From Acidimicrobiales bacterium (GTDB lineage Bacteria; Actinomycetota; Acidimicrobiia; Acidimicrobiales; DASWMK01): 52,360 nt of DNA. A program made the position numbers and the translations under genes. The notes beneath the pieces are model-generated. The model ran no database searches. It was given only the letters and a program-made list of their open reading frames with translations, and was not told the DNA's origin. Positions 1-52,360 of the stretch are shown piece by piece. Location of the stretch: NCBI GenBank assembly GCA_036399815.1, contig DASWMK010000202.1, positions 1-52,360 on the forward strand, given 5' to 3'. Numbering within the stretch: position 1 is the stretch's first letter; each line of letters begins with the position of its first letter.

Positions 1-1
1 G

Positions 2-385
2 GCCGCCGTGCCGGACGACGCCGACGTCGTGGTCGTCCACGACGCGGCCCGGCCGCTCGCCCCGCCGGCCCTGTTCGCCGCCGTCGTCGCCGCCGTCGCC
101 GACGGGGCCGACGGCGCCGTGCCCGGCGTCCCGGTGGCCGACACCGTGCGGCGCCTCGGCGGCGGCGTGGTCGAGCGGGACGGGCTCGTCGCCGTGCAGA
201 CGCCACAGGCCTTCCGGGCCGAGGCCCTGCGCCGGGCCCATCGGGGCGAGCCCGACGCCACCGACGACGCCTCGCTGGTCGAGGCCATCGGTGGCAAGGT
301 GGTCGTCGTGCCCGGGCTGCCCGCCAACCGCAAGATCACCACGCCCGACGACCTCGTCGCCGCGGCCGCCCTGCTCGGGCGGTGA
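2..385 (+). CDS. ispD: 2-C-methyl-D-erythritol 4-phosphate cytidylyltransferase, C-terminal part
   Basis: This is the 3' part of IspD, cut by the left window edge, so its start is not visible. IspD joins CTP to methylerythritol 4-phosphate in the cytosolic MEP pathway to isoprenoid precursors. Visible family motifs are VHDAARP near the cut end, QTPQAF, TDDASLVE, and the terminal NRKITTPDDL block. It overlaps ispF by 4 bp (GTGA), so the two consecutive-pathway enzymes are translationally coupled, as in many bacteria. Family assignment is secure; only about the last 128 residues are present. Confidence 0.95.
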   Translation, partial: AAVPDDADVVVVHDAARPLAPPALFAAVVAAVADGADGAVPGVPVADTVRRLGGGVVERDGLVAVQTPQAFRAEALRRAHRGEPDATDDASLVEAIGGKVVVVPGLPANRKITTPDDLVAAAALLGR

Positions 386-858
386 CCGTGCGGGTCGGCC
401 TCGGCTTCGACGCCCACGCCTTCACCGACGACCCCGGCCGGCGCCTCGTCCTCGGCGGCGTCGCCTTCGACGGCGAGCGGGGCCTGGCCGGCCACAGCGA
501 CGCCGACGTCGTCGCCCACGCCTGCGCCGACGCCCTCCTCGCCGCCGCCGGGCTGGGCGACCTCGGCACCCTGTTCCCCGACACCGACCCCGCCTGGGCG
601 GGGGCCGACAGCCTGGCCCTGCTCGCCGACGTCGCCGGCCGGGTGCGGGGCGAGGGCTGGGCGCCCGGCAACGTGGACTGCGCCGTCGTCCTCGAGGCCC
701 CCCGCCTGGCGCCGCACCGGGCGGAGATGGAGCGCCGGCTGTCCGACGCCGCCGGCGGGCCGGTCACGGTCAAGGCCAAGCGGGCCGAGGGCCTCGGGGC
801 CATCGGCCGGCGCGAGGGCGTCGCCTGCTGGGCCGTGGCGCTGGTGGTGCGGCCGTGA
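382..858 (+). CDS. ispF: 2-C-methyl-D-erythritol 2,4-cyclodiphosphate synthase
   Basis: IspF cyclises CDP-methylerythritol 2-phosphate to the 2,4-cyclodiphosphate with loss of CMP in the MEP pathway. The 158-residue length is normal for the family. The metal triad is visible as Asp10, His12 (GFDAHAF) and His46 in the GHSDAD...AHACADALL block; FPDTDP and the KAKRAEGLG substrate loop are also present. The GTG start overlaps the ispD stop, and the next gene, rlmB, starts inside the ispF stop in the same way (GTGA), giving an ispD-ispF-rlmB operon. Confidence 0.96.
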   Translation: MTVRVGLGFDAHAFTDDPGRRLVLGGVAFDGERGLAGHSDADVVAHACADALLAAAGLGDLGTLFPDTDPAWAGADSLALLADVAGRVRGEGWAPGNVDCAVVLEAPRLAPHRAEMERRLSDAAGGPVTVKAKRAEGLGAIGRREGVACWAVALVVRP

Positions 859-1877
859 GCCCCCGGGGCGGCGGTGGCGGGCGACCGCAGCGGGGCAGGA
901 GCGGTCCGGCCGCCGGCCGGGGCGGCCCCTCGCCGGCCGGCCGGTCCGGGGCGGGGCGCGCGCAGGGGCGGGCGCCCGCCGCCGGGAGCTCCCGGTCCTC
1001 GCCGCCGGCCCGCTCGGGCGCGCCGCGGGGCCAGGGGCGGGCGCCCTCGGCGGGGCAGTCCCGGTCGTCGCCGCCGGCCCGTTCGGGCGCGCCGCGGGGG
1101 GTGGGGCGGCCGCGGCCGTCGGCGCCCCGGGCGCTCGGTGGCGAGCAGGTCGAGGGCCGCCAGGCCGTCCGCGAGCTGCTCCTCGCCGGCCGGCGCCGCG
1201 CCCTCGAGATCTGGTTGGCCGACGACCTCGACGACGCGCCCGTCCTCGACGACATCGTCGAGCTGGCCGAGGAGGCCCGGGTGCCCGTGCGGCGGGTCAG
1301 CCGGCGCCGGTTGGAGGCCGAGGCGAGGACCGACGCGCCCCAGGGCGTCCTGGCCCGGGCCGCGGCCCTGCCCGAGGCCGACCTCGACGACCTGGCCCGA
1401 CGGCCGAAGGGCGGGCCGGCGCCGTTCCTCGTGGCCCTCGACGGCGTGACCGACCCCGGCAACCTGGGCGCCCTGCTGCGCAGCGCCGAGGGGGCCGGGG
1501 TGAGCGGCGTGGTCCTGCCCCGCCACCGGGCCGTGCACGTCACGCCGGCGGTGACGAAGGCGGCCGCCGGCGCCGTCGAGCACCTCCCGATGGCCGTGGT
1601 CGGCGGCCTCCCCGCCGCCCTCGCCCGCCTGCGGGAGCAGGGGGTGTGGGTCGTCGGCCTCGACGCCGCCGGCAACCGCCCGCTCTGGGACCTCGACCTC
1701 GGGACCGAGCCGGTCTGCCTCGTCCTCGGCGCCGAGGGCCGCGGGCTGGCCCGGCTGACGAGGGCCCGCTGCGACGAGGTCGTCGCCATCCCCCTGCTCG
1801 GCCGGCTGGCGTCGCTGAACGTGGCCGCCGCCGGCGCGCTCGCCTGCTTCGAGGTGGCCCGGCGCCGACGAGGCTGA
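855..1877 (+). CDS. rlmB: 23S rRNA 2'-O-methyltransferase RlmB-type (TrmH/SpoU family)
   Basis: SpoU/TrmH-family rRNA ribose methyltransferase, most likely the RlmB type that methylates a 23S rRNA guanosine. The C-terminal ~245 residues carry a substrate-binding domain (EGRQAVRELL) and the SPOUT knot: VTDPGNLGALLRSAE, then VLGAEGRGL, then PLLGRLASLNVAAAGAL. The first ~95 residues are Arg/Gly/Ser/Pro-rich and include two in-frame 23-residue repeats. The GTG start overlapping the ispF stop gives 340 aa; a start further in, near the EGRQAV block, would give a normal-length enzyme without the tail. Confidence 0.9.
   Translation: MSPRGGGGGRPQRGRSGPAAGRGGPSPAGRSGAGRAQGRAPAAGSSRSSPPARSGAPRGQGRAPSAGQSRSSPPARSGAPRGVGRPRPSAPRALGGEQVEGRQAVRELLLAGRRRALEIWLADDLDDAPVLDDIVELAEEARVPVRRVSRRRLEAEARTDAPQGVLARAAALPEADLDDLARRPKGGPAPFLVALDGVTDPGNLGALLRSAEGAGVSGVVLPRHRAVHVTPAVTKAAAGAVEHLPMAVVGGLPAALARLREQGVWVVGLDAAGNRPLWDLDLGTEPVCLVLGAEGRGLARLTRARCDEVVAIPLLGRLASLNVAAAGALACFEVARRRRG
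963..1100 (+). repeat. Two tandem 69-bp in-frame repeats in the rlmB N-terminal tail
   Basis: The segment 963-1031 is repeated at 1032-1100 with few changes. The period is a multiple of three, so each copy encodes 23 residues of the form QGRAP.AG.SRSSPPARSGAPRG. It lies in the predicted disordered basic tail, before the methyltransferase domain. Confidence 0.85.
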
Positions 1878-1885
1878 CGGATTCC

Positions 1886-1910
1886 TTGACAAGTGACCAC
1901 GCGGTATGGT
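1886..1910 (+). promoter_or_regulatory. Candidate promoter of the sigma factor gene
   Basis: A perfect -35 consensus TTGACA lies at 1886-1891 and a good -10 match, TATGGT, at 1905-1910, but the spacer is only 13 bp, too short for a standard promoter. One of the two may be incidental. The 124-bp region upstream of the sigma gene is otherwise unremarkable. Confidence 0.3.
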
Positions 1911-2001
1911 TCAAAGTAACTAGTCCTCACGGGCTAGACCGAGTGGGCTACTCGTCATCCCCCAGCCGCACCATCGTCACAGCCGATCGCAGGAGTCCGT
2001 C

Positions 2002-2664
2002 GTGGCCGCTCACCGCACCGTCGCCCCACTCGTCGACCTGTCCGACCCGGACCTCGCCGCCCGCGCCCAGGGCGGCGACGAGCACGCGCTCCAGGTCCTG
2101 CTCGACCGCTACCGCCGGTTCGCCCGGGCCCGCAGCCGGGGCTACTTCCTCGTCGGCGGGGACGGCGAGGACCTCGAGCAGGAAGCGCTCATCGGCCTCT
2201 ACAAGGCCATCCGCGACTTCCGGCCGGAGCACCAGTCGTCGTTCCGGGCCTTCGCCGAGCTCTGCATCACCCGCCAGATCATCACGGCGATCAAGACGGC
2301 GACGCGCCAGAAGCACCAGCCGCTCAACCAGTACGTCTCGCTGAGCGCGCCGGCCCGTGACGACGCCGACGAGCGCTGCGTCGACGACCTCCTCGAGGAC
2401 GTCCGCTCGTCCGACCCGGCCGAGGCCGTCGTCGCCGCCGAGCGGCTGGCGTCGGTGCGCACGTCGATGGCCGCCCTGCTGTCCGAGCTCGAGGTCGACG
2501 TGCTCCGCCTGTACGTCGAGGGCAAGAGCTACCAGGAGATCGGCGTCGCCCTCGGGCGGCACGCCAAGTCGATCGACAACGCCCTCCAGCGCATCAAGCG
2601 CAAGCTCGACCACCACCTGCGGGCCGAGGCCGCCGCCGAGCGGGAGGCCGTGCTCGTCGGCTGA
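2002..2664 (+). CDS. Sigma-70 family RNA polymerase sigma factor, SigH-like
   Basis: A sigma factor with regions 2 and 4 that directs RNA polymerase to alternative promoters. Residues ~35-115 form region 2, with EDLEQEALIGLYKAIRDF, the FRAFAELCITRQII block and TATRQKHQPLN. These closely match the Firmicute sporulation sigma factor SigH (sigma-30) rather than ECF factors. Residues ~155-210 hold the region 4 helix-turn-helix (LSELEVDVLRLYVEGKSYQEIG). The GTG start has an AGGAG ribosome site at 1991-1995, 6 nt upstream. At 220 aa it has SigH length. No anti-sigma gene is adjacent. The regulon cannot be read from this window. Confidence 0.9.
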   Translation: MAAHRTVAPLVDLSDPDLAARAQGGDEHALQVLLDRYRRFARARSRGYFLVGGDGEDLEQEALIGLYKAIRDFRPEHQSSFRAFAELCITRQIITAIKTATRQKHQPLNQYVSLSAPARDDADERCVDDLLEDVRSSDPAEAVVAAERLASVRTSMAALLSELEVDVLRLYVEGKSYQEIGVALGRHAKSIDNALQRIKRKLDHHLRAEAAAEREAVLVG

Positions 2665-2706
2665 CCCGCGTGCCGGGGCCCGCCCCGGCGTGGTACATCG
2701 GCCGCC

Positions 2707-3180
2707 GTGCCGCCCCGCCACTCGGTGACGATCGACGTCGACGCCCCACCCCGGCGCGTGTGGGCGCTCGTCACCGACGTCGAGCACATGGGCCAGCTCA
2801 GCCCCGAGTGCGTCGGCGGCGAGTGGCTCGACGGGGCGACGGCCCCCGAGGTCGGTGCCCGCTTCCGGGGCCACAACCGCAGGGGCGAGGTGAGGTGGTC
2901 GACGACCTGCGAGGTCGTCGAGGTCGAGCCCAACCGGGTGTTCGCGTTCGCCGTCGGCGGCGCCGCCCGCCCGTCGTGCACGTGGCGCTACGAGCTCGAG
3001 CCCCGCCGCGGCGGCCGGTCCACCAGGGTCACCGAGTCCTTCGAGCTCCCGAGGCCGCTCAGCGCCTTCCGCCGCTTCGTGACCCGCTCGAGCATCAAGG
3101 TCGCCGACCGCGAGGCCGACCTCGTCCACGGCATGGAGCGCACCCTCGCCGCCCTGAAGTCCCTCGCCGAGGGCCGCTGA
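2707..3180 (+). CDS. SRPBCC (START-like / polyketide cyclase-dehydrase) family protein
   Basis: A 157-residue single-domain protein of the SRPBCC fold, which encloses a hydrophobic ligand pocket. The start SVTIDVDAPPRRVWALVTDVEHM is the typical first strand and helix; GEWLDG...GARFRGHNRRG and the C-terminal long helix also fit. The ligand cannot be predicted. The GTG start follows a hexamer TACATC by 7 nt, close to the leaderless pattern of this genome but with C in the last position. Confidence 0.8.
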   Translation: MPPRHSVTIDVDAPPRRVWALVTDVEHMGQLSPECVGGEWLDGATAPEVGARFRGHNRRGEVRWSTTCEVVEVEPNRVFAFAVGGAARPSCTWRYELEPRRGGRSTRVTESFELPRPLSAFRRFVTRSSIKVADREADLVHGMERTLAALKSLAEGR

Positions 3181-3234
3181 CCGTTTGGCGGCGGGTCGTC
3201 ACCGAGCGGTGCGGCCCGCGGTACGGTCGTGCGC

Positions 3235-3381
3235 ATGGCGGTGGACCGGCTCGAGGACGACCTGTTCGTGGTGCTCGCCATCGTGCTCGTCGTCGCGGCG
3301 ATGGCAGCGATCGCGCTGCTGGCGGCCACGGGGCTGCGGCGCTCCGCCGAGCCCGAGGTGGGACTCGAACCCACGGCCTGA
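3235..3381 (+). CDS. Small single-span membrane protein (48 aa), 3' end antisense to tRNA-Thr
   Basis: A 48-residue ORF with a charged N-terminus (MAVDRLEDDL), one strongly hydrophobic segment at about residues 11-32, then a basic stop-transfer (GLRRS). The start codon is preceded by TACGGT at 3222-3227 with a 7-nt gap, exactly the leaderless -10 arrangement seen at many genes here, which is the main reason to believe it. The last ~11 codons are read through the 3' half of the convergent tRNA-Thr gene, so the C-terminal residues (EVGLEPTA) are encoded antisense to tRNA. No family is recognised. Confidence 0.5.
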   Translation: MAVDRLEDDLFVVLAIVLVVAAMAAIALLAATGLRRSAEPEVGLEPTA

Positions 3382-3423
3382 CGCTTACAAGGCGCCTGCT
3401 CTGACCGGCTGAGCTACTCGGGC
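3350..3423 (-). tRNA. tRNA-Thr (anticodon TGT)
   Basis: A full cloverleaf reads on the minus strand: 7-bp acceptor stem GCCCGAG/CTCGGGC, D-arm GCTC...GAGC, anticodon stem GGCGC/GCGTC with one G-U pair around loop CTTGTAA, and T-arm GTGGG-TTCGAGT-CCCAC. The anticodon TGT reads ACA (Thr). The CCA end is not encoded. There is no integrase or direct repeat beside it to suggest an attachment site. Confidence 0.95.
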
Positions 3424-3567
3424 GGTGCGGCGCCATCATGGCCCTTCGGCGCCGGAGGGTCCTTGCATCCGGGGGCGTGGCAAGGCAGTGTTCGCAACGA
3501 TGGTGCCGTCTGGGTCGGCCCTTGTGATCGCGACCGCACACCGCTCCCGCGCGACGGGCGCCGAGCG

Positions 3568-4116
3568 GTGACGTCGGCGGGGCGGCACTCGTCGGAGGAC
3601 GGGTCCTTCGTCAGGTCGGCGGGCGGCGCCATCGCCCGCGGCGGCCTGCTCGTCGCCGTCGCCGTGCTCATCGGCGTCCTGCTCCTCGCCCGCGGCCTCG
3701 ACAGCGGCGACCTCGTCAGCGCGGGCGGCGGTGACGACGGCGGCGAGACGACCGACGGCACCACCGCGGGCGACCCGGCGACGAGCACGACGAGCACGAC
3801 GGCCGCCGCCGCCGTCCGGCCGCCGACCGAGGTGCGCGTGCTCGTGGCCAACGGGTCCGGCGTGCCCGGCGTCGCCGGGCAGCGGACCGACACGCTCGCC
3901 ACCGCCGGCTACCAGACCCTCGAGCCGGCCAACGCCGCGCCGACCCCCACCACCCAGGTGCTCTTCGCCGAGGGGTTCCAGGCCGAGGCGGCGGCCGTGG
4001 CGACCGCGCTCGGCTTCCCGCCGACGGCCGTCCAGCCCCTCCCCGACCCCCCGCCGGTCGACCCGCTCGACGCCAGTGTCGTCGTCGTCCTCGGGCAGGA
4101 CACCGAGGCCGCCTGA
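3568..4116 (+). CDS. Membrane-anchored protein with LytR_C domain
   Basis: A 182-residue protein with a short cytoplasmic N-terminus, one transmembrane helix at about residues 26-42, a Thr/Ser/Gly-rich linker, and an outward-facing LytR_C domain (starting VRVLVANGSGVPGVAG and ending VVVVLGQ). LytR_C domains occur alone or at the C-terminus of LytR-CpsA-Psr cell-wall ligases; this one lacks the LCP catalytic domain. A cell-wall role is inferred. The GTG at 3568 was chosen because the helix then starts ~25 residues in; the frame stays open to 3463, so a longer start is possible. No clear ribosome site is visible. Confidence 0.75.
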   Translation: MTSAGRHSSEDGSFVRSAGGAIARGGLLVAVAVLIGVLLLARGLDSGDLVSAGGGDDGGETTDGTTAGDPATSTTSTTAAAAVRPPTEVRVLVANGSGVPGVAGQRTDTLATAGYQTLEPANAAPTPTTQVLFAEGFQAEAAAVATALGFPPTAVQPLPDPPPVDPLDASVVVVLGQDTEAA

Positions 4117-4178
4117 CCCGGCCCGCCCGCGGCCCGCTCGGTGGAGCGGCGCCGGAGGGCGGCGGTAGGGTGCCGAAC

Positions 4179-4970
4179 GTGGGCCGTCCACCAGCCAGAC
4201 TCGTCGACGACCTCCTCGGGCCGTTCCTCGCCGCCCCTGACCGGGCGGGCATCCTGTCGGACTTCGACGGCACCCTGTCGCCGATCGTCGAGGACCCTGC
4301 CGCCGCCGCCCCGCTGGACGGCGTCCCCGCCACCCTCGACGCGCTCGCCCGCCGGTACCGCCGCGTCGCCGTCCTGTCCGGCCGGCCGGTGGCCTTCCTC
4401 GAGAAGCTGCTGCCGCCGACCATCCTGCTCTCCGGGCTCTACGGCCTGGAGGTCGTCGACCGGGGCGAGCGCCGCGACCACCCCCAGGCCGGGTCGTGGC
4501 GGGAGGTGGTGGACGACGTCGCCTCGCTCTCCGAGGCGAGGGGCCCGGCCGGGATGCTGGTCGAGCGCAAGGGGCTGAGCCTCACCCTCCACTTCAGGTC
4601 GAGGCCCGAGGCGGAGCCCGAGGTCAGGGCGTGGGCCGAGCGCCAGGCGGCCCGCTCCGGGCTGGTCAGCCGGCCGGCCAGGAAGTCCTACGAGCTGCAC
4701 CCGCCGATCCGGGCCGACAAGGGCACCGCCGTGCGCCAGCTGTGCGCCGGGCTCGAGGCGGCGATCTTCCTCGGCGACGACGTGGGCGACCTGCCGGCCT
4801 TCGACGCGCTCGACGAGCTCGGCGCCGCCGGCGTCGGCGTCGTGAAGGTGGCCGTGCGCTCGAGCGAGGCCCCCCGGGTCCTCATCGACCGGGCCGACCT
4901 CGTCGTCGACGGCCCGGAGGGCGCGGCCGACCTGCTCCGCCGCCTGCTCGTCCCCGCCGCCGCCCGCTGA
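4179..4970 (+). CDS. otsB: Trehalose-6-phosphate phosphatase
   Basis: OtsB removes the phosphate from trehalose 6-phosphate, the last step of the OtsAB trehalose pathway. It is a 263-residue HAD-fold enzyme: motif I is DFDGTLSP with nucleophile Asp28 and Asp30, motif II lies at VLSGRP, and the late acidic motif is GDDVGD. Start choice: TAGGGT at 4166-4171 lies 7 nt before the GTG at 4179, so the leaderless start is 4179 rather than the in-frame GTG at 4170. The gene converges on otsA, which lies 223 bp downstream on the opposite strand. Confidence 0.93.
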   Translation: MGRPPARLVDDLLGPFLAAPDRAGILSDFDGTLSPIVEDPAAAAPLDGVPATLDALARRYRRVAVLSGRPVAFLEKLLPPTILLSGLYGLEVVDRGERRDHPQAGSWREVVDDVASLSEARGPAGMLVERKGLSLTLHFRSRPEAEPEVRAWAERQAARSGLVSRPARKSYELHPPIRADKGTAVRQLCAGLEAAIFLGDDVGDLPAFDALDELGAAGVGVVKVAVRSSEAPRVLIDRADLVVDGPEGAADLLRRLLVPAAAR

Positions 4971-4981
4971 CCGGCCGGCGG

Positions 4982-4999
4982 CGGCCCGCTACCGGGCCG
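4982..4999. terminator. Short stem-loop after otsB
   Basis: A 7-bp perfect stem (CGGCCCG, loop CTAC, CGGGCCG) begins 12 nt after the otsB stop. It has no T-run, as is common for high-G+C actinobacterial terminators, so the call is tentative. Confidence 0.35.
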
Positions 5000-5133
5000 A
5001 CCGCTTCCGCCTGACCGAACCGCCGCTGCGGGGCGCCGGGCCGCAGCCCGCTGACGGGGCCGACCGCCGACCGGGCTGCCCGCCGTCTCGCCGCCCGACC
5101 CTGCGACCCTCCGGGCCGGCCGCCGTCGTGCCA

Positions 5134-5187
5134 CCCGACCGCCCCGCCGCCCGCCCGCCCGACCGCCCGCCGCCCGACCGCCCGCCG
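5134..5187. repeat. Imperfect tandem CCCGACCGCCCGCCG repeat between otsB and otsA
   Basis: Two exact 15-bp copies lie at 5158-5172 and 5173-5187, with a degenerate copy at 5134-5149. The repeat fills the end of the 223-bp gap between the convergent trehalose genes. No gene is supported in this gap. Confidence 0.7.
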
Positions 5188-5193
5188 TCGTCC

Positions 5194-6564
5194 CTAGCCG
5201 GCCGCCGCCATGAGGTCGTCCAGCCAGTCGGCGGGGGTCCTCGCCGCCGCCTTCAACGCCAGCGCGTCCGCCCGCCGCCGGCGCTCGTCCTCCGGCATGG
5301 TCAGCGCGGCGTGCAGGGCGTCGGCCGTCTCCACCAGGTCGTACGGGTTCAGCCCGATGGCCAGCTCACCGAGCTCCTCCCAGGCCCCGGCCTCCCGGCT
5401 GAGCGCGAGCACCCCGCCCCGCTCGTTGACGAGGGCGCCCTCCATGGCCACCAGGTTCAGCCCGTCGGACACGGCGTTCACGAGCAGCACGTCGTAGCGG
5501 CGCAGGCCGGCGACCGAGCGGGGGAAGTTGTCGGTCATGTCGAGGACGATCGGCTCCCAGTCGGGCGTCCCCCACCGCTCGTTCACCCGCCGCACGAGCG
5601 ACTCGACCTCCTGCCGGTAGGCCAGGTAGGCCGGCAGGCCCTCCCGCGACGGGTAGACGAAGGCGGCGAAGACGACCTCGCCCCGCAGCTCGGGGTGCCG
5701 GGCGAGGAGGTTGTCGTAGGCGTGGAACCCGCGCAGCAGGTTCTTCGACAGCTCGACCCGCTCGACCCGGAGGACGAGCCGGCGCCCGGCCAGCCGCTCG
5801 TCCAGCGCTTCGAGCTCGGCGGCGCAGGCGTCGGAGGCGGCGACGGAGCGGATGTCGTCGGGGTCCGAGGCGAGCGGCGCGACGAACGTGCGGGGTGGCG
5901 TGCCGAGGACCGACCGGCAGCACGCGTCGAAGCGGCCCGCCCAGCGCCGGGTGTGGAACCCGCATGCCCGGGCGCTGACCATGCCGGCCAGCAGCTCGCC
6001 GCCGACGTTCCCCGGCAGCACCCGCACCATGTCCGGCGTGCAGAACGGCGTGTGGCTGAAGTGGACGATGGCGACGTCGCGCCGCTGCTCGGCCAGCTGC
6101 TCGCCGACGAGCGCGAGGTGGTAGTCCTGCACGAGGACGGCCGCCCCCTCGGGGGCCTCGGCCGCGACAGCCTCGGCGAACGCCGCGTTCACCCGCCGGT
6201 AGGCCGACCACGCCTCCCGCCACCGCTGGTCGAAGCGGGGCAGCCGGGCCAGGTCGAAGAGGTTGTGGTAGAGGAACCAGAGGGTCTCGTTGCAGACGAC
6301 GTCGTAGGCCATCCGGTAGTCGGCCGGGTCGAGCCCGAGCAGGCGGACCCGGAACCCCTCGGCCTCGACGGCGCCCCCCGACGCCGCCTCCCGGTCGCCC
6401 TCGGTCATCGCCGCGGCGATCCAGGTCGTGTCGGTCCCGACCACGAGCGGCGCCAGGCCCGACACCAGCCCGCCGGCGCCCCGCTTGGCCGTCAGCCGGC
6501 CGTCGGCGCGCGTGAAGGTGACGGGGCCCCGGTTGGAGACGAGGACGACGGGTCGGTCGGCCAC
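5194..6564 (-). CDS. otsA: Trehalose-6-phosphate synthase (GT20)
   Basis: OtsA transfers glucose from a nucleotide sugar to glucose 6-phosphate. The 456-residue length is typical. Family motifs in order are SNRGPV near the N-terminus, KRGAGGLVSGL, DYHLALVGEQL, HFSHTPF, the phosphate-binding Arg and Lys in LRVERVELSKNL, and DGLNLVAMEG with YDVLLVNAVSDG near the C-terminus. The GTG start is preceded on the minus strand by TAGTGT (6571-6576) with a 6-nt gap, so it is probably leaderless. It is convergent with otsB, so the two trehalose enzymes are expressed from separate promoters. Confidence 0.94.
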   Translation of the reverse strand: MADRPVVLVSNRGPVTFTRADGRLTAKRGAGGLVSGLAPLVVGTDTTWIAAAMTEGDREAASGGAVEAEGFRVRLLGLDPADYRMAYDVVCNETLWFLYHNLFDLARLPRFDQRWREAWSAYRRVNAAFAEAVAAEAPEGAAVLVQDYHLALVGEQLAEQRRDVAIVHFSHTPFCTPDMVRVLPGNVGGELLAGMVSARACGFHTRRWAGRFDACCRSVLGTPPRTFVAPLASDPDDIRSVAASDACAAELEALDERLAGRRLVLRVERVELSKNLLRGFHAYDNLLARHPELRGEVVFAAFVYPSREGLPAYLAYRQEVESLVRRVNERWGTPDWEPIVLDMTDNFPRSVAGLRRYDVLLVNAVSDGLNLVAMEGALVNERGGVLALSREAGAWEELGELAIGLNPYDLVETADALHAALTMPEDERRRRADALALKAAARTPADWLDDLMAAAG

Positions 6565-6601
6565 GGCCGGACACTAGGACGGCATCGGGCAGCATGGGGC
6601 C

Positions 6602-7594
6602 GTGCGGGTCGTCGCCGCCCCCGACAAGTTCCGCGGCACCGCGACGGCCGCCGAGGTCGCCGGGGCGGTGGCGCGGGCGGCGGCCGCCGCCGGGTGGACG
6701 TGCACGGCCGTGCCGATGGCCGACGGCGGCGAGGGCACGCTCGACGTGCTCGGCGGCCCGAACCGGACGACGACGGTCACCGGCCCGCTCGGCGACCCGG
6801 TCGACGCCGGCTGGCGCCTCGACCGCCGGCAGGCCGTGGTCGAGATGGCCAGGGCGTCGGGCCTCGCGCTGGTCGGCGGGCCCGAGGGCAACGACCCGGT
6901 GGCGGCGTCGACGTGGGGCACCGGCGAGCTGATCGCCGCCGCCGTGGAGGCGGGGGCCACCCGCGTGGTCGTGGCCGTCGGCGGGTCGGCCACGACCGAC
7001 GGCGGCCTCGGCGCCCTCCGGGCCCTCTACCCCCTCCAGCGGCTGCGGGGGGTCGACCTCGTCGTCGCCTGCGACGTGCGCACCCGCTTCCTCGACGCCG
7101 CCGAGGTGTTCGCCCCGCAGAAGGGCGCCACGCCGGCCCAGGTCAACCTCCTCGGCCGGCGCCTCGAGCGCCTCGCCCAGGTGTACCGGGAGGAGCACGG
7201 CGTCGACGTCACCGGGCTCGACGGGGGCGGCGCGGCGGGCGGCCTGGCCGGGGGGCTGGCGGCCGTCGGCGCCACGCTCGTGGCCGGCTTCGACCTCGTG
7301 GCCGACGAGCTCGGCCTCGACGAGGTCGTGGAGGGCGCGGACCTCGTCGTCACCGGCGAGGGCTTCGTCGACGAGCAGTCCTTCGACGGCAAGGTGGTCG
7401 GCGGGGTGGTCGCGCTGGCCGAGGACCTCGGCGTGCCGGCGCTCGTGGTGGCCGGCGAGGTGTACGACGGCGTGGACGAGCGGGTGGACGCCGTCTCCCT
7501 CGTCGCCCGCTTCGGCGAGGAGCCGGCCTGGGAGGACCCGCTCGGCTGCGTGCGGACGGTGGTCGCCGAGCGGCTGGCCGGCGGCGGGCGCTAG
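6602..7594 (+). CDS. Glycerate kinase (GarK/GlxK family)
   Basis: ATP-dependent glycerate kinase of the bacterial type-2 family, producing 2- or 3-phosphoglycerate. The 330 residues show the hallmark N-terminus VVAAPDKFRGTATA, then PMADGGEGT, a VVAVGGSATTDGG loop, FAPQKGA, and a late TGEGFVDEQSFDGKV motif. It starts 37 bp from the divergent otsA start. The GTG is preceded by CAGCAT with a 6-nt gap, a weak version of the leaderless signal. Its product, 3-phosphoglycerate, is a substrate of GpgS encoded 4 kb downstream, but a direct link is inference. Confidence 0.92.
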   Translation: MRVVAAPDKFRGTATAAEVAGAVARAAAAAGWTCTAVPMADGGEGTLDVLGGPNRTTTVTGPLGDPVDAGWRLDRRQAVVEMARASGLALVGGPEGNDPVAASTWGTGELIAAAVEAGATRVVVAVGGSATTDGGLGALRALYPLQRLRGVDLVVACDVRTRFLDAAEVFAPQKGATPAQVNLLGRRLERLAQVYREEHGVDVTGLDGGGAAGGLAGGLAAVGATLVAGFDLVADELGLDEVVEGADLVVTGEGFVDEQSFDGKVVGGVVALAEDLGVPALVVAGEVYDGVDERVDAVSLVARFGEEPAWEDPLGCVRTVVAERLAGGGR

Positions 7595-7788
7595 GTCGAG
7601 CGCCGGCGCCGGCCGAGCAGCACCCAGCCGGCGAGGGCCACGAGCGCGACCACGACGGCGAACTGCACGAGCGCGAGCACCAGCCCGACGACCATCCGCA
7701 GGAGCGACACGACGCCGAGCACGGCGAGCGCGACGACGACGAGGCCGAGCCACGGGAAGGTCGGGCGCTCGGGCGCGGGGCGGGCCAC
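7591..7788 (-). CDS. Small membrane protein (65 aa), unrecognised
   Basis: A 65-residue protein with a short Pro-rich N-terminus (ARPAPERPTF), then two adjacent hydrophobic stretches, about residues 12-30 and 33-58, and a basic C-terminus (GRRRRST). The GTG start is preceded by TAGGCT (minus strand of 7796-7801) with a 7-nt gap, the genome's leaderless signal, which supports a real gene. Its stop codon overlaps the glycerate kinase stop. It faces the amidase gene divergently. No family is recognised. Confidence 0.7.
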   Translation of the reverse strand: MARPAPERPTFPWLGLVVVALAVLGVVSLLRMVVGLVLALVQFAVVVALVALAGWVLLGRRRRST

Positions 7789-7818
7789 GGGGACGAGCCT
7801 AGGGCTACGGTGCCGTCC

Positions 7819-9258
7819 GTGGCCGACGACCTCGCCTCCCTCGACGCCACCGCCCAGGCCGAGCTGGTCCGCTCCGGCGAGGCCACCCCGGCGGAGCTGG
7901 TGGACGCCGCCATCGAGCGCATCGAGAAGCTGAACCCCGAGCTGAACGCCGTGATCCACGAGCGGTTCGAGCGGGCGCGGGCCGAGGCGGCCGGCGACCT
8001 GCCCGACGGGCCGTTCCGGGGCGTGCCCTTCCTGGTGAAGGACCTGGTGTGCCACCAGGCCGGCGAGCCGTGGCACGAGGGCATGCGCTACCTGAAGGAG
8101 CTCGGGTGGACGGCCCAGGCCGACACGTGGCTGGCCGAGCGGTTCCGGGCCGCCGGCCTCGTCACCGTCGGCCGCACGAACACCCCGGAGCTCGGGATCC
8201 TGCCGACGACCGAGCCGCTCGCCTACGGCCCCACCCGCAACCCGTGGGACACCGGCCGCAGCCCGGGCGGGTCGAGCGGAGGGTCCGCGGCGGCCGTCGC
8301 CGCGGGGCTCGTCCCCGTCGCCCACGCCAACGACGGCGGCGGGTCGATCCGCATCCCCGCGAGCGAGTGCGGCCTGGTCGGGCTGAAGCCGAGCCGGGGC
8401 CGCACCACGCTCGGGCCCGACCAGGGCGACGCCATCGGCGGGCTGGCCGTCGAGCACGTGGTCACCCGGTCGGTGCGGGACACCGCCGCCGTGCTCGATG
8501 CGGTCGCCGGCCCCGGCCCAGGCGACCCGTACTGGGCGGCGCCGCCGGCGCGCCCGTTCCTCGACGAGGTCGGCGCCGACCCCGGCCGTCTCCGCATCGG
8601 CCTCACGACGGCCGCGCCTGGCGGCATGGTCACCACGCACGCCGACTGCGTCGAGGCCGCCGAGTCGGCCGCCCGGCTGCTCGGCTCGCTCGGCCACGAG
8701 GTCGAGGAGGCGGGGCCCGAGGGCCTCGACGACCCCGACTACATCCCCCAGTTCCTCGCCCTGTGGAGCTCGAACGTCGCCGCCGGGCTCGACGCCTGGG
8801 GCGCGGCCGGTGGGCGCCCCATCGGGCCCGACGACGTCGAGCCCCTGACCTGGGCGCTCGCCGAGATGGGCCGGTCCTTCACGGGCCCCGCCCTGCTCAC
8901 GGCCATCGGGTGGCTCCAGGCCCACTCCCGGCGGATGGCCCGGTTCTGGCTCGACCACGACCTGTGGCTGACGCCGACGATCGCCGAGCCGCCCCCGCCC
9001 CTCGGCGAGTTCGACGCCCCGCCCGAGAACCCGCTCCAGGGCATCTTCCGGGCCGCCTCGGTGGTGCCGTTCACGCCGCCGCTCAACGTCACCGGCCAGC
9101 CGGCCATCTCCCTGCCCCTGCACTGGAACGCCGACGGGCTGCCGATCGGCGTCCAGCTGGTGGCCGCGGCCGGGCGGGAGGACGTGCTGCTGCGGGTGGC
9201 CGCCCAGCTCGAGGAGGCGGCACCGTGGGCGGACCGCCGCCCGCCGCTGCGCGCCTGA
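7819..9258 (+). CDS. Amidase (amidase-signature family)
   Basis: An amidase-signature hydrolase of 479 residues. The Ser-cisSer-Lys triad is visible: Lys74 in PFLVKD, Ser152/153 in GGSSGGS, and nucleophile Ser176 in DGGGSIRIP. The natural amide substrate is not predictable; a GatA role is unlikely because no gatB or gatC is adjacent. The start at 7819 is chosen because TACGGT (7806-7811) lies 7 nt before it; the GTG at 7810 overlaps that hexamer. A second amidase of the same family lies at 45.3 kb. Confidence 0.9.
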
Positions 9259-9321
9259 TCGCCGGGGCCGTGCGGCGCCCGGCCCCGGACGGTGTCACAC
9301 CCCCTCGGTAGCCTCTCGCGC

Positions 9322-10605
9322 ATGGGTGATCGGATCCGCCAGGCCGGGGCCGTGGCCTGGGCCGTCGTCGGGGTGGTCGCCCTGCTCACGGTCATCGGGC
9401 TGGTCGGCTGGTGGCTCCGGGTCATCTTCCCGCCGCTCGTCCTGGCCGGCGCCATCGTCTTCCTCCTCAACCCGATCGTCACCCTGCTCCAGCGCCGCGG
9501 CATCCCGAGGGTGGGCGGCGCGGCGATCGCCTACCTCGGCATCGCCGGGGTCCTCGTCGGCGCCGGGTTCCTGGTGTCGCCGCTGGTCGCCGACCAGGCG
9601 GACCAGCTGTCCGAGGAGTGGCCCCAGATCCGGGCCAAGCTCGAGCGCTGGGTGGACGACCGGGCCGAGCAGTCGGAGGACTGGGCCGTCCAGCTGCCGA
9701 CGTGGGACGAGCTCCAGGACCAGCTGGACAGCACGGACCAGAACCTGAGCGACCAGCTCGACCGGGCGAGGGAGATCGGGTCGCGGGTGTTCCACGTCCT
9801 GCTGATCGCCGTCCTCGGCCCGATCATCGCCTTCTACCTGCTGGTCGACCTGCCCCACCTGCGCGACATCGCGGAGTCGCTGGTCCCCGAACGGGCCCGA
9901 CCAGAAGTCCACGTGGTCGCCCACCGCCTGAACCGCGCCATCGGCGGGTTCTTCCGCGGGCAGTTGATGGTCGCCCTCATCGTCGGGGCGATGGTGTCCA
10001 CCGGGCTCGCCGTGCTCGACCTGCCGCTGTGGCTGATCATCGGGATGGTGGCGGGGCTGTTCAACATCGTCCCGCTGATCGGCCCGTGGATCGGCGCCAT
10101 CCCCGGCGTCGTCGTCGCCCTGACGACGAGGGACGTCGGCACCGCGGTCTGGGTCGTGGCGATCATGGGCGTCGCCCAGCAGGTGGACAACCACTTCATC
10201 ACCCCCCAGGTGATGCAGCGGGCGGTGAAGCTGCACCCGGTGGCGGTGATGCTGGCCCTGCTCGCCGGCGGCACGATCGCCGGCATCGGCGGGCTGCTGC
10301 TGGCCGTGCCGGTCGCCGCCGTCGTCAAGATCGTCGTCGGCCACCTGTGGCGCACCTACGTGCTCGGCGAGCCGGTCGAGGCGCTTGCCGGCCAGTGGCG
10401 GGCGGCCGACGAGGGCGACGGCGGGGGCGTGGTCACCCCCGTGGGCACGGCGCCGTCCACGCGGGGCGGGGTGGACCCCGACGAGGGCGAGGACGACGAC
10501 GACGGCGGGGACGGGCGCGCGGGCGGGGGCCGGGCGCCGCCGGCGGACGTGCCGTCCGGGGCGACGGCCGCGGGCGTCGCGGCGCGGCCGGCGGCCGACG
10601 CTTAG
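9322..10605 (+). CDS. AI-2E family transporter (PerM-like membrane protein)
   Basis: A 427-residue polytopic membrane protein of the AI-2E transporter family, whose members include exporters and Na+/H+ antiporters; substrate is unknown. N-terminal paired helices, a hydrophilic stretch around residues 95-150, then helices with the conserved family segment FNIVPLIGPWIGAIPG and the VDNHFITPQVM motif are visible. The C-terminal ~80 residues are an acidic Gly/Asp/Ala-rich tail. The ATG at 9322 follows TAGCCT (9309-9314) by 7 nt, so this is the leaderless start, not an upstream in-frame codon at 9292. Confidence 0.88.
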   Translation: MGDRIRQAGAVAWAVVGVVALLTVIGLVGWWLRVIFPPLVLAGAIVFLLNPIVTLLQRRGIPRVGGAAIAYLGIAGVLVGAGFLVSPLVADQADQLSEEWPQIRAKLERWVDDRAEQSEDWAVQLPTWDELQDQLDSTDQNLSDQLDRAREIGSRVFHVLLIAVLGPIIAFYLLVDLPHLRDIAESLVPERARPEVHVVAHRLNRAIGGFFRGQLMVALIVGAMVSTGLAVLDLPLWLIIGMVAGLFNIVPLIGPWIGAIPGVVVALTTRDVGTAVWVVAIMGVAQQVDNHFITPQVMQRAVKLHPVAVMLALLAGGTIAGIGGLLLAVPVAAVVKIVVGHLWRTYVLGEPVEALAGQWRAADEGDGGGVVTPVGTAPSTRGGVDPDEGEDDDDGGDGRAGGGRAPPADVPSGATAAGVAARPAADA

Positions 10606-10641
10606 GAGAAATCGCGCCCTGCCACTGGACGCTTCCCCACA

Positions 10642-10656
10642 TTTCTAGTAGAGAAA
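10642..10656. promoter_or_regulatory. Inverted repeat upstream of TauE/SafE gene, candidate operator
   Basis: TTTCT-AGTAG-AGAAA is a 5+5 inverted repeat just before the permease start, in a short A/T-rich patch unlike the surroundings. A further half-site, AGAAAT, lies at 10608-10613. The binding protein is unknown; placement next to the start suggests repression. Confidence 0.4.
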
Positions 10657-10662
10657 GGGGGG

Positions 10663-11571
10663 ATGGCACTCCTCCTGCTGGTCGCGCTCGCCGGGTTCGG
10701 CGCCTCGTTGGTCGACGGCGCCCTCGGCATGGGCTTCGGGCCGACCTCCTCCACGATCCTGCTGGCCGCCGGCCTCGCCCCCGCCGCCGTCTCCACGACG
10801 GTGAACCTGGCCAAGGTGGCGACCGGCGCCGCCGGAGGCCTGGCCCACTGGCGGTTCGGCAACGTCGACCGTGCGCTGGTCGTGCGCCTGGCCGTCCCGG
10901 GCTGCGTCGGCGCCTTCGTCGGCGTGACCGTGCTGGCCAACGTGGACGGCGACCAGCTGCGGCCCTACCTGGCCGTCCTGCTGCTCGTCGTCGGCCTGCG
11001 CATCCTCGTCCGGTTCAGCCGGGAGACGCCGGCCGCGCCGTCGGGGCCCCGGCGGGCGGGCGCGCCGGCCCGCTCCCCCTACCGGGGCGTCGGCCTCGCT
11101 GCGCTGGCCGGCGGCATCACCAACGGCCTCATCGGGGCCTGGGGCCCGGTGGTCACGCCTGCGCTGCTCCACCGGGAGGGGTTGGAGCCGCGGGTGGCCA
11201 TCGGGTCGGTCAACACGGCCGAGATCGCCGTCGCCCTCACCGCGTCCGGGTCGCTGCTGGCCTCGCTCGGCAGTTCCGGCGTCGACCCCGGGAAGCTGGC
11301 GGCGATGCTCCTCGGCGGGGTGGTCGCGGCGCCGGTGGCCGCCTGGGCCGTCCGCCACCTCGCTCCGCGCCTCCTCGGCGTCGGCGCCGGCGGGCTGCTG
11401 GTGTTCACGAACGTCCGGGAGCTGTCCGGCCTCGCCGGGCTGGGTGCGGTCCGGTGGCTGGCCTACGCCGCCGTCGCCGCCATCTGGACGGCGGCCATCG
11501 CCCGCCCCCGGTTCACGGCCGATCCCGTCGTCGCCGCCCTCGAGCCGCCGGCCGAGCCCGCCGCGGCCTGA
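10663..11571 (+). CDS. Sulfite exporter TauE/SafE family permease
   Basis: A 302-residue polytopic protein of the TauE/SafE family, which moves sulfite, sulfoacetate or related organosulfur anions. Two homologous halves, each starting with a Gly-rich amphipathic pattern, are visible: GASLVDGALGMGFGPTS near the N-terminus and GGITNGLIGAWGPVVTP in the second half, separated by a charged loop (RETPAAPSGPRR). About eight hydrophobic segments can be counted. The ATG is preceded immediately by AAAGGGGGG. An inverted repeat sits just upstream. Sulfur-handling genes elsewhere in the window (sufE, thiosulfate sulfurtransferase) fit but are not linked. Confidence 0.88.
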   Translation: MALLLLVALAGFGASLVDGALGMGFGPTSSTILLAAGLAPAAVSTTVNLAKVATGAAGGLAHWRFGNVDRALVVRLAVPGCVGAFVGVTVLANVDGDQLRPYLAVLLLVVGLRILVRFSRETPAAPSGPRRAGAPARSPYRGVGLAALAGGITNGLIGAWGPVVTPALLHREGLEPRVAIGSVNTAEIAVALTASGSLLASLGSSGVDPGKLAAMLLGGVVAAPVAAWAVRHLAPRLLGVGAGGLLVFTNVRELSGLAGLGAVRWLAYAAVAAIWTAAIARPRFTADPVVAALEPPAEPAAA

Positions 11572-11637
11572 CGGTCGGCCGGCGCCTCGCCGGCACGGTC
11601 CGCGGCGCGCCCGGGAGGGGTCGCGCTCCGCCCGCCC

Positions 11638-11709
11638 CGGGAGGGGGCCGGGCGTCCGCCTCGGGAGGGGGCCGGGCGCCCGCCTCGGGAGGGGGCCGGG
11701 CGGCCCGCT
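11638..11709. repeat. Three tandem 24-bp G+C-rich repeats downstream of gpgS
   Basis: Three head-to-tail copies of a 24-bp unit beginning CGGGAGGGGGCCGGGCG lie at 11638-11661, 11662-11685 and 11686-11709, with a degenerate copy near 11611. The last copy reaches the gpgS stop codon. There are no spacers, so this is not a CRISPR array. The G-runs could form stable secondary structure at the 3' end of the gpgS message. Confidence 0.85.
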
Positions 11710-12605
11710 CAGGCGGAGCGGCGGTAGTCGGGGAGGTCGGCGAGCGCCGGGAGGGAGCCGCCGACCACCTCGACCGGCGGGCCGGTCGGGCGGGCCAGGG
11801 TGACGACGTCGGGGACGGGCACGGGGGCCCGCTCGAGGGCGGCCCGCAGCACGGCCACGGCGGCGACGGCCAGCTGGTCGAGCGGGCGGTTGCGGTGCTC
11901 GCGGACGCCGAGGTCGACCTGGGCGACGGCCTCCACGCCGAACCGGGCGGCCACGTCGACCAGCAGGCCGATCTCGACGCCGTAGCCCCGCTCGAACGGC
12001 ACCTGCTCGAGCACCTCCCGCCGTCCCGCGTACTCGCCGCCGAGCGGCTGGAGGATGCCGGCGAGGTGCGGGAAGAGCAGGCTGAGCACGGGCCGGGCCA
12101 CGAGCTCGGTCACCCGGCCGCCGCCGCCCGGCCGCCCCTCGAACGGCCGCTCGTAGAACGCCTTGACGAGGGCGACGTCGGGCCGGGTCAGCAGGGGCCC
12201 GAGCAGGCCGACCACGAACGCCGGGTCGAAGTTCGTCACGTCGGCGTCGCACCAGACGACGAGGTCGCCGGTCGACACGAACAGCGACTTCCAGAGCGCC
12301 TCGCCCTTGCCCGGCCCGTCGGCGTGGCCGGGCAGCACGTCGGGGGCGGCGACGACGGTGGCGCCGGCCGCGGCGGCGACGGCGGCGGTGGTGTCGACCG
12401 AGTGGTCGTCGACGACCAGCACCTCGTCCACGAGGCCGCAGGACTCGACGAGGCCGGCGACGACGGCGGCGACGATCGGGCCGACGGTCGCGGCCTCGTC
12501 CCTCGCCGGGATGCAGACCGACACCCGCTGGCCGCGCTTGGCCCGGGCCAGGGTGGCCGCGTCGAACTCGTCCGCCCTGAACGTCCGGGTGATGCCCGTC
12601 GTCAC
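11709..12605 (-). CDS. gpgS: Glucosyl-3-phosphoglycerate synthase
   Basis: A GT-A fold glycosyltransferase (GT81 type) that transfers glucose from an NDP-glucose to 3-phosphoglycerate, the first step to glucosylglycerate and, in mycobacteria, methylglucose lipopolysaccharide. Visible motifs: VSVCIPARDEAATVG at the N-terminus, PGKGEALWKSL, the metal-binding DAD at residues 120-122 (VVWCDADVTNF), VTELVARP, and QPLGGEYAGRR. The GTG at 12605 is preferred: TAGATT on the minus strand (12613-12618) is 7 nt upstream. This gives 298 residues. No gpgP phosphatase is adjacent. Confidence 0.92.
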   Translation of the reverse strand: MTTGITRTFRADEFDAATLARAKRGQRVSVCIPARDEAATVGPIVAAVVAGLVESCGLVDEVLVVDDHSVDTTAAVAAAAGATVVAAPDVLPGHADGPGKGEALWKSLFVSTGDLVVWCDADVTNFDPAFVVGLLGPLLTRPDVALVKAFYERPFEGRPGGGGRVTELVARPVLSLLFPHLAGILQPLGGEYAGRREVLEQVPFERGYGVEIGLLVDVAARFGVEAVAQVDLGVREHRNRPLDQLAVAAVAVLRAALERAPVPVPDVVTLARPTGPPVEVVGGSLPALADLPDYRRSA

Positions 12606-12635
12606 GAGCGCCAATCTACGGGCGCCCCGGCTCCC

Positions 12636-14093
12636 TCAGGCCGCCCGCCCGGCCAGGGTGGCGAGCAGGGTCTCCCGGTCGGGGCCGAGCGGCGGCTCGG
12701 GCGGCCGGGCGTGCCGCTCCTGCCACGCCCCGAGGATGCGGCCGGCCAGGACGGGGTCGGCCATCAGGTCGTCGGGCAGCGACAGCAGGTTGAAGGCCCG
12801 GACGAAGGCCCGGAACACGTCGGGGTCGGTGCGGGCGGCGGGCAGCAGGCCGTCGCGGACGAGCGACCGGAACGACAGCCCGTCGCCGTCGGCGTCCGCG
12901 CCGCCCGAGGCACCGGCGCCGGCGAGGCGGTTGGCCCGGTCCTGGGCGACGGCCGCCCGGTACCAGGGGCCGACCTCCCGCTCGCTGGCCTCCTCGTAGG
13001 CGAGGGCGGTGGCCACCGGGTCGCCGGCCGTCGCCGCCACCGTGTCGGCGAGGAGCACGGCCTGCACCATGGCGCGCGAGCAGCCCCGGCCGTAGAGCGG
13101 GTTGGTGCAGGTGTGGGCGTCGCCCACGGCGGCCACGCCGGCGGCCACCGGCCGGCCGTCGGCGCGCAGGAAGCGGCGGCGCCGGTTGACGAGCCGGGCC
13201 ATGGCCTGCACCGGCGTGGTCGCCTCCGCCCGGCCGGGCTCCAGCCAGGCGCGCGCCGGCGGCAGGGCGAGCACGGTGGCGTCGAAGGCGGCCGGGTCGA
13301 GGAGCAGGCCGCGGAGGGCGGCGTCGTCGGAAGCGGTCGCGAGCGTCACCGAGAACGTGCGGTTGTCGCCGGCGAACACGGCGAACTTCAGGTAGCCGAG
13401 GTCGACGGCCACCAGCGCGTCCCCGGCCGGCGGCTCGGCGCCGGGGGCCAGCCGGTAGAAGCGGGAGAAGTAGACGATCCCGGTGTCCTCCTCGTCCTCC
13501 TCGAGGGGGCCGAGGCCGGCGGCGTCGAGCCAGGCGGGCAGGCCCGACCGGCGCCCGGTGGCCACGACGACGAGGTCGGCCGGGAACGTCGCCGGGGCGC
13601 CGCCCGCCGTGGCGGTCACGCCGGCCACCAGCGGGAGGCCGTCGCCGCCCCCGGCGACCAGGCCGTCGACGGCGACCCCGTCGAGCAGCCGCACGGCCGG
13701 CGCGGCGAGCACCGACCGGCGCAGCACCCACTCGAACGTCGTCCGCCGGCAGGCCAGCGCCACGAGGTCATCGTCGCCCGGGCGAGGCGAGCGGTCCTCC
13801 ATCGCCGGCGGCAGGAGCTCGGCGAAGCGCAGCTCGCTGGCGCCGGCGTCGAGGAGGGCGGCGAGCACGTCGGGGAACCGGTCCCGCAGCAGGTTGCGCA
13901 GCCGGGCGAGGAAGGCGTGGGAGTGGCGGACCTGCGGCGCGCCCCTGCGGTCCCAGGCGAACGCCTCGTCGGCGCTGCCCGGCAGGGGGGTGGCGTCGCG
14001 CTCGAGGACGGTCACCTCGTGGCCGGCGCGGCCGAGGGCGAGGGCGGCTCCGAGCCCCCCGACGCCGGCACCGACGACCACCACCCGAGCCAC
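12636..14093 (-). CDS. FAD-dependent oxidoreductase (group A monooxygenase / geranylgeranyl-reductase-like)
   Basis: A 485-residue flavoprotein. The N-terminus is a Rossmann dinucleotide site (VVVVGAGVGGLGAALALGRAG), followed by the ERD acidic end of beta-2; a second FAD motif appears as AVGDAHTCTNPLYGRGCSRA in the second half. This architecture fits PHBH-fold monooxygenases and halogenase- or geranylgeranyl-reductase-like enzymes; the substrate is unknown. The GTG start follows TACGGT (minus strand of 14100-14105) by 6 nt, indicating a leaderless message. It is divergent from groEL and starts 30 bp upstream of gpgS on the same strand. Confidence 0.85.
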   Translation of the reverse strand: MARVVVVGAGVGGLGAALALGRAGHEVTVLERDATPLPGSADEAFAWDRRGAPQVRHSHAFLARLRNLLRDRFPDVLAALLDAGASELRFAELLPPAMEDRSPRPGDDDLVALACRRTTFEWVLRRSVLAAPAVRLLDGVAVDGLVAGGGDGLPLVAGVTATAGGAPATFPADLVVVATGRRSGLPAWLDAAGLGPLEEDEEDTGIVYFSRFYRLAPGAEPPAGDALVAVDLGYLKFAVFAGDNRTFSVTLATASDDAALRGLLLDPAAFDATVLALPPARAWLEPGRAEATTPVQAMARLVNRRRRFLRADGRPVAAGVAAVGDAHTCTNPLYGRGCSRAMVQAVLLADTVAATAGDPVATALAYEEASEREVGPWYRAAVAQDRANRLAGAGASGGADADGDGLSFRSLVRDGLLPAARTDPDVFRAFVRAFNLLSLPDDLMADPVLAGRILGAWQERHARPPEPPLGPDRETLLATLAGRAA

Positions 14094-14146
14094 CCCGCCA
14101 CCGTACGGCCGGCCCTCCCGGACCGGCGACTCGCGGCCCCGCTCGG

Positions 14147-14174
14147 TTGCGACCGGGCCTCCCGCTGACTAGCG

Positions 14175-14175
<1 letters not shown>
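14147..14175 (+). promoter_or_regulatory. groEL promoter
   Basis: A -35 element TTGCGA (14147-14152) and a -10 element TAGCGT (14170-14175) are separated by exactly 17 bp. The -10 abuts the CIRCE operator, so HrcA bound there would block RNA polymerase. Confidence 0.7.
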
Positions 14176-15849
<1,674 letters not shown>

Positions 15850-15880
15850 GCGTCGCACCACTCCGCCGCAGCACACCAGG

Positions 15881-15904
15881 ACGGCCGCCCCTCGGGGCGG
15901 CCGT
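15881..15904. terminator. Hairpin terminator between groEL and nagA
   Basis: A perfect 11-bp inverted repeat, ACGGCCGCCCC and its complement, separated by TC, lies 31 nt after the groEL stop and 18 nt from the nagA stop. It can serve both convergent genes. No long T-run follows. Confidence 0.75.
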
Positions 15905-15922
15905 TCCGCGTCCCGGCCAGGG

Positions 15923-17020
15923 TCAGGTCGGCCAGGCCACCGTCCCGGCGACGATCGTCGCCGCCACCTCGCCCTCGGGGGTGAGCAGGACGAGGTCGCC
16001 GGCGGCGCCCGGGGCCAGGGTGCCCCGGTCGGCCTCGCCGAGCAGCGCGCACGGCACGGCCGTGGCCGCGGCGACCGCCTCCTCCAGGGGGCAGCCGGTG
16101 AACGCGGCCAGGTTGCGCACGGCCCGGTCCATCGACAGGTCGCTCCCGGCCAGGGTGCCGTCGGGCAGGCGGACGCCGTCGGGCCCTGCGGTCACCGTCC
16201 GGTCGCCGAGCGGGACCGGGCCGGGCGGGGCCCCGAGGGCGGCCACGGCGTCGGTGACGAGGGTCAGCCGGCCCCGGAGGGCCGGCCACACGGCGGCGAC
16301 GGTGGCCGGGTGGACGTGGAGGCCGTCGGCGATGAGCCCGACCCGCAGGCGGCGGTCGGTCAGCGCGGCGCCGACGATGCCGGGCCGGCGGTGGTGGAGC
16401 GGCGCCATGCCGTTGAACAGGTGGGTCACCCAGCGGGCGCCGGCGTCGACGGCGGCCGTCGCCTCCTCCAGCGACGCGCCGGTGTGGCCGGCGGAAACGA
16501 CCACCCCCCGGCCGGTGAGGTCGTGGACGAGGTCGAGGGCGCCGGGGAGCTCGGGGGCCAGGGTGACGACCCGGACGCCGGCCGACCGCGACCAGCCGGC
16601 GGCCACCTCCCGGGACGGCGGGGCCAGCAGCGCCCGCGGGTGCGCCCCCCGGTGGTCGGGGGCGAGGAACGGGCCCTCCACGTGCAGCCCGAGCGGGGTG
16701 GCGCCGACCCAGCCGGGCGGCGGACCGGCCCGTAGGGCGGCGAGCGCCCGCTCCCGGGCCGCCGCCGGCGAGGTGACGATCGTCGGCAGCCAGGCCGTCA
16801 CCCCCCAGCGGGGGAGCAGGGCGCCGACCTCCCAGAGGCGCTCGGGCTCGGCCGTCAGGTCGATGCCGCCCGCGCCGTTGCACTGGAGGTCCACGAAGCC
16901 GGGCGCGACGACGAGCCCGGTGGCGTCGAGGGTCGGCAGGCCGCCGGCCGGGCCGGGCACGACGCGGCCGCCGCGGACGACCACGTCGACCGGCCCGCCG
17001 AGCACGGCGAGGTCGCTCAC
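15923..17020 (-). CDS. nagA: N-acetylglucosamine-6-phosphate deacetylase
   Basis: NagA deacetylates GlcNAc-6-phosphate in amino-sugar catabolism and wall recycling. The 365-residue amidohydrolase shows APGFVDLQCNGAGG near the N-terminus, the metal ligand Glu in LHVEGPFLAP, SAGHTGA, the substrate loop THLFNGMAPLHHRRPG, ADGLHVHP, and the catalytic Asp in LVTDAV. A start at 17020 (GTG) overlaps the MFS stop by 4 bp, so nagA is the second gene of an MFS-nagA operon. No nagB or PTS gene is seen here. Confidence 0.93.
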   Translation of the reverse strand: MSDLAVLGGPVDVVVRGGRVVPGPAGGLPTLDATGLVVAPGFVDLQCNGAGGIDLTAEPERLWEVGALLPRWGVTAWLPTIVTSPAAARERALAALRAGPPPGWVGATPLGLHVEGPFLAPDHRGAHPRALLAPPSREVAAGWSRSAGVRVVTLAPELPGALDLVHDLTGRGVVVSAGHTGASLEEATAAVDAGARWVTHLFNGMAPLHHRRPGIVGAALTDRRLRVGLIADGLHVHPATVAAVWPALRGRLTLVTDAVAALGAPPGPVPLGDRTVTAGPDGVRLPDGTLAGSDLSMDRAVRNLAAFTGCPLEEAVAAATAVPCALLGEADRGTLAPGAAGDLVLLTPEGEVAATIVAGTVAWPT

Positions 17021-18255
17021 CGCGCCACCAGGTGCGGCTCGGCGGCCCGGCGCAGGCTCGGGAGGACCGACGCGACGGCGGCGACGGCGACCATGTAGCC
17101 GCCGAGCACGGCGAGCGCCGGCGCCGCCCCCACCGACTCGACCAGCAGGCCGGCGGCGAGGCCCCCGAGCGGGATCGTGCCCCAGGCGACGGCCCGGGCG
17201 GCGCTGAGCGCGCGCCCCTGGAGCTCGTCGGGGGTCGCCGCGTAGCGGTACGCGGCCACGGCGACGTTGAACACCGGGCCGACGACGGCGCCGAGCCCGG
17301 CGACCGCGCCGAGGGCGAGCGCCGAGCGCAGCGGCGCGAGGGCGACCATCGACGCCGCCCAGGCCCACATCGACCCCACGACGACGGCCCGCAGCGACAG
17401 CCGGCGGGTGAGGCGCGGGGCGACCGCCGACCCGACGATGGCCCCGGCCCCGAAGAAGGCGAGCATCACGCCGATCACGCCCGGCGAGGCCCCGAGCGAC
17501 TCGGCCCGGAGGATCAGCACGATCGTCAGCGCGTTGAAGGCCAGGTTGCTGCCGGCCACGAGCACCACGATGGCCCGCAGGACGGGCTGGCGGGCCAGCC
17601 AGGCGATCCCCTCCCGCATCTCGGCGCCCAGCCGGGCGAGCCCCGGGCTCGGCGCCCGCTCGCCCTGGAAGGCCGGCCGCACGAACAGCAGGGTGACGAA
17701 CGAGACGAGGTAGGACGCGGCGTCGGCCACGAACGGCACGGCCCGGCCGACGGAGAACAGCAGGCCGCCGGCCGGCTGGCCGAGCAGGTCGGCGCCCTGG
17801 ACCCTCGCCTGGTTGCCGGCCAGCGCGGACGCGAGGTGCCGGCGGGGCACGATCTGGGGGAGGGCCGCCGCCTCGGAGAGCTCGAAGAACACGAACGCGG
17901 TGCCCTCCACGAAGGCGACGGCGGCGACGAGCGGGACCGACAGGCGGTCGGCGGCGATGGCCCCGACCAGCACGGACAGGCCGGCCAGCCGGACGACGTC
18001 GCAGGCGAGCATGATCCGCTTGCGGTCGCCCCGGTCGACCAGCGCCCCTGCGGGCAGGAACCACAGCAGGAACGGGAGGCCCTGGGCGAAGGCGACGGCG
18101 CCCACGTCGCCGCCCGAGCCCGTCTCGGCCAGCACGAGGAGCGGGTAGCCGATCGAGGTGATCCTCGACCCGAGCGTCGACACGAGCTGGCCGCACCAGA
18201 ACAGGGTGAAGTCCCGGTTGCGGCGGAGCGGCTCGCCGGGAGGCTCGTCGGTCAC
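17017..18255 (-). CDS. MFS transporter (MFS_3 / EntS-like)
   Basis: A 412-residue major facilitator protein with about 12 hydrophobic helices. The loop-2/3 signature GALVDRGDRKRIML follows the second helix, and the first helix region RNRDFTLFWCGQLVSTLGSRI is typical of the MFS_3 / EntS efflux group. Substrate unknown; coupling to nagA suggests, weakly, an amino-sugar or wall-fragment permease. The GTG start at 18255 is 20 bp from the divergent fdhD start; a weak GAGGCT -10 on this strand overlaps the fdhD -10. Confidence 0.87.
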   Translation of the reverse strand: MTDEPPGEPLRRNRDFTLFWCGQLVSTLGSRITSIGYPLLVLAETGSGGDVGAVAFAQGLPFLLWFLPAGALVDRGDRKRIMLACDVVRLAGLSVLVGAIAADRLSVPLVAAVAFVEGTAFVFFELSEAAALPQIVPRRHLASALAGNQARVQGADLLGQPAGGLLFSVGRAVPFVADAASYLVSFVTLLFVRPAFQGERAPSPGLARLGAEMREGIAWLARQPVLRAIVVLVAGSNLAFNALTIVLILRAESLGASPGVIGVMLAFFGAGAIVGSAVAPRLTRRLSLRAVVVGSMWAWAASMVALAPLRSALALGAVAGLGAVVGPVFNVAVAAYRYAATPDELQGRALSAARAVAWGTIPLGGLAAGLLVESVGAAPALAVLGGYMVAVAAVASVLPSLRRAAEPHLVAR

Positions 18256-18261
18256 GCCGGG

Positions 18262-18268
18262 TAGCCTC
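18262..18268. promoter_or_regulatory. Overlapping divergent -10 elements of the MFS gene and fdhD
   Basis: TAGCCT (18262-18267, plus strand) lies 7 nt before the fdhD ATG. On the minus strand GAGGCT (18263-18268) lies 7 nt before the MFS GTG. The two hexamers overlap almost completely, which would place the start sites about 20 bp apart. Confidence 0.5.
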
Positions 18269-18274
18269 GCAGCG

Positions 18275-19078
18275 ATGGCCGGTCGCACGGCGAAGGTGCT
18301 GGTCCACAGGCTCGCCGGCGGACGGCTGGGCCGGGCGCCGGACGAGGTCGTCGTCGAGGAGCCGCTCGAGATCCGCCTCGACGGCCACCTCGTGACCACC
18401 ACGATGCGCACGCCGGGGCACGACCACGAGCTGGCCGCCGGCTTCTGCTGGACCGAGGGGCTGCTCGGCGGGGCGGCCGTGCAGCGGTGCCGCAGCTGCG
18501 CCGTCGGGCCGCCCGAGGACCGCCGCTGGAACGTCGTCCACGTCGAGACCGGCGGCCGGGCCCCGGTGCCGGAGGCCCGCCTGACCACGACCACGTCGTC
18601 CTGCGGCCTGTGCGGGGCGGCCTCGCTCGACGCCGTCCGCCGGCGCCTGCACCCGCTGCCCGCCCCCCGCCGGTTCGACCTCGACGTGCTGGCCGCCGCG
18701 CCCGCCGCCCTCCGGTCGGCCCAGGACCTGTTCTCCTCGACGGGCGGGGTCCACGCCGCCGGGGCGTTCACGGCCGGCGGCGACCTCGTCGTCGTCCGGG
18801 AGGACGTGGGCCGCCACAACGCCGTCGACAAGGTGGTCGGCCGCCTGCTGCTCGCCCACCGGATGGACGACGCCCGCGACCTCGGCCTCGTCGTCAGCGG
18901 GCGGGCGTCGTTCGAGATCGTCCAGAAGGCGTGGGCCGCCGGCTTCCCGGCCGTCGTGGCCGTGAGCGCGCCGTCGTCGCTCGCGGTGGAGACGGCGAGG
19001 GTGGCCGGCCTCATGCTGGCCGGGTTCGCCAGGGAGGGCCGCCTGAACGTCTACGCGCCGGAGGACGTGCGCAGATGA
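18275..19078 (+). CDS. fdhD: Formate dehydrogenase accessory sulfurtransferase FdhD
   Basis: FdhD passes sulfur from a cysteine desulfurase to the bis-MGD molybdenum cofactor of formate dehydrogenases. The 267 residues include the paired cysteines Cys110 and Cys113 in SSCGLCG, matching the functional CxxC loop, plus EEPLEIRLDG, GHDHELAAGF, and the C-terminal REDVGRHNAVDKVVG and VVSGRASFEIVQKA blocks. The ATG at 18275 follows TAGCCT by 7 nt. No formate dehydrogenase or molybdenum-cofactor gene lies in this window, so its client enzyme is encoded elsewhere. Confidence 0.94.
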   Translation: MAGRTAKVLVHRLAGGRLGRAPDEVVVEEPLEIRLDGHLVTTTMRTPGHDHELAAGFCWTEGLLGGAAVQRCRSCAVGPPEDRRWNVVHVETGGRAPVPEARLTTTTSSCGLCGAASLDAVRRRLHPLPAPRRFDLDVLAAAPAALRSAQDLFSSTGGVHAAGAFTAGGDLVVVREDVGRHNAVDKVVGRLLLAHRMDDARDLGLVVSGRASFEIVQKAWAAGFPAVVAVSAPSSLAVETARVAGLMLAGFAREGRLNVYAPEDVRR

Positions 19079-19127
19079 CCATGCCCCCCGCGGTGCGAAC
19101 CGGCCCCCCGGCCTGAGAGAATCGGGT

Positions 19128-19778
19128 ATGGCCGCGGGGAGGGGTCGTCGGGGGAGGCGCGCCGGTGCGCTGGCGGTGGTGCTCGCCGTCGCCGCGCTCG
19201 CGGGCGCCTGCAGCGGGTCGGGCTACCAGTACGTGACGAACCGCTCCGCCGGCACCTACTTCAAGATCCCCGACGACTGGGAGCTGTTCGAGGTCACCGT
19301 CGAGGACCGGCCCGAGGCCGTCGCCCCCGACCGGCCGTGGCAGGTGGTGTTCGACGCCTCGCCCGACCCGTCGCTCGAGCACCTCGGCGAGCTGGGCGAC
19401 CATCCCGTCGGGTTCGCCAAGATCGTCACCTACACGAGCGAGAGCGACCGCTCGACGGTGTCGCTGTCCACCTTGCGGGGCCTCGCCATCAACGGCCAGG
19501 GCGATCCGCTGGCCCTGATCGCCGACGGCAACGACAGCATCGAGCTGGTCGACTACCAGGACGTCGTCACCGACGACGGCTACCACGGCAACCGGATCGT
19601 GCTGAACGTGAAGACCACGGGCGGCGACTTCGCCACCGTCGCCCAGATCGCCATGCTCGACCCGGCCACCACGAAGCTGTACCAGCTCCAGGTGGCCTGC
19701 CTGTCGTCCTGCTTCGACCGCTACCGCACCGAGATCGACCGCCTGCTCGACTCCTGGACGATCGACCCGAAGGACTGA
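19128..19778 (+). CDS. Putative secreted lipoprotein, unrecognised
   Basis: A 216-residue protein with an Arg-rich n-region, a hydrophobic core and a lipobox-like LAGAC with Cys28, so probably a lipid-anchored extracytoplasmic protein. The mature part (YFKIPDDWELFEV..., ending LLDSWTIDPKD) resembles PsbP/LpqN-like beta-sheet lipoproteins that begin with a 'YF.IP..W' strand and end with a 'DS...' helix; this is a resemblance, not a firm family call. Two cysteines near the C-terminus (CLSSC) could form a disulfide. It is followed after 10 bp by the FtsH-like protease and is probably cotranscribed with it. Confidence 0.75.
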   Translation: MAAGRGRRGRRAGALAVVLAVAALAGACSGSGYQYVTNRSAGTYFKIPDDWELFEVTVEDRPEAVAPDRPWQVVFDASPDPSLEHLGELGDHPVGFAKIVTYTSESDRSTVSLSTLRGLAINGQGDPLALIADGNDSIELVDYQDVVTDDGYHGNRIVLNVKTTGGDFATVAQIAMLDPATTKLYQLQVACLSSCFDRYRTEIDRLLDSWTIDPKD

Positions 19779-19788
19779 GGGAGCACCG

Positions 19789-22263
19789 ATGACCGACCAA
19801 GGGGGTCACGCCGGGCTGGCCTGGCCCGACCACGACAGCGGGCCCGTCCCGCCGCCCGACCACGTCGCGGCCGGCCGGGACGAGCGCCCCACCCGCAAGC
19901 CCCTCGCCTTCTGGGACCGGGTGAAGTTCCTCCTGCTGTTCGTCCTCCTGTTCTGGTTCTTCGTCTGGTCGAACCTGTCCGACAACCCGATCATCACCAC
20001 GGGGGACGCCTTCCGGGACACCGTCTCGTCGAAGTGGTGGCTGTTCGCCCTGTTCGGGCTGGAGGTCGTCCGCCAGCTCCACTTCCTCGTGGCCGAGCGC
20101 TCGCCCGGCTACCACCGGTTCTGGAGCGAGTCGGTGTTCGGCCGCTTCGAGCGGCGGGCCGGGCGCCTGAACGACTGGAACCGCTACCGGATCGCGAGGG
20201 CGCTGAAGGTCCTCGCCGCGCTGGCGCTGCTCAGCGTCGTGATGGGCGTCCTGTTCGACGTCCACCCGGCCACCGCGCTGTTCGAGCTGCCGGCCCGGCT
20301 CTACACGATCCTGCCCTTCGTCCTCCAGCTGGCCTTCGGCTTCTTCTTCGTCATCTTCCAGTTCGTCGGCCTGTTCTGGTTCCTGTCCCGCGGCGGGGTG
20401 GACGTCTACTTCCCCGACGACATCAAGACCCGGTTCTCCGACGTGTGGGGCCAGGACGCGGTCGTCGACCGGGTGAAGGAGAACATGGTCTTCCTGGAGG
20501 ACCCGGAGACCATCGAGGCCAAGGGCGGCTACGTGCCCGGCGGCATCCTCCTCTGGGGCCCGCCCGGCACGGGCAAGACGCTGATGGCCGAGGCGGTGGC
20601 CGGCGAGACCGGCAAGCCGTTCGTGTTCGTCGACCCCGGCGCGTTCATCAACATGTTCATGGGCGTCGGCATCCTCAAGGTCAAGGGCCTGTTCCGCAAG
20701 CTGCGGAAGCTCGCCGTCCGCTACGGCGGGGTGATCGTGTTCTTCGACGAGGCCGACGCCCTCGGCAACCGCGGCCTCCAGACCCAGCCCGGGTTCGGGG
20801 CCATCGCCCCGAAGGCGGCCTGGGACCCGGCGCCGGCCTGCAACGGCGACGCCTGGCTGTCGCCCCAGGCCCAGTGGGCCCTCCACCAGGCCGAGCTGCC
20901 GGCCACCGCGCCGCCCTCGGGCCTGTCCGACCGCATCATCGCCGGCATGGGGGGGATGGGCGGCGGCGGCATGGGGACGCTCCAGGCCCTCCTCACCGAG
21001 CTGTCCGGCCTGAAGAAGCCGAGGGGCTTCATGAACCGGGTCGTCCGCCGGGTGCTCGGCATGCGGCCCAAGCCGCCGCCCAAGTACCGGATCCTCGTCA
21101 TGATGGCGACGAACATGCCCCAGGCCCTCGACGAGGCCCTGCTCCGCCCCGGCCGCATCGACCGCATCTACAAGGTCGGCTACCCCTCCAAGCAGGGACG
21201 GAAGCGGACCTACGAGGGCTACCTGGCCAAGGTCGCCCACAACCTGTCCGACGAGGAGATCGACAAGCTCGCGGTCATGACGCCCTACGGCACGGGCGCC
21301 ACGATCAAGGACATGGTGAACGAGGCGCTGATCATCGCCATCCGCGACGGTCGCTCCACGATCACCTGGCCCGACATCGTCCGGGCCAAGCAGCTGAAGG
21401 AGCACGGCCCGCCCGACGACGCCGAGTACATCGAGCGGGAGCGCCACGCCACCGCCATCCACGAGGCGTGCCACGCCGTCGTCACCTACCGCACCCGCCG
21501 CCACGTCGTGATCGACATGGCGACCATCGAGCGGCGGGGCGACACCGGCGGCTTCGTCGCCTGGATCCCGCCCGAGGACCAGATGTTCAACTGGCGCTCC
21601 GAGTACGAGGCCGACCTGATGTCGGCGCTCGCCTCCCTCGCCGGCGAGCGGCTGTTCTTCGAGGGCGACAACACCAACGGCGTCGGCGGCGACCTCGCCA
21701 AGTCCACCCGGCTGGCCACGATGATGGAGGGCTACTGGGGGATGGGGTCGACGATCGCCTCCCACCGGGTCAAGCGCGAGCTCGGCGTCGGCGGGGGCGG
21801 CGGCCCCCGGCCGGACAAGCCCGAGGACGAGCAGGAGGACCTGATCTCCGGCCCGCTGGGCGAGCGCATCGAGGGCAACCTGCGCCGGCTGTTCAACGCC
21901 ACCGAGCAGCTGCTGCGGGACTCGCGGTCCGACGTGCTGGCCCTCGCCCACGCCCTGGAGACGTACAAGACGCTCTCGGGCGAGGACGTCATCGCCGTGC
22001 TGGAGGGCCGGCAGGGCCCGATGATCGACGGCCGCCCCTACAAGCTGCCGGAGTTCATCGAGCTGGCCGAGCGCTACCACGAGCGGGCCCTGGAGGCCCA
22101 CCGGCGCCACAGCGCGATCGACGTGCCCCTCCCCGTCTACACGCCGCCGGCGGCCGTGCCGGTCGGCGCGGTGGCCGGCAACGGCGGCTCGCCCGGCCCG
22201 GGCCCCTACGTCTACGAGGTGCCCCACCACGGCGGCAACGGGAGCCGCGGCAACGGTCGGTAG
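19789..22263 (+). CDS. FtsH-like membrane AAA+ zinc metalloprotease (M41), atypical
   Basis: An 824-residue membrane-bound ATP-dependent protease of the FtsH type. The N-terminus has hydrophobic segments at about 46-60, 83-94, 138-156 and 173-199, unlike the usual two helices flanking a periplasmic domain. The AAA module has Walker A GPPGTGKT (257-264), a pore loop FMGVG, Walker B VIVFFDEADA (Asp320, Glu321), and LLRPGRIDR. Between Walker B and the sensor there is an extra ~80 residues including GMGGMGGGGMG. The peptidase domain has HEACH (His558, Glu559, His562) and a candidate third zinc ligand Asp635. All catalytic residues are present, so it is probably active. Canonical FtsH is ~650 residues. 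Confidence 0.85.
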   Translation: MTDQGGHAGLAWPDHDSGPVPPPDHVAAGRDERPTRKPLAFWDRVKFLLLFVLLFWFFVWSNLSDNPIITTGDAFRDTVSSKWWLFALFGLEVVRQLHFLVAERSPGYHRFWSESVFGRFERRAGRLNDWNRYRIARALKVLAALALLSVVMGVLFDVHPATALFELPARLYTILPFVLQLAFGFFFVIFQFVGLFWFLSRGGVDVYFPDDIKTRFSDVWGQDAVVDRVKENMVFLEDPETIEAKGGYVPGGILLWGPPGTGKTLMAEAVAGETGKPFVFVDPGAFINMFMGVGILKVKGLFRKLRKLAVRYGGVIVFFDEADALGNRGLQTQPGFGAIAPKAAWDPAPACNGDAWLSPQAQWALHQAELPATAPPSGLSDRIIAGMGGMGGGGMGTLQALLTELSGLKKPRGFMNRVVRRVLGMRPKPPPKYRILVMMATNMPQALDEALLRPGRIDRIYKVGYPSKQGRKRTYEGYLAKVAHNLSDEEIDKLAVMTPYGTGATIKDMVNEALIIAIRDGRSTITWPDIVRAKQLKEHGPPDDAEYIERERHATAIHEACHAVVTYRTRRHVVIDMATIERRGDTGGFVAWIPPEDQMFNWRSEYEADLMSALASLAGERLFFEGDNTNGVGGDLAKSTRLATMMEGYWGMGSTIASHRVKRELGVGGGGGPRPDKPEDEQEDLISGPLGERIEGNLRRLFNATEQLLRDSRSDVLALAHALETYKTLSGEDVIAVLEGRQGPMIDGRPYKLPEFIELAERYHERALEAHRRHSAIDVPLPVYTPPAAVPVGAVAGNGGSPGPGPYVYEVPHHGGNGSRGNGR

Positions 22264-22272
22264 CCTCGGGTC

Positions 22273-22968
22273 GTGAGCGACGCGACCTCGCCGGAGCCGG
22301 CCCCCCTCGACACCAGGGGGGTCGTCCACCTGTTCTGGAAGGTCACCCCGGCGACCGACCCCGAGGCCGTCGTGGCCGCCGTGAAGCGGGCCGAGGGCGG
22401 CGATCACCAGGTCGTCACCGTCGGCGTGCTCGGGCACAAGGCCGACCTCTGCGTGATGGCCGTCGGCCCCGACCTGTGGCGCCTGCGCGAGCTCCAGGGC
22501 GACCTCGCCGCCGCCGGGCTCGACCTCGTCGACTCCTACGTGTCGCGGACCGAGCTGTCCGAGTACGCCGCCAACGTGCCGGAGCGGGCCAAGCGGGAGC
22601 GGCTCCGCCCGACCCTCCCGCCGGAGGGCAGGACGGCGTTCTGCTTCTACCCGATGTCCAAGCGCCGCCAGCCCGGCCAGAACTGGTACCGGCTGCCGTA
22701 CGAGCAGCGCCTCGAGCTGATGTACGAGCACGGCCGGTCGGGCCGCAACTTCGCCGGCCGGGTCGTGCAGCTCGTCACCGGGTCGACCGGCCTCGACGAC
22801 TGGGAGTGGGGGGTCACGCTCTTCGCAGTGACCCACGACGACCTGAAGGAGGTCGTCTACACCATGCGCTTCGACGAGGCCTCGGCCCTGTACGCCGAGT
22901 TCGGGCCGTTCGTGACGGGGATCGTGGCGCCGGTCGAGGAGCTGGTCGACCGGCTCGTGCGCCGCTGA
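22273..22968 (+). CDS. hemQ: Coproheme decarboxylase HemQ (chlorite dismutase-like)
   Basis: HemQ converts Fe-coproporphyrin III to heme b with hydrogen peroxide, the last step of the coproporphyrin-dependent heme pathway of monoderm bacteria. The 231 residues contain the family core FYPMSKRRQPGQNWYRLP, with the catalytic Tyr at 139, the proximal heme ligand His153 in LMYEHGRSGRNF, and QLVTGSTGLDDWEWGVTLFA. The GTG start follows TAGCCT (22261-22266) by 6 nt. It is convergent with the FKBP gene and 4 bp away. Other heme genes are not in the window. Confidence 0.95.
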   Translation: MSDATSPEPAPLDTRGVVHLFWKVTPATDPEAVVAAVKRAEGGDHQVVTVGVLGHKADLCVMAVGPDLWRLRELQGDLAAAGLDLVDSYVSRTELSEYAANVPERAKRERLRPTLPPEGRTAFCFYPMSKRRQPGQNWYRLPYEQRLELMYEHGRSGRNFAGRVVQLVTGSTGLDDWEWGVTLFAVTHDDLKEVVYTMRFDEASALYAEFGPFVTGIVAPVEELVDRLVRR

Positions 22969-22972
22969 GCGC

Positions 22973-23350
22973 TCAGCCCATCGACACGAGGTCGACCACG
23001 AACACCAGCGTCTCGTTCGGCGCGATCACCCCGCCGGCGCCGCGCGCGCCGTAGCCGAGGGCGGGCGGGATCGTCAGCCGCCGCCGGCCGCCGACCCGCA
23101 TGCCGGCGACGCCCTGGTCCCAGCCGGGGATCACCTGGCCGCCGCCGAGCTTGAACCGGAACGTCTCGCCCCGGTCCCACGACGCGTCGAACTGCTGCCC
23201 GGTCGACCAGGACACGCCGACGTAGTGGACCTCGACCCGCTTGCCGGGCACCGCCTCGTCGCCGGTGCCGACCTCGAGGTCCTCGACCTGGAGGGCCTTG
23301 CCGGGCGGCGGGCCGCCGGGGACGGTCACCTCGGGCTTCGTGGGCGCCAT
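22973..23350 (-). CDS. FKBP-type peptidyl-prolyl cis-trans isomerase
   Basis: A 125-residue single-domain FKBP that catalyses proline isomerisation; no signal peptide, so cytosolic. Family motifs: VEVHYVGVSWSTGQQFDASWDRG, FKLGGGQVIPGWDQGVAGMRVGGRRRLTIPP, and LGYGARGAGGVIAPNETLVFVVDL. The ATG is preceded on the minus strand by TAGGGT (23358-23363) with a 7-nt gap. That hexamer overlaps the -10 of the divergent hydrolase gene. Confidence 0.95.
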   Translation of the reverse strand: MAPTKPEVTVPGGPPPGKALQVEDLEVGTGDEAVPGKRVEVHYVGVSWSTGQQFDASWDRGETFRFKLGGGQVIPGWDQGVAGMRVGGRRRLTIPPALGYGARGAGGVIAPNETLVFVVDLVSMG

Positions 23351-23357
23351 GGCGCCG

Positions 23358-23367
23358 ACCCTACGCT
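23358..23367. promoter_or_regulatory. Bidirectional promoter with two interlocked -10 hexamers
   Basis: Plus-strand TACGCT (23362-23367) is 6 nt before the GTG of the dienelactone hydrolase. Minus-strand TAGGGT (23358-23363) is 7 nt before the ATG of the FKBP gene. The hexamers share the self-complementary TA step at 23362-23363, so one melted region could serve both directions. Confidence 0.65.
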
Positions 23368-23373
23368 GCGGTC

Positions 23374-24174
23374 GTGGCCGACGACGACCTGGCCGGGTTC
23401 GAGCGCACGACGTTCGCCGCCGGCGGCCGGGAGCGGCCCGTGTACCGGGCCGGGTCGGGCCCGGCCGTCGTCGTCGTCGCCGAGATCCCCGGCATCACCC
23501 CGCTCGTCGCCGCCTTCGCCCGGCGGGTCGCCGCCATCGGGTGCACCGCCGTCGTCCCCCACCTGTTCGGCGAGCCGGGGCGCCCGCCGTCGCCCGCCTA
23601 CGGGCTGCGCACGTTCGGCCGGGTGTGCGTGTCGCGGGAGTTCGCGCTGCTCGCCGGCCGGCGGTCGTCGCCGGTGACCTCGTGGCTGCGCGCCCTCGCC
23701 GTCGCCGAGCACGAGCGCTGCGGCGGTCCCGGGGTGGGCGCCGTCGGCATGTGCCTCACCGGCAACTTTGCGCTGGCCATGGCCGTCGAGCCGGCCGTGC
23801 TGGCGCCCGTCCTCAGCCAGCCGAGCCTCCCGCTGCCGGTCACCCGGGCGCGCCGGCGGCAGCTGCACGTGTCCGACGAGGACCTCGCCGTCGTGCGCGG
23901 CCGGGTGCGCGACGAGGGGCTGTGCGTGCTCGGCCTCCGCTTCACCGGGGACCGGCTGTCGCCGCCCGAGCGGTTCGCCCACCTGCGCGAGGCGCTCGGC
24001 GACGGGTTCGTCGCCGTCGAGATCGACTCGTCGCCGGGGAACCCGTGGGACCTGCCGAGCCAGGCCCACTCGGTGCTCACCGAGCACCTCGTCGACCGCG
24101 AGGGCCACCCGACGCGGGACGCGCTCGACCGCGTGCTCGCCCTGTTCCGCGACCGCCTCGTCGGCGGATCGTGA
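23374..24174 (+). CDS. Dienelactone hydrolase family protein
   Basis: A 266-residue alpha/beta hydrolase of the dienelactone hydrolase family. The nucleophile elbow is GMCLTG with Cys127, the acid is Asp193 (FTGDRLSPPERF) and the base His232 (QAHSVLT), giving the Cys-Asp-His triad typical of the family. The family hydrolyses dienelactones in aromatic-ring breakdown, but many members have other ester substrates and no aromatic pathway genes are adjacent. The GTG start follows TACGCT by 6 nt. Confidence 0.88.
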   Translation: MADDDLAGFERTTFAAGGRERPVYRAGSGPAVVVVAEIPGITPLVAAFARRVAAIGCTAVVPHLFGEPGRPPSPAYGLRTFGRVCVSREFALLAGRRSSPVTSWLRALAVAEHERCGGPGVGAVGMCLTGNFALAMAVEPAVLAPVLSQPSLPLPVTRARRRQLHVSDEDLAVVRGRVRDEGLCVLGLRFTGDRLSPPERFAHLREALGDGFVAVEIDSSPGNPWDLPSQAHSVLTEHLVDREGHPTRDALDRVLALFRDRLVGGS

Positions 24175-24234
24175 CGATCCGGCGACCGAAGCGGTGCCAC
24201 CTGGCGTCGCGACGCGACCTACACTCCGGCGATC

Positions 24235-25563
24235 GTGTCGGAGGTCACTGAGGTAGGGAGGCGGCGGCACCCGCTCCTCGCCCTGCTGGCGGGGGCGATG
24301 GCGGTGATGCTCGCGTTCGGCGCACTGGCCGGCCTCGCCGCGCCCGCGTCCGCGCAGGCGCCGCAGGGGGAACGGGTCAGGGGCACGCTGAAGAGCGGCG
24401 AGGACCCCGTCGCCGGCGTCGACATCGTCGTCGCCACGGCCGACGGCCAGGAGGTCGGCACGGCCACGACGGCCGACGACGGGACCTTCGAGCTGGAGCT
24501 CCCCGGGCCGGGCGAGTACACGGCGACCCTCGACGTCGACACCCTGCCGGAGGGGGTCGAGCTGGCCGAGGGGGCGCCCAACCCGCTGCGCTTCCCGATC
24601 CGCACCAACCAGGCCCGCCCCCTGCTGTTCCGGTTCGCGGCCAGCGAGGAGGCGCGGGGCACGGTCGGCGGCGGGAACAGCGAGATCGACCGCGCCCTCC
24701 AGCGCCTCGTCGACGGCATCGAGCTGGGCCTGATCATCGCCATGGCCGCCGTCGGCCTCTCGCTGATCTTCGGCACCACCGGGCTGACGAACTTCGCGCA
24801 CGGCGAGATCGTGACGTTCGGCGCGCTGGTCGCCTGGTACGTCAACGTCAACCTCGACATCCACTTCTTCCCGGCGACGGTGATCGCGGTGATCGTCGGC
24901 GGCCTGGCCGGCGCGCTCCAGGACCGCGTCATCTGGCGGCCGCTGCGCAACCGCGGCACCGGCCTGATCGCCATGCTGGTCATCTCGATCGGCCTGTCGC
25001 TGCTGTTCCGGTACGTGTTCCTGTACCAGTTCGGCGGCCGCACCCGGCCCTACGCCCAGTACGCCGTGCAGCGGGCCTGGCAGTGGGGCCCGGTCGACAT
25101 CGCCCCGAAGACCTTCTACTCGATCCTCGTCTCGCTGCTCGTGCTGTTCCTCGTCGGCCTCGGCCTCCAGCGCACCCGGCTGGGCAAGGCCATGCGGGCC
25201 GTGGCCGACAACGGCGACCTCGCCGCCGCCTCCGGGATCGACACCCAGCGGGTGGTGCTGCTCGTGTGGGTCTTCGGCGGCGCGCTCGCCGCCCTCGGCG
25301 GCGTCCTCCAGGGCCTCAACCAGCAGGTGAGCTGGCAGGTCGGGTTCCAGCTCCTGCTCCTGATGTTCGCCGGCGTCACGCTCGGCGGGCTCGGCACGGC
25401 CTACGGCGCGCTCGTCGGCAGCCTCGTCGTCGGGGTGTTCATCAGCGTCTCGACCATCTGGATCGCGGACGAGCTCAAGAACGTCGGCGCCCTGCTCATC
25501 CTGATCCTCGTCCTCCTCGTGCGGCCCCAGGGGATCCTGGGCCGGGCGGAGCGGATCGGGTAG
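24235..25563 (+). CDS. livH: Branched-chain amino acid ABC permease LivH with N-terminal extracytoplasmic domain
   Basis: Inner-membrane permease of a HAAT-type (Liv) ABC importer, 442 residues. The permease part starts near residue 155 with the family's LGLIIAMAAVGLSLIFGTTGLTN segment and contains MRAVADNGDLAAASGID and the coupling region before VFGGALAALGGVLQG. Unusually, it is preceded by a signal-peptide-like segment ending APASAQA (to about residue 42) and a ~70-residue beta-rich domain resembling carboxypeptidase-regulatory-like (CarboxypepD_reg) folds, with TADDGTFELELPGPGEY. Ordinary LivH is ~300 residues. The GTG follows TACACT by 9 nt. It heads a livH-M-G-F operon. Confidence 0.92.
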   Translation: MSEVTEVGRRRHPLLALLAGAMAVMLAFGALAGLAAPASAQAPQGERVRGTLKSGEDPVAGVDIVVATADGQEVGTATTADDGTFELELPGPGEYTATLDVDTLPEGVELAEGAPNPLRFPIRTNQARPLLFRFAASEEARGTVGGGNSEIDRALQRLVDGIELGLIIAMAAVGLSLIFGTTGLTNFAHGEIVTFGALVAWYVNVNLDIHFFPATVIAVIVGGLAGALQDRVIWRPLRNRGTGLIAMLVISIGLSLLFRYVFLYQFGGRTRPYAQYAVQRAWQWGPVDIAPKTFYSILVSLLVLFLVGLGLQRTRLGKAMRAVADNGDLAAASGIDTQRVVLLVWVFGGALAALGGVLQGLNQQVSWQVGFQLLLLMFAGVTLGGLGTAYGALVGSLVVGVFISVSTIWIADELKNVGALLILILVLLVRPQGILGRAERIG

Positions 25564-25587
25564 CGAGCCGGGCGCGGGGGAGGGCCG

Positions 25588-26580
25588 GTGGACTGGGGAT
25601 CGATCATCGACAACTCGGTGACGGCCATGTTCGGCCTGGAGGCGGTGGTGTTCGCGCTCGCCGCCGTCGGCCTCAACATGCACTTCGGCTACACCGGGCT
25701 GCTGAACTTCGGCCAGGTCGGGTTCATGGCCGTCGGTGCCTACGGCGCCGCCGTCACCGTCAACTACTACGACCTGTCGCTGTGGGCCGGGGTGGTGGCG
25801 AGCCTCGTCCTCGCGCTCGTGCTCGCCCTGCTGCTCGGCCTGCCGACCCTGCGGCTACGGGCCGACTACCTGGCCATCGTCACGATCGCGGCCGGCGAGA
25901 TCATCCGCCTCATCGCCCGGTCCGTGGAGTTCGAGGAGATCACCGGCGGATCGTCGGGCCTCAGCCGCTTCGCCCAGGCCTTCTACGACCTCAACCCCTA
26001 CGGCAACGGCACCTACGGGCTGTGGTTCGTGAAGTTCGACGAGCGCAGGGCCTGGGTCCTCACCGTCGGGTGGCTCCTCGTCATCCTCCTGTCGGTCCTC
26101 GTGTTCCTCCTCATCCGCAGCCCGTGGGGCCGGGTGCTGAAGGCCATCAGGGAGGACGAGGACGCGGCCAGGAGCCTCGGCAAGAACGTCTACTCGTACA
26201 AGATGCAGAGCCTCGTGCTCGGCGGGATCATCGGCGCCTTCGGCGGGCTGCTGCTGGCCATCGGCACCCAGTCCGTCCAGCCCGACTCGTACTCCACGCC
26301 GGTGACGTTCTTCGCCTACACGGCGCTCATCCTCGGCGGCACCGCCCGGATCGGCGGGCCCATCCTCGGCTCCATGCTGTTCTGGGGCCTGCTGGCGCTG
26401 ACCGACAACCTCCTGCGCCAGGCCATCTCGGCCGACTACATCCCGACCTGGCTGATGGACAGCACCCAGGTCGGCCAGGTCCGCTTCATGCTCGTCGGGG
26501 TCGGCCTCGCCGTGCTGATGGTGTTCCGGCCGCAGGGGATCTTCGGCGACCGGAGGGAGATCGCGCTCGATGCCCGCTGA
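25588..26580 (+). CDS. livM: Branched-chain amino acid ABC permease LivM
   Basis: Second membrane subunit of the Liv importer, 330 residues, forming the heterodimeric channel with LivH. The family pattern is clear: ALAAVGLNMHFGYTGLLNFGQVGFMAVGAYG near the N-terminus, LRADYLAIVTIAAGEIIRL, the coupling helix segment GRVLKAIREDEDAARSLGKN, and the C-terminal VFRPQGIFG. A GGGGGAGGG stretch just upstream of the GTG can act as ribosome site, unlike the leaderless first gene. It overlaps livG by 11 bp. Confidence 0.95.
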   Translation: MDWGSIIDNSVTAMFGLEAVVFALAAVGLNMHFGYTGLLNFGQVGFMAVGAYGAAVTVNYYDLSLWAGVVASLVLALVLALLLGLPTLRLRADYLAIVTIAAGEIIRLIARSVEFEEITGGSSGLSRFAQAFYDLNPYGNGTYGLWFVKFDERRAWVLTVGWLLVILLSVLVFLLIRSPWGRVLKAIREDEDAARSLGKNVYSYKMQSLVLGGIIGAFGGLLLAIGTQSVQPDSYSTPVTFFAYTALILGGTARIGGPILGSMLFWGLLALTDNLLRQAISADYIPTWLMDSTQVGQVRFMLVGVGLAVLMVFRPQGIFGDRREIALDAR

Positions 26581-27592
26581 CGCACCCGGCCGGCTGGCGG
26601 TGAACCCGCTCGCCGGCGTCGCCGCCGAGCCCGGCGCGGCCAAGCCCGACCCGATCCTCGTGGCCGACGGCGTCCAGCGCCGCTTCGGCGGGCTCAAGGC
26701 CGTCGACGTCGACCACCTCGAGATCCAGACCGGCGCCATCACCGCGCTGATCGGCCCCAACGGGGCCGGCAAGACGACCCTGTTCAACCTGCTCACCGGG
26801 TTCGACAAGCCCGACAACGGCCAGTGGGTGTTCCAGGGGGCGAAGATGGCCGGGATGCCGGCCCACAAGGTGGCGAGGGTCGGCATGGTCCGCACGTTCC
26901 AGCTGACCAAGGCGCTGGCCAAGATGAGCGTGCTCGACAACATGAAGCTCGGGGCCACCGGCCAGCGGGGCGAGAACTTCGTGCGGGCCCTCCTGCCCGG
27001 CACCTGGCGGGCGCAGGAGAGGGAGATCGAGGCCAAGGCGGACGAGCTGCTGGAGCGGTTCAAGCTCGCGCACATGCGCGACGAGTTCGCCGGGACCCTG
27101 TCGGGAGGCCAGCGCAAGCTCCTCGAGATGGCGCGCGCGCTGATGAGCGACCCGAAGCTCGTCATGCTCGACGAGCCCATGGCCGGCGTGAACCCCGCGC
27201 TCACCCAGTCGCTGCTCGGTCACATCAAGGACCTGCGCAACGAGGGGATGACCGTGCTGTTCGTCGAGCACGACATGGACGTCGTGCAGGACATCAGCCA
27301 GTGGGTCGTCGTGATGGCGCAGGGGTCGATCATCGCCGAGGGCCCGCCCGAGTCGATGGGCGAGAACCAGGCCGTCATCGACGCCTACCTCGGCGCCCAT
27401 CACGACGCGCCGATGACGGCCGAGGAGGAGCAGGCCATCCTCGCCCAGGCCGAGGCGGCGATCGCCGCCGAGGAGGCGGTGGCCGAGAGCGCCGACGGCG
27501 AGGTGACCACGCCGGTCGCCGACCTGCCCGGCGCCGACCCGCACGGCCGCCAGACGACGCCCGAGACCGCTGAGCCCCCGGAGCGAACGTGA
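26570..27592 (+). CDS. livG: Branched-chain amino acid ABC ATP-binding protein LivG
   Basis: Cytoplasmic ATPase subunit of the Liv importer, 340 residues. Motifs: Walker A GPNGAGKTT, the family-specific RTFQLTKAL Q-loop region, signature LSGGQRKLLE, Walker B LVMLDEPMAGVNP, and switch His in VEHDMDVV. Both ends are extended relative to LivG (~255 aa): ~30 residues at the N-terminus and ~65 acidic, Ala/Glu-rich residues at the C-terminus. It overlaps livM (11 bp) and livF (4 bp, GTGA). Confidence 0.95.
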   Translation: MPADAPGRLAVNPLAGVAAEPGAAKPDPILVADGVQRRFGGLKAVDVDHLEIQTGAITALIGPNGAGKTTLFNLLTGFDKPDNGQWVFQGAKMAGMPAHKVARVGMVRTFQLTKALAKMSVLDNMKLGATGQRGENFVRALLPGTWRAQEREIEAKADELLERFKLAHMRDEFAGTLSGGQRKLLEMARALMSDPKLVMLDEPMAGVNPALTQSLLGHIKDLRNEGMTVLFVEHDMDVVQDISQWVVVMAQGSIIAEGPPESMGENQAVIDAYLGAHHDAPMTAEEEQAILAQAEAAIAAEEAVAESADGEVTTPVADLPGADPHGRQTTPETAEPPERT

Positions 27593-28467
27593 GCGACGAC
27601 CAGGCCTTCCGGCCGCCCGCCGACGCCGGCGGGACCCCGCAGGTGCAGGAGGACGGCGCGAGGGGGAACGACGGTGCCTCGTCGGCCACCGCCACCGCCA
27701 CCGCCACGGGGTCGGGCACCGGCACGCGGTCGGCGAACGGCAGCGAGCACCTCGTCGAGGTCCGCCAGGTGGTCGCCGGGTACGTGCCCGGCGTGAACAT
27801 CCTGAACGGCGTCGACCTCACCCTGGCCGAGGGCGAGCTGGTCGGCGTGATCGGGCCCAACGGGGCCGGCAAGTCGACCCTGCTGAAGGCCCTGTTCGGG
27901 CTGATCCCGATCCGCGAGGGCAACGTGTTCCTGCGGGGCGACGACGTGACCGGCCAGTCGGCCCACAAGCTCGTCGGGCAGGGCATCGGCTACGTGCCGC
28001 AGAACAAGAACGTGTTCCCCCGGCTCACCGTCGAGGAGAACCTGGAGATGGGCCTGTTCCTGCGGCCCAAGCAGTTCGACCAGCGGTTCGCGTTCGTGGC
28101 CGAGCTGTTCCCCCTGCTGAAGGACCGGCGCAAGCAGCGGGCCGGCTCGATGTCGGGCGGCGAGCGCCAGATGCTCGCCATGGGCCGGGCGCTGATGATG
28201 GACCCGTCCGTGCTGCTCCTCGACGAGCCCTCGGCCGGCCTGTCGCCCGCGTACCAGGACGAGGTCTTCATCCGCTGCCGCCAGATCAACGCCGCCGGCG
28301 TGTCGATCGTGATGGTCGAGCAGAACGCCCGCCGCTGCCTCCAGATCTGCCACCGCGGCTACGTCCTCGACCAGGGCCGCAACGCCTACACCGACACGGG
28401 CGACCAGCTCCTCAACGACCCGAAGGTCATCGAGCTCTACCTCGGCACCCTCGCCAAGGTCCGCTAG
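27589..28467 (+). CDS. livF: Branched-chain amino acid ABC ATP-binding protein LivF
   Basis: Second ATPase subunit of the Liv importer, 292 residues. Motifs: Walker A GPNGAGKST, GIGYVPQNKNVFPRLTVEENLEMG, signature MSGGERQMLAMGRALM, Walker B LLLDEPSAGLSP, and the switch region MVEQNARR. The first ~50 residues are an Ala/Thr/Gly/Ser-rich extension not found in typical LivF (~235 aa). It is the last gene of the livHMGF run. The binding-protein gene livK lies 1 kb further on, on the opposite strand. Confidence 0.95.
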   Translation: MSDDQAFRPPADAGGTPQVQEDGARGNDGASSATATATATGSGTGTRSANGSEHLVEVRQVVAGYVPGVNILNGVDLTLAEGELVGVIGPNGAGKSTLLKALFGLIPIREGNVFLRGDDVTGQSAHKLVGQGIGYVPQNKNVFPRLTVEENLEMGLFLRPKQFDQRFAFVAELFPLLKDRRKQRAGSMSGGERQMLAMGRALMMDPSVLLLDEPSAGLSPAYQDEVFIRCRQINAAGVSIVMVEQNARRCLQICHRGYVLDQGRNAYTDTGDQLLNDPKVIELYLGTLAKVR

Positions 28468-28507
28468 CTAGTCGCTCGACGGTCGCTCGCAGCAGGTGCG
28501 TGATCGT

Positions 28508-28963
28508 TCAGGCGGAACAGAGGTGACTGCTCGCGTACTCCTCGGCGCCACGCCGCACACGGCTCGTCCACTCGCCGACGGCCCCGACGAGCTCTTGGAT
28601 CGACTGCTCCACGGCGCCCCGTGCCTGCACGGCGCGTGAGGCGATGATGCCGTAGCCCTCGCCGGCGGCGGCGAGCACGCAGGGCGGCTCCATCAGCTCA
28701 TCGACGAGCTCGTTCAGTTCGTCCTGTGTCGAGGCGGCGTCGAGGCGCTCGCGGTCGTCATCCGAGAGCAAGGCGTAACACCACAGGCTGAACGGTTCGG
28801 CCTCTCCAGCGAGGCACGAGAAGACGTAGTCGACGCCGCACTGGCTCACGACGCCGACAAGTGGCACATCGTACTCGTGGAGAACTTCGACGAGCTTCGT
28901 GGACGAGCCGTCGCCCGGTTGCCATGGCTTCGAGCCTGGTTGCACGAGGATGGCGTCAGCCAC
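28508..28963 (-). CDS. Unrecognised protein, second gene of an accessory pair
   Basis: A 151-residue protein of no recognised family. It is acidic, has no signal peptide or clear membrane helix, and contains five cysteines (QCGVDYVF, FSCLAG, LWCYAL, PPCVLA, SHLCSA). The C-terminal half is predicted helical. The GTG at 28963 overlaps the stop of the upstream gene by 8 nt, suggesting translational coupling; an in-frame ATG at 28996 is an alternative start. Local G+C is lower than in the neighbourhood (39/60 at 28741-28800, 37/60 at 28861-28920, against 47/60 at 23881-23940). Together with position between livF and livK this suggests acquisition by transfer. Confidence 0.65.
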   Translation of the reverse strand: MADAILVQPGSKPWQPGDGSSTKLVEVLHEYDVPLVGVVSQCGVDYVFSCLAGEAEPFSLWCYALLSDDDRERLDAASTQDELNELVDELMEPPCVLAAAGEGYGIIASRAVQARGAVEQSIQELVGAVGEWTSRVRRGAEEYASSHLCSA

Positions 28964-29324
28964 GAGGGTCGTCTCCGTCTGAGGAAAAGGCGTCATCGAA
29001 AGCGTCGCACACTTCCTCGTCCCAGTCATCCTTGAACCTCACGGATACGTGGTCCGGGTTGAGTCGGGTAGGAGTGTGCAGAACCTCGAAGCCTGCTCGC
29101 CGCAGCGTACCGGCACTCGTGTAGCGGGCGAGGTCGCGCCCTTCTCCGAGGAGCCGTCCTCGACGTACGACCCTCGACGCCTCCTCGCCGCTCAGTCGAC
29201 CGCGAATCAGCGAGAGTGCGTCCTCCTTGGACCAACGCGGCTGACATCGGAACCCGTCCGAGGCGGTGCCGTACTGCGTCAACACCTGATCGTCGTCGAG
29301 CTCTTCCGGGTTCGCCCTTCGCAA
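28956..29324 (-). CDS. Unrecognised protein, first gene of an accessory pair
   Basis: A 122-residue charged protein of no recognised family, with a central helical stretch (GEEASRVVRRGRLLGEGRDLARYTSAG) and a compact C-terminal part (AGFEVLHTPTRLNPDHVSVRF, then an acidic tail). The TTG at 29324 is chosen because GGAGGA lies 4 nt upstream; a GTG at DDDQV is an alternative. A TACAGT -10 candidate lies at 29382-29387 on this strand. It overlaps the downstream gene by 8 nt. G+C is low at its 3' end (33/60 at 28981-29040). The two-gene layout recalls small effector/immunity or toxin/antitoxin pairs, but nothing in the sequence proves that. Confidence 0.6.
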   Translation of the reverse strand: MRRANPEELDDDQVLTQYGTASDGFRCQPRWSKEDALSLIRGRLSGEEASRVVRRGRLLGEGRDLARYTSAGTLRRAGFEVLHTPTRLNPDHVSVRFKDDWDEEVCDAFDDAFSSDGDDPRG

Positions 29325-29381
29325 CCTGTCCTCCGGACGCCGAGCCCGTTGACCAGTTCCGGCCCTCTTTCCGCCGGCGGG

Positions 29382-29387
29382 ACTGTA
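29382..29387 (-). promoter_or_regulatory. Candidate -10 of the accessory gene pair
   Basis: TACAGT on the minus strand lies about 57 nt before the TTG start of the first accessory gene, leaving a short leader with a GGAGGA ribosome site. No convincing -35 is seen. Confidence 0.35.
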
Positions 29388-29466
29388 CTGCTCGCGTCCT
29401 TTTGCCCCGTGCCTGCCGCCGCGCTTCGATGCGAGGCACCGCCCGGCGTAGGCCCCGGACGCGAAA

Positions 29467-29492
29467 GGGGCCCGGCCTCGCGGCCGGGCCCC
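29467..29492. terminator. Hairpin terminator downstream of livK
   Basis: An 11-bp perfect stem, GGGGCCCGGCC with its complement around loop TCGC, lies 21 nt after the livK stop. On the livK strand it is followed by CTTTCGC and preceded by a run ending AAGG. It separates livK from the accessory pair. Confidence 0.8.
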
Positions 29493-29513
29493 CTTGCTGG
29501 TGCTCGGTGGTGC

Positions 29514-30863
29514 TTACAGCTGGGCGGTGCGGAACTCCGTGAGGGAGTCGTCGATGGCGTTCTCCGGGCCGAACTGCAGGACGCCGTAGCTCGCCTCGCC
29601 GGGCTCGCCGGCGTCGGTGAACGTCAGCGGGCCGGTGACGCCGTCGTAGTCGATGTCGGTCGTGCCGCCGTTGATCAGGTCCAGGCACTCCTGGAACGAC
29701 GTGCACTTCTCGCCGTCCTTGGTGACCCCGTTGATCTCGGTGGCCACGTCGGTCGGGACATCGGTGTTGGCGACCACCGCCGCCAGGGCCGTGACGATCA
29801 CCGCGTCGTAGGACTCGCCGGCGTAGTTGAAGTCCACGAGCTCGGGGTCGACCTCGAGCAGGCGGTTCTTGAACTCGTCGGAGAGCTGGGTGAGCGGGGT
29901 GGTGCCCTTCATGCCCTCGAGGGCGCCCGGCTCGGTGAACTGCTCGCCCAGGGCGTTGCCCATGTTGCCGTCCACGCCGTAGACCTGGACGTCGGCCGGG
30001 CCGACGCCCTTCTCGATCATCGTGGCGATCAGGCGGGCCGACTCGTCGAAGCCGATGACGACGACGGCGTCGGGGTTGGCCCGCACCATGTCGTCGACCT
30101 CGGAGTCGAAGGTCTGGGCCTGCGGGTCGTAGACGATGGACTCGACGACCTGGCCGCCCGAGGCCTCGATCGACGCCGTGGTGTCCTCGAGGAGGCCCGT
30201 GCCGTACGGGTCGTCCAGGGCGAACAGGCCGACGTTGCTGAAGCCGTCCTCGACGATGATCTCGCCGAGCACCTGGCCCTGGAGGATGTCGGACGGGGCG
30301 GTCCGGAAGTAGAGGCCGTCGTCCTCGTAGGTCGACAGCTCCTTCGCCGTGTTGGCCGGCGAGAACTGGATCACCCCGGCGCCCACGATCTTGTCGATGA
30401 CCGTCAGGCTGACGCCGGACGATGCGGCGCCGATGATGGCGTCGACCCCCTCGGCGAGCTCGCGGTCCACGGTCTGGTTGGCGATGTCGGTCGAGGTGTC
30501 GCCCGAGTCACCCTCGACCAGCTCGACGTCCTGGCCCAGCACGCCGCCCGCGTCGTTGATCTCCTGGATGGCCAGGTTGACACCGGCGATCTCGGGTGGG
30601 CCGAGGAACGCCAGCGAGCCGGTCTCCGGGAGCAGGGTCCCGAACTTCAGGACGCCGTCGCCCTCGTTCGGGGCGATCGACGTCTCCGTGCTGCTGCTCG
30701 TGGAGCTGTCCTCGCCCCCTTCGTCGTCGGCGGCCGTGGTGCTCGTGCTGTCGCCCGCCGCCGTGCCGTCGTCGTCATCGTCATCGCCGCCGCACGCCGC
30801 GGCGATGAGGGTGAGTGCGAACAGGAGCGCCAGCAGGCGCCATGCGCGACTCCGTTGGATCAA
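29514..30863 (-). CDS. livK: Branched-chain amino acid ABC substrate-binding lipoprotein LivK
   Basis: Periplasmic-binding-protein-type (Peripla_BP_6) receptor for the Liv importer, anchored as a lipoprotein. A signal ends in LIAAAC with lipobox Cys24, followed by an Asp-run and a Ser/Thr-rich linker. The ligand domain begins GVLKFGTLLPETGSLAFLGPPEIAGVNLAIQEIND, typical of the family. The TTG at 30863 is chosen because GGAGGG lies 8 nt upstream and the signal peptide then has normal length (449 aa in all). It faces livF across the accessory pair. The exact amino-acid or amide ligand is not predictable. Confidence 0.93.
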   Translation of the reverse strand: MIQRSRAWRLLALLFALTLIAAACGGDDDDDDGTAAGDSTSTTAADDEGGEDSSTSSSTETSIAPNEGDGVLKFGTLLPETGSLAFLGPPEIAGVNLAIQEINDAGGVLGQDVELVEGDSGDTSTDIANQTVDRELAEGVDAIIGAASSGVSLTVIDKIVGAGVIQFSPANTAKELSTYEDDGLYFRTAPSDILQGQVLGEIIVEDGFSNVGLFALDDPYGTGLLEDTTASIEASGGQVVESIVYDPQAQTFDSEVDDMVRANPDAVVVIGFDESARLIATMIEKGVGPADVQVYGVDGNMGNALGEQFTEPGALEGMKGTTPLTQLSDEFKNRLLEVDPELVDFNYAGESYDAVIVTALAAVVANTDVPTDVATEINGVTKDGEKCTSFQECLDLINGGTTDIDYDGVTGPLTFTDAGEPGEASYGVLQFGPENAIDDSLTEFRTAQL

Positions 30864-30900
30864 GGTTCGTTCCCTCCGCTGGTCCGATACGTGCCGCCGG

Positions 30901-30906
30901 ATTGTA
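30901..30906 (-). promoter_or_regulatory. livK -10 element
   Basis: TACAAT on the minus strand, 37 nt before the TTG start, gives a short leader with a Shine-Dalgarno sequence (GGAGGG). No good -35 match is seen. Unlike many neighbours, livK is therefore a leadered gene. Confidence 0.5.
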
Positions 30907-30949
30907 GGGCCGATCATGTGGGGGCGCCGGTAGGGGGCAGAATCGCAAC

Positions 30950-31654
30950 ATGGCGACAGAACGGTTGTTCCTCCGTGACGCCTACCTGAGGGCCTTCGAC
31001 GCCACCGTGACGGCCGTCGACGGCGACCGCGTCGCCCTCGACCGGACGGCGTTCTACGCCACCTCCGGGGGCCAGCCGCACGACACGGGGACGCTCGGCG
31101 AGGCGCGCGTCGTCGAGGTCCGCGCCGCCGGCCCGGACGTCTGGCACCGCCTCGAAGGGGCCGTGCCGGCCGTCGGCGACGCGGTGCACGGCGAGGTCGA
31201 CTGGGACCGCCGGCACGCGCTGATGCGCACCCACACCGCGCTCCACGTCCTCTGCGGCGTGATCTGGCACCGGTGGGGCAAGGCCGTCACCGGCGGGAAC
31301 ATGGAGCCGCTGTCGGCCAGGATGGACTTCGAGTTCGACCCGCTGCCCGAGGGCTTCGGCGCGACGGTCGAGGAGCTCGTCAACGAGGAGGTCGCGGCCG
31401 ACCGCCCGATCGAGGTGTCGTTCCTGCCGCGGGGGGCGGCGCTCGCCGACCCCGACCTCATCCGCACGAAGGTCAACCTGATCCCCGAGACCGTCGAGGA
31501 GATCAGGGTCGTCGACATCGTCGGGCTCGACAAGCAGGCCGACGGCGGCACCCACGTGCGCTCCACCGGCGAGGTGGGCAGGGTCAGGGTGGTGAAGACG
31601 GAGTCCAAGGGCAAGGCCAACAAGCGCATCCGCATCGAGGTCGTGGATGGGTGA
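30950..31654 (+). CDS. Alanyl-tRNA editing protein AlaX
   Basis: A free-standing AlaRS-type editing domain that hydrolyses Ser or Gly mischarged on tRNA-Ala. The 234 residues carry the first zinc motif HxxxH (His95, His99 in RTHTALHVL) and the second motif region DKQADGGTHV, in which His202 is present but the usual Cys position is Asp198. A glycine-rich SGGQPHDTG motif precedes these. No AlaRS catalytic domain is attached. It overlaps larE by 8 bp. The ATG follows CAGAAT by 6 nt. Confidence 0.9.
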   Translation: MATERLFLRDAYLRAFDATVTAVDGDRVALDRTAFYATSGGQPHDTGTLGEARVVEVRAAGPDVWHRLEGAVPAVGDAVHGEVDWDRRHALMRTHTALHVLCGVIWHRWGKAVTGGNMEPLSARMDFEFDPLPEGFGATVEELVNEEVAADRPIEVSFLPRGAALADPDLIRTKVNLIPETVEEIRVVDIVGLDKQADGGTHVRSTGEVGRVRVVKTESKGKANKRIRIEVVDG

Positions 31655-32441
31655 CCTCGCCGCGCTGCGGTCGGGCCTCCGCGACCTCGGCCGGGTGGTC
31701 GTCGCCTTCTCGGGCGGCGCCGACTCGTCGTTCCTCGCCTGGGTGGCGGCCGACGAGCTCGGCCCGGAGGCGGCGCCGGCGGTCACCGCGGTGTCGCCGT
31801 CGCTCGCCGGCGACGAGCGCCGGGGGTGCGCGGCGCTGGCCGCCGAGTGGGGGCTGCGCTGGTCCGAGGTCGAGACGGCCGAGATGGAGCGCGCCGCGTA
31901 CCGCCGCAACGACGGCGACCGCTGCTTCTGGTGCAAGGACGCGCTGATGGACGCGCTCGCCCCGATGGCGGCCGAGCGCGGCGGCACGGTCGTGCTCGGC
32001 GTGAACGTCGACGACCTCGGCGACCACCGTCCCGGCCAGCGGGCCGCCGCCGGGCGGGGCGCGGCCTTCCCGCTCGTCGACGCCGGCTTCACCAAGGCCG
32101 ACGTGCGCGAGGCCTCCCGGCGACTCGGGCTGCGCACCTGGGACAAGCCCGCCGCCCCCTGCCTCGCCTCCCGCCTCCCGTACGGGACGGAGGTGACCGT
32201 CGCCCTGCTCGGCCGGGTCGAGCGGGCCGAGGCCGGGCTGCGCCGCCTCGGCTTCCGCGACCTGCGGGTCCGCCACCTCGGCGACACGGCCCGCGTCGAG
32301 CTGCCCCTCGACGACCTGCCGGCCGCCCTCGCCCGACGCGACGAGGTCGTCGCCGCCGTCCGGAGCGCCGGCTACCGCTACGTCACCCTCGACCTCGAGG
32401 GGCTGCGGTCCGGCAACCTCAACGCCGCGCTCGGGCGCTGA
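31647..32441 (+). CDS. larE: ATP-dependent sacrificial sulfur transferase LarE
   Basis: LarE is a PP-loop enzyme that adds sulfur to the pyridinium dithiocarboxylate precursor of the nickel-pincer cofactor of lactate racemase. The 264 residues show the PP-loop FSGGADSSFLA, a CFWC pair (Cys93, Cys96), NVDDLGDHRPGQRAA, and the cysteine of KPAAPCLASRLPYG (Cys172) in the position of the sacrificial Cys. No larA, larB or larC is in the window, so the role is either in a dispersed pathway or a different sulfur transfer. It overlaps alaX and is followed after 9 bp by the DUF2993 gene. Confidence 0.9.
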   Translation: MGDLAALRSGLRDLGRVVVAFSGGADSSFLAWVAADELGPEAAPAVTAVSPSLAGDERRGCAALAAEWGLRWSEVETAEMERAAYRRNDGDRCFWCKDALMDALAPMAAERGGTVVLGVNVDDLGDHRPGQRAAAGRGAAFPLVDAGFTKADVREASRRLGLRTWDKPAAPCLASRLPYGTEVTVALLGRVERAEAGLRRLGFRDLRVRHLGDTARVELPLDDLPAALARRDEVVAAVRSAGYRYVTLDLEGLRSGNLNAALGR

Positions 32442-32450
32442 GCGGCCGGC

Positions 32451-33101
32451 GTGCGCAAGCTCGTCGTCCTCGTGCTGCTCCTCGCCATCGTGCTCGTCGG
32501 CGTCGAGGTCGGCGTGCGGCTGTGGGTGGACGCCGAGGCCGAGCGGGAGGCGGAGGCAAACCTCGACGCCGTCGGCGAGGTCGACGTCACCCTCCGCTCG
32601 TTCCCGGTGGTCGCCCGCCTGCTGCTGTCCGGCGAGGTCGGCGACATGGACGTCGAGCTGGTCGACGTCCGGGAGGAGGGGGTGGCGGTCGCCCGCCTGA
32701 CGGCGAGGGTGACGGGCCTCGTGCTCGACCGGGGCGCGCTGTTCGGCGACCGGCGGGTGGAGGTGGTCGACCTCGACGGCGCCCGGCTCGAGGCCAGGGT
32801 GGAGGAGGCGGCCATCCAGGCGCTGCTGCCGGCGGCGACGATCGTCCTCACGCCCGGCCAGGCGACGGTGACGGCGGGCGAGGTGTCCATCACGGCGCAG
32901 GTGGCCATCCGGGACCGGGCCCTCGTGCTCGCCGTCGAGCCCCTGCCGGCCGTCTCGATCCCGCTGCCCAGCACCGACCTGCTGCCCTGCGACCCGGCGG
33001 CCGAGATCGTGGATGGCGCCGTGCTCCTCGCCTGCGACGTCGACGACCTCCCGCCCGCGCTCGTCCAGGCCATCGGCGACCTGTCCGAGCGGGTCGGCTG
33101 A
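32451..33101 (+). CDS. LmeA-like phospholipid-binding protein (DUF2993)
   Basis: A 216-residue protein with an N-terminal signal/anchor helix (residues ~4-20) and a DUF2993 domain, the family of mycobacterial LmeA, a periplasmic phospholipid-binding protein needed for lipomannan elongation. Typical features are the AEREAEANL start after the helix, VTLRSFPVVARLLLSGEVGDMDV, and a C-terminal IPLPSTDLLPC block. Last gene of the alaX-larE-DUF2993 run. Function by family only. Confidence 0.82.
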   Translation: MRKLVVLVLLLAIVLVGVEVGVRLWVDAEAEREAEANLDAVGEVDVTLRSFPVVARLLLSGEVGDMDVELVDVREEGVAVARLTARVTGLVLDRGALFGDRRVEVVDLDGARLEARVEEAAIQALLPAATIVLTPGQATVTAGEVSITAQVAIRDRALVLAVEPLPAVSIPLPSTDLLPCDPAAEIVDGAVLLACDVDDLPPALVQAIGDLSERVG

Positions 33102-33110
33102 CCGCTCGCC

Positions 33111-34808
33111 TCAGCCGGCCTCGCCGTCGAGGTCGGCGGGGCCGCGGCCGGAGAGGAAGTCGATGGCCCGCCACGTGCTCGACGACACGAAGCGCTCGAG
33201 GCGGGGGCTGGCCATGAACCGGGCCGTCCCGGCCACGGGGAGCGGCGAGCCGGTGAGGGCCGCCTCCCTCGCCGCCGCGTGCGCCGTCTTGATCAGGTGG
33301 GCGGTGATGATGAACGACCCGGCCCGGTCGGCGAGCGACGCCCGCTCCAGCGCGGCCGCCGCCTCGTCGACCGGCGTGCCCATGGCGACCGCCACCGCCG
33401 CGTCGGGCCGGCCGGCCTCGACCTCGGCCCGGAGGTCGCCGGTCGCCGGCTCGACCTCGGGCGTCTCGACCGGCGCGCCGCGGCGCCACTCGGAGCGCCC
33501 CGAGTCGTGCACGTGGAAGACGGTGTAGAGCGCCAGGCGGAGCGTGTCGGGGCCGGGCTCGGCCCGCCACGCCCACCGGGCGGCGTCGGCGTAGGTGAGC
33601 GAGTGGGTGATGTCGAGCCAGCCGAAGTCCGTCGCCGGGTCGAAGTCGACGGACGGGTCGTAGCGCAGCAGCCGCTCGGAAGCGGCGAGCACGACGGTGT
33701 CGAGCAGCCGCTCCACCCCGGCGCCCTCCCGCAGCGCCCGGAGCGCCTCGACGGCCGGCGCGGCCTTGTCCCGGCCGAGCAGGGCGCCCCGCAGGCGCCC
33801 GTCGTCCCCCCACTCGTCGGCCGGCGGCGCCTCGGCCAGCGCGCCCAGGTCGGCGCCGGCCAGGGCCCGCAGGAACGGGCGCATCGGCGGGAGCTTGTCC
33901 TCCCTCGTGGCCACGACCACGGCCGGCACGAGGTGGGGCAGCACGGTGGCCGCCCGGTCCTCGCCCAGCGCGTCGAGCAGTGCGAACGCCTTCTGCGTGT
34001 AGATGGCGGCGTGGCCGAAGCCGAGGTGGTGGTCGCTCACCGCGCCGAGCAGCCAGCGGCGCAGCTCGCCGGCCCCGGCCCCCGCCTCGATGCCGCCCCG
34101 CAGCAGCGCCTCGGCCTCGTCGCCCCGCTCGTCCTCCACGAGGCGGCGGAACTCGCTCGCCGGGTCGGCCGGCAGCGTCCGGGCCGGTTCGGGCGCCGGG
34201 CGTAGGGGCCGGCGCCGCTCGACCTCGGCCACCCCGGCGATGGCCTGGACGATCGGCAGGGCGCGCGCGTCGCCGTCGTAGCGGGCGAGGATGGCGAGGC
34301 AGTCGGTGGCCGAGGCGAGCGCGTGGCCCCAGCCGAACTCGGCCCTCGGGGCGCCCCACGCCACCGCCTCCCACACGAGCTCGCCGGGGTCGGCCTCGGC
34401 CCGCAGCAGGCGGACGACGTCGCGGGCCGTCTGCCCCACGTAGCCGTTGTCGATGGCCGAGCGCAGGCTGGCGAGCAGCTTCGGGCGCAGCTCGGCCGGG
34501 TCGGGGTCGGTGACGTCCACCAGCACCTCGCCGCCGGCGATCGTCACCGGGTAGCTGCGCACGTCCTCCTCGCCGAGCACGCAGCGCCCGTCGGCGAGGC
34601 GGAACTTCCAGTTGTGCCAGGCGCAGGTGAGCTCGCCGCCCTTCACCTCGCCCTGGGTGAGCGCGTACCCCTCGTGCGGGCAGGCGTTGTCCAGCGCGAA
34701 CACGCCGTCGGCGGTGCGGACCAGGGCCAGGCGCCGCCCGGCGGCCCTCAGCATGCGGATGCCGCCGACGGGCAGCCGGTCGACGGTCGTGACGGGGACG
34801 AGCGCCAT
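33111..34808 (-). CDS. Rieske [2Fe-2S] protein fused to a large His-rich helical domain
   Basis: A 565-residue protein. Residues 1-~100 are a Rieske ferredoxin domain with all four ligands: Cys43-Pro-His45 and Cys62-x2-His65. Residues ~105-560 form a mostly helical Ala-rich region with conserved-looking histidines: GWGHA (162), SDHHLGFGH (260, 261, 266), DITHS (402), FHVHD (432, 434), and AHLIKTAH (504, 510). The His spacing in helices faintly recalls questin-oxidase-like (DUF4243) proteins, a low-confidence resemblance. No signal peptide. It lies 63 bp downstream of sufE on the same strand, so probably one operon. Possibly an oxygenase with a self-contained electron-transfer domain. Confidence 0.75.
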   Translation of the reverse strand: MALVPVTTVDRLPVGGIRMLRAAGRRLALVRTADGVFALDNACPHEGYALTQGEVKGGELTCAWHNWKFRLADGRCVLGEEDVRSYPVTIAGGEVLVDVTDPDPAELRPKLLASLRSAIDNGYVGQTARDVVRLLRAEADPGELVWEAVAWGAPRAEFGWGHALASATDCLAILARYDGDARALPIVQAIAGVAEVERRRPLRPAPEPARTLPADPASEFRRLVEDERGDEAEALLRGGIEAGAGAGELRRWLLGAVSDHHLGFGHAAIYTQKAFALLDALGEDRAATVLPHLVPAVVVATREDKLPPMRPFLRALAGADLGALAEAPPADEWGDDGRLRGALLGRDKAAPAVEALRALREGAGVERLLDTVVLAASERLLRYDPSVDFDPATDFGWLDITHSLTYADAARWAWRAEPGPDTLRLALYTVFHVHDSGRSEWRRGAPVETPEVEPATGDLRAEVEAGRPDAAVAVAMGTPVDEAAAALERASLADRAGSFIITAHLIKTAHAAAREAALTGSPLPVAGTARFMASPRLERFVSSSTWRAIDFLSGRGPADLDGEAG

Positions 34809-34871
34809 GGCGGCACTGTCGCGCCGACGGCCGAGAAAAACAAGCGTCGACTGTCGAAAGCCGCCGTCGCC

Positions 34872-35306
34872 CTAGGCGGCCGGCCGCGCCTCCCGCACCT
34901 GGCGCTTCAGCCGGGCGAGGATCGCCCCCATGCCCCGCAGCCGCTGGTGCGAGATGACCTCCCCGAGCCCCATCCGGTCGTAGAAGTCGTCGGGCACGCC
35001 GAGCACCTCGTCCCGGGTCGCCCCGTCGAGGCCCTCGGCCAGGATCCCGGCGAAGCCTCGCGTGGTGGGCGCCTCGGGCGGGCAGTCGAAGTGCAGGTGG
35101 ACCCGGTCCTCGCCGTCGACCTGCGCGCAGAGGAAGAAGGCCGTCTGGCACTCCGGCACCCGCTCCATGGCCTCCTTGTGGGCGGCGAGGTCGGGCGGCA
35201 GGGGCGGGACCTTCCTCGCGTACTCGAGGAGGGCCTGGAGGCGCAGGTCCTTCGGCGCCCCGCCGAAGAGGGTCACGATGCGTTCGAGCTTGGCGGGCGT
35301 CGGCAC
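34872..35306 (-). CDS. sufE: SufE-family sulfur acceptor protein
   Basis: SufE takes persulfide sulfur from the cysteine desulfurase SufS for Fe-S cluster assembly. The 144 residues show the family fold, with the acceptor Cys53 in VPECQTAFFL, the HFDCPPEAPTTRGFAGI segment and a C-terminal long helix (RLRGMGAILARLKRQVR). No sufS is adjacent. The GTG start follows CACAAT (minus strand of 35313-35318) by 6 nt. It is divergent from the thiosulfate sulfurtransferase and precedes the Rieske fusion gene. Confidence 0.92.
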   Translation of the reverse strand: MPTPAKLERIVTLFGGAPKDLRLQALLEYARKVPPLPPDLAAHKEAMERVPECQTAFFLCAQVDGEDRVHLHFDCPPEAPTTRGFAGILAEGLDGATRDEVLGVPDDFYDRMGLGEVISHQRLRGMGAILARLKRQVREARPAA

Positions 35307-35311
35307 CCCGA

Positions 35312-35318
35312 TATTGTG
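35312..35318. promoter_or_regulatory. Overlapping divergent -10 elements for sufE and the sulfurtransferase
   Basis: Plus-strand TATTGT (35312-35317) has a -35-like TTGGCG 16 bp upstream (35290-35295). Minus-strand CACAAT (35313-35318) is 6 nt before the sufE GTG. The two hexamers overlap by five bases. Just downstream, the perfect 4+1+4 palindrome GAGTAACTC is a possible operator. Confidence 0.5.
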
Positions 35319-35361
35319 ACCGAGTAACTCAGGAATTCAACCGCCGAGCCGGAGGGCATCG

Positions 35362-36291
35362 ATGACCACCGCCGAGCCGACCGCACCCGCCGTCGAGGTC
35401 GACCACAACCCGAAGTTCCAGGCCTACGCCCACCCCGAGCGCCTGGTGAGCACCGAGTGGCTGGCCGAGCACCTCCAGGACCCCCACGTCGTGGTCGTCG
35501 AGTCCGACGAGGACGTCCTGCTCTACGACACCGGCCACATCCCCGGCGCCGTGAAGATCGACTGGCACACCGACCTGAACGACCCCGTGACGCGGGACTA
35601 TGTGGACGGCGAGGGCTTCGCCGCGCTCATGCGGGCCAAGGGCATCAGCCGCAGCACGACGGTCGTGTTCTACGGCGACAACTTCAACTGGTGGGCCGCC
35701 TACGCGCTCTGGGTGTTCTCGCTGTTCGACCACCCGGACACCCGCCTGGTCGACGGCGGCCGGGCCAAGTGGATCGCCGAGGGCCGGCCCCTCACCACCG
35801 AGACGCCGACGGTGAAGGCCACCGACTACCCGGTCGTGCCCCGCGACGACACCGGCATCCGCGCCTACCGCATGCACGTCGAGGACCACGTGCGGGCCAA
35901 GGCCCCGCTGGTCGACGTCCGGTCCCCCGAGGAGTACTCGGGCGAGAAGCTGCACATGCCCGACTACCCGCAGGAGGGCGCCCTCCGCGGCGGCCACATC
36001 CCCGGCGCCCGCAGCGTGCCGTGGAAGCGGGCGGCCAACGAGGACGGCACGTTCAAGACGGCCGACGAGCTGGCCGCCATCTACACGGTCGAGCAGGGGC
36101 TGTCCCGGGACGACGACGTGATCGCCTACTGCCGGATCGGCGAGCGCTCCAGCCACACCTGGTTCGTGCTCACCCACCTGCTCGGGTACCCGCGGGTGCG
36201 CAACTACGACGGGTCGTGGACCGAGTGGGGCAACCTCGTGCGGGCCCCGATCGAGCGGCCCGGCCTGCCCGTCCGGCCGCCCATCGAGTAG
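35362..36291 (+). CDS. Thiosulfate sulfurtransferase (tandem rhodanese, CysA2/SseA-like)
   Basis: A 309-residue rhodanese with two domains. The first (residues ~25-150) lacks a catalytic Cys; the second (~165-300) has Cys257 in [15 protein letters not shown], the loop of mycobacterial CysA-type thiosulfate sulfurtransferases. It moves sulfane sulfur from thiosulfate to cyanide or protein acceptors. A GGAGGG ribosome site lies 5 nt before the ATG. Divergent from sufE with a shared promoter region, which suggests co-regulated sulfur trafficking. Confidence 0.94.
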
Positions 36292-36312
36292 CGGGAGGGG
36301 CCGGGCGCCGCG

Positions 36313-36807
36313 CTACCAGTGCGCGGTGCCCGGCCCGCCCTTGAACGGTCCGACGACCCGGCTCGTCACCCAGCCGCCGTAGTACGCGCCCTCGTTGGAC
36401 GCCGCCTGCTCGCCGTCGACGAGGCAGGCGTCGACCCGTTGCGGGTAGAAGGACCACCAGCCCCGGATGGCGGCGAAGGGCGGCGTCGGCGCCGGGTAGC
36501 ACCAGGCCGCGTCGGGCGACCGCCGCTCGCCGACCACGAGGGTGGCGTAGGTCGCCTGGCCCTTCCACTCGCAGAACGTGCGGGCGGTGGACGCCACGAG
36601 CAGGTCGGTGCGGACGTCCTCGGGCGGGAAGTAGTAGGCGGGCGGCTGGCTCGTCTCCAGCACGCGGGCGCCGCGCCGGGTCTCGGCCACGACCGTGTCG
36701 GCCAGCACGACGACGAGGTGGGCGGCGACCGGCTCCAAGCGGGGCGGGCGGGGGTAGTCCCACACCGACTCCTGACCGGGCCCGGGCTCGACCCGCTGCG
36801 GCTCCAT
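36313..36807 (-). CDS. DUF427 domain protein
   Basis: A 164-residue protein of the DUF427 family (small beta-barrel proteins, biochemical role unknown). Recognisable pieces are YFPPEDVRTDLL, FCEWKGQATYATL, and the AWCYPAPTPPFAAIRGWWSFYPQRVDAC block. A C-terminal ~30-residue segment ends GPGTAHW. The ATG follows CATCCT on the minus strand (36814-36819) by 6 nt, a weak leaderless signal. It is divergent from the next hypothetical gene. Confidence 0.88.
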   Translation of the reverse strand: MEPQRVEPGPGQESVWDYPRPPRLEPVAAHLVVVLADTVVAETRRGARVLETSQPPAYYFPPEDVRTDLLVASTARTFCEWKGQATYATLVVGERRSPDAAWCYPAPTPPFAAIRGWWSFYPQRVDACLVDGEQAASNEGAYYGGWVTSRVVGPFKGGPGTAHW

Positions 36808-36833
36808 CCCGCCAGGATGCCAACATCGGGCCG

Positions 36834-37310
36834 ATGGGAGACGAGGAGGAGGCCGCGCTCGCCGCGCACGCGGCCGCCCTCGCCGACGCCGTCGACGCCG
36901 CCCTGCCCGCCTGGGTCGGCCGGTCGGTCCGCCGCCTGCTGGCCGCCGCCGGCCGGGACGGCGACCCCGCCGTGCTGGAGGAGGCGGCCGAGGCCGGCCG
37001 GCGGGCGAGGGACGACGTGGGCGGGGCCGTGCGCCGCCTGCTCGCCACCGACGTCGACGCCCAGCCGACCGGGCCGCTGGCGGTGATCCGCGGCGCCGTG
37101 CGCTACCCGACCGAGGTGCTGCGCCGGGCCGGCGTGCCGCCCGTGGTGCGCGACGAGTTCGCCGAGCGCTCCTTCCCCGACGACGTGTACGACCTGTCCC
37201 CGGCCACGTGGGCCGACCTCGACCCCGCGCTCCACGACCTCGGGATGACGTGGGGCGCGGCGAAGGCGTGGGTCGTCCTGGCCCGGCGGCGGGCGGAGGG
37301 CAAGCGGTGA
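36834..37310 (+). CDS. Conserved hypothetical protein
   Basis: A 158-residue soluble protein of unknown function, acidic and Ala-rich at the N-terminus and with a more distinctive C-terminal half (VLRRAGVPPVVRDEFAERSFPDDVYDLSPATWADLDP). No signal peptide or membrane helix. The ATG follows CAACAT (36821-36826) by 7 nt. Overlaps the next gene by 4 bp (GTGA), so the two are probably cotranslated. Confidence 0.75.
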   Translation: MGDEEEAALAAHAAALADAVDAALPAWVGRSVRRLLAAAGRDGDPAVLEEAAEAGRRARDDVGGAVRRLLATDVDAQPTGPLAVIRGAVRYPTEVLRRAGVPPVVRDEFAERSFPDDVYDLSPATWADLDPALHDLGMTWGAAKAWVVLARRRAEGKR

Positions 37311-37648
37311 CGGTCGTCGCCTACGTCCCCGACCTGATGGACCGGTCGAAGGTGCGGGCCGCCGCGCCCGGCGCCCGCTGGGCCCGCGACGGCGGCGCGC
37401 TGGCCGACGGCACGGGGCCGGGCGACGTCGTGGTGGCCGACCTGAGCCGGCCCGGCGCCGTCGAGGGCCTGGCCGCCGCGGCCGCCGCCGGGGCGAGGAC
37501 GATCGGGTTCGGCTCCCACGTCGACCGGGCCACGCTCGACGCCGCCAGGGCCGCCGGCGTCGGCGAGGTCATGGCGAGGAGCGAGTTCTTCCGCCGCCTC
37601 CCTGGGCTCCTCGGCGGGGAGCCGGGAGCAGGTCCAGCAGGCCCGTGA
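37307..37648 (+). CDS. Hypothetical protein, response-regulator-like alternating fold
   Basis: A 113-residue protein with an alternating beta/alpha pattern (VVAYVPDLMDRSKV, VVVADLSRPG, TIGFGSHVD, a helix, then EVMARSEFF). The pattern recalls a receiver-like fold: Asp in VVADLS and the beta-4 segment TIGFGSHVD sit where such domains have their acidic and Ser/Thr sites. This is only a fold impression. The GTG overlaps the stop of the upstream gene. Its last 80 nt overlap the 3' end of the convergent HAD gene. Confidence 0.65.
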   Translation: MTVVAYVPDLMDRSKVRAAAPGARWARDGGALADGTGPGDVVVADLSRPGAVEGLAAAAAAGARTIGFGSHVDRATLDAARAAGVGEVMARSEFFRRLPGLLGGEPGAGPAGP

Positions 37649-38342
37649 GGTCGTCGATCCTCGGGACGTCGCCGGCCGGGGGCGGCTCCATGACCCAGGA
37701 CGGCGCCCGCTCGTGGCGCCACACGTGCACGGCCCGCATGCCGTGGGCGAGCGGCCCCTGGACGTCGGAGGCCCAGTTGTCGCCCACGAACACCGTCTCG
37801 GCCGCGGTCGCCCCGAGCGCCTCCAGGGCGGCCCGGTAGATGCGGGGGTGGGGCTTGCGGCACCCCACCCAGGCCGACGACACCCGGGCGTCGACCAGGT
37901 GGGCGATGCCGGCGTCCTCGAGGTGGCGGTCGAGGTCCCAGTCCCAGTTCGAGCAGATGCCGAGGCGCAGCCCCCTCGCCCGCAGCTCGGCCAGCACGCC
38001 CGGCACCTCGTCGTAGACCCGCATGCGGAACCGGCGCCGGCGCTCGTCGACGTCGGCGAGCAGGGCGACCAGGTCGGCCTCGGCCACGTCCGACGCCACG
38101 AGCACCTCCCGCCAGCGCTCCCGCTCCCAGCGGTTGTAGGCGGCCTCGTCGGCCGAGTGCTCGCCGTGCTCCCGCCCGTCCCACGCCTCGATGGCCCAGC
38201 GCCGGTCGGCGTCGCGGTCGAGCTCGTAGCCCCGCTCGGCGACGACCTGGTGGAACCAGTGCTCCACCCAGTCGGACTCGCCGAGCGTGCCGTAGAAGTC
38301 GAGCAGGACCGCCCGGACGGGCGGGGGGTCAGCGGTCGCCAC
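37569..38342 (-). CDS. HAD-superfamily hydrolase (dehalogenase-like subfamily)
   Basis: A 257-residue HAD hydrolase. Motif I is DFYGTL (nucleophile Asp15, with Tyr17 where phosphatases usually have Asp), a form shared with haloacid-dehalogenase-like members; motif II lies at ICSNWDWD, motif III Lys in CRKPHPRIY, and motif IV in FVGDNWASDV. A helical cap lies between residues ~20 and 100. The substrate is unknown. The GTG at 38342 overlaps the end of the upstream small Cys-rich gene by 14 nt. Its 3' end overlaps the convergent gene by 80 nt. Confidence 0.85.
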   Translation of the reverse strand: MATADPPPVRAVLLDFYGTLGESDWVEHWFHQVVAERGYELDRDADRRWAIEAWDGREHGEHSADEAAYNRWERERWREVLVASDVAEADLVALLADVDERRRRFRMRVYDEVPGVLAELRARGLRLGICSNWDWDLDRHLEDAGIAHLVDARVSSAWVGCRKPHPRIYRAALEALGATAAETVFVGDNWASDVQGPLAHGMRAVHVWRHERAPSWVMEPPPAGDVPRIDDLTGLLDLLPAPRRGAQGGGGRTRSSP

Positions 38343-38505
38343 GCTCCCAGCCGGCGTCGGACAGGTGGCGGGGCTCGAAGAAGAGGCAGTCCGCGGGGCA
38401 GGCGAACGGCGCCTCCTCGTTGACGCCCAGCCGGCACCGCTGCACCAGGTCGCCGGCCGGCATCGTCCGGCTGGCGTAGTGGCGGCAGTCCTCGCGCACG
38501 GCCAT
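38329..38505 (-). CDS. Small cysteine-rich protein (58 aa)
   Basis: A 58-residue ORF with four cysteines and two histidines (EDCRHYASR, VQRCRLG, FACPADCLFFEPRH), a pattern that could bind zinc or an Fe-S cluster. The ATG at 38505 follows GAACAT (minus strand) by 7 nt; an ATG at 38514 is in frame. It overlaps the HAD gene start by 14 nt, so the two are likely coupled. It is divergent from the flavoprotein gene. No family name is known to me. Confidence 0.65.
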   Translation of the reverse strand: MAVREDCRHYASRTMPAGDLVQRCRLGVNEEAPFACPADCLFFEPRHLSDAGWERGDR

Positions 38506-38547
38506 CGCCCCCATGTTCCCACAGGCCCCCCGGTAGCCTCCCGGCCC

Positions 38548-39900
38548 ATGGGCGAGCGGCTCGTGGTCATCGGGGGCGACGCGGCCGGGATGTCGGCGGC
38601 GTCCCAGGCCCGCCGCCTGCGCCCCGACCTCCAGATCGTCGCCCTGGAGAAGGGCGGCCGCACCAGCTACTCGGCCTGCGGGATCCCGTACCTGGTGAGC
38701 GGCGCCGTCGACGACGTCGAGTCGCTCGTCGCCCGCACGCCCCAGGAGTTCCGCGACCGGTTCCGCATCGACGTCCGCCTCCGCCACGAGGCCGTCGGCA
38801 TCGACCTCGACGCGAGGACCGTCGAGGTGCGCGACCTCGCCCGCGACCGCACGATCACGATCGGCTTCGACCAGCTCATGGTGGGCACCGGCGCCCGGCC
38901 CATCCGGCCCGCCCTGCCCGGCATCGACCTCCCGACCATCCACGGCGTGCAGACCCTGGAGGACGGCGAGCGGCTGCTCGAGGCGGCCAGGCGGTCCCGG
39001 TGCGAGCGGGTCGTCGTGGTCGGCGCCGGCTACATCGGGCTCGAGATGGCCGAGGCGTTCGTCGAGCGGGGCGCCGAGGTCACGGTCGTCGAGGGCGAGC
39101 GCCAGGTGATGCGCACCCTCGACGAGGACATGGCCGACCTGGTCGCCGCGGCCGTCCGCAAGCACGGCATCGACCTCCACCTCGGCACCCCGGTGATCGC
39201 CTTCGAGCCGGGCGCCGTGCTGACCGCGGACGGCCGCTTCGACGCCGACCTCGTCGTCCTCGGCCTCGGCGTGCGGCCCAACTCCGAGCTCGCCGCCGAC
39301 GCCGGGCTGGCCACCGGCGTGCGGGGCGCCATCGTCGTCAACCGCCGCCAGCAGGCGTCGGCCGACGGGGTGTGGGCCGCCGGCGACTGCGCCGAGTCGT
39401 TCCACCTCGTCTCCCAGCGCAACCTCCACATCGCCCTCGGGACGGTGGCCAACAAGCAGGGGCGGGTGGCGGGGGTCAACATCGGCGGCGGCTACGCCAC
39501 GTTCCCCGGGGTGGTCGGCACCGCCGTCACCAAGGTGTGCAGCACCGAGGTCGCCCGCACGGGGCTCACCGAGCGTGAGGCGGCCGTCGACGGGTTCCGG
39601 TTCGTCACGTCCCGGATCGAGAGCACCACGCGGGCCGGCTACTTCCCCGGCGCGGCGCCGATCACCGTCAAGCTGGTGGCCGAGCGGGAGACGGGCCGGC
39701 TCCTCGGCGGCCAGATCGTCGGCGAGGAGGGGGCGGCCAAGCGCATCGACGTGCTCGCGACCGCCCTGTCGGGCCGCATGACCGTGCACGACCTGGTCGA
39801 CCTCGACCTGTCCTACGCGCCGCCGTTCGCCCCGGTGTGGGACCCGGTGCTGGTCGCCGCCCGCTCGGCCGCCGCCGCCGTGGACGCCGACCGCCGGTAG
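38548..39900 (+). CDS. CoA-disulfide-reductase-like FAD/NAD(P) oxidoreductase
   Basis: A 450-residue pyridine nucleotide-disulfide oxidoreductase of the single-cysteine type. FAD site: VVIGGDAAGMSAA at the N-terminus; redox Cys44 in TSYSACGIPYL, the SxxC signature of CoA-disulfide reductase, NADH oxidase and NADH peroxidase; NAD site VVVGAGYIGLEMAEAF; second FAD motif WAAGDCAE. The C-terminal dimerisation domain is complete and has no rhodanese extension. The ATG follows TAGCCT (38534-38539) by 8 nt. Confidence 0.9.
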   Translation: MGERLVVIGGDAAGMSAASQARRLRPDLQIVALEKGGRTSYSACGIPYLVSGAVDDVESLVARTPQEFRDRFRIDVRLRHEAVGIDLDARTVEVRDLARDRTITIGFDQLMVGTGARPIRPALPGIDLPTIHGVQTLEDGERLLEAARRSRCERVVVVGAGYIGLEMAEAFVERGAEVTVVEGERQVMRTLDEDMADLVAAAVRKHGIDLHLGTPVIAFEPGAVLTADGRFDADLVVLGLGVRPNSELAADAGLATGVRGAIVVNRRQQASADGVWAAGDCAESFHLVSQRNLHIALGTVANKQGRVAGVNIGGGYATFPGVVGTAVTKVCSTEVARTGLTEREAAVDGFRFVTSRIESTTRAGYFPGAAPITVKLVAERETGRLLGGQIVGEEGAAKRIDVLATALSGRMTVHDLVDLDLSYAPPFAPVWDPVLVAARSAAAAVDADRR

Positions 39901-39910
39901 CCTCCGCCGC

Positions 39911-40594
39911 GTGCCAGGAGAGCGACCGGGCCCGACCACCGGCGACCTGCTGCGGTGGAGCGAGGCGCTGGCCGGCATCGCGAGGACGGGCCTGGGGTTC
40001 ACCGAGAGCCTCTACGAGCGGGAGCGCTTCGAGGAGGTGCTGGCCGTCGCGGCCGACATCCGGGTCGCGGCCGGCTCCCCGTTCGACGCCGGCCACCTGG
40101 TGGCCGAGTGGATGAAGGGCGTGGGCCGGGGGGTGGCCGGCTACGTGACCCCCAAGGTGGCGGTGGGCGCCGTCGTCGGCAACGACCAGGGCGAGATCCT
40201 GCTCGTGCAGCGGGCCGACTCCGGCGTGTGGCTGTACCCGACGGGGTGGGCGGACGTCGGCTACTCGCCGTCCGAGGTGGCGGTGAAGGAGGTGCGGGAG
40301 GAGACCGGGATCGACTGCGAGCCGGTCCGCCTGATCGCCGTGCTCGACGGCCTCCGCCTCGGGTTCACCAGCATCCCGCTGTACTCGCTCGTGTTCCACT
40401 GCCGGGCCCTCGGCGGCGAGCTGGCCGCCCACCCGCTCGAGACGGCCGACGTCGGCTGGTTCGCCGAGGACCGGCTCCCGTCGCCGCTCGCCGGGGCGGA
40501 GCGGTGGGGCCCCCACGCGTTCGCCGCCATCCGGGGCCAGCCCCTCGACGTGCTGTTCGACAGCCCCCGCTCGCCGGCCTGGCGGCGGGACTAG
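39911..40594 (+). CDS. NUDIX hydrolase with N-terminal NUDIX-associated domain
   Basis: A 227-residue hydrolase of nucleoside-diphosphate-linked substrates. The NUDIX region runs from ~82 (VAVGAVVGNDQGEILLVQR). The box G112...KEVREETG133 keeps the core Glu residues but has Tyr118 and Lys126 where the consensus has Glu and Arg, a form seen in the subfamily with an extra N-terminal helical domain (residues ~10-75 here). The GTG follows TAGCCT by 7 nt; that hexamer begins inside the stop codon of the upstream flavoprotein gene. Substrate unknown. Confidence 0.87.
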   Translation: MPGERPGPTTGDLLRWSEALAGIARTGLGFTESLYERERFEEVLAVAADIRVAAGSPFDAGHLVAEWMKGVGRGVAGYVTPKVAVGAVVGNDQGEILLVQRADSGVWLYPTGWADVGYSPSEVAVKEVREETGIDCEPVRLIAVLDGLRLGFTSIPLYSLVFHCRALGGELAAHPLETADVGWFAEDRLPSPLAGAERWGPHAFAAIRGQPLDVLFDSPRSPAWRRD

Positions 40595-41070
40595 CCGTCG
40601 CCCCCGGACAGCTGGGCGAGGAGGGCGTCGACGATCGACAGCCGGCCGCCGGCCGCCTCCCAGGCGTCGCCGATGGCCTGGTGGTCGACGAGGCCGGTGG
40701 CGTCGGGCGGGGTGCCGACGGCCTCGGCGAGCGCCGCCGCCAGTGGGGCCGGCTCCACCTCGTCGTCGTAGGCGGGGAACGCCTCGAGCCCGTCCCACAG
40801 CCGGTCGAGCGGGGCCGGCGGCTCGCCGCCGGTGGCCAGAGCGAGCGCCGTCGCCGGGAACACCTCCTCGGTCGTCGTCCCCGGCGGCCGGCGGTACCCG
40901 GCGACCGGGTGGAGCCGCCACTCGATCGTGATGCCGCCGGGGCCGTCGTCGCGCAGCCACGTCTGCGCGCCGTTCACGTAGGCGTCGACCGGCTCGCCGA
41001 ACCGGTCGTCCAGGGCCACGACCAGGGCCGGCGTGGCCCGCCAGACGCAGGTCGGCACGAGGTCGGGCAC
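40591..41070 (-). CDS. Conserved hypothetical protein
   Basis: A 159-residue soluble protein without recognised domain. A Trp-containing beta-like N-terminus (DAYVNGAQTWLRDDGPGGITIEWRLHPVAGY) precedes a helical C-terminus. The GTG at 41070 follows TACGGT (minus strand of 41079-41084) by 8 nt, which sets the start and supports a real gene. Its stop overlaps the NUDIX stop by 4 bp. It could belong to a restricted actinobacterial family. Confidence 0.7.
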   Translation of the reverse strand: MPDLVPTCVWRATPALVVALDDRFGEPVDAYVNGAQTWLRDDGPGGITIEWRLHPVAGYRRPPGTTTEEVFPATALALATGGEPPAPLDRLWDGLEAFPAYDDEVEPAPLAAALAEAVGTPPDATGLVDHQAIGDAWEAAGGRLSIVDALLAQLSGGDG

Positions 41071-41140
41071 GGGCCGTGACCGTACCTGCCGCCGACCGTG
41101 GGAAGATGCCGGCCTCAGCCGTCGAGCCGGGAGGTGGGGG

Positions 41141-42388
41141 ATGGGTCGTCGAGCGGCAGTGGTGGCGGCGGTCGCGCTCGTGGCGTCGATGCTGGTCGTG
41201 GCCGGCGCGCCGGCCCCTGTCTCGGGCGCGGCGACGGCGTTCCCGCCCGGGTTCGCCGACCGGCTCGTGAGCGCCGTGCCCGAGCCGACGGCCCTCGCCT
41301 TCACGCCCGACGGGCGCCTCCTCGTCACCACCCAGCCCGGCCGCATCCGCGTCATCAGGAACGGCACGCTCGTGTCCCAGCCGGCGCTCGACATCACGGC
41401 GAAGACCTGCGACCAGTCGGAGCGGGGCCTGCTCGGCATCGCCGTGGACCCGGCGTTCGCGTCCAACCACTGGATCTACGTCTTCTACACGTACGGCGCC
41501 GGCGACGCGTGCCCGTTCAACGACCCCCGCCACCCCGTCAACCGGGTCTCCCGGTTCACGCTCGGCAACGACGACGTCGTCGACCCGGCGAGCGAGCGGG
41601 TGCTCATCGACGGCATGCCGTCGTACGGCGGCAACCACAACGCCGGCGACGTCAAGGTCGGTCGGGACGGGAACCTGTACGTGACGATCGGCGACGGCGG
41701 GTGCGACTACGCCGGCGACAGCGGCTGCCAGGACGCCAACAACGCCGCCCGCGACCGCCACACGCTGGTCGGCAAGGTGCTGCGCATCACCCGCAGGGGC
41801 GGCATCCCGGCGAGCAACCCGTTCACCGGCCCCGGCACGGCCCGCTGCAACGTGACCGGGCGGACCACCCCCGGCACCGTGTGCCAGGAGATCTTCGCCA
41901 CCGGCCTGCGCAACCCGTTCCGCATGGGCTTCGACACCGACAGCCGCTCCACCCGGTTCTTCGTCAACGACGTGGGCGGCAGCGCGTGGGAGGAGATCGA
42001 CGAGGCCCAGCCCGGCGCCGACTACGGGTGGAACATCCGCGAGGGCCACTGCGTCACCGGGTCGTTCACCAACTGCGGCCCGCCCCCGGCCGGCCTCACC
42101 AACCCGGTGTGGGACTACTCGCACGCGACCGGCTGCCACTCGATCACCGGCGGGGCGTTCGTGCCGGCCGGCGCCTGGCCGTCCCAGTACGACGGCGACT
42201 ACCTGTTCGCCGACTTCGGCTGCAACCGCCTGTTCGCCCTCGACCTGTCCGGCGGCGGGGCCACCGAGCTCGGGGTCCTGGCCGACGGCCCGACCACCCT
42301 GCTGTTCGGCCCGGGCACCGGCCGGTCGATGTACTACACGACCTACGCCAACGGCGGCGAGGTGCGGCGGCTGGTGTACACGGGGTAG
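41141..42388 (+). CDS. Secreted PQQ-dependent sugar dehydrogenase-like protein (GSDH/HHIP family)
   Basis: A 415-residue secreted six-bladed beta-propeller of the glucose/sorbosone dehydrogenase family. A Sec signal covers residues 1-~30 (cleavage after PVSGA). Family blocks: EPTALAFTPDGRLLVTT, ERGLLGIAVDPAF, NHNAGDVKVGRDGNLYVTIGDGG, GLRNPFRMGFD, and GGAFVPAG...YLFADFG. Cysteine pairs suggest disulfides. Its oxidisable substrate and PQQ dependence are inferred from family. A GGGAGGTGGGGG stretch precedes the ATG. The next gene starts in the stop codon. Confidence 0.9.
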   Translation: MGRRAAVVAAVALVASMLVVAGAPAPVSGAATAFPPGFADRLVSAVPEPTALAFTPDGRLLVTTQPGRIRVIRNGTLVSQPALDITAKTCDQSERGLLGIAVDPAFASNHWIYVFYTYGAGDACPFNDPRHPVNRVSRFTLGNDDVVDPASERVLIDGMPSYGGNHNAGDVKVGRDGNLYVTIGDGGCDYAGDSGCQDANNAARDRHTLVGKVLRITRRGGIPASNPFTGPGTARCNVTGRTTPGTVCQEIFATGLRNPFRMGFDTDSRSTRFFVNDVGGSAWEEIDEAQPGADYGWNIREGHCVTGSFTNCGPPPAGLTNPVWDYSHATGCHSITGGAFVPAGAWPSQYDGDYLFADFGCNRLFALDLSGGGATELGVLADGPTTLLFGPGTGRSMYYTTYANGGEVRRLVYTG

Positions 42389-43821
42389 TGCGGCCGCCCG
42401 CCGCGCTGGCCGCCGTCGCCGTCGCCGCGCTGCTGGCCGCCGCCTGCTCGTCGGGCGGGGGCGACGGCGACCGCGCCGCGGGGCCCTCGTCGTCGGCGGC
42501 CACCACCGGCTCGTCCTCGGCCGGCTCGGACCCGGCGTCGACGGGCACGACGGTGGACGAGGACGGCTGCCCGGCCGTGCCGCCCCCCGCCGTGCCCGAC
42601 CAGCAGCGCCCGTCCTACGCCGTCGAGGCCACCGTCGACCCCGAGGCCGGGACCATCGGCGGCACCCTGCGGGCCCGCTTCACCCCCGACCTGCCGACCG
42701 ACCGGCTCGTGTTCCGGCTGTGGCCGAACGGGCCCCGGCCGGCCGGCGCCGGGGTCGTCCTCGACGTCGGGCCGGTGACCTCGCCCGACCTCGGCGCGCT
42801 GGCCTCCGAGCGGCCCGACCCGACCACGCTCGTCGTGCGGCTCCCCGGCGAGCTGGCCGCCGGCCAGCCGGTCGAGGTCGGCCTCCCCTGGAACCTCACC
42901 GTGCCCGGCCCGACCACCGACCGCGTCTCGAAGGACGGCGACAGCCTGCGCCTCGGCTCCTTCCTGCCCCTGCTCGCCTGGGAGCCGGGGGTGGGCTGGG
43001 CCACCGACCCGCCGACGGCCGGGTACGCGGAGGCGTCGACGGCGCCGAGCGCCGACTTCGAGCTGCAGGTCGAGGTGCCGGCCGGCTACTCGGTGCTCGG
43101 CACCGGCCGGGCCGGCGACGGCGGCACGTGGACGGCGGAGGCGGTGCGCGACGTCGGCCTGTCCGTCGGCCGGTTCACGACGGCGACGGCGACGGCCGCC
43201 GCGCCCGACCCGGTGACGGTCACCGTCGGGGTCGCCGACGGCCTGGCGGACGACCCGGAGGCGTACGCGGCCGCCGCCGTCGAGGCCCTGGAGGACTTCG
43301 GCGCCCGCTACGCGCCCTACCCGTGGCCCGACCTGTCGATCGCCGTCACCGCCGGCCTGCCCGGCGGCATCGAGTACCCGGCGACGATCTTCCACGGGCC
43401 CGAGACCGTCGACCACGTGGCCCACGAGGTCGGCCACCAGTGGTTCTACGGCCTCGTCGGCAACGACCAGGGCCGGGACCCGTGGCTCGACGAGGGCCTG
43501 GCCACCTGGGCCCAGACGAGGGTCGACGTGCCGCCGATCGACGGCCTGCCCCAGCCCGTCCCGGAGGACGCGACCGGCCACGCCGGCGACCCGATGACGT
43601 TCTGGGAGGGCCACCTCGACAGCTACTACCGCGGCGTCTACGTGCAGTCGGCCCTCGCCCTGCACGAGCTCGGCGACGACGACCTCGTCGACTGCGCCCT
43701 GCGCCACTACGTGGCCGACCGGGCCTACGGCATCGCCCGCCCGTCGGACCTGTTCGACGCCCTCCGCCTCGTGTTCCCGGACGCCGAGGCGACGCTCGCG
43801 CCCTACGGGCTCGCGCCCTGA
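42388..43821 (+). CDS. M1-family metallopeptidase lipoprotein
   Basis: A 477-residue extracytoplasmic zinc aminopeptidase-like protein. The signal ends LLAAAC with lipobox Cys20, followed by a Ser/Thr/Gly-rich linker. The peptidase core has HEVGH (His346, Glu347, His350) and the third ligand Glu369 in WLDEGLATW, matching HExxH-x18-E. An upstream GGIEYPATIF motif takes the place of the M1 GAMEN-type exopeptidase loop. All zinc ligands are present. The GTG start overlaps the TAG of the sugar dehydrogenase by one base, so the two secreted proteins form an operon. Confidence 0.9.
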   Translation: MRPPAALAAVAVAALLAAACSSGGGDGDRAAGPSSSAATTGSSSAGSDPASTGTTVDEDGCPAVPPPAVPDQQRPSYAVEATVDPEAGTIGGTLRARFTPDLPTDRLVFRLWPNGPRPAGAGVVLDVGPVTSPDLGALASERPDPTTLVVRLPGELAAGQPVEVGLPWNLTVPGPTTDRVSKDGDSLRLGSFLPLLAWEPGVGWATDPPTAGYAEASTAPSADFELQVEVPAGYSVLGTGRAGDGGTWTAEAVRDVGLSVGRFTTATATAAAPDPVTVTVGVADGLADDPEAYAAAAVEALEDFGARYAPYPWPDLSIAVTAGLPGGIEYPATIFHGPETVDHVAHEVGHQWFYGLVGNDQGRDPWLDEGLATWAQTRVDVPPIDGLPQPVPEDATGHAGDPMTFWEGHLDSYYRGVYVQSALALHELGDDDLVDCALRHYVADRAYGIARPSDLFDALRLVFPDAEATLAPYGLAP

Positions 43822-43840
43822 CCCGCGTACGATCCCGGGC

Positions 43841-45259
43841 GTGAGCTACGAGCGCCTGAGCGCGCAGGACGCGATGTTCCTCCACATCGAGGACGACCAC
43901 CAGCCGATGCACGTCGGCTCGCTGGCCATGTTCGACGGGGCGCCGTTCTTCGACGAGTCGGGCCGCTTCCGGCTGGACGAGGCGAGGGCGCTGATCGCCG
44001 GCCGCCTCCACCTCGTCCCCCGCTTCCGCAAGCGCCTGATGACCGTGCCCTTCGACCAGGGCCGGCCGGTGTGGGTGGACGACGACGGCTTCGACCTCGC
44101 CTACCACGTGCGGCTCACCGCCCTGCCCCGGCCGGGCAGCGAGGAGCAGCTGAAGGCGCTGATGGGCCGGGTGCAGGCCCAGAAGCTCGACCGCCGCCGC
44201 CCGCTCTGGGAGCTGTGGTTCGTGGAGGGGGTGGCCGGCGACCGGGTGGCGATCATCCAGAAGACCCACCACTGCCTGGTCGACGGGATCTCCGGGGTCG
44301 ACGTCGCCACCGTGCTCCTCGACCTGGAGCCGACCCCGCCCGTGATCGAGGCCGAGCCGTGGGACCCCGAGCCGCCGCCGTCGTCGGCCCAGCTGCTGGT
44401 CGAGAGCGTGGTCGAGCGGGTGACCGACCCGGTCGAGGCGGCCCGCTCCCTGCGCGCCGCGCTGCGGGGGCCGAAGCAGCTGGCCGACCGGGCCGCCGCC
44501 GTCGGCCGGGCGCTCACCACGGCCACGGCGGCGCCGGCGCCGAGGGCCCCGTGGAACGAGCCGATCACGCCCCACCGGCGCTTCGAGATGGCCAGGGTCC
44601 CCTTCGACGGCGTGCGCTCGCTGAAGGACCGGGCCGCCGGCCTGGCCGTCGAGGGCGAGCGGATCACGGTCAACGACGTGGTCGTCGCCGCCTGCGCCGG
44701 GGCGCTGCGCACCTACCTCCAGAGCCGCGAGGTCCCCGTCGACGGCCTCGTGCTGCGGGCCATGGTCCCCGTGTCGGTGCGCAGCGAGGCGGAGCGGGGC
44801 ACGCTGGGCAACCGGGTGTCGATGATGGTCGCCGACCTGCCGGTGGGCGAGCCCGACCCGGCCGAGCGCCTGCGCGGCGTGCATGCCAGCATCCGGTCGG
44901 CCCGCGAGTCCGGCCAGGCCCTCGGGGCCCAGACGATCATCTCGATGCTCGACTACGCGCCGCCCACCCTCGTGTCGATGGCGTCGCGCCTCACCGTGCG
45001 GTCGCGGGCGGTGAACCTCACGATCACGAACGTGCCCGGCCCCCAGTTCCCGCTCTACTGCGCCGGGGCCCGCATGCTCGAGGCCTTCCCCTACGTCCCG
45101 ATCGTGGACGGGCAGGGCCTCACCATCGGCATCGTCTCCTACGACGGGCAGCTGTCCTTCGGGCTGACCGGCGACCGCGACCTGCTCCCCGACCTCGCCG
45201 TGCTCGGCGAGGGCGTCGAGAAGGCGTTCACCGAGCTGGCCGAGGCCGTCAACCGGTGA
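43841..45259 (+). CDS. Wax ester synthase / diacylglycerol acyltransferase (WS/DGAT)
   Basis: A 472-residue acyl-CoA-dependent acyltransferase that makes wax esters or triacylglycerol in actinobacteria. The catalytic HHxxxDG is visible as His143, His144, Asp148, Gly149 (KTHHCLVDGISG). The N-terminus (LSAQDAMFLHIE) and the C-terminal NLTITNVPGPQFPLYCAGARM are family hallmarks. This implies neutral-lipid storage. The GTG follows TACGAT (43828-43833) by 7 nt. The gene overlaps the downstream amidase by 4 bp. Confidence 0.95.
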   Translation: MSYERLSAQDAMFLHIEDDHQPMHVGSLAMFDGAPFFDESGRFRLDEARALIAGRLHLVPRFRKRLMTVPFDQGRPVWVDDDGFDLAYHVRLTALPRPGSEEQLKALMGRVQAQKLDRRRPLWELWFVEGVAGDRVAIIQKTHHCLVDGISGVDVATVLLDLEPTPPVIEAEPWDPEPPPSSAQLLVESVVERVTDPVEAARSLRAALRGPKQLADRAAAVGRALTTATAAPAPRAPWNEPITPHRRFEMARVPFDGVRSLKDRAAGLAVEGERITVNDVVVAACAGALRTYLQSREVPVDGLVLRAMVPVSVRSEAERGTLGNRVSMMVADLPVGEPDPAERLRGVHASIRSARESGQALGAQTIISMLDYAPPTLVSMASRLTVRSRAVNLTITNVPGPQFPLYCAGARMLEAFPYVPIVDGQGLTIGIVSYDGQLSFGLTGDRDLLPDLAVLGEGVEKAFTELAEAVNR

Positions 45260-46665
45260 CGGGGCGGGCGCCGTCGGCCACCGACCTGGCCGACGCCGTG
45301 CGTCGCGGCGAGCGCTCCGCGGTCGACGCCGTCGAGGCCGCGCTGGCCGCCGTCGAGGCCGGCAACCCCCGGCTGAACGCGTTCGTCCACGTCGACGCCG
45401 ACCTGGCGATCGCCGCCGCCCGGGGCGTGGACGCCGCCGTCCGCCGGGGCCAGGACCCCGGCCCGTTCGCCGGCGTGCCGTTCGGGGTGAAGGACCTGGA
45501 GGACTGCGCCGGCATGCCCACCACCCGCGGGTCGCTGCTCTACGCCGACCGCGGCCCGGTGGGGCTGGACTCGGTGCACGTCGCCCGCCTCCGGGCCGCC
45601 GGTGCCGTGCCGATCGGCAAGACGGCGGCGCCCGAGTTCGGCACGCTCAACTTCACGAAGACCAAGGTCTTCGGCGTGACCCGCAACCCGTGGGACCCGG
45701 CCCGCACGCCGGGCGGGTCGAGCGGCGGGTCGGCGGCCGCGGTCTCGGCCGGCCTCGTGCCGATGGCCACGGCCAGCGACGGCGGCGGGTCGACGAGGAT
45801 CCCGGCCGCGTTCAGCGGGCTGGTCGGCATGAAGCCGAGCTTCGGGCGCATCCCCCACCCGCGCGTCAACGCGTCGCAGACCTCGGTGTACGGCGTGATG
45901 GCGACGACCGTGCGCGACGCGGCCCGCCACCTCGACGTCACCGCCGGCCCCGACGACCGGGACCGCACGTCGCTGCCGCCGCCGGCCGTGCGCTACGAGG
46001 AGGCCGCCGAGTCCCTCGACGTCGCCGGCCTGCGGGCCGCCTGGTCGCCCGACCTCGGCTTCGCCGTCGTCGACCCCGAGGTCGAGGCCGTCGCCGCGGC
46101 GGCGGCCGCGGCCCTCGTCGACGCCGCCGGGCTGGTCGCCGTCGACCGCCCCGTCGTGCTCACCGACCCGGTGCGGCTGTGGCTGTCGGCCGGCGCGCTC
46201 GACCTGTGGCTCGACGTCGAGGACGGCCAGTGGCCGGCCATGGCCGACGACGTCACCCTGTGGGTCCGCCGCTCGCTGGAGCAGACCGAGCACATGGAGG
46301 TGCCCCGGCTGGCCAGGGTGGCCCGGCGCCGGTGGCGGCTGGAGGAGGAGGTCGGCGCCGTGTTCGACGACGTCGACGTGCTGCTCACCCCGACCACGGC
46401 GGTGCCGGCCTTCGCCGCGGAGGGCCCGCCGCCGACCGAGATCGGCGGCCGCGCCGTCCCGAGCGGGGCCATGGCGACGCCGTTCACCATGCTCGCCAAC
46501 CTGTGCTGGAACCCGGCCGTCTCGGTGCCCGCCGGCCTGACCGCCGACGGGCTGCCGGTCGGCCTCCAGGTGATGGTCCGCCGTCACGCCGACGAGGTCG
46601 TGCTGCGCCTCGCCCGCGTGCTGGAGGAGGCCAGGCCCTGGCCCCGCCACGCGCCGGCCGCGTGA
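45256..46665 (+). CDS. Amidase (amidase-signature family), second copy
   Basis: A 469-residue amidase-signature enzyme with triad Lys79 (FGVKD), Ser155/156 (GGSSGGS) and nucleophile Ser179 (DGGGSTRIP). It is a paralogue of the amidase at 7.8 kb but with a different C-terminal half (WLDVEDGQWPAM...). GTG overlaps the WS/DGAT stop, and its own stop overlaps the LOG start, so it is the middle of a three-gene translationally coupled operon. Substrate unknown. Confidence 0.9.
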   Translation: MTGRAPSATDLADAVRRGERSAVDAVEAALAAVEAGNPRLNAFVHVDADLAIAAARGVDAAVRRGQDPGPFAGVPFGVKDLEDCAGMPTTRGSLLYADRGPVGLDSVHVARLRAAGAVPIGKTAAPEFGTLNFTKTKVFGVTRNPWDPARTPGGSSGGSAAAVSAGLVPMATASDGGGSTRIPAAFSGLVGMKPSFGRIPHPRVNASQTSVYGVMATTVRDAARHLDVTAGPDDRDRTSLPPPAVRYEEAAESLDVAGLRAAWSPDLGFAVVDPEVEAVAAAAAAALVDAAGLVAVDRPVVLTDPVRLWLSAGALDLWLDVEDGQWPAMADDVTLWVRRSLEQTEHMEVPRLARVARRRWRLEEEVGAVFDDVDVLLTPTTAVPAFAAEGPPPTEIGGRAVPSGAMATPFTMLANLCWNPAVSVPAGLTADGLPVGLQVMVRRHADEVVLRLARVLEEARPWPRHAPAA

Positions 46666-47261
46666 GCGCCGGGCGCGACCTGCGGTCGGTCTGCGTCTAC
46701 TGCGGCTCGTCGCCGGGCGCCGACCCCGCCTTCGCCGCCGTCGCCGGGCAGGTGGGCGCGCTCCTCGCCGGCGCGGGCATCCGGCTCGTCTACGGCGGCG
46801 GCGCCGTCGGCCTGATGGGCACGGTGGCCGACGCCGCGCTGGCCGCCGGCGGCGAGGTGGTCGGGGTGATCCCGCGGGGCCTGTTCCGGCGGGAGGTCGC
46901 CCACCCGGGGCTGACCGAGCTGGTCGAGGTGCGCTCGATGCACGAGCGCAAGCAGGTCATGTTCGACCGGTCGGACGCCTTCGTCGCCCTCCCCGGCGGC
47001 ATCGGCACGGTCGAGGAGCTGGTCGAGGTGGCGACGTGGGCCCAGCTCGGGATCTCCGACAAGCCGGTGGCCACCCTCGACGTCGCCGGCTACTGGCGCC
47101 CCCTCCACGCGCTGCTGCGCTCGATGGCCGACGCCGCCTTCCTGCGCGAGGACAGCCTCGGCCTGGTGGCCGACGTCCTGCGGGTGGACGACCTGCTGCC
47201 CGTGCTCCGCACCCACCGCGTCCCGGCGGTCGGGAAGTGGATCGACCTCGACGAGGCCTGA
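46662..47261 (+). CDS. LOG family protein (cytokinin riboside 5'-monophosphate phosphoribohydrolase-like)
   Basis: A 199-residue Rossmann-fold hydrolase of the LOG / TIGR00730 family, which cleaves N-glycosidic bonds of nucleoside 5'-monophosphates. The two signature motifs are intact: SMHERK at 92-97 and PGGIGTVEE at 111-119. An N-terminal VCVYCGSSPG starts the fold. The GTG start overlaps the amidase stop (GTGA). Bacterial roles beyond cytokinin activation are not settled, and no lonely function is suggested by context. Confidence 0.92.
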   Translation: MSAGRDLRSVCVYCGSSPGADPAFAAVAGQVGALLAGAGIRLVYGGGAVGLMGTVADAALAAGGEVVGVIPRGLFRREVAHPGLTELVEVRSMHERKQVMFDRSDAFVALPGGIGTVEELVEVATWAQLGISDKPVATLDVAGYWRPLHALLRSMADAAFLREDSLGLVADVLRVDDLLPVLRTHRVPAVGKWIDLDEA

Positions 47262-47264
47262 GCC

Positions 47265-48110
47265 TCAGTCCTCCGAGCTGTTGCGGAGGAAGCGCTCGAC
47301 CTCCTCGACGAGCGAGCCGGGGCTGACGTCCCCGTCCTCCTCGTCGTCCCTCGCCTCGAGCCGGGCCACGTACCCCGCCATGTCCTCGTCGCCGGCCACC
47401 ACCTCGCTCACCTGGCGCTCGTAGGCGGCCGAGGCGATCTCGAGGTCGGTGGTCGTCACGCCCACGTCGAGCAGCTGGGCGGTGCGCTCGACGAGCGCCA
47501 GCGCGGCCTTCGGCGACGGCGCGCCGGGCACGTAGGCCGGTACCGCCGCCCACAGCGACGCGGACAGGAGGCCGGCCCTGCGGCAGGCGTCGTGGAGCAC
47601 GCCGACGATGCCGGTCGGCCCCTCGTAGGTCGACGCCGACACGCCGAGCCGGCGCATCAGCTCGCGGTCCGACGACGTGCACACCACCGACACCGGCCGG
47701 GAGTGGGCCACCTCGGCCAGCAGCGCGCCGAGCGTGACGACCATGCGGGCGTCGTAGGTGCGGGCGAGGTCGGTCACCTGCTCGCAGAACGTCCGCCACC
47801 GCAGCTGGGGCTCGGTGCCGGCGAGCAGCACGACGTCGAGGCGGTCGTCCACCCTCGCCGCCGAGAACTCGTTGGCCGGCCACCGGATCTCCCTGGTGAC
47901 GCCGTCCACCAGCTCGACGTGGGGCCGGGTGGAGGTGAAGTCGAAGAAGTCCTCCGGGTCGATCGAGGCGAAGCGCCGCGCCTGCCACCGGTCGCGCAGC
48001 CAGGCGACCGCTGTGCTCGCCGCGTCGCCGGCGTCGTTCCAGCCTTCGAAGGCCGCCACCACCACGGGCTGGTGGAGCTCCGGTCTGGACGACCAGCGGA
48101 GGTGCTCCAT
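47265..48110 (-). CDS. PAC2 family protein (proteasome-assembly-chaperone-like)
   Basis: A 281-residue protein of the PAC2 superfamily, common in actinobacteria with unknown function. The family start is clear (PVVVAAFEGWNDAGDAASTAVAWL), followed by FDFTSTRPHVEL, VVLLAGTEPQLRWRTFCEQV and LGALLAEVAHSRPV. The C-terminus ends in an acidic region. The ATG follows TAGGGT (minus strand of 48117-48122) by 6 nt. It is 3 bp from the convergent LOG gene. No proteasome genes are in the window. Confidence 0.9.
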   Translation of the reverse strand: MEHLRWSSRPELHQPVVVAAFEGWNDAGDAASTAVAWLRDRWQARRFASIDPEDFFDFTSTRPHVELVDGVTREIRWPANEFSAARVDDRLDVVLLAGTEPQLRWRTFCEQVTDLARTYDARMVVTLGALLAEVAHSRPVSVVCTSSDRELMRRLGVSASTYEGPTGIVGVLHDACRRAGLLSASLWAAVPAYVPGAPSPKAALALVERTAQLLDVGVTTTDLEIASAAYERQVSEVVAGDEDMAGYVARLEARDDEEDGDVSPGSLVEEVERFLRNSSED

Positions 48111-48154
48111 GGCACGACCCTACCGGGGGGCGGGCCGCGAACGACGGTTCCCCC

Positions 48155-49006
48155 TCAGCGGGGGACCGTCGACGGCTGCGGGGCCGGGTAGCCGCCCGAG
48201 TCGAGGACGGCCCTGGCCAGCGGGCCGAGCGCGTCGATCACCCGGTCGGCGTCGTCGCCCAGCGCGGTGACCACCTCGGCCTCGGCCCGGTCGGTGGCCT
48301 CCTCGATGGCGTCGCGCAGCGCCCGGCCGTCGGCGGAGAGCCCGTCGCCCTCGGCGAGGCCCCGCTCGACCAGCCGGGCCGTGCCCGCCTCGATGGCGTC
48401 CGCCTTCCACCCCCGCGTCGGGGCGAAGCTGCCGGGCGGCAGGCCCCACCAGCGCTCGGTGAGCAGGGTGATCTCGACGGCGTCGACACCGGCCGCCACC
48501 CAGGCGGCGACGTGCCCGTCGCCCCGGTGCTCGCGGACGAGGTCGGCGGCCCGCCACAGGTCGCCGAGCGGGTCGCCCGGCCACGGCAGGCTGCGCAGGC
48601 CGGAGAAGATCGGCCGCCCGGCCAGCGGGGCCGCCTCCATGGCGGAGCGCAGCGCCCCGGTGGCCCACGCCGCGCCGGCCGGCTCGTCGCCGAGGATCCG
48701 CCGGAGCGCGGCGGTGGCGCCCCGCCGGCGGGCCTCGAGCATCGAGGGCGCGTCGGTGATCGACCAGCCCTTGCGCACCGAGCGGGTGACGAGCGCCGGG
48801 TCGAACACGCCGAACGTGGCGGCCACGACCTCACCGGGCAGCTGGCCCATGCACGCCGAGCGGGAGCAGAAGTAGCCGGCGCCGTAGGACGTGACGCCGA
48901 GCTCGGCGTACGCGTCCTGCGCCTCCGCCGCGAAGTAGACGTTGGCGGCGAGCGGCTCGGCGACGTCACGCAGCCGGCGGCTCACGTCGCGCACCCTGGG
49001 CTCCAT
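48155..49006 (-). CDS. SCO6745-family protein
   Basis: A 283-residue helical protein of the actinobacterial SCO6745 family (function unknown). Recognisable segments are ARDVAEPLAANVYF-like N-terminus, GAGYFCSRSACMGQLPGEVVAATFGVF, and an RSMEAAPLAGRPIFSGLRSLP-like middle part. The C-terminal half has alternating helices and a helix-rich ending resembling winged-helix proteins. ATG at 49006 follows TATGCT (minus strand of 49014-49019) by 7 nt, which favours it over the ATG at 49018. A small upstream ORF overlaps the start by 41 nt. Confidence 0.82.
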   Translation of the reverse strand: MEPRVRDVSRRLRDVAEPLAANVYFAAEAQDAYAELGVTSYGAGYFCSRSACMGQLPGEVVAATFGVFDPALVTRSVRKGWSITDAPSMLEARRRGATAALRRILGDEPAGAAWATGALRSAMEAAPLAGRPIFSGLRSLPWPGDPLGDLWRAADLVREHRGDGHVAAWVAAGVDAVEITLLTERWWGLPPGSFAPTRGWKADAIEAGTARLVERGLAEGDGLSADGRALRDAIEEATDRAEAEVVTALGDDADRVIDALGPLARAVLDSGGYPAPQPSTVPR

Positions 49007-49160
49007 CGGGCGGAGCATACGGGGGCACCGGGAGCCGCCCGGCGAGGTCGTCGACCACCCGCTCCACGCGCCGGGCGTGGGCGACGGCGTCGACCGCGTT
49101 CGCCGTGGCGCCGGCCGGGCCGAGCCGGCCGAGCCGCCGGAGGAGTCCGTCGAGCGCCAT
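48966..49160 (-). CDS. Small unrecognised protein (64 aa)
   Basis: A 64-residue ORF with a helical N-terminal two-thirds (DGLLRRLGRLGPAGATAN, then AHARRVERVVDDLAGRL) and a Pro-rich tail. The ATG is preceded by TACCGT (minus strand of 49169-49174) with an 8-nt gap, the leaderless pattern. Its 3' end overlaps the SCO6745-family gene by 41 nt. Chance is possible in such G+C-rich DNA, so confidence is moderate. Confidence 0.5.
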   Translation of the reverse strand: MALDGLLRRLGRLGPAGATANAVDAVAHARRVERVVDDLAGRLPVPPYAPPDGAQGARREPPAA

Positions 49161-49217
49161 GGGGGGCGACGGTAGGGAGCGGCCGTGTCCTGTGCCCGAC
49201 CGGGGTATGACGGCCGC

Positions 49218-50180
49218 GTGAACAGTTGCTGGCGCCTGGCTGGTGTGGTGGCGGTCACGGCGGCCGCGCTCGTCGCCGCCGGTCCGGCCGGTCCGGCGGC
49301 CGCGTCGTCGGGCCCGCCGCTGCGGACCCCGGAGGACGTGCTCGACGCCGCGCTCTCGTGCACCTGGGCCGACGCCGCCCGCGCCCACGAGCCGGTCCTG
49401 CTCGTGCACGGCACGGGGGCGACGCCCGAGGAGAACTGGGGCTGGAACTACGGGCGCGCGCTGCCGGCCGCCGGCTTCGACACGTGCACGGTGACGATGC
49501 CGAACCGCACGCTCGGCGACATCCAGGTGTCGGCCGAGTACGTGGTGCACGCGGTGCGGGTCGTCGCCGCCGTCACCGGGCGCCCGGTCGACGTCGTCGG
49601 CCACTCCCAGGGCGGGCTGGAGCCCCGGTGGGCGGTGAAGTGGTGGCCGGACGTGCGGGCCGCCGTCGACGACCTCGTCATGCTCGGCACGCCCAACCAC
49701 GGGGCGGCCGCCGCCGACGTCGTGGGCGTCGCCGGCTGCACCGGGTCGTGCCTCCAGATGCAGCACGGCTCGAGGTTCCTGCGGGCCCTGAACGACGGCG
49801 ACGAGACGCCAGGCGCCGTCTCCTTCACCTCGGTCTCGACGCAGTTCGACGAGCTCGTGCAGCCCCAGCGCTCCGCCAGGCTCGACGGCGGGACCAACCT
49901 CTCCGTGCAGTCGCTGTGCCCCGGCCGCCCGGTCGAGCACCTCGGCCTCGTGGCCGACGCCGTCGTGCACGACGCGGTGATCGACGCGCTCACCCACCCC
50001 GGCGGCGCCGTCCCGTCCCGGTTCTTCGCCCCGTCGGACTGCCTCCGCACGGTGTTCGACGGCGCCGACCCGGTGGCGCTGGCGCCGATCGGGCTGCGCG
50101 AGCTGCTCGACGGCAACCCGCCGCCCGACCCGGGCATCACGCCGACCGAGCCGCGCCTCGCCCCCTACGCCCGGCCGTAA
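49218..50180 (+). CDS. Secreted alpha/beta-hydrolase, lipase-like
   Basis: A 320-residue secreted lipase or esterase. A Sec signal covers about residues 1-30 (to PAAASS). The lipase oxyanion loop is VLLVHGTGATPEENWG (from residue 60), and the nucleophile elbow is GHSQGG with Ser130. Asp and His candidates follow in the C-terminal half (VVDAL, GLVADAVVHDAVIDALTHP). Several cysteines suggest disulfides. Start GTG at 49218 gives a normal signal peptide. Substrate could be lipid or polyester. Confidence 0.87.
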   Translation: MNSCWRLAGVVAVTAAALVAAGPAGPAAASSGPPLRTPEDVLDAALSCTWADAARAHEPVLLVHGTGATPEENWGWNYGRALPAAGFDTCTVTMPNRTLGDIQVSAEYVVHAVRVVAAVTGRPVDVVGHSQGGLEPRWAVKWWPDVRAAVDDLVMLGTPNHGAAAADVVGVAGCTGSCLQMQHGSRFLRALNDGDETPGAVSFTSVSTQFDELVQPQRSARLDGGTNLSVQSLCPGRPVEHLGLVADAVVHDAVIDALTHPGGAVPSRFFAPSDCLRTVFDGADPVALAPIGLRELLDGNPPPDPGITPTEPRLAPYARP

Positions 50181-50190
50181 GCTCCGCCGC

Positions 50191-51717
50191 GTGCAGACCG
50201 TCGGCGAGCTGATGAGCGCGCCCGTCGTCACCGCCACGCCGTCCGACACGGTCGCCGCCGCGGCCGCCCGGATGGCCGAGCGGACGGTCGGCTCGGTGAT
50301 CGTGGTCGACGGCGAGGCCGTCACCGGGATCCTCACCGAGCGGGACCTGCTCCGGGTCGCCGCCGCCGGCACCGACCCGGGGACGACGGTCGTGGGCGAC
50401 TGGATGACCCCCGATCCGGACACGGTCGGCCCCGGCGAGCCGGCCGACGCCGCCTTCGACCGGCTGGCCGAGAAGGGCTACCGCCACATCCCGGTGTGCG
50501 AGGACGGGCGGGCCGTCGGCGTGGTCTCCATCAGGGACCTGCTGCGGATCGCCAGCATCCGGCCGGTGACCTCGCCCGGCGCCTTCGAGGCGCCGAAGGG
50601 CCTCGCCGGCGTGGTCGTCGCCGAGACGTCGGTGGGCGACGTGCGGGGCCAGGAGGGCTTCTACCACTACCGCCAGTACTCGGCCGTGGAGCTGGCGGAG
50701 CAGCGGTCGCTCGAGGACGTCTGGCACCTGATGTTCGAGGGCGAGCTGCCCACGGCGGACGAGCGGGCCCGGTTCCTCGACGAGGTCCGCCCGCTGCGGG
50801 CCGTCCCGCCGGCCGTCGCCGAGCTGCTCCCCGCCATCGCCAGGGCGGCCGACCCGTTCGTCCCGCTCGACGCCCTGCGCACGGCGCTGTCGCTGTTCGC
50901 CTACGGCGCCGGCATGCGGGCCTGGCTCGACGTCGACGCCGCCACCCTGCGGCGCGACGCCCTGCGCACGTGCGCCGTCGTCCCCACGCTGGTGATGGCC
51001 CTGTACCGGCTCCAGCGGGGCCAGGAGCCGATCGAGCCCCACCCCGAGCTCGGCTACGCGGCGAACTACCTCTACATGCTCACCGGCGAGGTGCCGCCGG
51101 CCGAGGAGGCGAGGGCGCTCGAGCAGTACCTGATCTCCACCGTCGACCACGGGTTCAACGCGTCGACGTTCGCGGCGCGCGTGATCGCGTCGACCGGCGC
51201 CGACCTCGGGGCCGCCGTCGTCGGGGCGGTGTCCGCGCTGTCGGGCCCGCTGCACGGCGGCGCGCCGAGCCGGGCGCTCGACATGCTCGACGCCATCGGC
51301 GAGCCGGCCAACGCCGACGCCTGGGTCCGCAACGCCGTCGAGCGGGGCGACCGCATCATGGGGTTCGGGCACCGGGTGTACAAGACCGACGACCCCCGCT
51401 CGGTCATGCTGCGCGGCGTCGCCCAGCGCCTCGGCGGCGACCTCGCCGACTTCGCCGTGCAGGTCGAGCGGACCGTCGTCGACGTGCTGGCCGAGCTCAA
51501 GCCCGGCCGCCAGCTGTACGCCAACGTCGAGTTCTACGCCGGCGTCGTGATGTCCCGGTGCGGCCTGCCGAGGGAGCTGTTCACGCCGACGTTCGCCACC
51601 AGCCGGGTGATCGGCTGGTGCGCCAACATCCTCGAGCAGGCCGCCGACAACCGCATCTTCCGGCCGAACGCCCGCTACGTCGGCCCGCCGCCGCCCCAGC
51701 CGGTGCCGCCGGCATGA
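50191..51717 (+). CDS. Citrate synthase-family enzyme with N-terminal CBS pair
   Basis: A 508-residue fusion. Residues 1-~125 form a CBS-domain pair (GELMSAPVVTATPSD, then GDWMTPDPDTVGPGE, ending GVVSIRDLLRIA), an adenine-nucleotide-sensing module. Residues ~140-500 are a type II-like citrate/methylcitrate synthase: His320 in DHGFNAST, His355 in GPLHGGAPSRA, His394 in GFGHRVYKTDDPR. The catalytic Asp position is Glu447 (NVEFYAG; usually NVDFYSG). It condenses acetyl-CoA or propionyl-CoA with oxaloacetate if active. The GTG follows TAAGCT (50178-50183) by 7 nt. The next gene overlaps by 4 bp. Confidence 0.92.
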   Translation: MQTVGELMSAPVVTATPSDTVAAAAARMAERTVGSVIVVDGEAVTGILTERDLLRVAAAGTDPGTTVVGDWMTPDPDTVGPGEPADAAFDRLAEKGYRHIPVCEDGRAVGVVSIRDLLRIASIRPVTSPGAFEAPKGLAGVVVAETSVGDVRGQEGFYHYRQYSAVELAEQRSLEDVWHLMFEGELPTADERARFLDEVRPLRAVPPAVAELLPAIARAADPFVPLDALRTALSLFAYGAGMRAWLDVDAATLRRDALRTCAVVPTLVMALYRLQRGQEPIEPHPELGYAANYLYMLTGEVPPAEEARALEQYLISTVDHGFNASTFAARVIASTGADLGAAVVGAVSALSGPLHGGAPSRALDMLDAIGEPANADAWVRNAVERGDRIMGFGHRVYKTDDPRSVMLRGVAQRLGGDLADFAVQVERTVVDVLAELKPGRQLYANVEFYAGVVMSRCGLPRELFTPTFATSRVIGWCANILEQAADNRIFRPNARYVGPPPPQPVPPA

Positions 51718-52160
51718 GGGTGCGCGAGGCGACGGAGGTGACGCCGGCGCTGGTCGCGGCGATGGACCGGCTGGTGCCCCAGCTGTCCCGCTCCAACCCG
51801 CCCCCGACGGAGGCCGAGCTCGACGAGATCGTCCGCTCGCCGGCGACGGTGCTGTTCGTCGCCGAGGACGACGACGGCACCATCCTCGGGTCGCTGACCC
51901 TCGCCCTGTTCCGCATCCCGACGGCCATGCGGGCCTGGATCGAGGACGTCGTGGTCGACGAGTCGGCCCGCGGGCAAGGGGTCGGCGAGGCGCTCAACCG
52001 GGCCGCCCTGGAGCGGGCGAGGGAGGCAGGGGCGAAGACCGTCGACCTCACGAGCCGCCCCAGCCGCGAGGCCGCCAACCGCCTCTACCGCCGCATCGGC
52101 TTCCACCAGCGCGACACCAACGTCTACCGCTACGACCTGACGACTCCCGAGGACCGGTAG
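51714..52160 (+). CDS. GNAT family N-acetyltransferase
   Basis: A 148-residue GNAT acetyltransferase. Motif A with the acetyl-CoA pyrophosphate loop is visible as VVDESARGQGVGEAL (R/Q-x-x-G-x-G/A pattern), preceded by the beta-4 strand AWIEDVVV and followed by the C-terminal FHQRDTNVYRYDL. The substrate is not predictable. Overlaps the citrate synthase stop by 4 bp (ATGA), so cotranscribed with it. Confidence 0.9.
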   Translation: MRVREATEVTPALVAAMDRLVPQLSRSNPPPTEAELDEIVRSPATVLFVAEDDDGTILGSLTLALFRIPTAMRAWIEDVVVDESARGQGVGEALNRAALERAREAGAKTVDLTSRPSREAANRLYRRIGFHQRDTNVYRYDLTTPEDR

Positions 52161-52295
52161 CCCGCGCTCGCCGGAGCTGGGCTGGTCATCCGTTGCTGCT
52201 CGTCTGGGGTAGCATCACTTCGCCCTTCAACGGGGTCGCTCGGTGGCTCGTGGGAGCCCCTCATCGGTCGGTCGTGTGGACGGAGGTGCGGGGCG
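52161..52295. other. Intergenic region with a possible leader
   Basis: The 135-bp gap holds a candidate -10 TAGCAT (52210-52215) without a good -35, then a G+C-rich stretch to the ribosome site GGAGG (52282-52286). No RNA family is recognised. Confidence 0.4.
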
Positions 52296-52360
52296 GTGGC
52301 GGTCACCGAGGCGTCGAGGTACCGGTTGCACCAGCGGTTGGAGGAGGTGCTCGGCCCTGA
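52296..52360 (+). CDS. Start of an unrecognised gene, cut by the window edge
   Basis: Only the first 21 codons are visible (AVTEASRYRLHQRLEEVLGP after the GTG), with a heptad-like Leu/Arg pattern that suggests a coiled coil or amphipathic helix. GGAGG lies 9 nt upstream of the GTG. Too little remains to name a family. Confidence 0.5.
   Translation, partial: MAVTEASRYRLHQRLEEVLGP

Follow-up and report, generated by a model that had tools for sequence, protein, structure and literature searches.

What does a protein do that joins a Rieske iron-sulfur domain to a large helical domain, and does the sufE gene beside it have any part in that work? We asked these questions of a locus in a stretch of 52,360 nucleotides of acidimicrobial DNA, called the window below. 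The features to which we refer are collected in Table 1.

Table 1. Features of the Rieske/helical fusion gene and its neighbours, in window coordinates
Feature	Position	Strand	Remarks
Rieske/helical fusion gene	33111..34808	-	565-aa ORF from ATG; 46 related loci
Rieske [2Fe-2S] ferredoxin-type domain, residues 1-101	34506..34808	-	PF00355 2.6e-14; Foldseek to Rieske ferredoxins
Cluster ligands C43-P-H45	34674..34682	-	invariant 39/39
Cluster ligands C62-A-W-H65	34614..34625	-	invariant 39/39
All-helical domain (predicted), residues 102-565	33114..34505	-	pLDDT 94.8 alone; no Pfam, NCBIfam or PDB relative
H162	34323..34325	-	invariant in main clade; Ala or other residue in distant clade
H260	34029..34031	-	conserved in both clades
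H266	34011..34013	-	conserved in both clades
H402	33603..33605	-	conserved in both clades
H504-x-x-K507	33288..33299	-	H kept in both clades; K replaced by Q in distant clade
Gap between fusion and sufE, 63 bp	34809..34871	-	SoxR box absent here, unlike relatives
sufE, 144 aa, GTG start	34872..35306	-	PF02657 9e-28; judged a bystander
Rhodanese-type sulfurtransferase, divergent partner of sufE	35362..36291	+	PF00581 9e-31; conserved pairing

The Rieske domain and its helical partner

The N-terminal part of the protein had been read from the sequence as a complete Rieske domain, and this reading holds in full. The Pfam Rieske profile matches residues 3-80 (PF00355, E 2.6e-14), the four ligands of the CxH...CxxH motif are invariant in all 39 aligned homologues, and Foldseek places the domain in the Rieske fold, with a TM score by target of 0.93 against the Rieske ferredoxin 2qpz. 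The predicted structure likewise agrees with the claim that this domain is fused to a large helical one: the AlphaFold model of the whole fusion (pLDDT 95.1) is all-helical after residue 103, with residues 104-552 predicted as helical throughout at pLDDT 95.

The approximately 460 residues beyond the Rieske domain gave no Pfam or NCBIfam match above the curated cut-offs, and a Foldseek search of the whole fusion against the PDB returned only Rieske-containing structures, aligned over the Rieske part. Because the full-length search was swamped in this way, we modelled the helical domain alone. Among the 50 PDB matches then listed, nothing fell under E 0.001; a viral library yielded nothing, and we found no relative of known function by structure or by sequence. 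As modelled, the domain is unclassified, these searches having placed it in no known family or fold. Rieske non-heme iron oxygenases carry a C-terminal helix-grip catalytic domain, and the expectation that the fold here would differ from it was borne out by the prediction, which is all-helical and, beyond the Rieske part, matched nothing in Pfam or the PDB; Pfam and NCBIfam also returned no catalytic-domain match.

Internal repeats around H162, H266 and H402 are suggestive only, pairwise hhalign comparisons giving E values of 0.0046, 0.13 and 0.057, all at low probability. The MgsA_C profile (PF12002) matches five of the helical domains among the aligned members (best E 1.8e-5), and C-terminal fragments of AAA ATPases (3bge, 2r9g and 3ctd) are weak Foldseek matches to the helical domain, 3bge with a probability of 0.91 over 89 columns. 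These matches may reflect shared helical-hairpin repeats.

Relatives of the fusion and the conserved histidines

Public genomes, when scanned, yielded 46 relatives; the full-length fusion is present in Acidimicrobiia, Streptosporangiales-type actinobacteria, Planctomycetota and Myxococcota; the taxon names of some of the MAG homologues are doubtful, for example that of L022, which is labelled Acidobacteria. The fusion is real and old. A search of 296 genomes of the class additionally revealed a second clade (L067-L077), which has diverged to approximately 30% identity but is built of the same two domains; by profile comparison its helical domain is homologous to that of the main clade (hhalign probability 99.9%). 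The proteins of this distant clade, from Acidimicrobiia, are highly conserved and have extra histidines in RFHxxNDHxDW, VHHxFT and FHWFQ; they are annotated as Rieske alone, and most of their genes have no SoxR box.

The sequence-only reading had counted at least nine histidines in the helical domain and had suggested that they could bind a non-heme metal, naming six that should then converge in one pocket. There are ten, and every motif that was quoted is present. Of the six, H260, H266, H402 and H504 are conserved and H434 and H510 vary; H162 had been overlooked. We aligned the homologues in two sets, one of 37 proteins and a wider one of 39, which show the cluster ligands and H162, H266, H402, H504 and K507 as invariant; H260 is present in 38 of the 39 sequences, and H261, H292, H432, H434 and H510 are variable. 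Conservation of at least 95% is seen for 5 of the 10 histidines of the helical domain against 29 of its 464 positions overall (hypergeometric P 1.4e-4), and the histidines therefore reflect more than composition. The distant clade keeps H260, H266, H402 and H504 and has Gln at 507. Five histidines of the helical domain are thus conserved, across phyla, and as a set they resemble metal ligands.

SoxR beside the fusion in actinobacterial relatives

In the relatives, the recurrent neighbour of the fusion is a divergent MerR-family gene encoding CIGCGCLS...C, which we take to be the [2Fe-2S] signature of SoxR. SoxR is a [2Fe-2S] sensor of redox-cycling compounds and antibiotics. A soxR homologue lies divergent beside the fusion at 18 of the 30 actinobacterial loci, and of the 7 other class genomes tested that have a full main-clade fusion, 6 carry the soxR orthologue immediately next to it and the seventh, G220, has no soxR orthologue.

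The promoters point the same way. The site CTTCAAS-N4-STTGAAG, with at most two mismatches, is present upstream of the fusion at 27 of the 30 actinobacterial loci, compared with a single occurrence elsewhere in 255 kb, and at none of the 16 loci of other phyla, the Planctomycetota and Myxococcota copies included. Because this pattern was derived from the fusion promoters themselves, we re-tested them against the SoxR box published for E. coli, CCTCAAGTTAACTTGAGG (PMC4411124). At least 11 of the 14 core positions agree in 20 of the 30 promoters, as against 0 of 5512 random windows. The box lies between TTGACT and a conserved TA (TTGACT-19 bp-TA), the 19-bp spacing being that described for SoxR promoters (PMC4411124), and this arrangement between -35 and -10 was found in 27 of the 30 actinobacterial homologues. 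The fusion-gene promoter CTTCAAGnnnnCTTGAAG is one candidate SoxR target. We predict from neighbours and promoters that SoxR switches on the fusion gene in most of the actinobacterial relatives, a mode of control that fits a redox enzyme. SoxR of Streptomyces controls redox enzymes, tailoring enzymes and a transporter for redox-active antibiotics, and these targets respond to actinorhodin (PMC4146615).

Three further loci deserve mention. In genome G043, soxR is retained near a decayed, frame-broken Rieske/helical remnant (L089:1069-2918). Within the distant clade, the L072 promoter upstream of 3180(-), TTGACTTAAAGTGTTCTTTAAGTCCTAGCGT, has a palindrome between -35 and -10 at the long spacing of MerR-type regulators. 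One planctomycete fusion gene has as its divergent neighbour a gene for a winged-helix-like regulator, so judged by eye from the sequence only (L030:4282-4932, reverse strand). Phyla outside the actinobacteria seem to use other regulators for the fusion.

The window lineage as an exception

The copy in the window lies outside this predicted regulon. Neither the pattern nor the E. coli box found a SoxR box at the fusion gene when the window was searched, the genome has no soxR orthologue (the best match is partial and 36% identical), and the sole candidate box within three mismatches in that genome is unconvincing. In the tree, 14 relatives with the box form the sister group of the window protein (100/100), and the actinobacterial group to which they all belong mostly has the box too. 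Given this position, the simplest reading is loss, and soxR and the box have apparently both disappeared from the window lineage. Since the genome is 96.7% complete, the absence of soxR is probable rather than certain; with neither an orthologue nor a box, SoxR control cannot hold in the window organism as sequenced.

A proposed function and its alternatives

The domain order, the conservation of the ligands and the predicted regulation can be read from the sequences themselves. The reading that we tentatively favour, at somewhat short of an even chance, is that the fusion is an oxidoreductase, probably an oxygenase, which depends on a metal and is fed by the Rieske domain; it would act on redox-cycling quinone- or phenazine-like compounds and be induced by SoxR in most actinobacterial relatives. 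Its task may be the breakdown of redox-cycling antibiotics, by an enzyme so far unrecognised.

The metal, the electron path, the substrate and the chemistry that we infer are as follows. The Rieske domain would take electrons singly from a separate reductase and pass them to a metal in the helical domain, most likely non-heme iron, which would be held by H260, H266, H402 and H504; in the main clade H162 and K507 would join them. The enzyme would activate O2 and oxidise the ring in a quinone- or phenazine-like redox cycler, perhaps opening it, and the oxidation would remove a generator of superoxide. In most actinobacterial relatives SoxR would switch the gene on. A search for a dedicated reductase linked to the fusion gene found none, and anti-phage defence models gave no match. 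The broader proposal, of self-contained, Rieske-dependent oxygenases that would make up a new class, with a poly-histidine metal centre and a previously unseen all-helical fold, forming a SoxR-induced actinobacterial defence that destroys redox-cycling antibiotics, strikes us as rather doubtful.

The first alternative is a reductase or electron relay rather than an oxygenase: the Rieske domain, together with a metal or heme in the helical part, would reduce a quinone, or SoxR itself, and so stop redox cycling. Against it stands the usual role of Rieske proteins, which is in oxygenases or in chains of the bc1 type. The set of five histidines with an invariant lysine would also be unusual for a pure relay, and no partner reductase gene was found linked. 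The relay would account for the same SoxR linkage, and in Streptomyces SoxR is known to regulate a quinone oxidoreductase and a flavoprotein reductase (PMC4146615); overall we consider it unlikely.

The helical region had further been guessed to resemble questin oxidase (PF14027). Three proteins of this family have been solved, BTG13, AflY and PaD (PDB 7y3w, 8yxs and 8z4q), and GedK is another member. The metal site of BTG13 consists of four histidines and a carboxylated lysine. On the second alternative, the fusion would be a true but highly diverged PF14027 member that has gained a Rieske domain, with H...GH, HxxT and HxxK forming the same iron site and carboxylated lysine. The motifs of bacterial PF14027 proteins (NHxPM, THxxIRxGH, HxxTxxxA and HxIK) do follow the order seen in the fusion, a likeness between sequences that is a lead and not proof of kinship. 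When the fusion was compared with six bacterial PF14027 proteins, hhalign picked out the HxxK motif, but aligned it alone and with a probability of 5.6%; for the distant clade it aligned the HxxT motif alone, at 0.2%. The PF14027 profile matched none of 37 fusion members up to E 10, the three solved structures are absent among the 50 Foldseek matches listed for the helical domain, all of which lie above E 0.001, and glutamine replaces K507 in the distant clade. As the matches listed contain no solved fold outside the Rieske part and no member matched PF14027, the fusion cannot be filed as a questin oxidase; these measures do not support the guess, and a diverged kinship is distinctly improbable.

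One locus nevertheless counts indirectly for that guess. At L054:747-2574, a PF14027 gene lies divergent from a soxR with 60% identity to the L018 one, and its promoter, TTGACTTGAAGTGGACTTGAAGTCGTAAGG, holds a SoxR box one mismatch from the fusion-promoter pattern; the PF14027 score, 27.2 bits against a cut-off of 27, is barely sufficient. Five other PF14027 loci are without the divergent soxR and SoxR box, so that L054 stands alone among the loci searched. Its sequence suggests SoxR control of a bacterial enzyme of the ring-cleaving type, and a PF14027 gene in the SoxR slot supports, without proving, a comparable job for the Rieske fusion. The fungal GedK, termed cofactor-free, cleaves its anthraquinone ring after reduction to the hydroquinone, the prior quinone reduction being performed by GedF (PMC9890505).

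A regulator or sensor, with the Rieske domain sensing redox state, the helical superhelix binding a partner and the histidines holding structural zinc or heme, would suit the weak matches to MgsA_C (five members, best E 1.8e-5) and 3bge, which are scaffold-like helical domains. It appears highly improbable: the invariant charged residues and histidines resemble an active site, and most of the targets known for SoxR in actinobacteria are enzymes or transporters.

There remains sufE, which had been suggested to support cluster assembly. Its product has the cysteine (EC53QTAF), and in the window it lies on the same strand as the fusion, 63 bp upstream. A protein search with the window neighbours found sufE and the sulfurtransferase near the fusion at none of the 46 homologue loci. 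In a set of 15 relatives that carry the sufE orthologue, the sulfurtransferase is divergent beside it in 14, the exception being a short contig stretch, and the fusion is beside it in none. Because sufE in the relatives keeps company with the sulfurtransferase and never with the fusion, we regard it as a bystander; we reject it as a functional partner on the missing linkage in both samples, and an Fe-S assembly module of the Suf type, which would show conserved sufE linkage, is scarcely credible. A rearrangement in the window lineage would have placed the fusion gene behind sufE. Just past the sulfurtransferase is a gene for a DUF427 protein (PF04248; 36313-36807, reverse strand).

Comparison with known systems

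If the Rieske-fed oxidoreductase that we favour is confirmed, a Rieske-coupled catalytic fold would join that of the helix-grip oxygenases, and the actinobacterial SoxR response, which is known for handling the organisms' own redox-active antibiotics, would gain an enzymatic branch. The soxR linkage supplies a concrete class of candidate inducers, beyond what the sequence alone had offered.

The N-terminus shares its motif, size and fold with the Rieske-type ferredoxins that serve aromatic dioxygenases and toluene monooxygenase (2qpz, 5bok and 1vm9), but those are free carriers, whereas here the Rieske domain is covalently joined to a helical domain of 460 residues. Like the alpha subunits of the Rieske non-heme iron oxygenases, the fusion combines in one chain a Rieske domain and, behind it, a larger domain that may bind metal; theirs is a helix-grip catalytic domain, whereas the second domain of the fusion, as predicted, fits no known fold. 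With the PF14027 proteins (GedK, BTG13, AflY and PaD) it shares conserved histidines in separate motifs of the same order and an HxxK near the C-terminus, but those examined have no Rieske domain, and the fusion has no significant sequence or profile match to them, nor a fold match among those listed. In the SoxR regulon of Streptomyces coelicolor, as predicted for the relatives of the fusion, redox enzymes stand under a SoxR box (PMC4146615). That paper describes six targets, no one of them as a Rieske protein, and does not use the word Rieske at all (PMC4146615), whereas in the relatives of the fusion a Rieske protein has soxR itself as its divergent neighbour.
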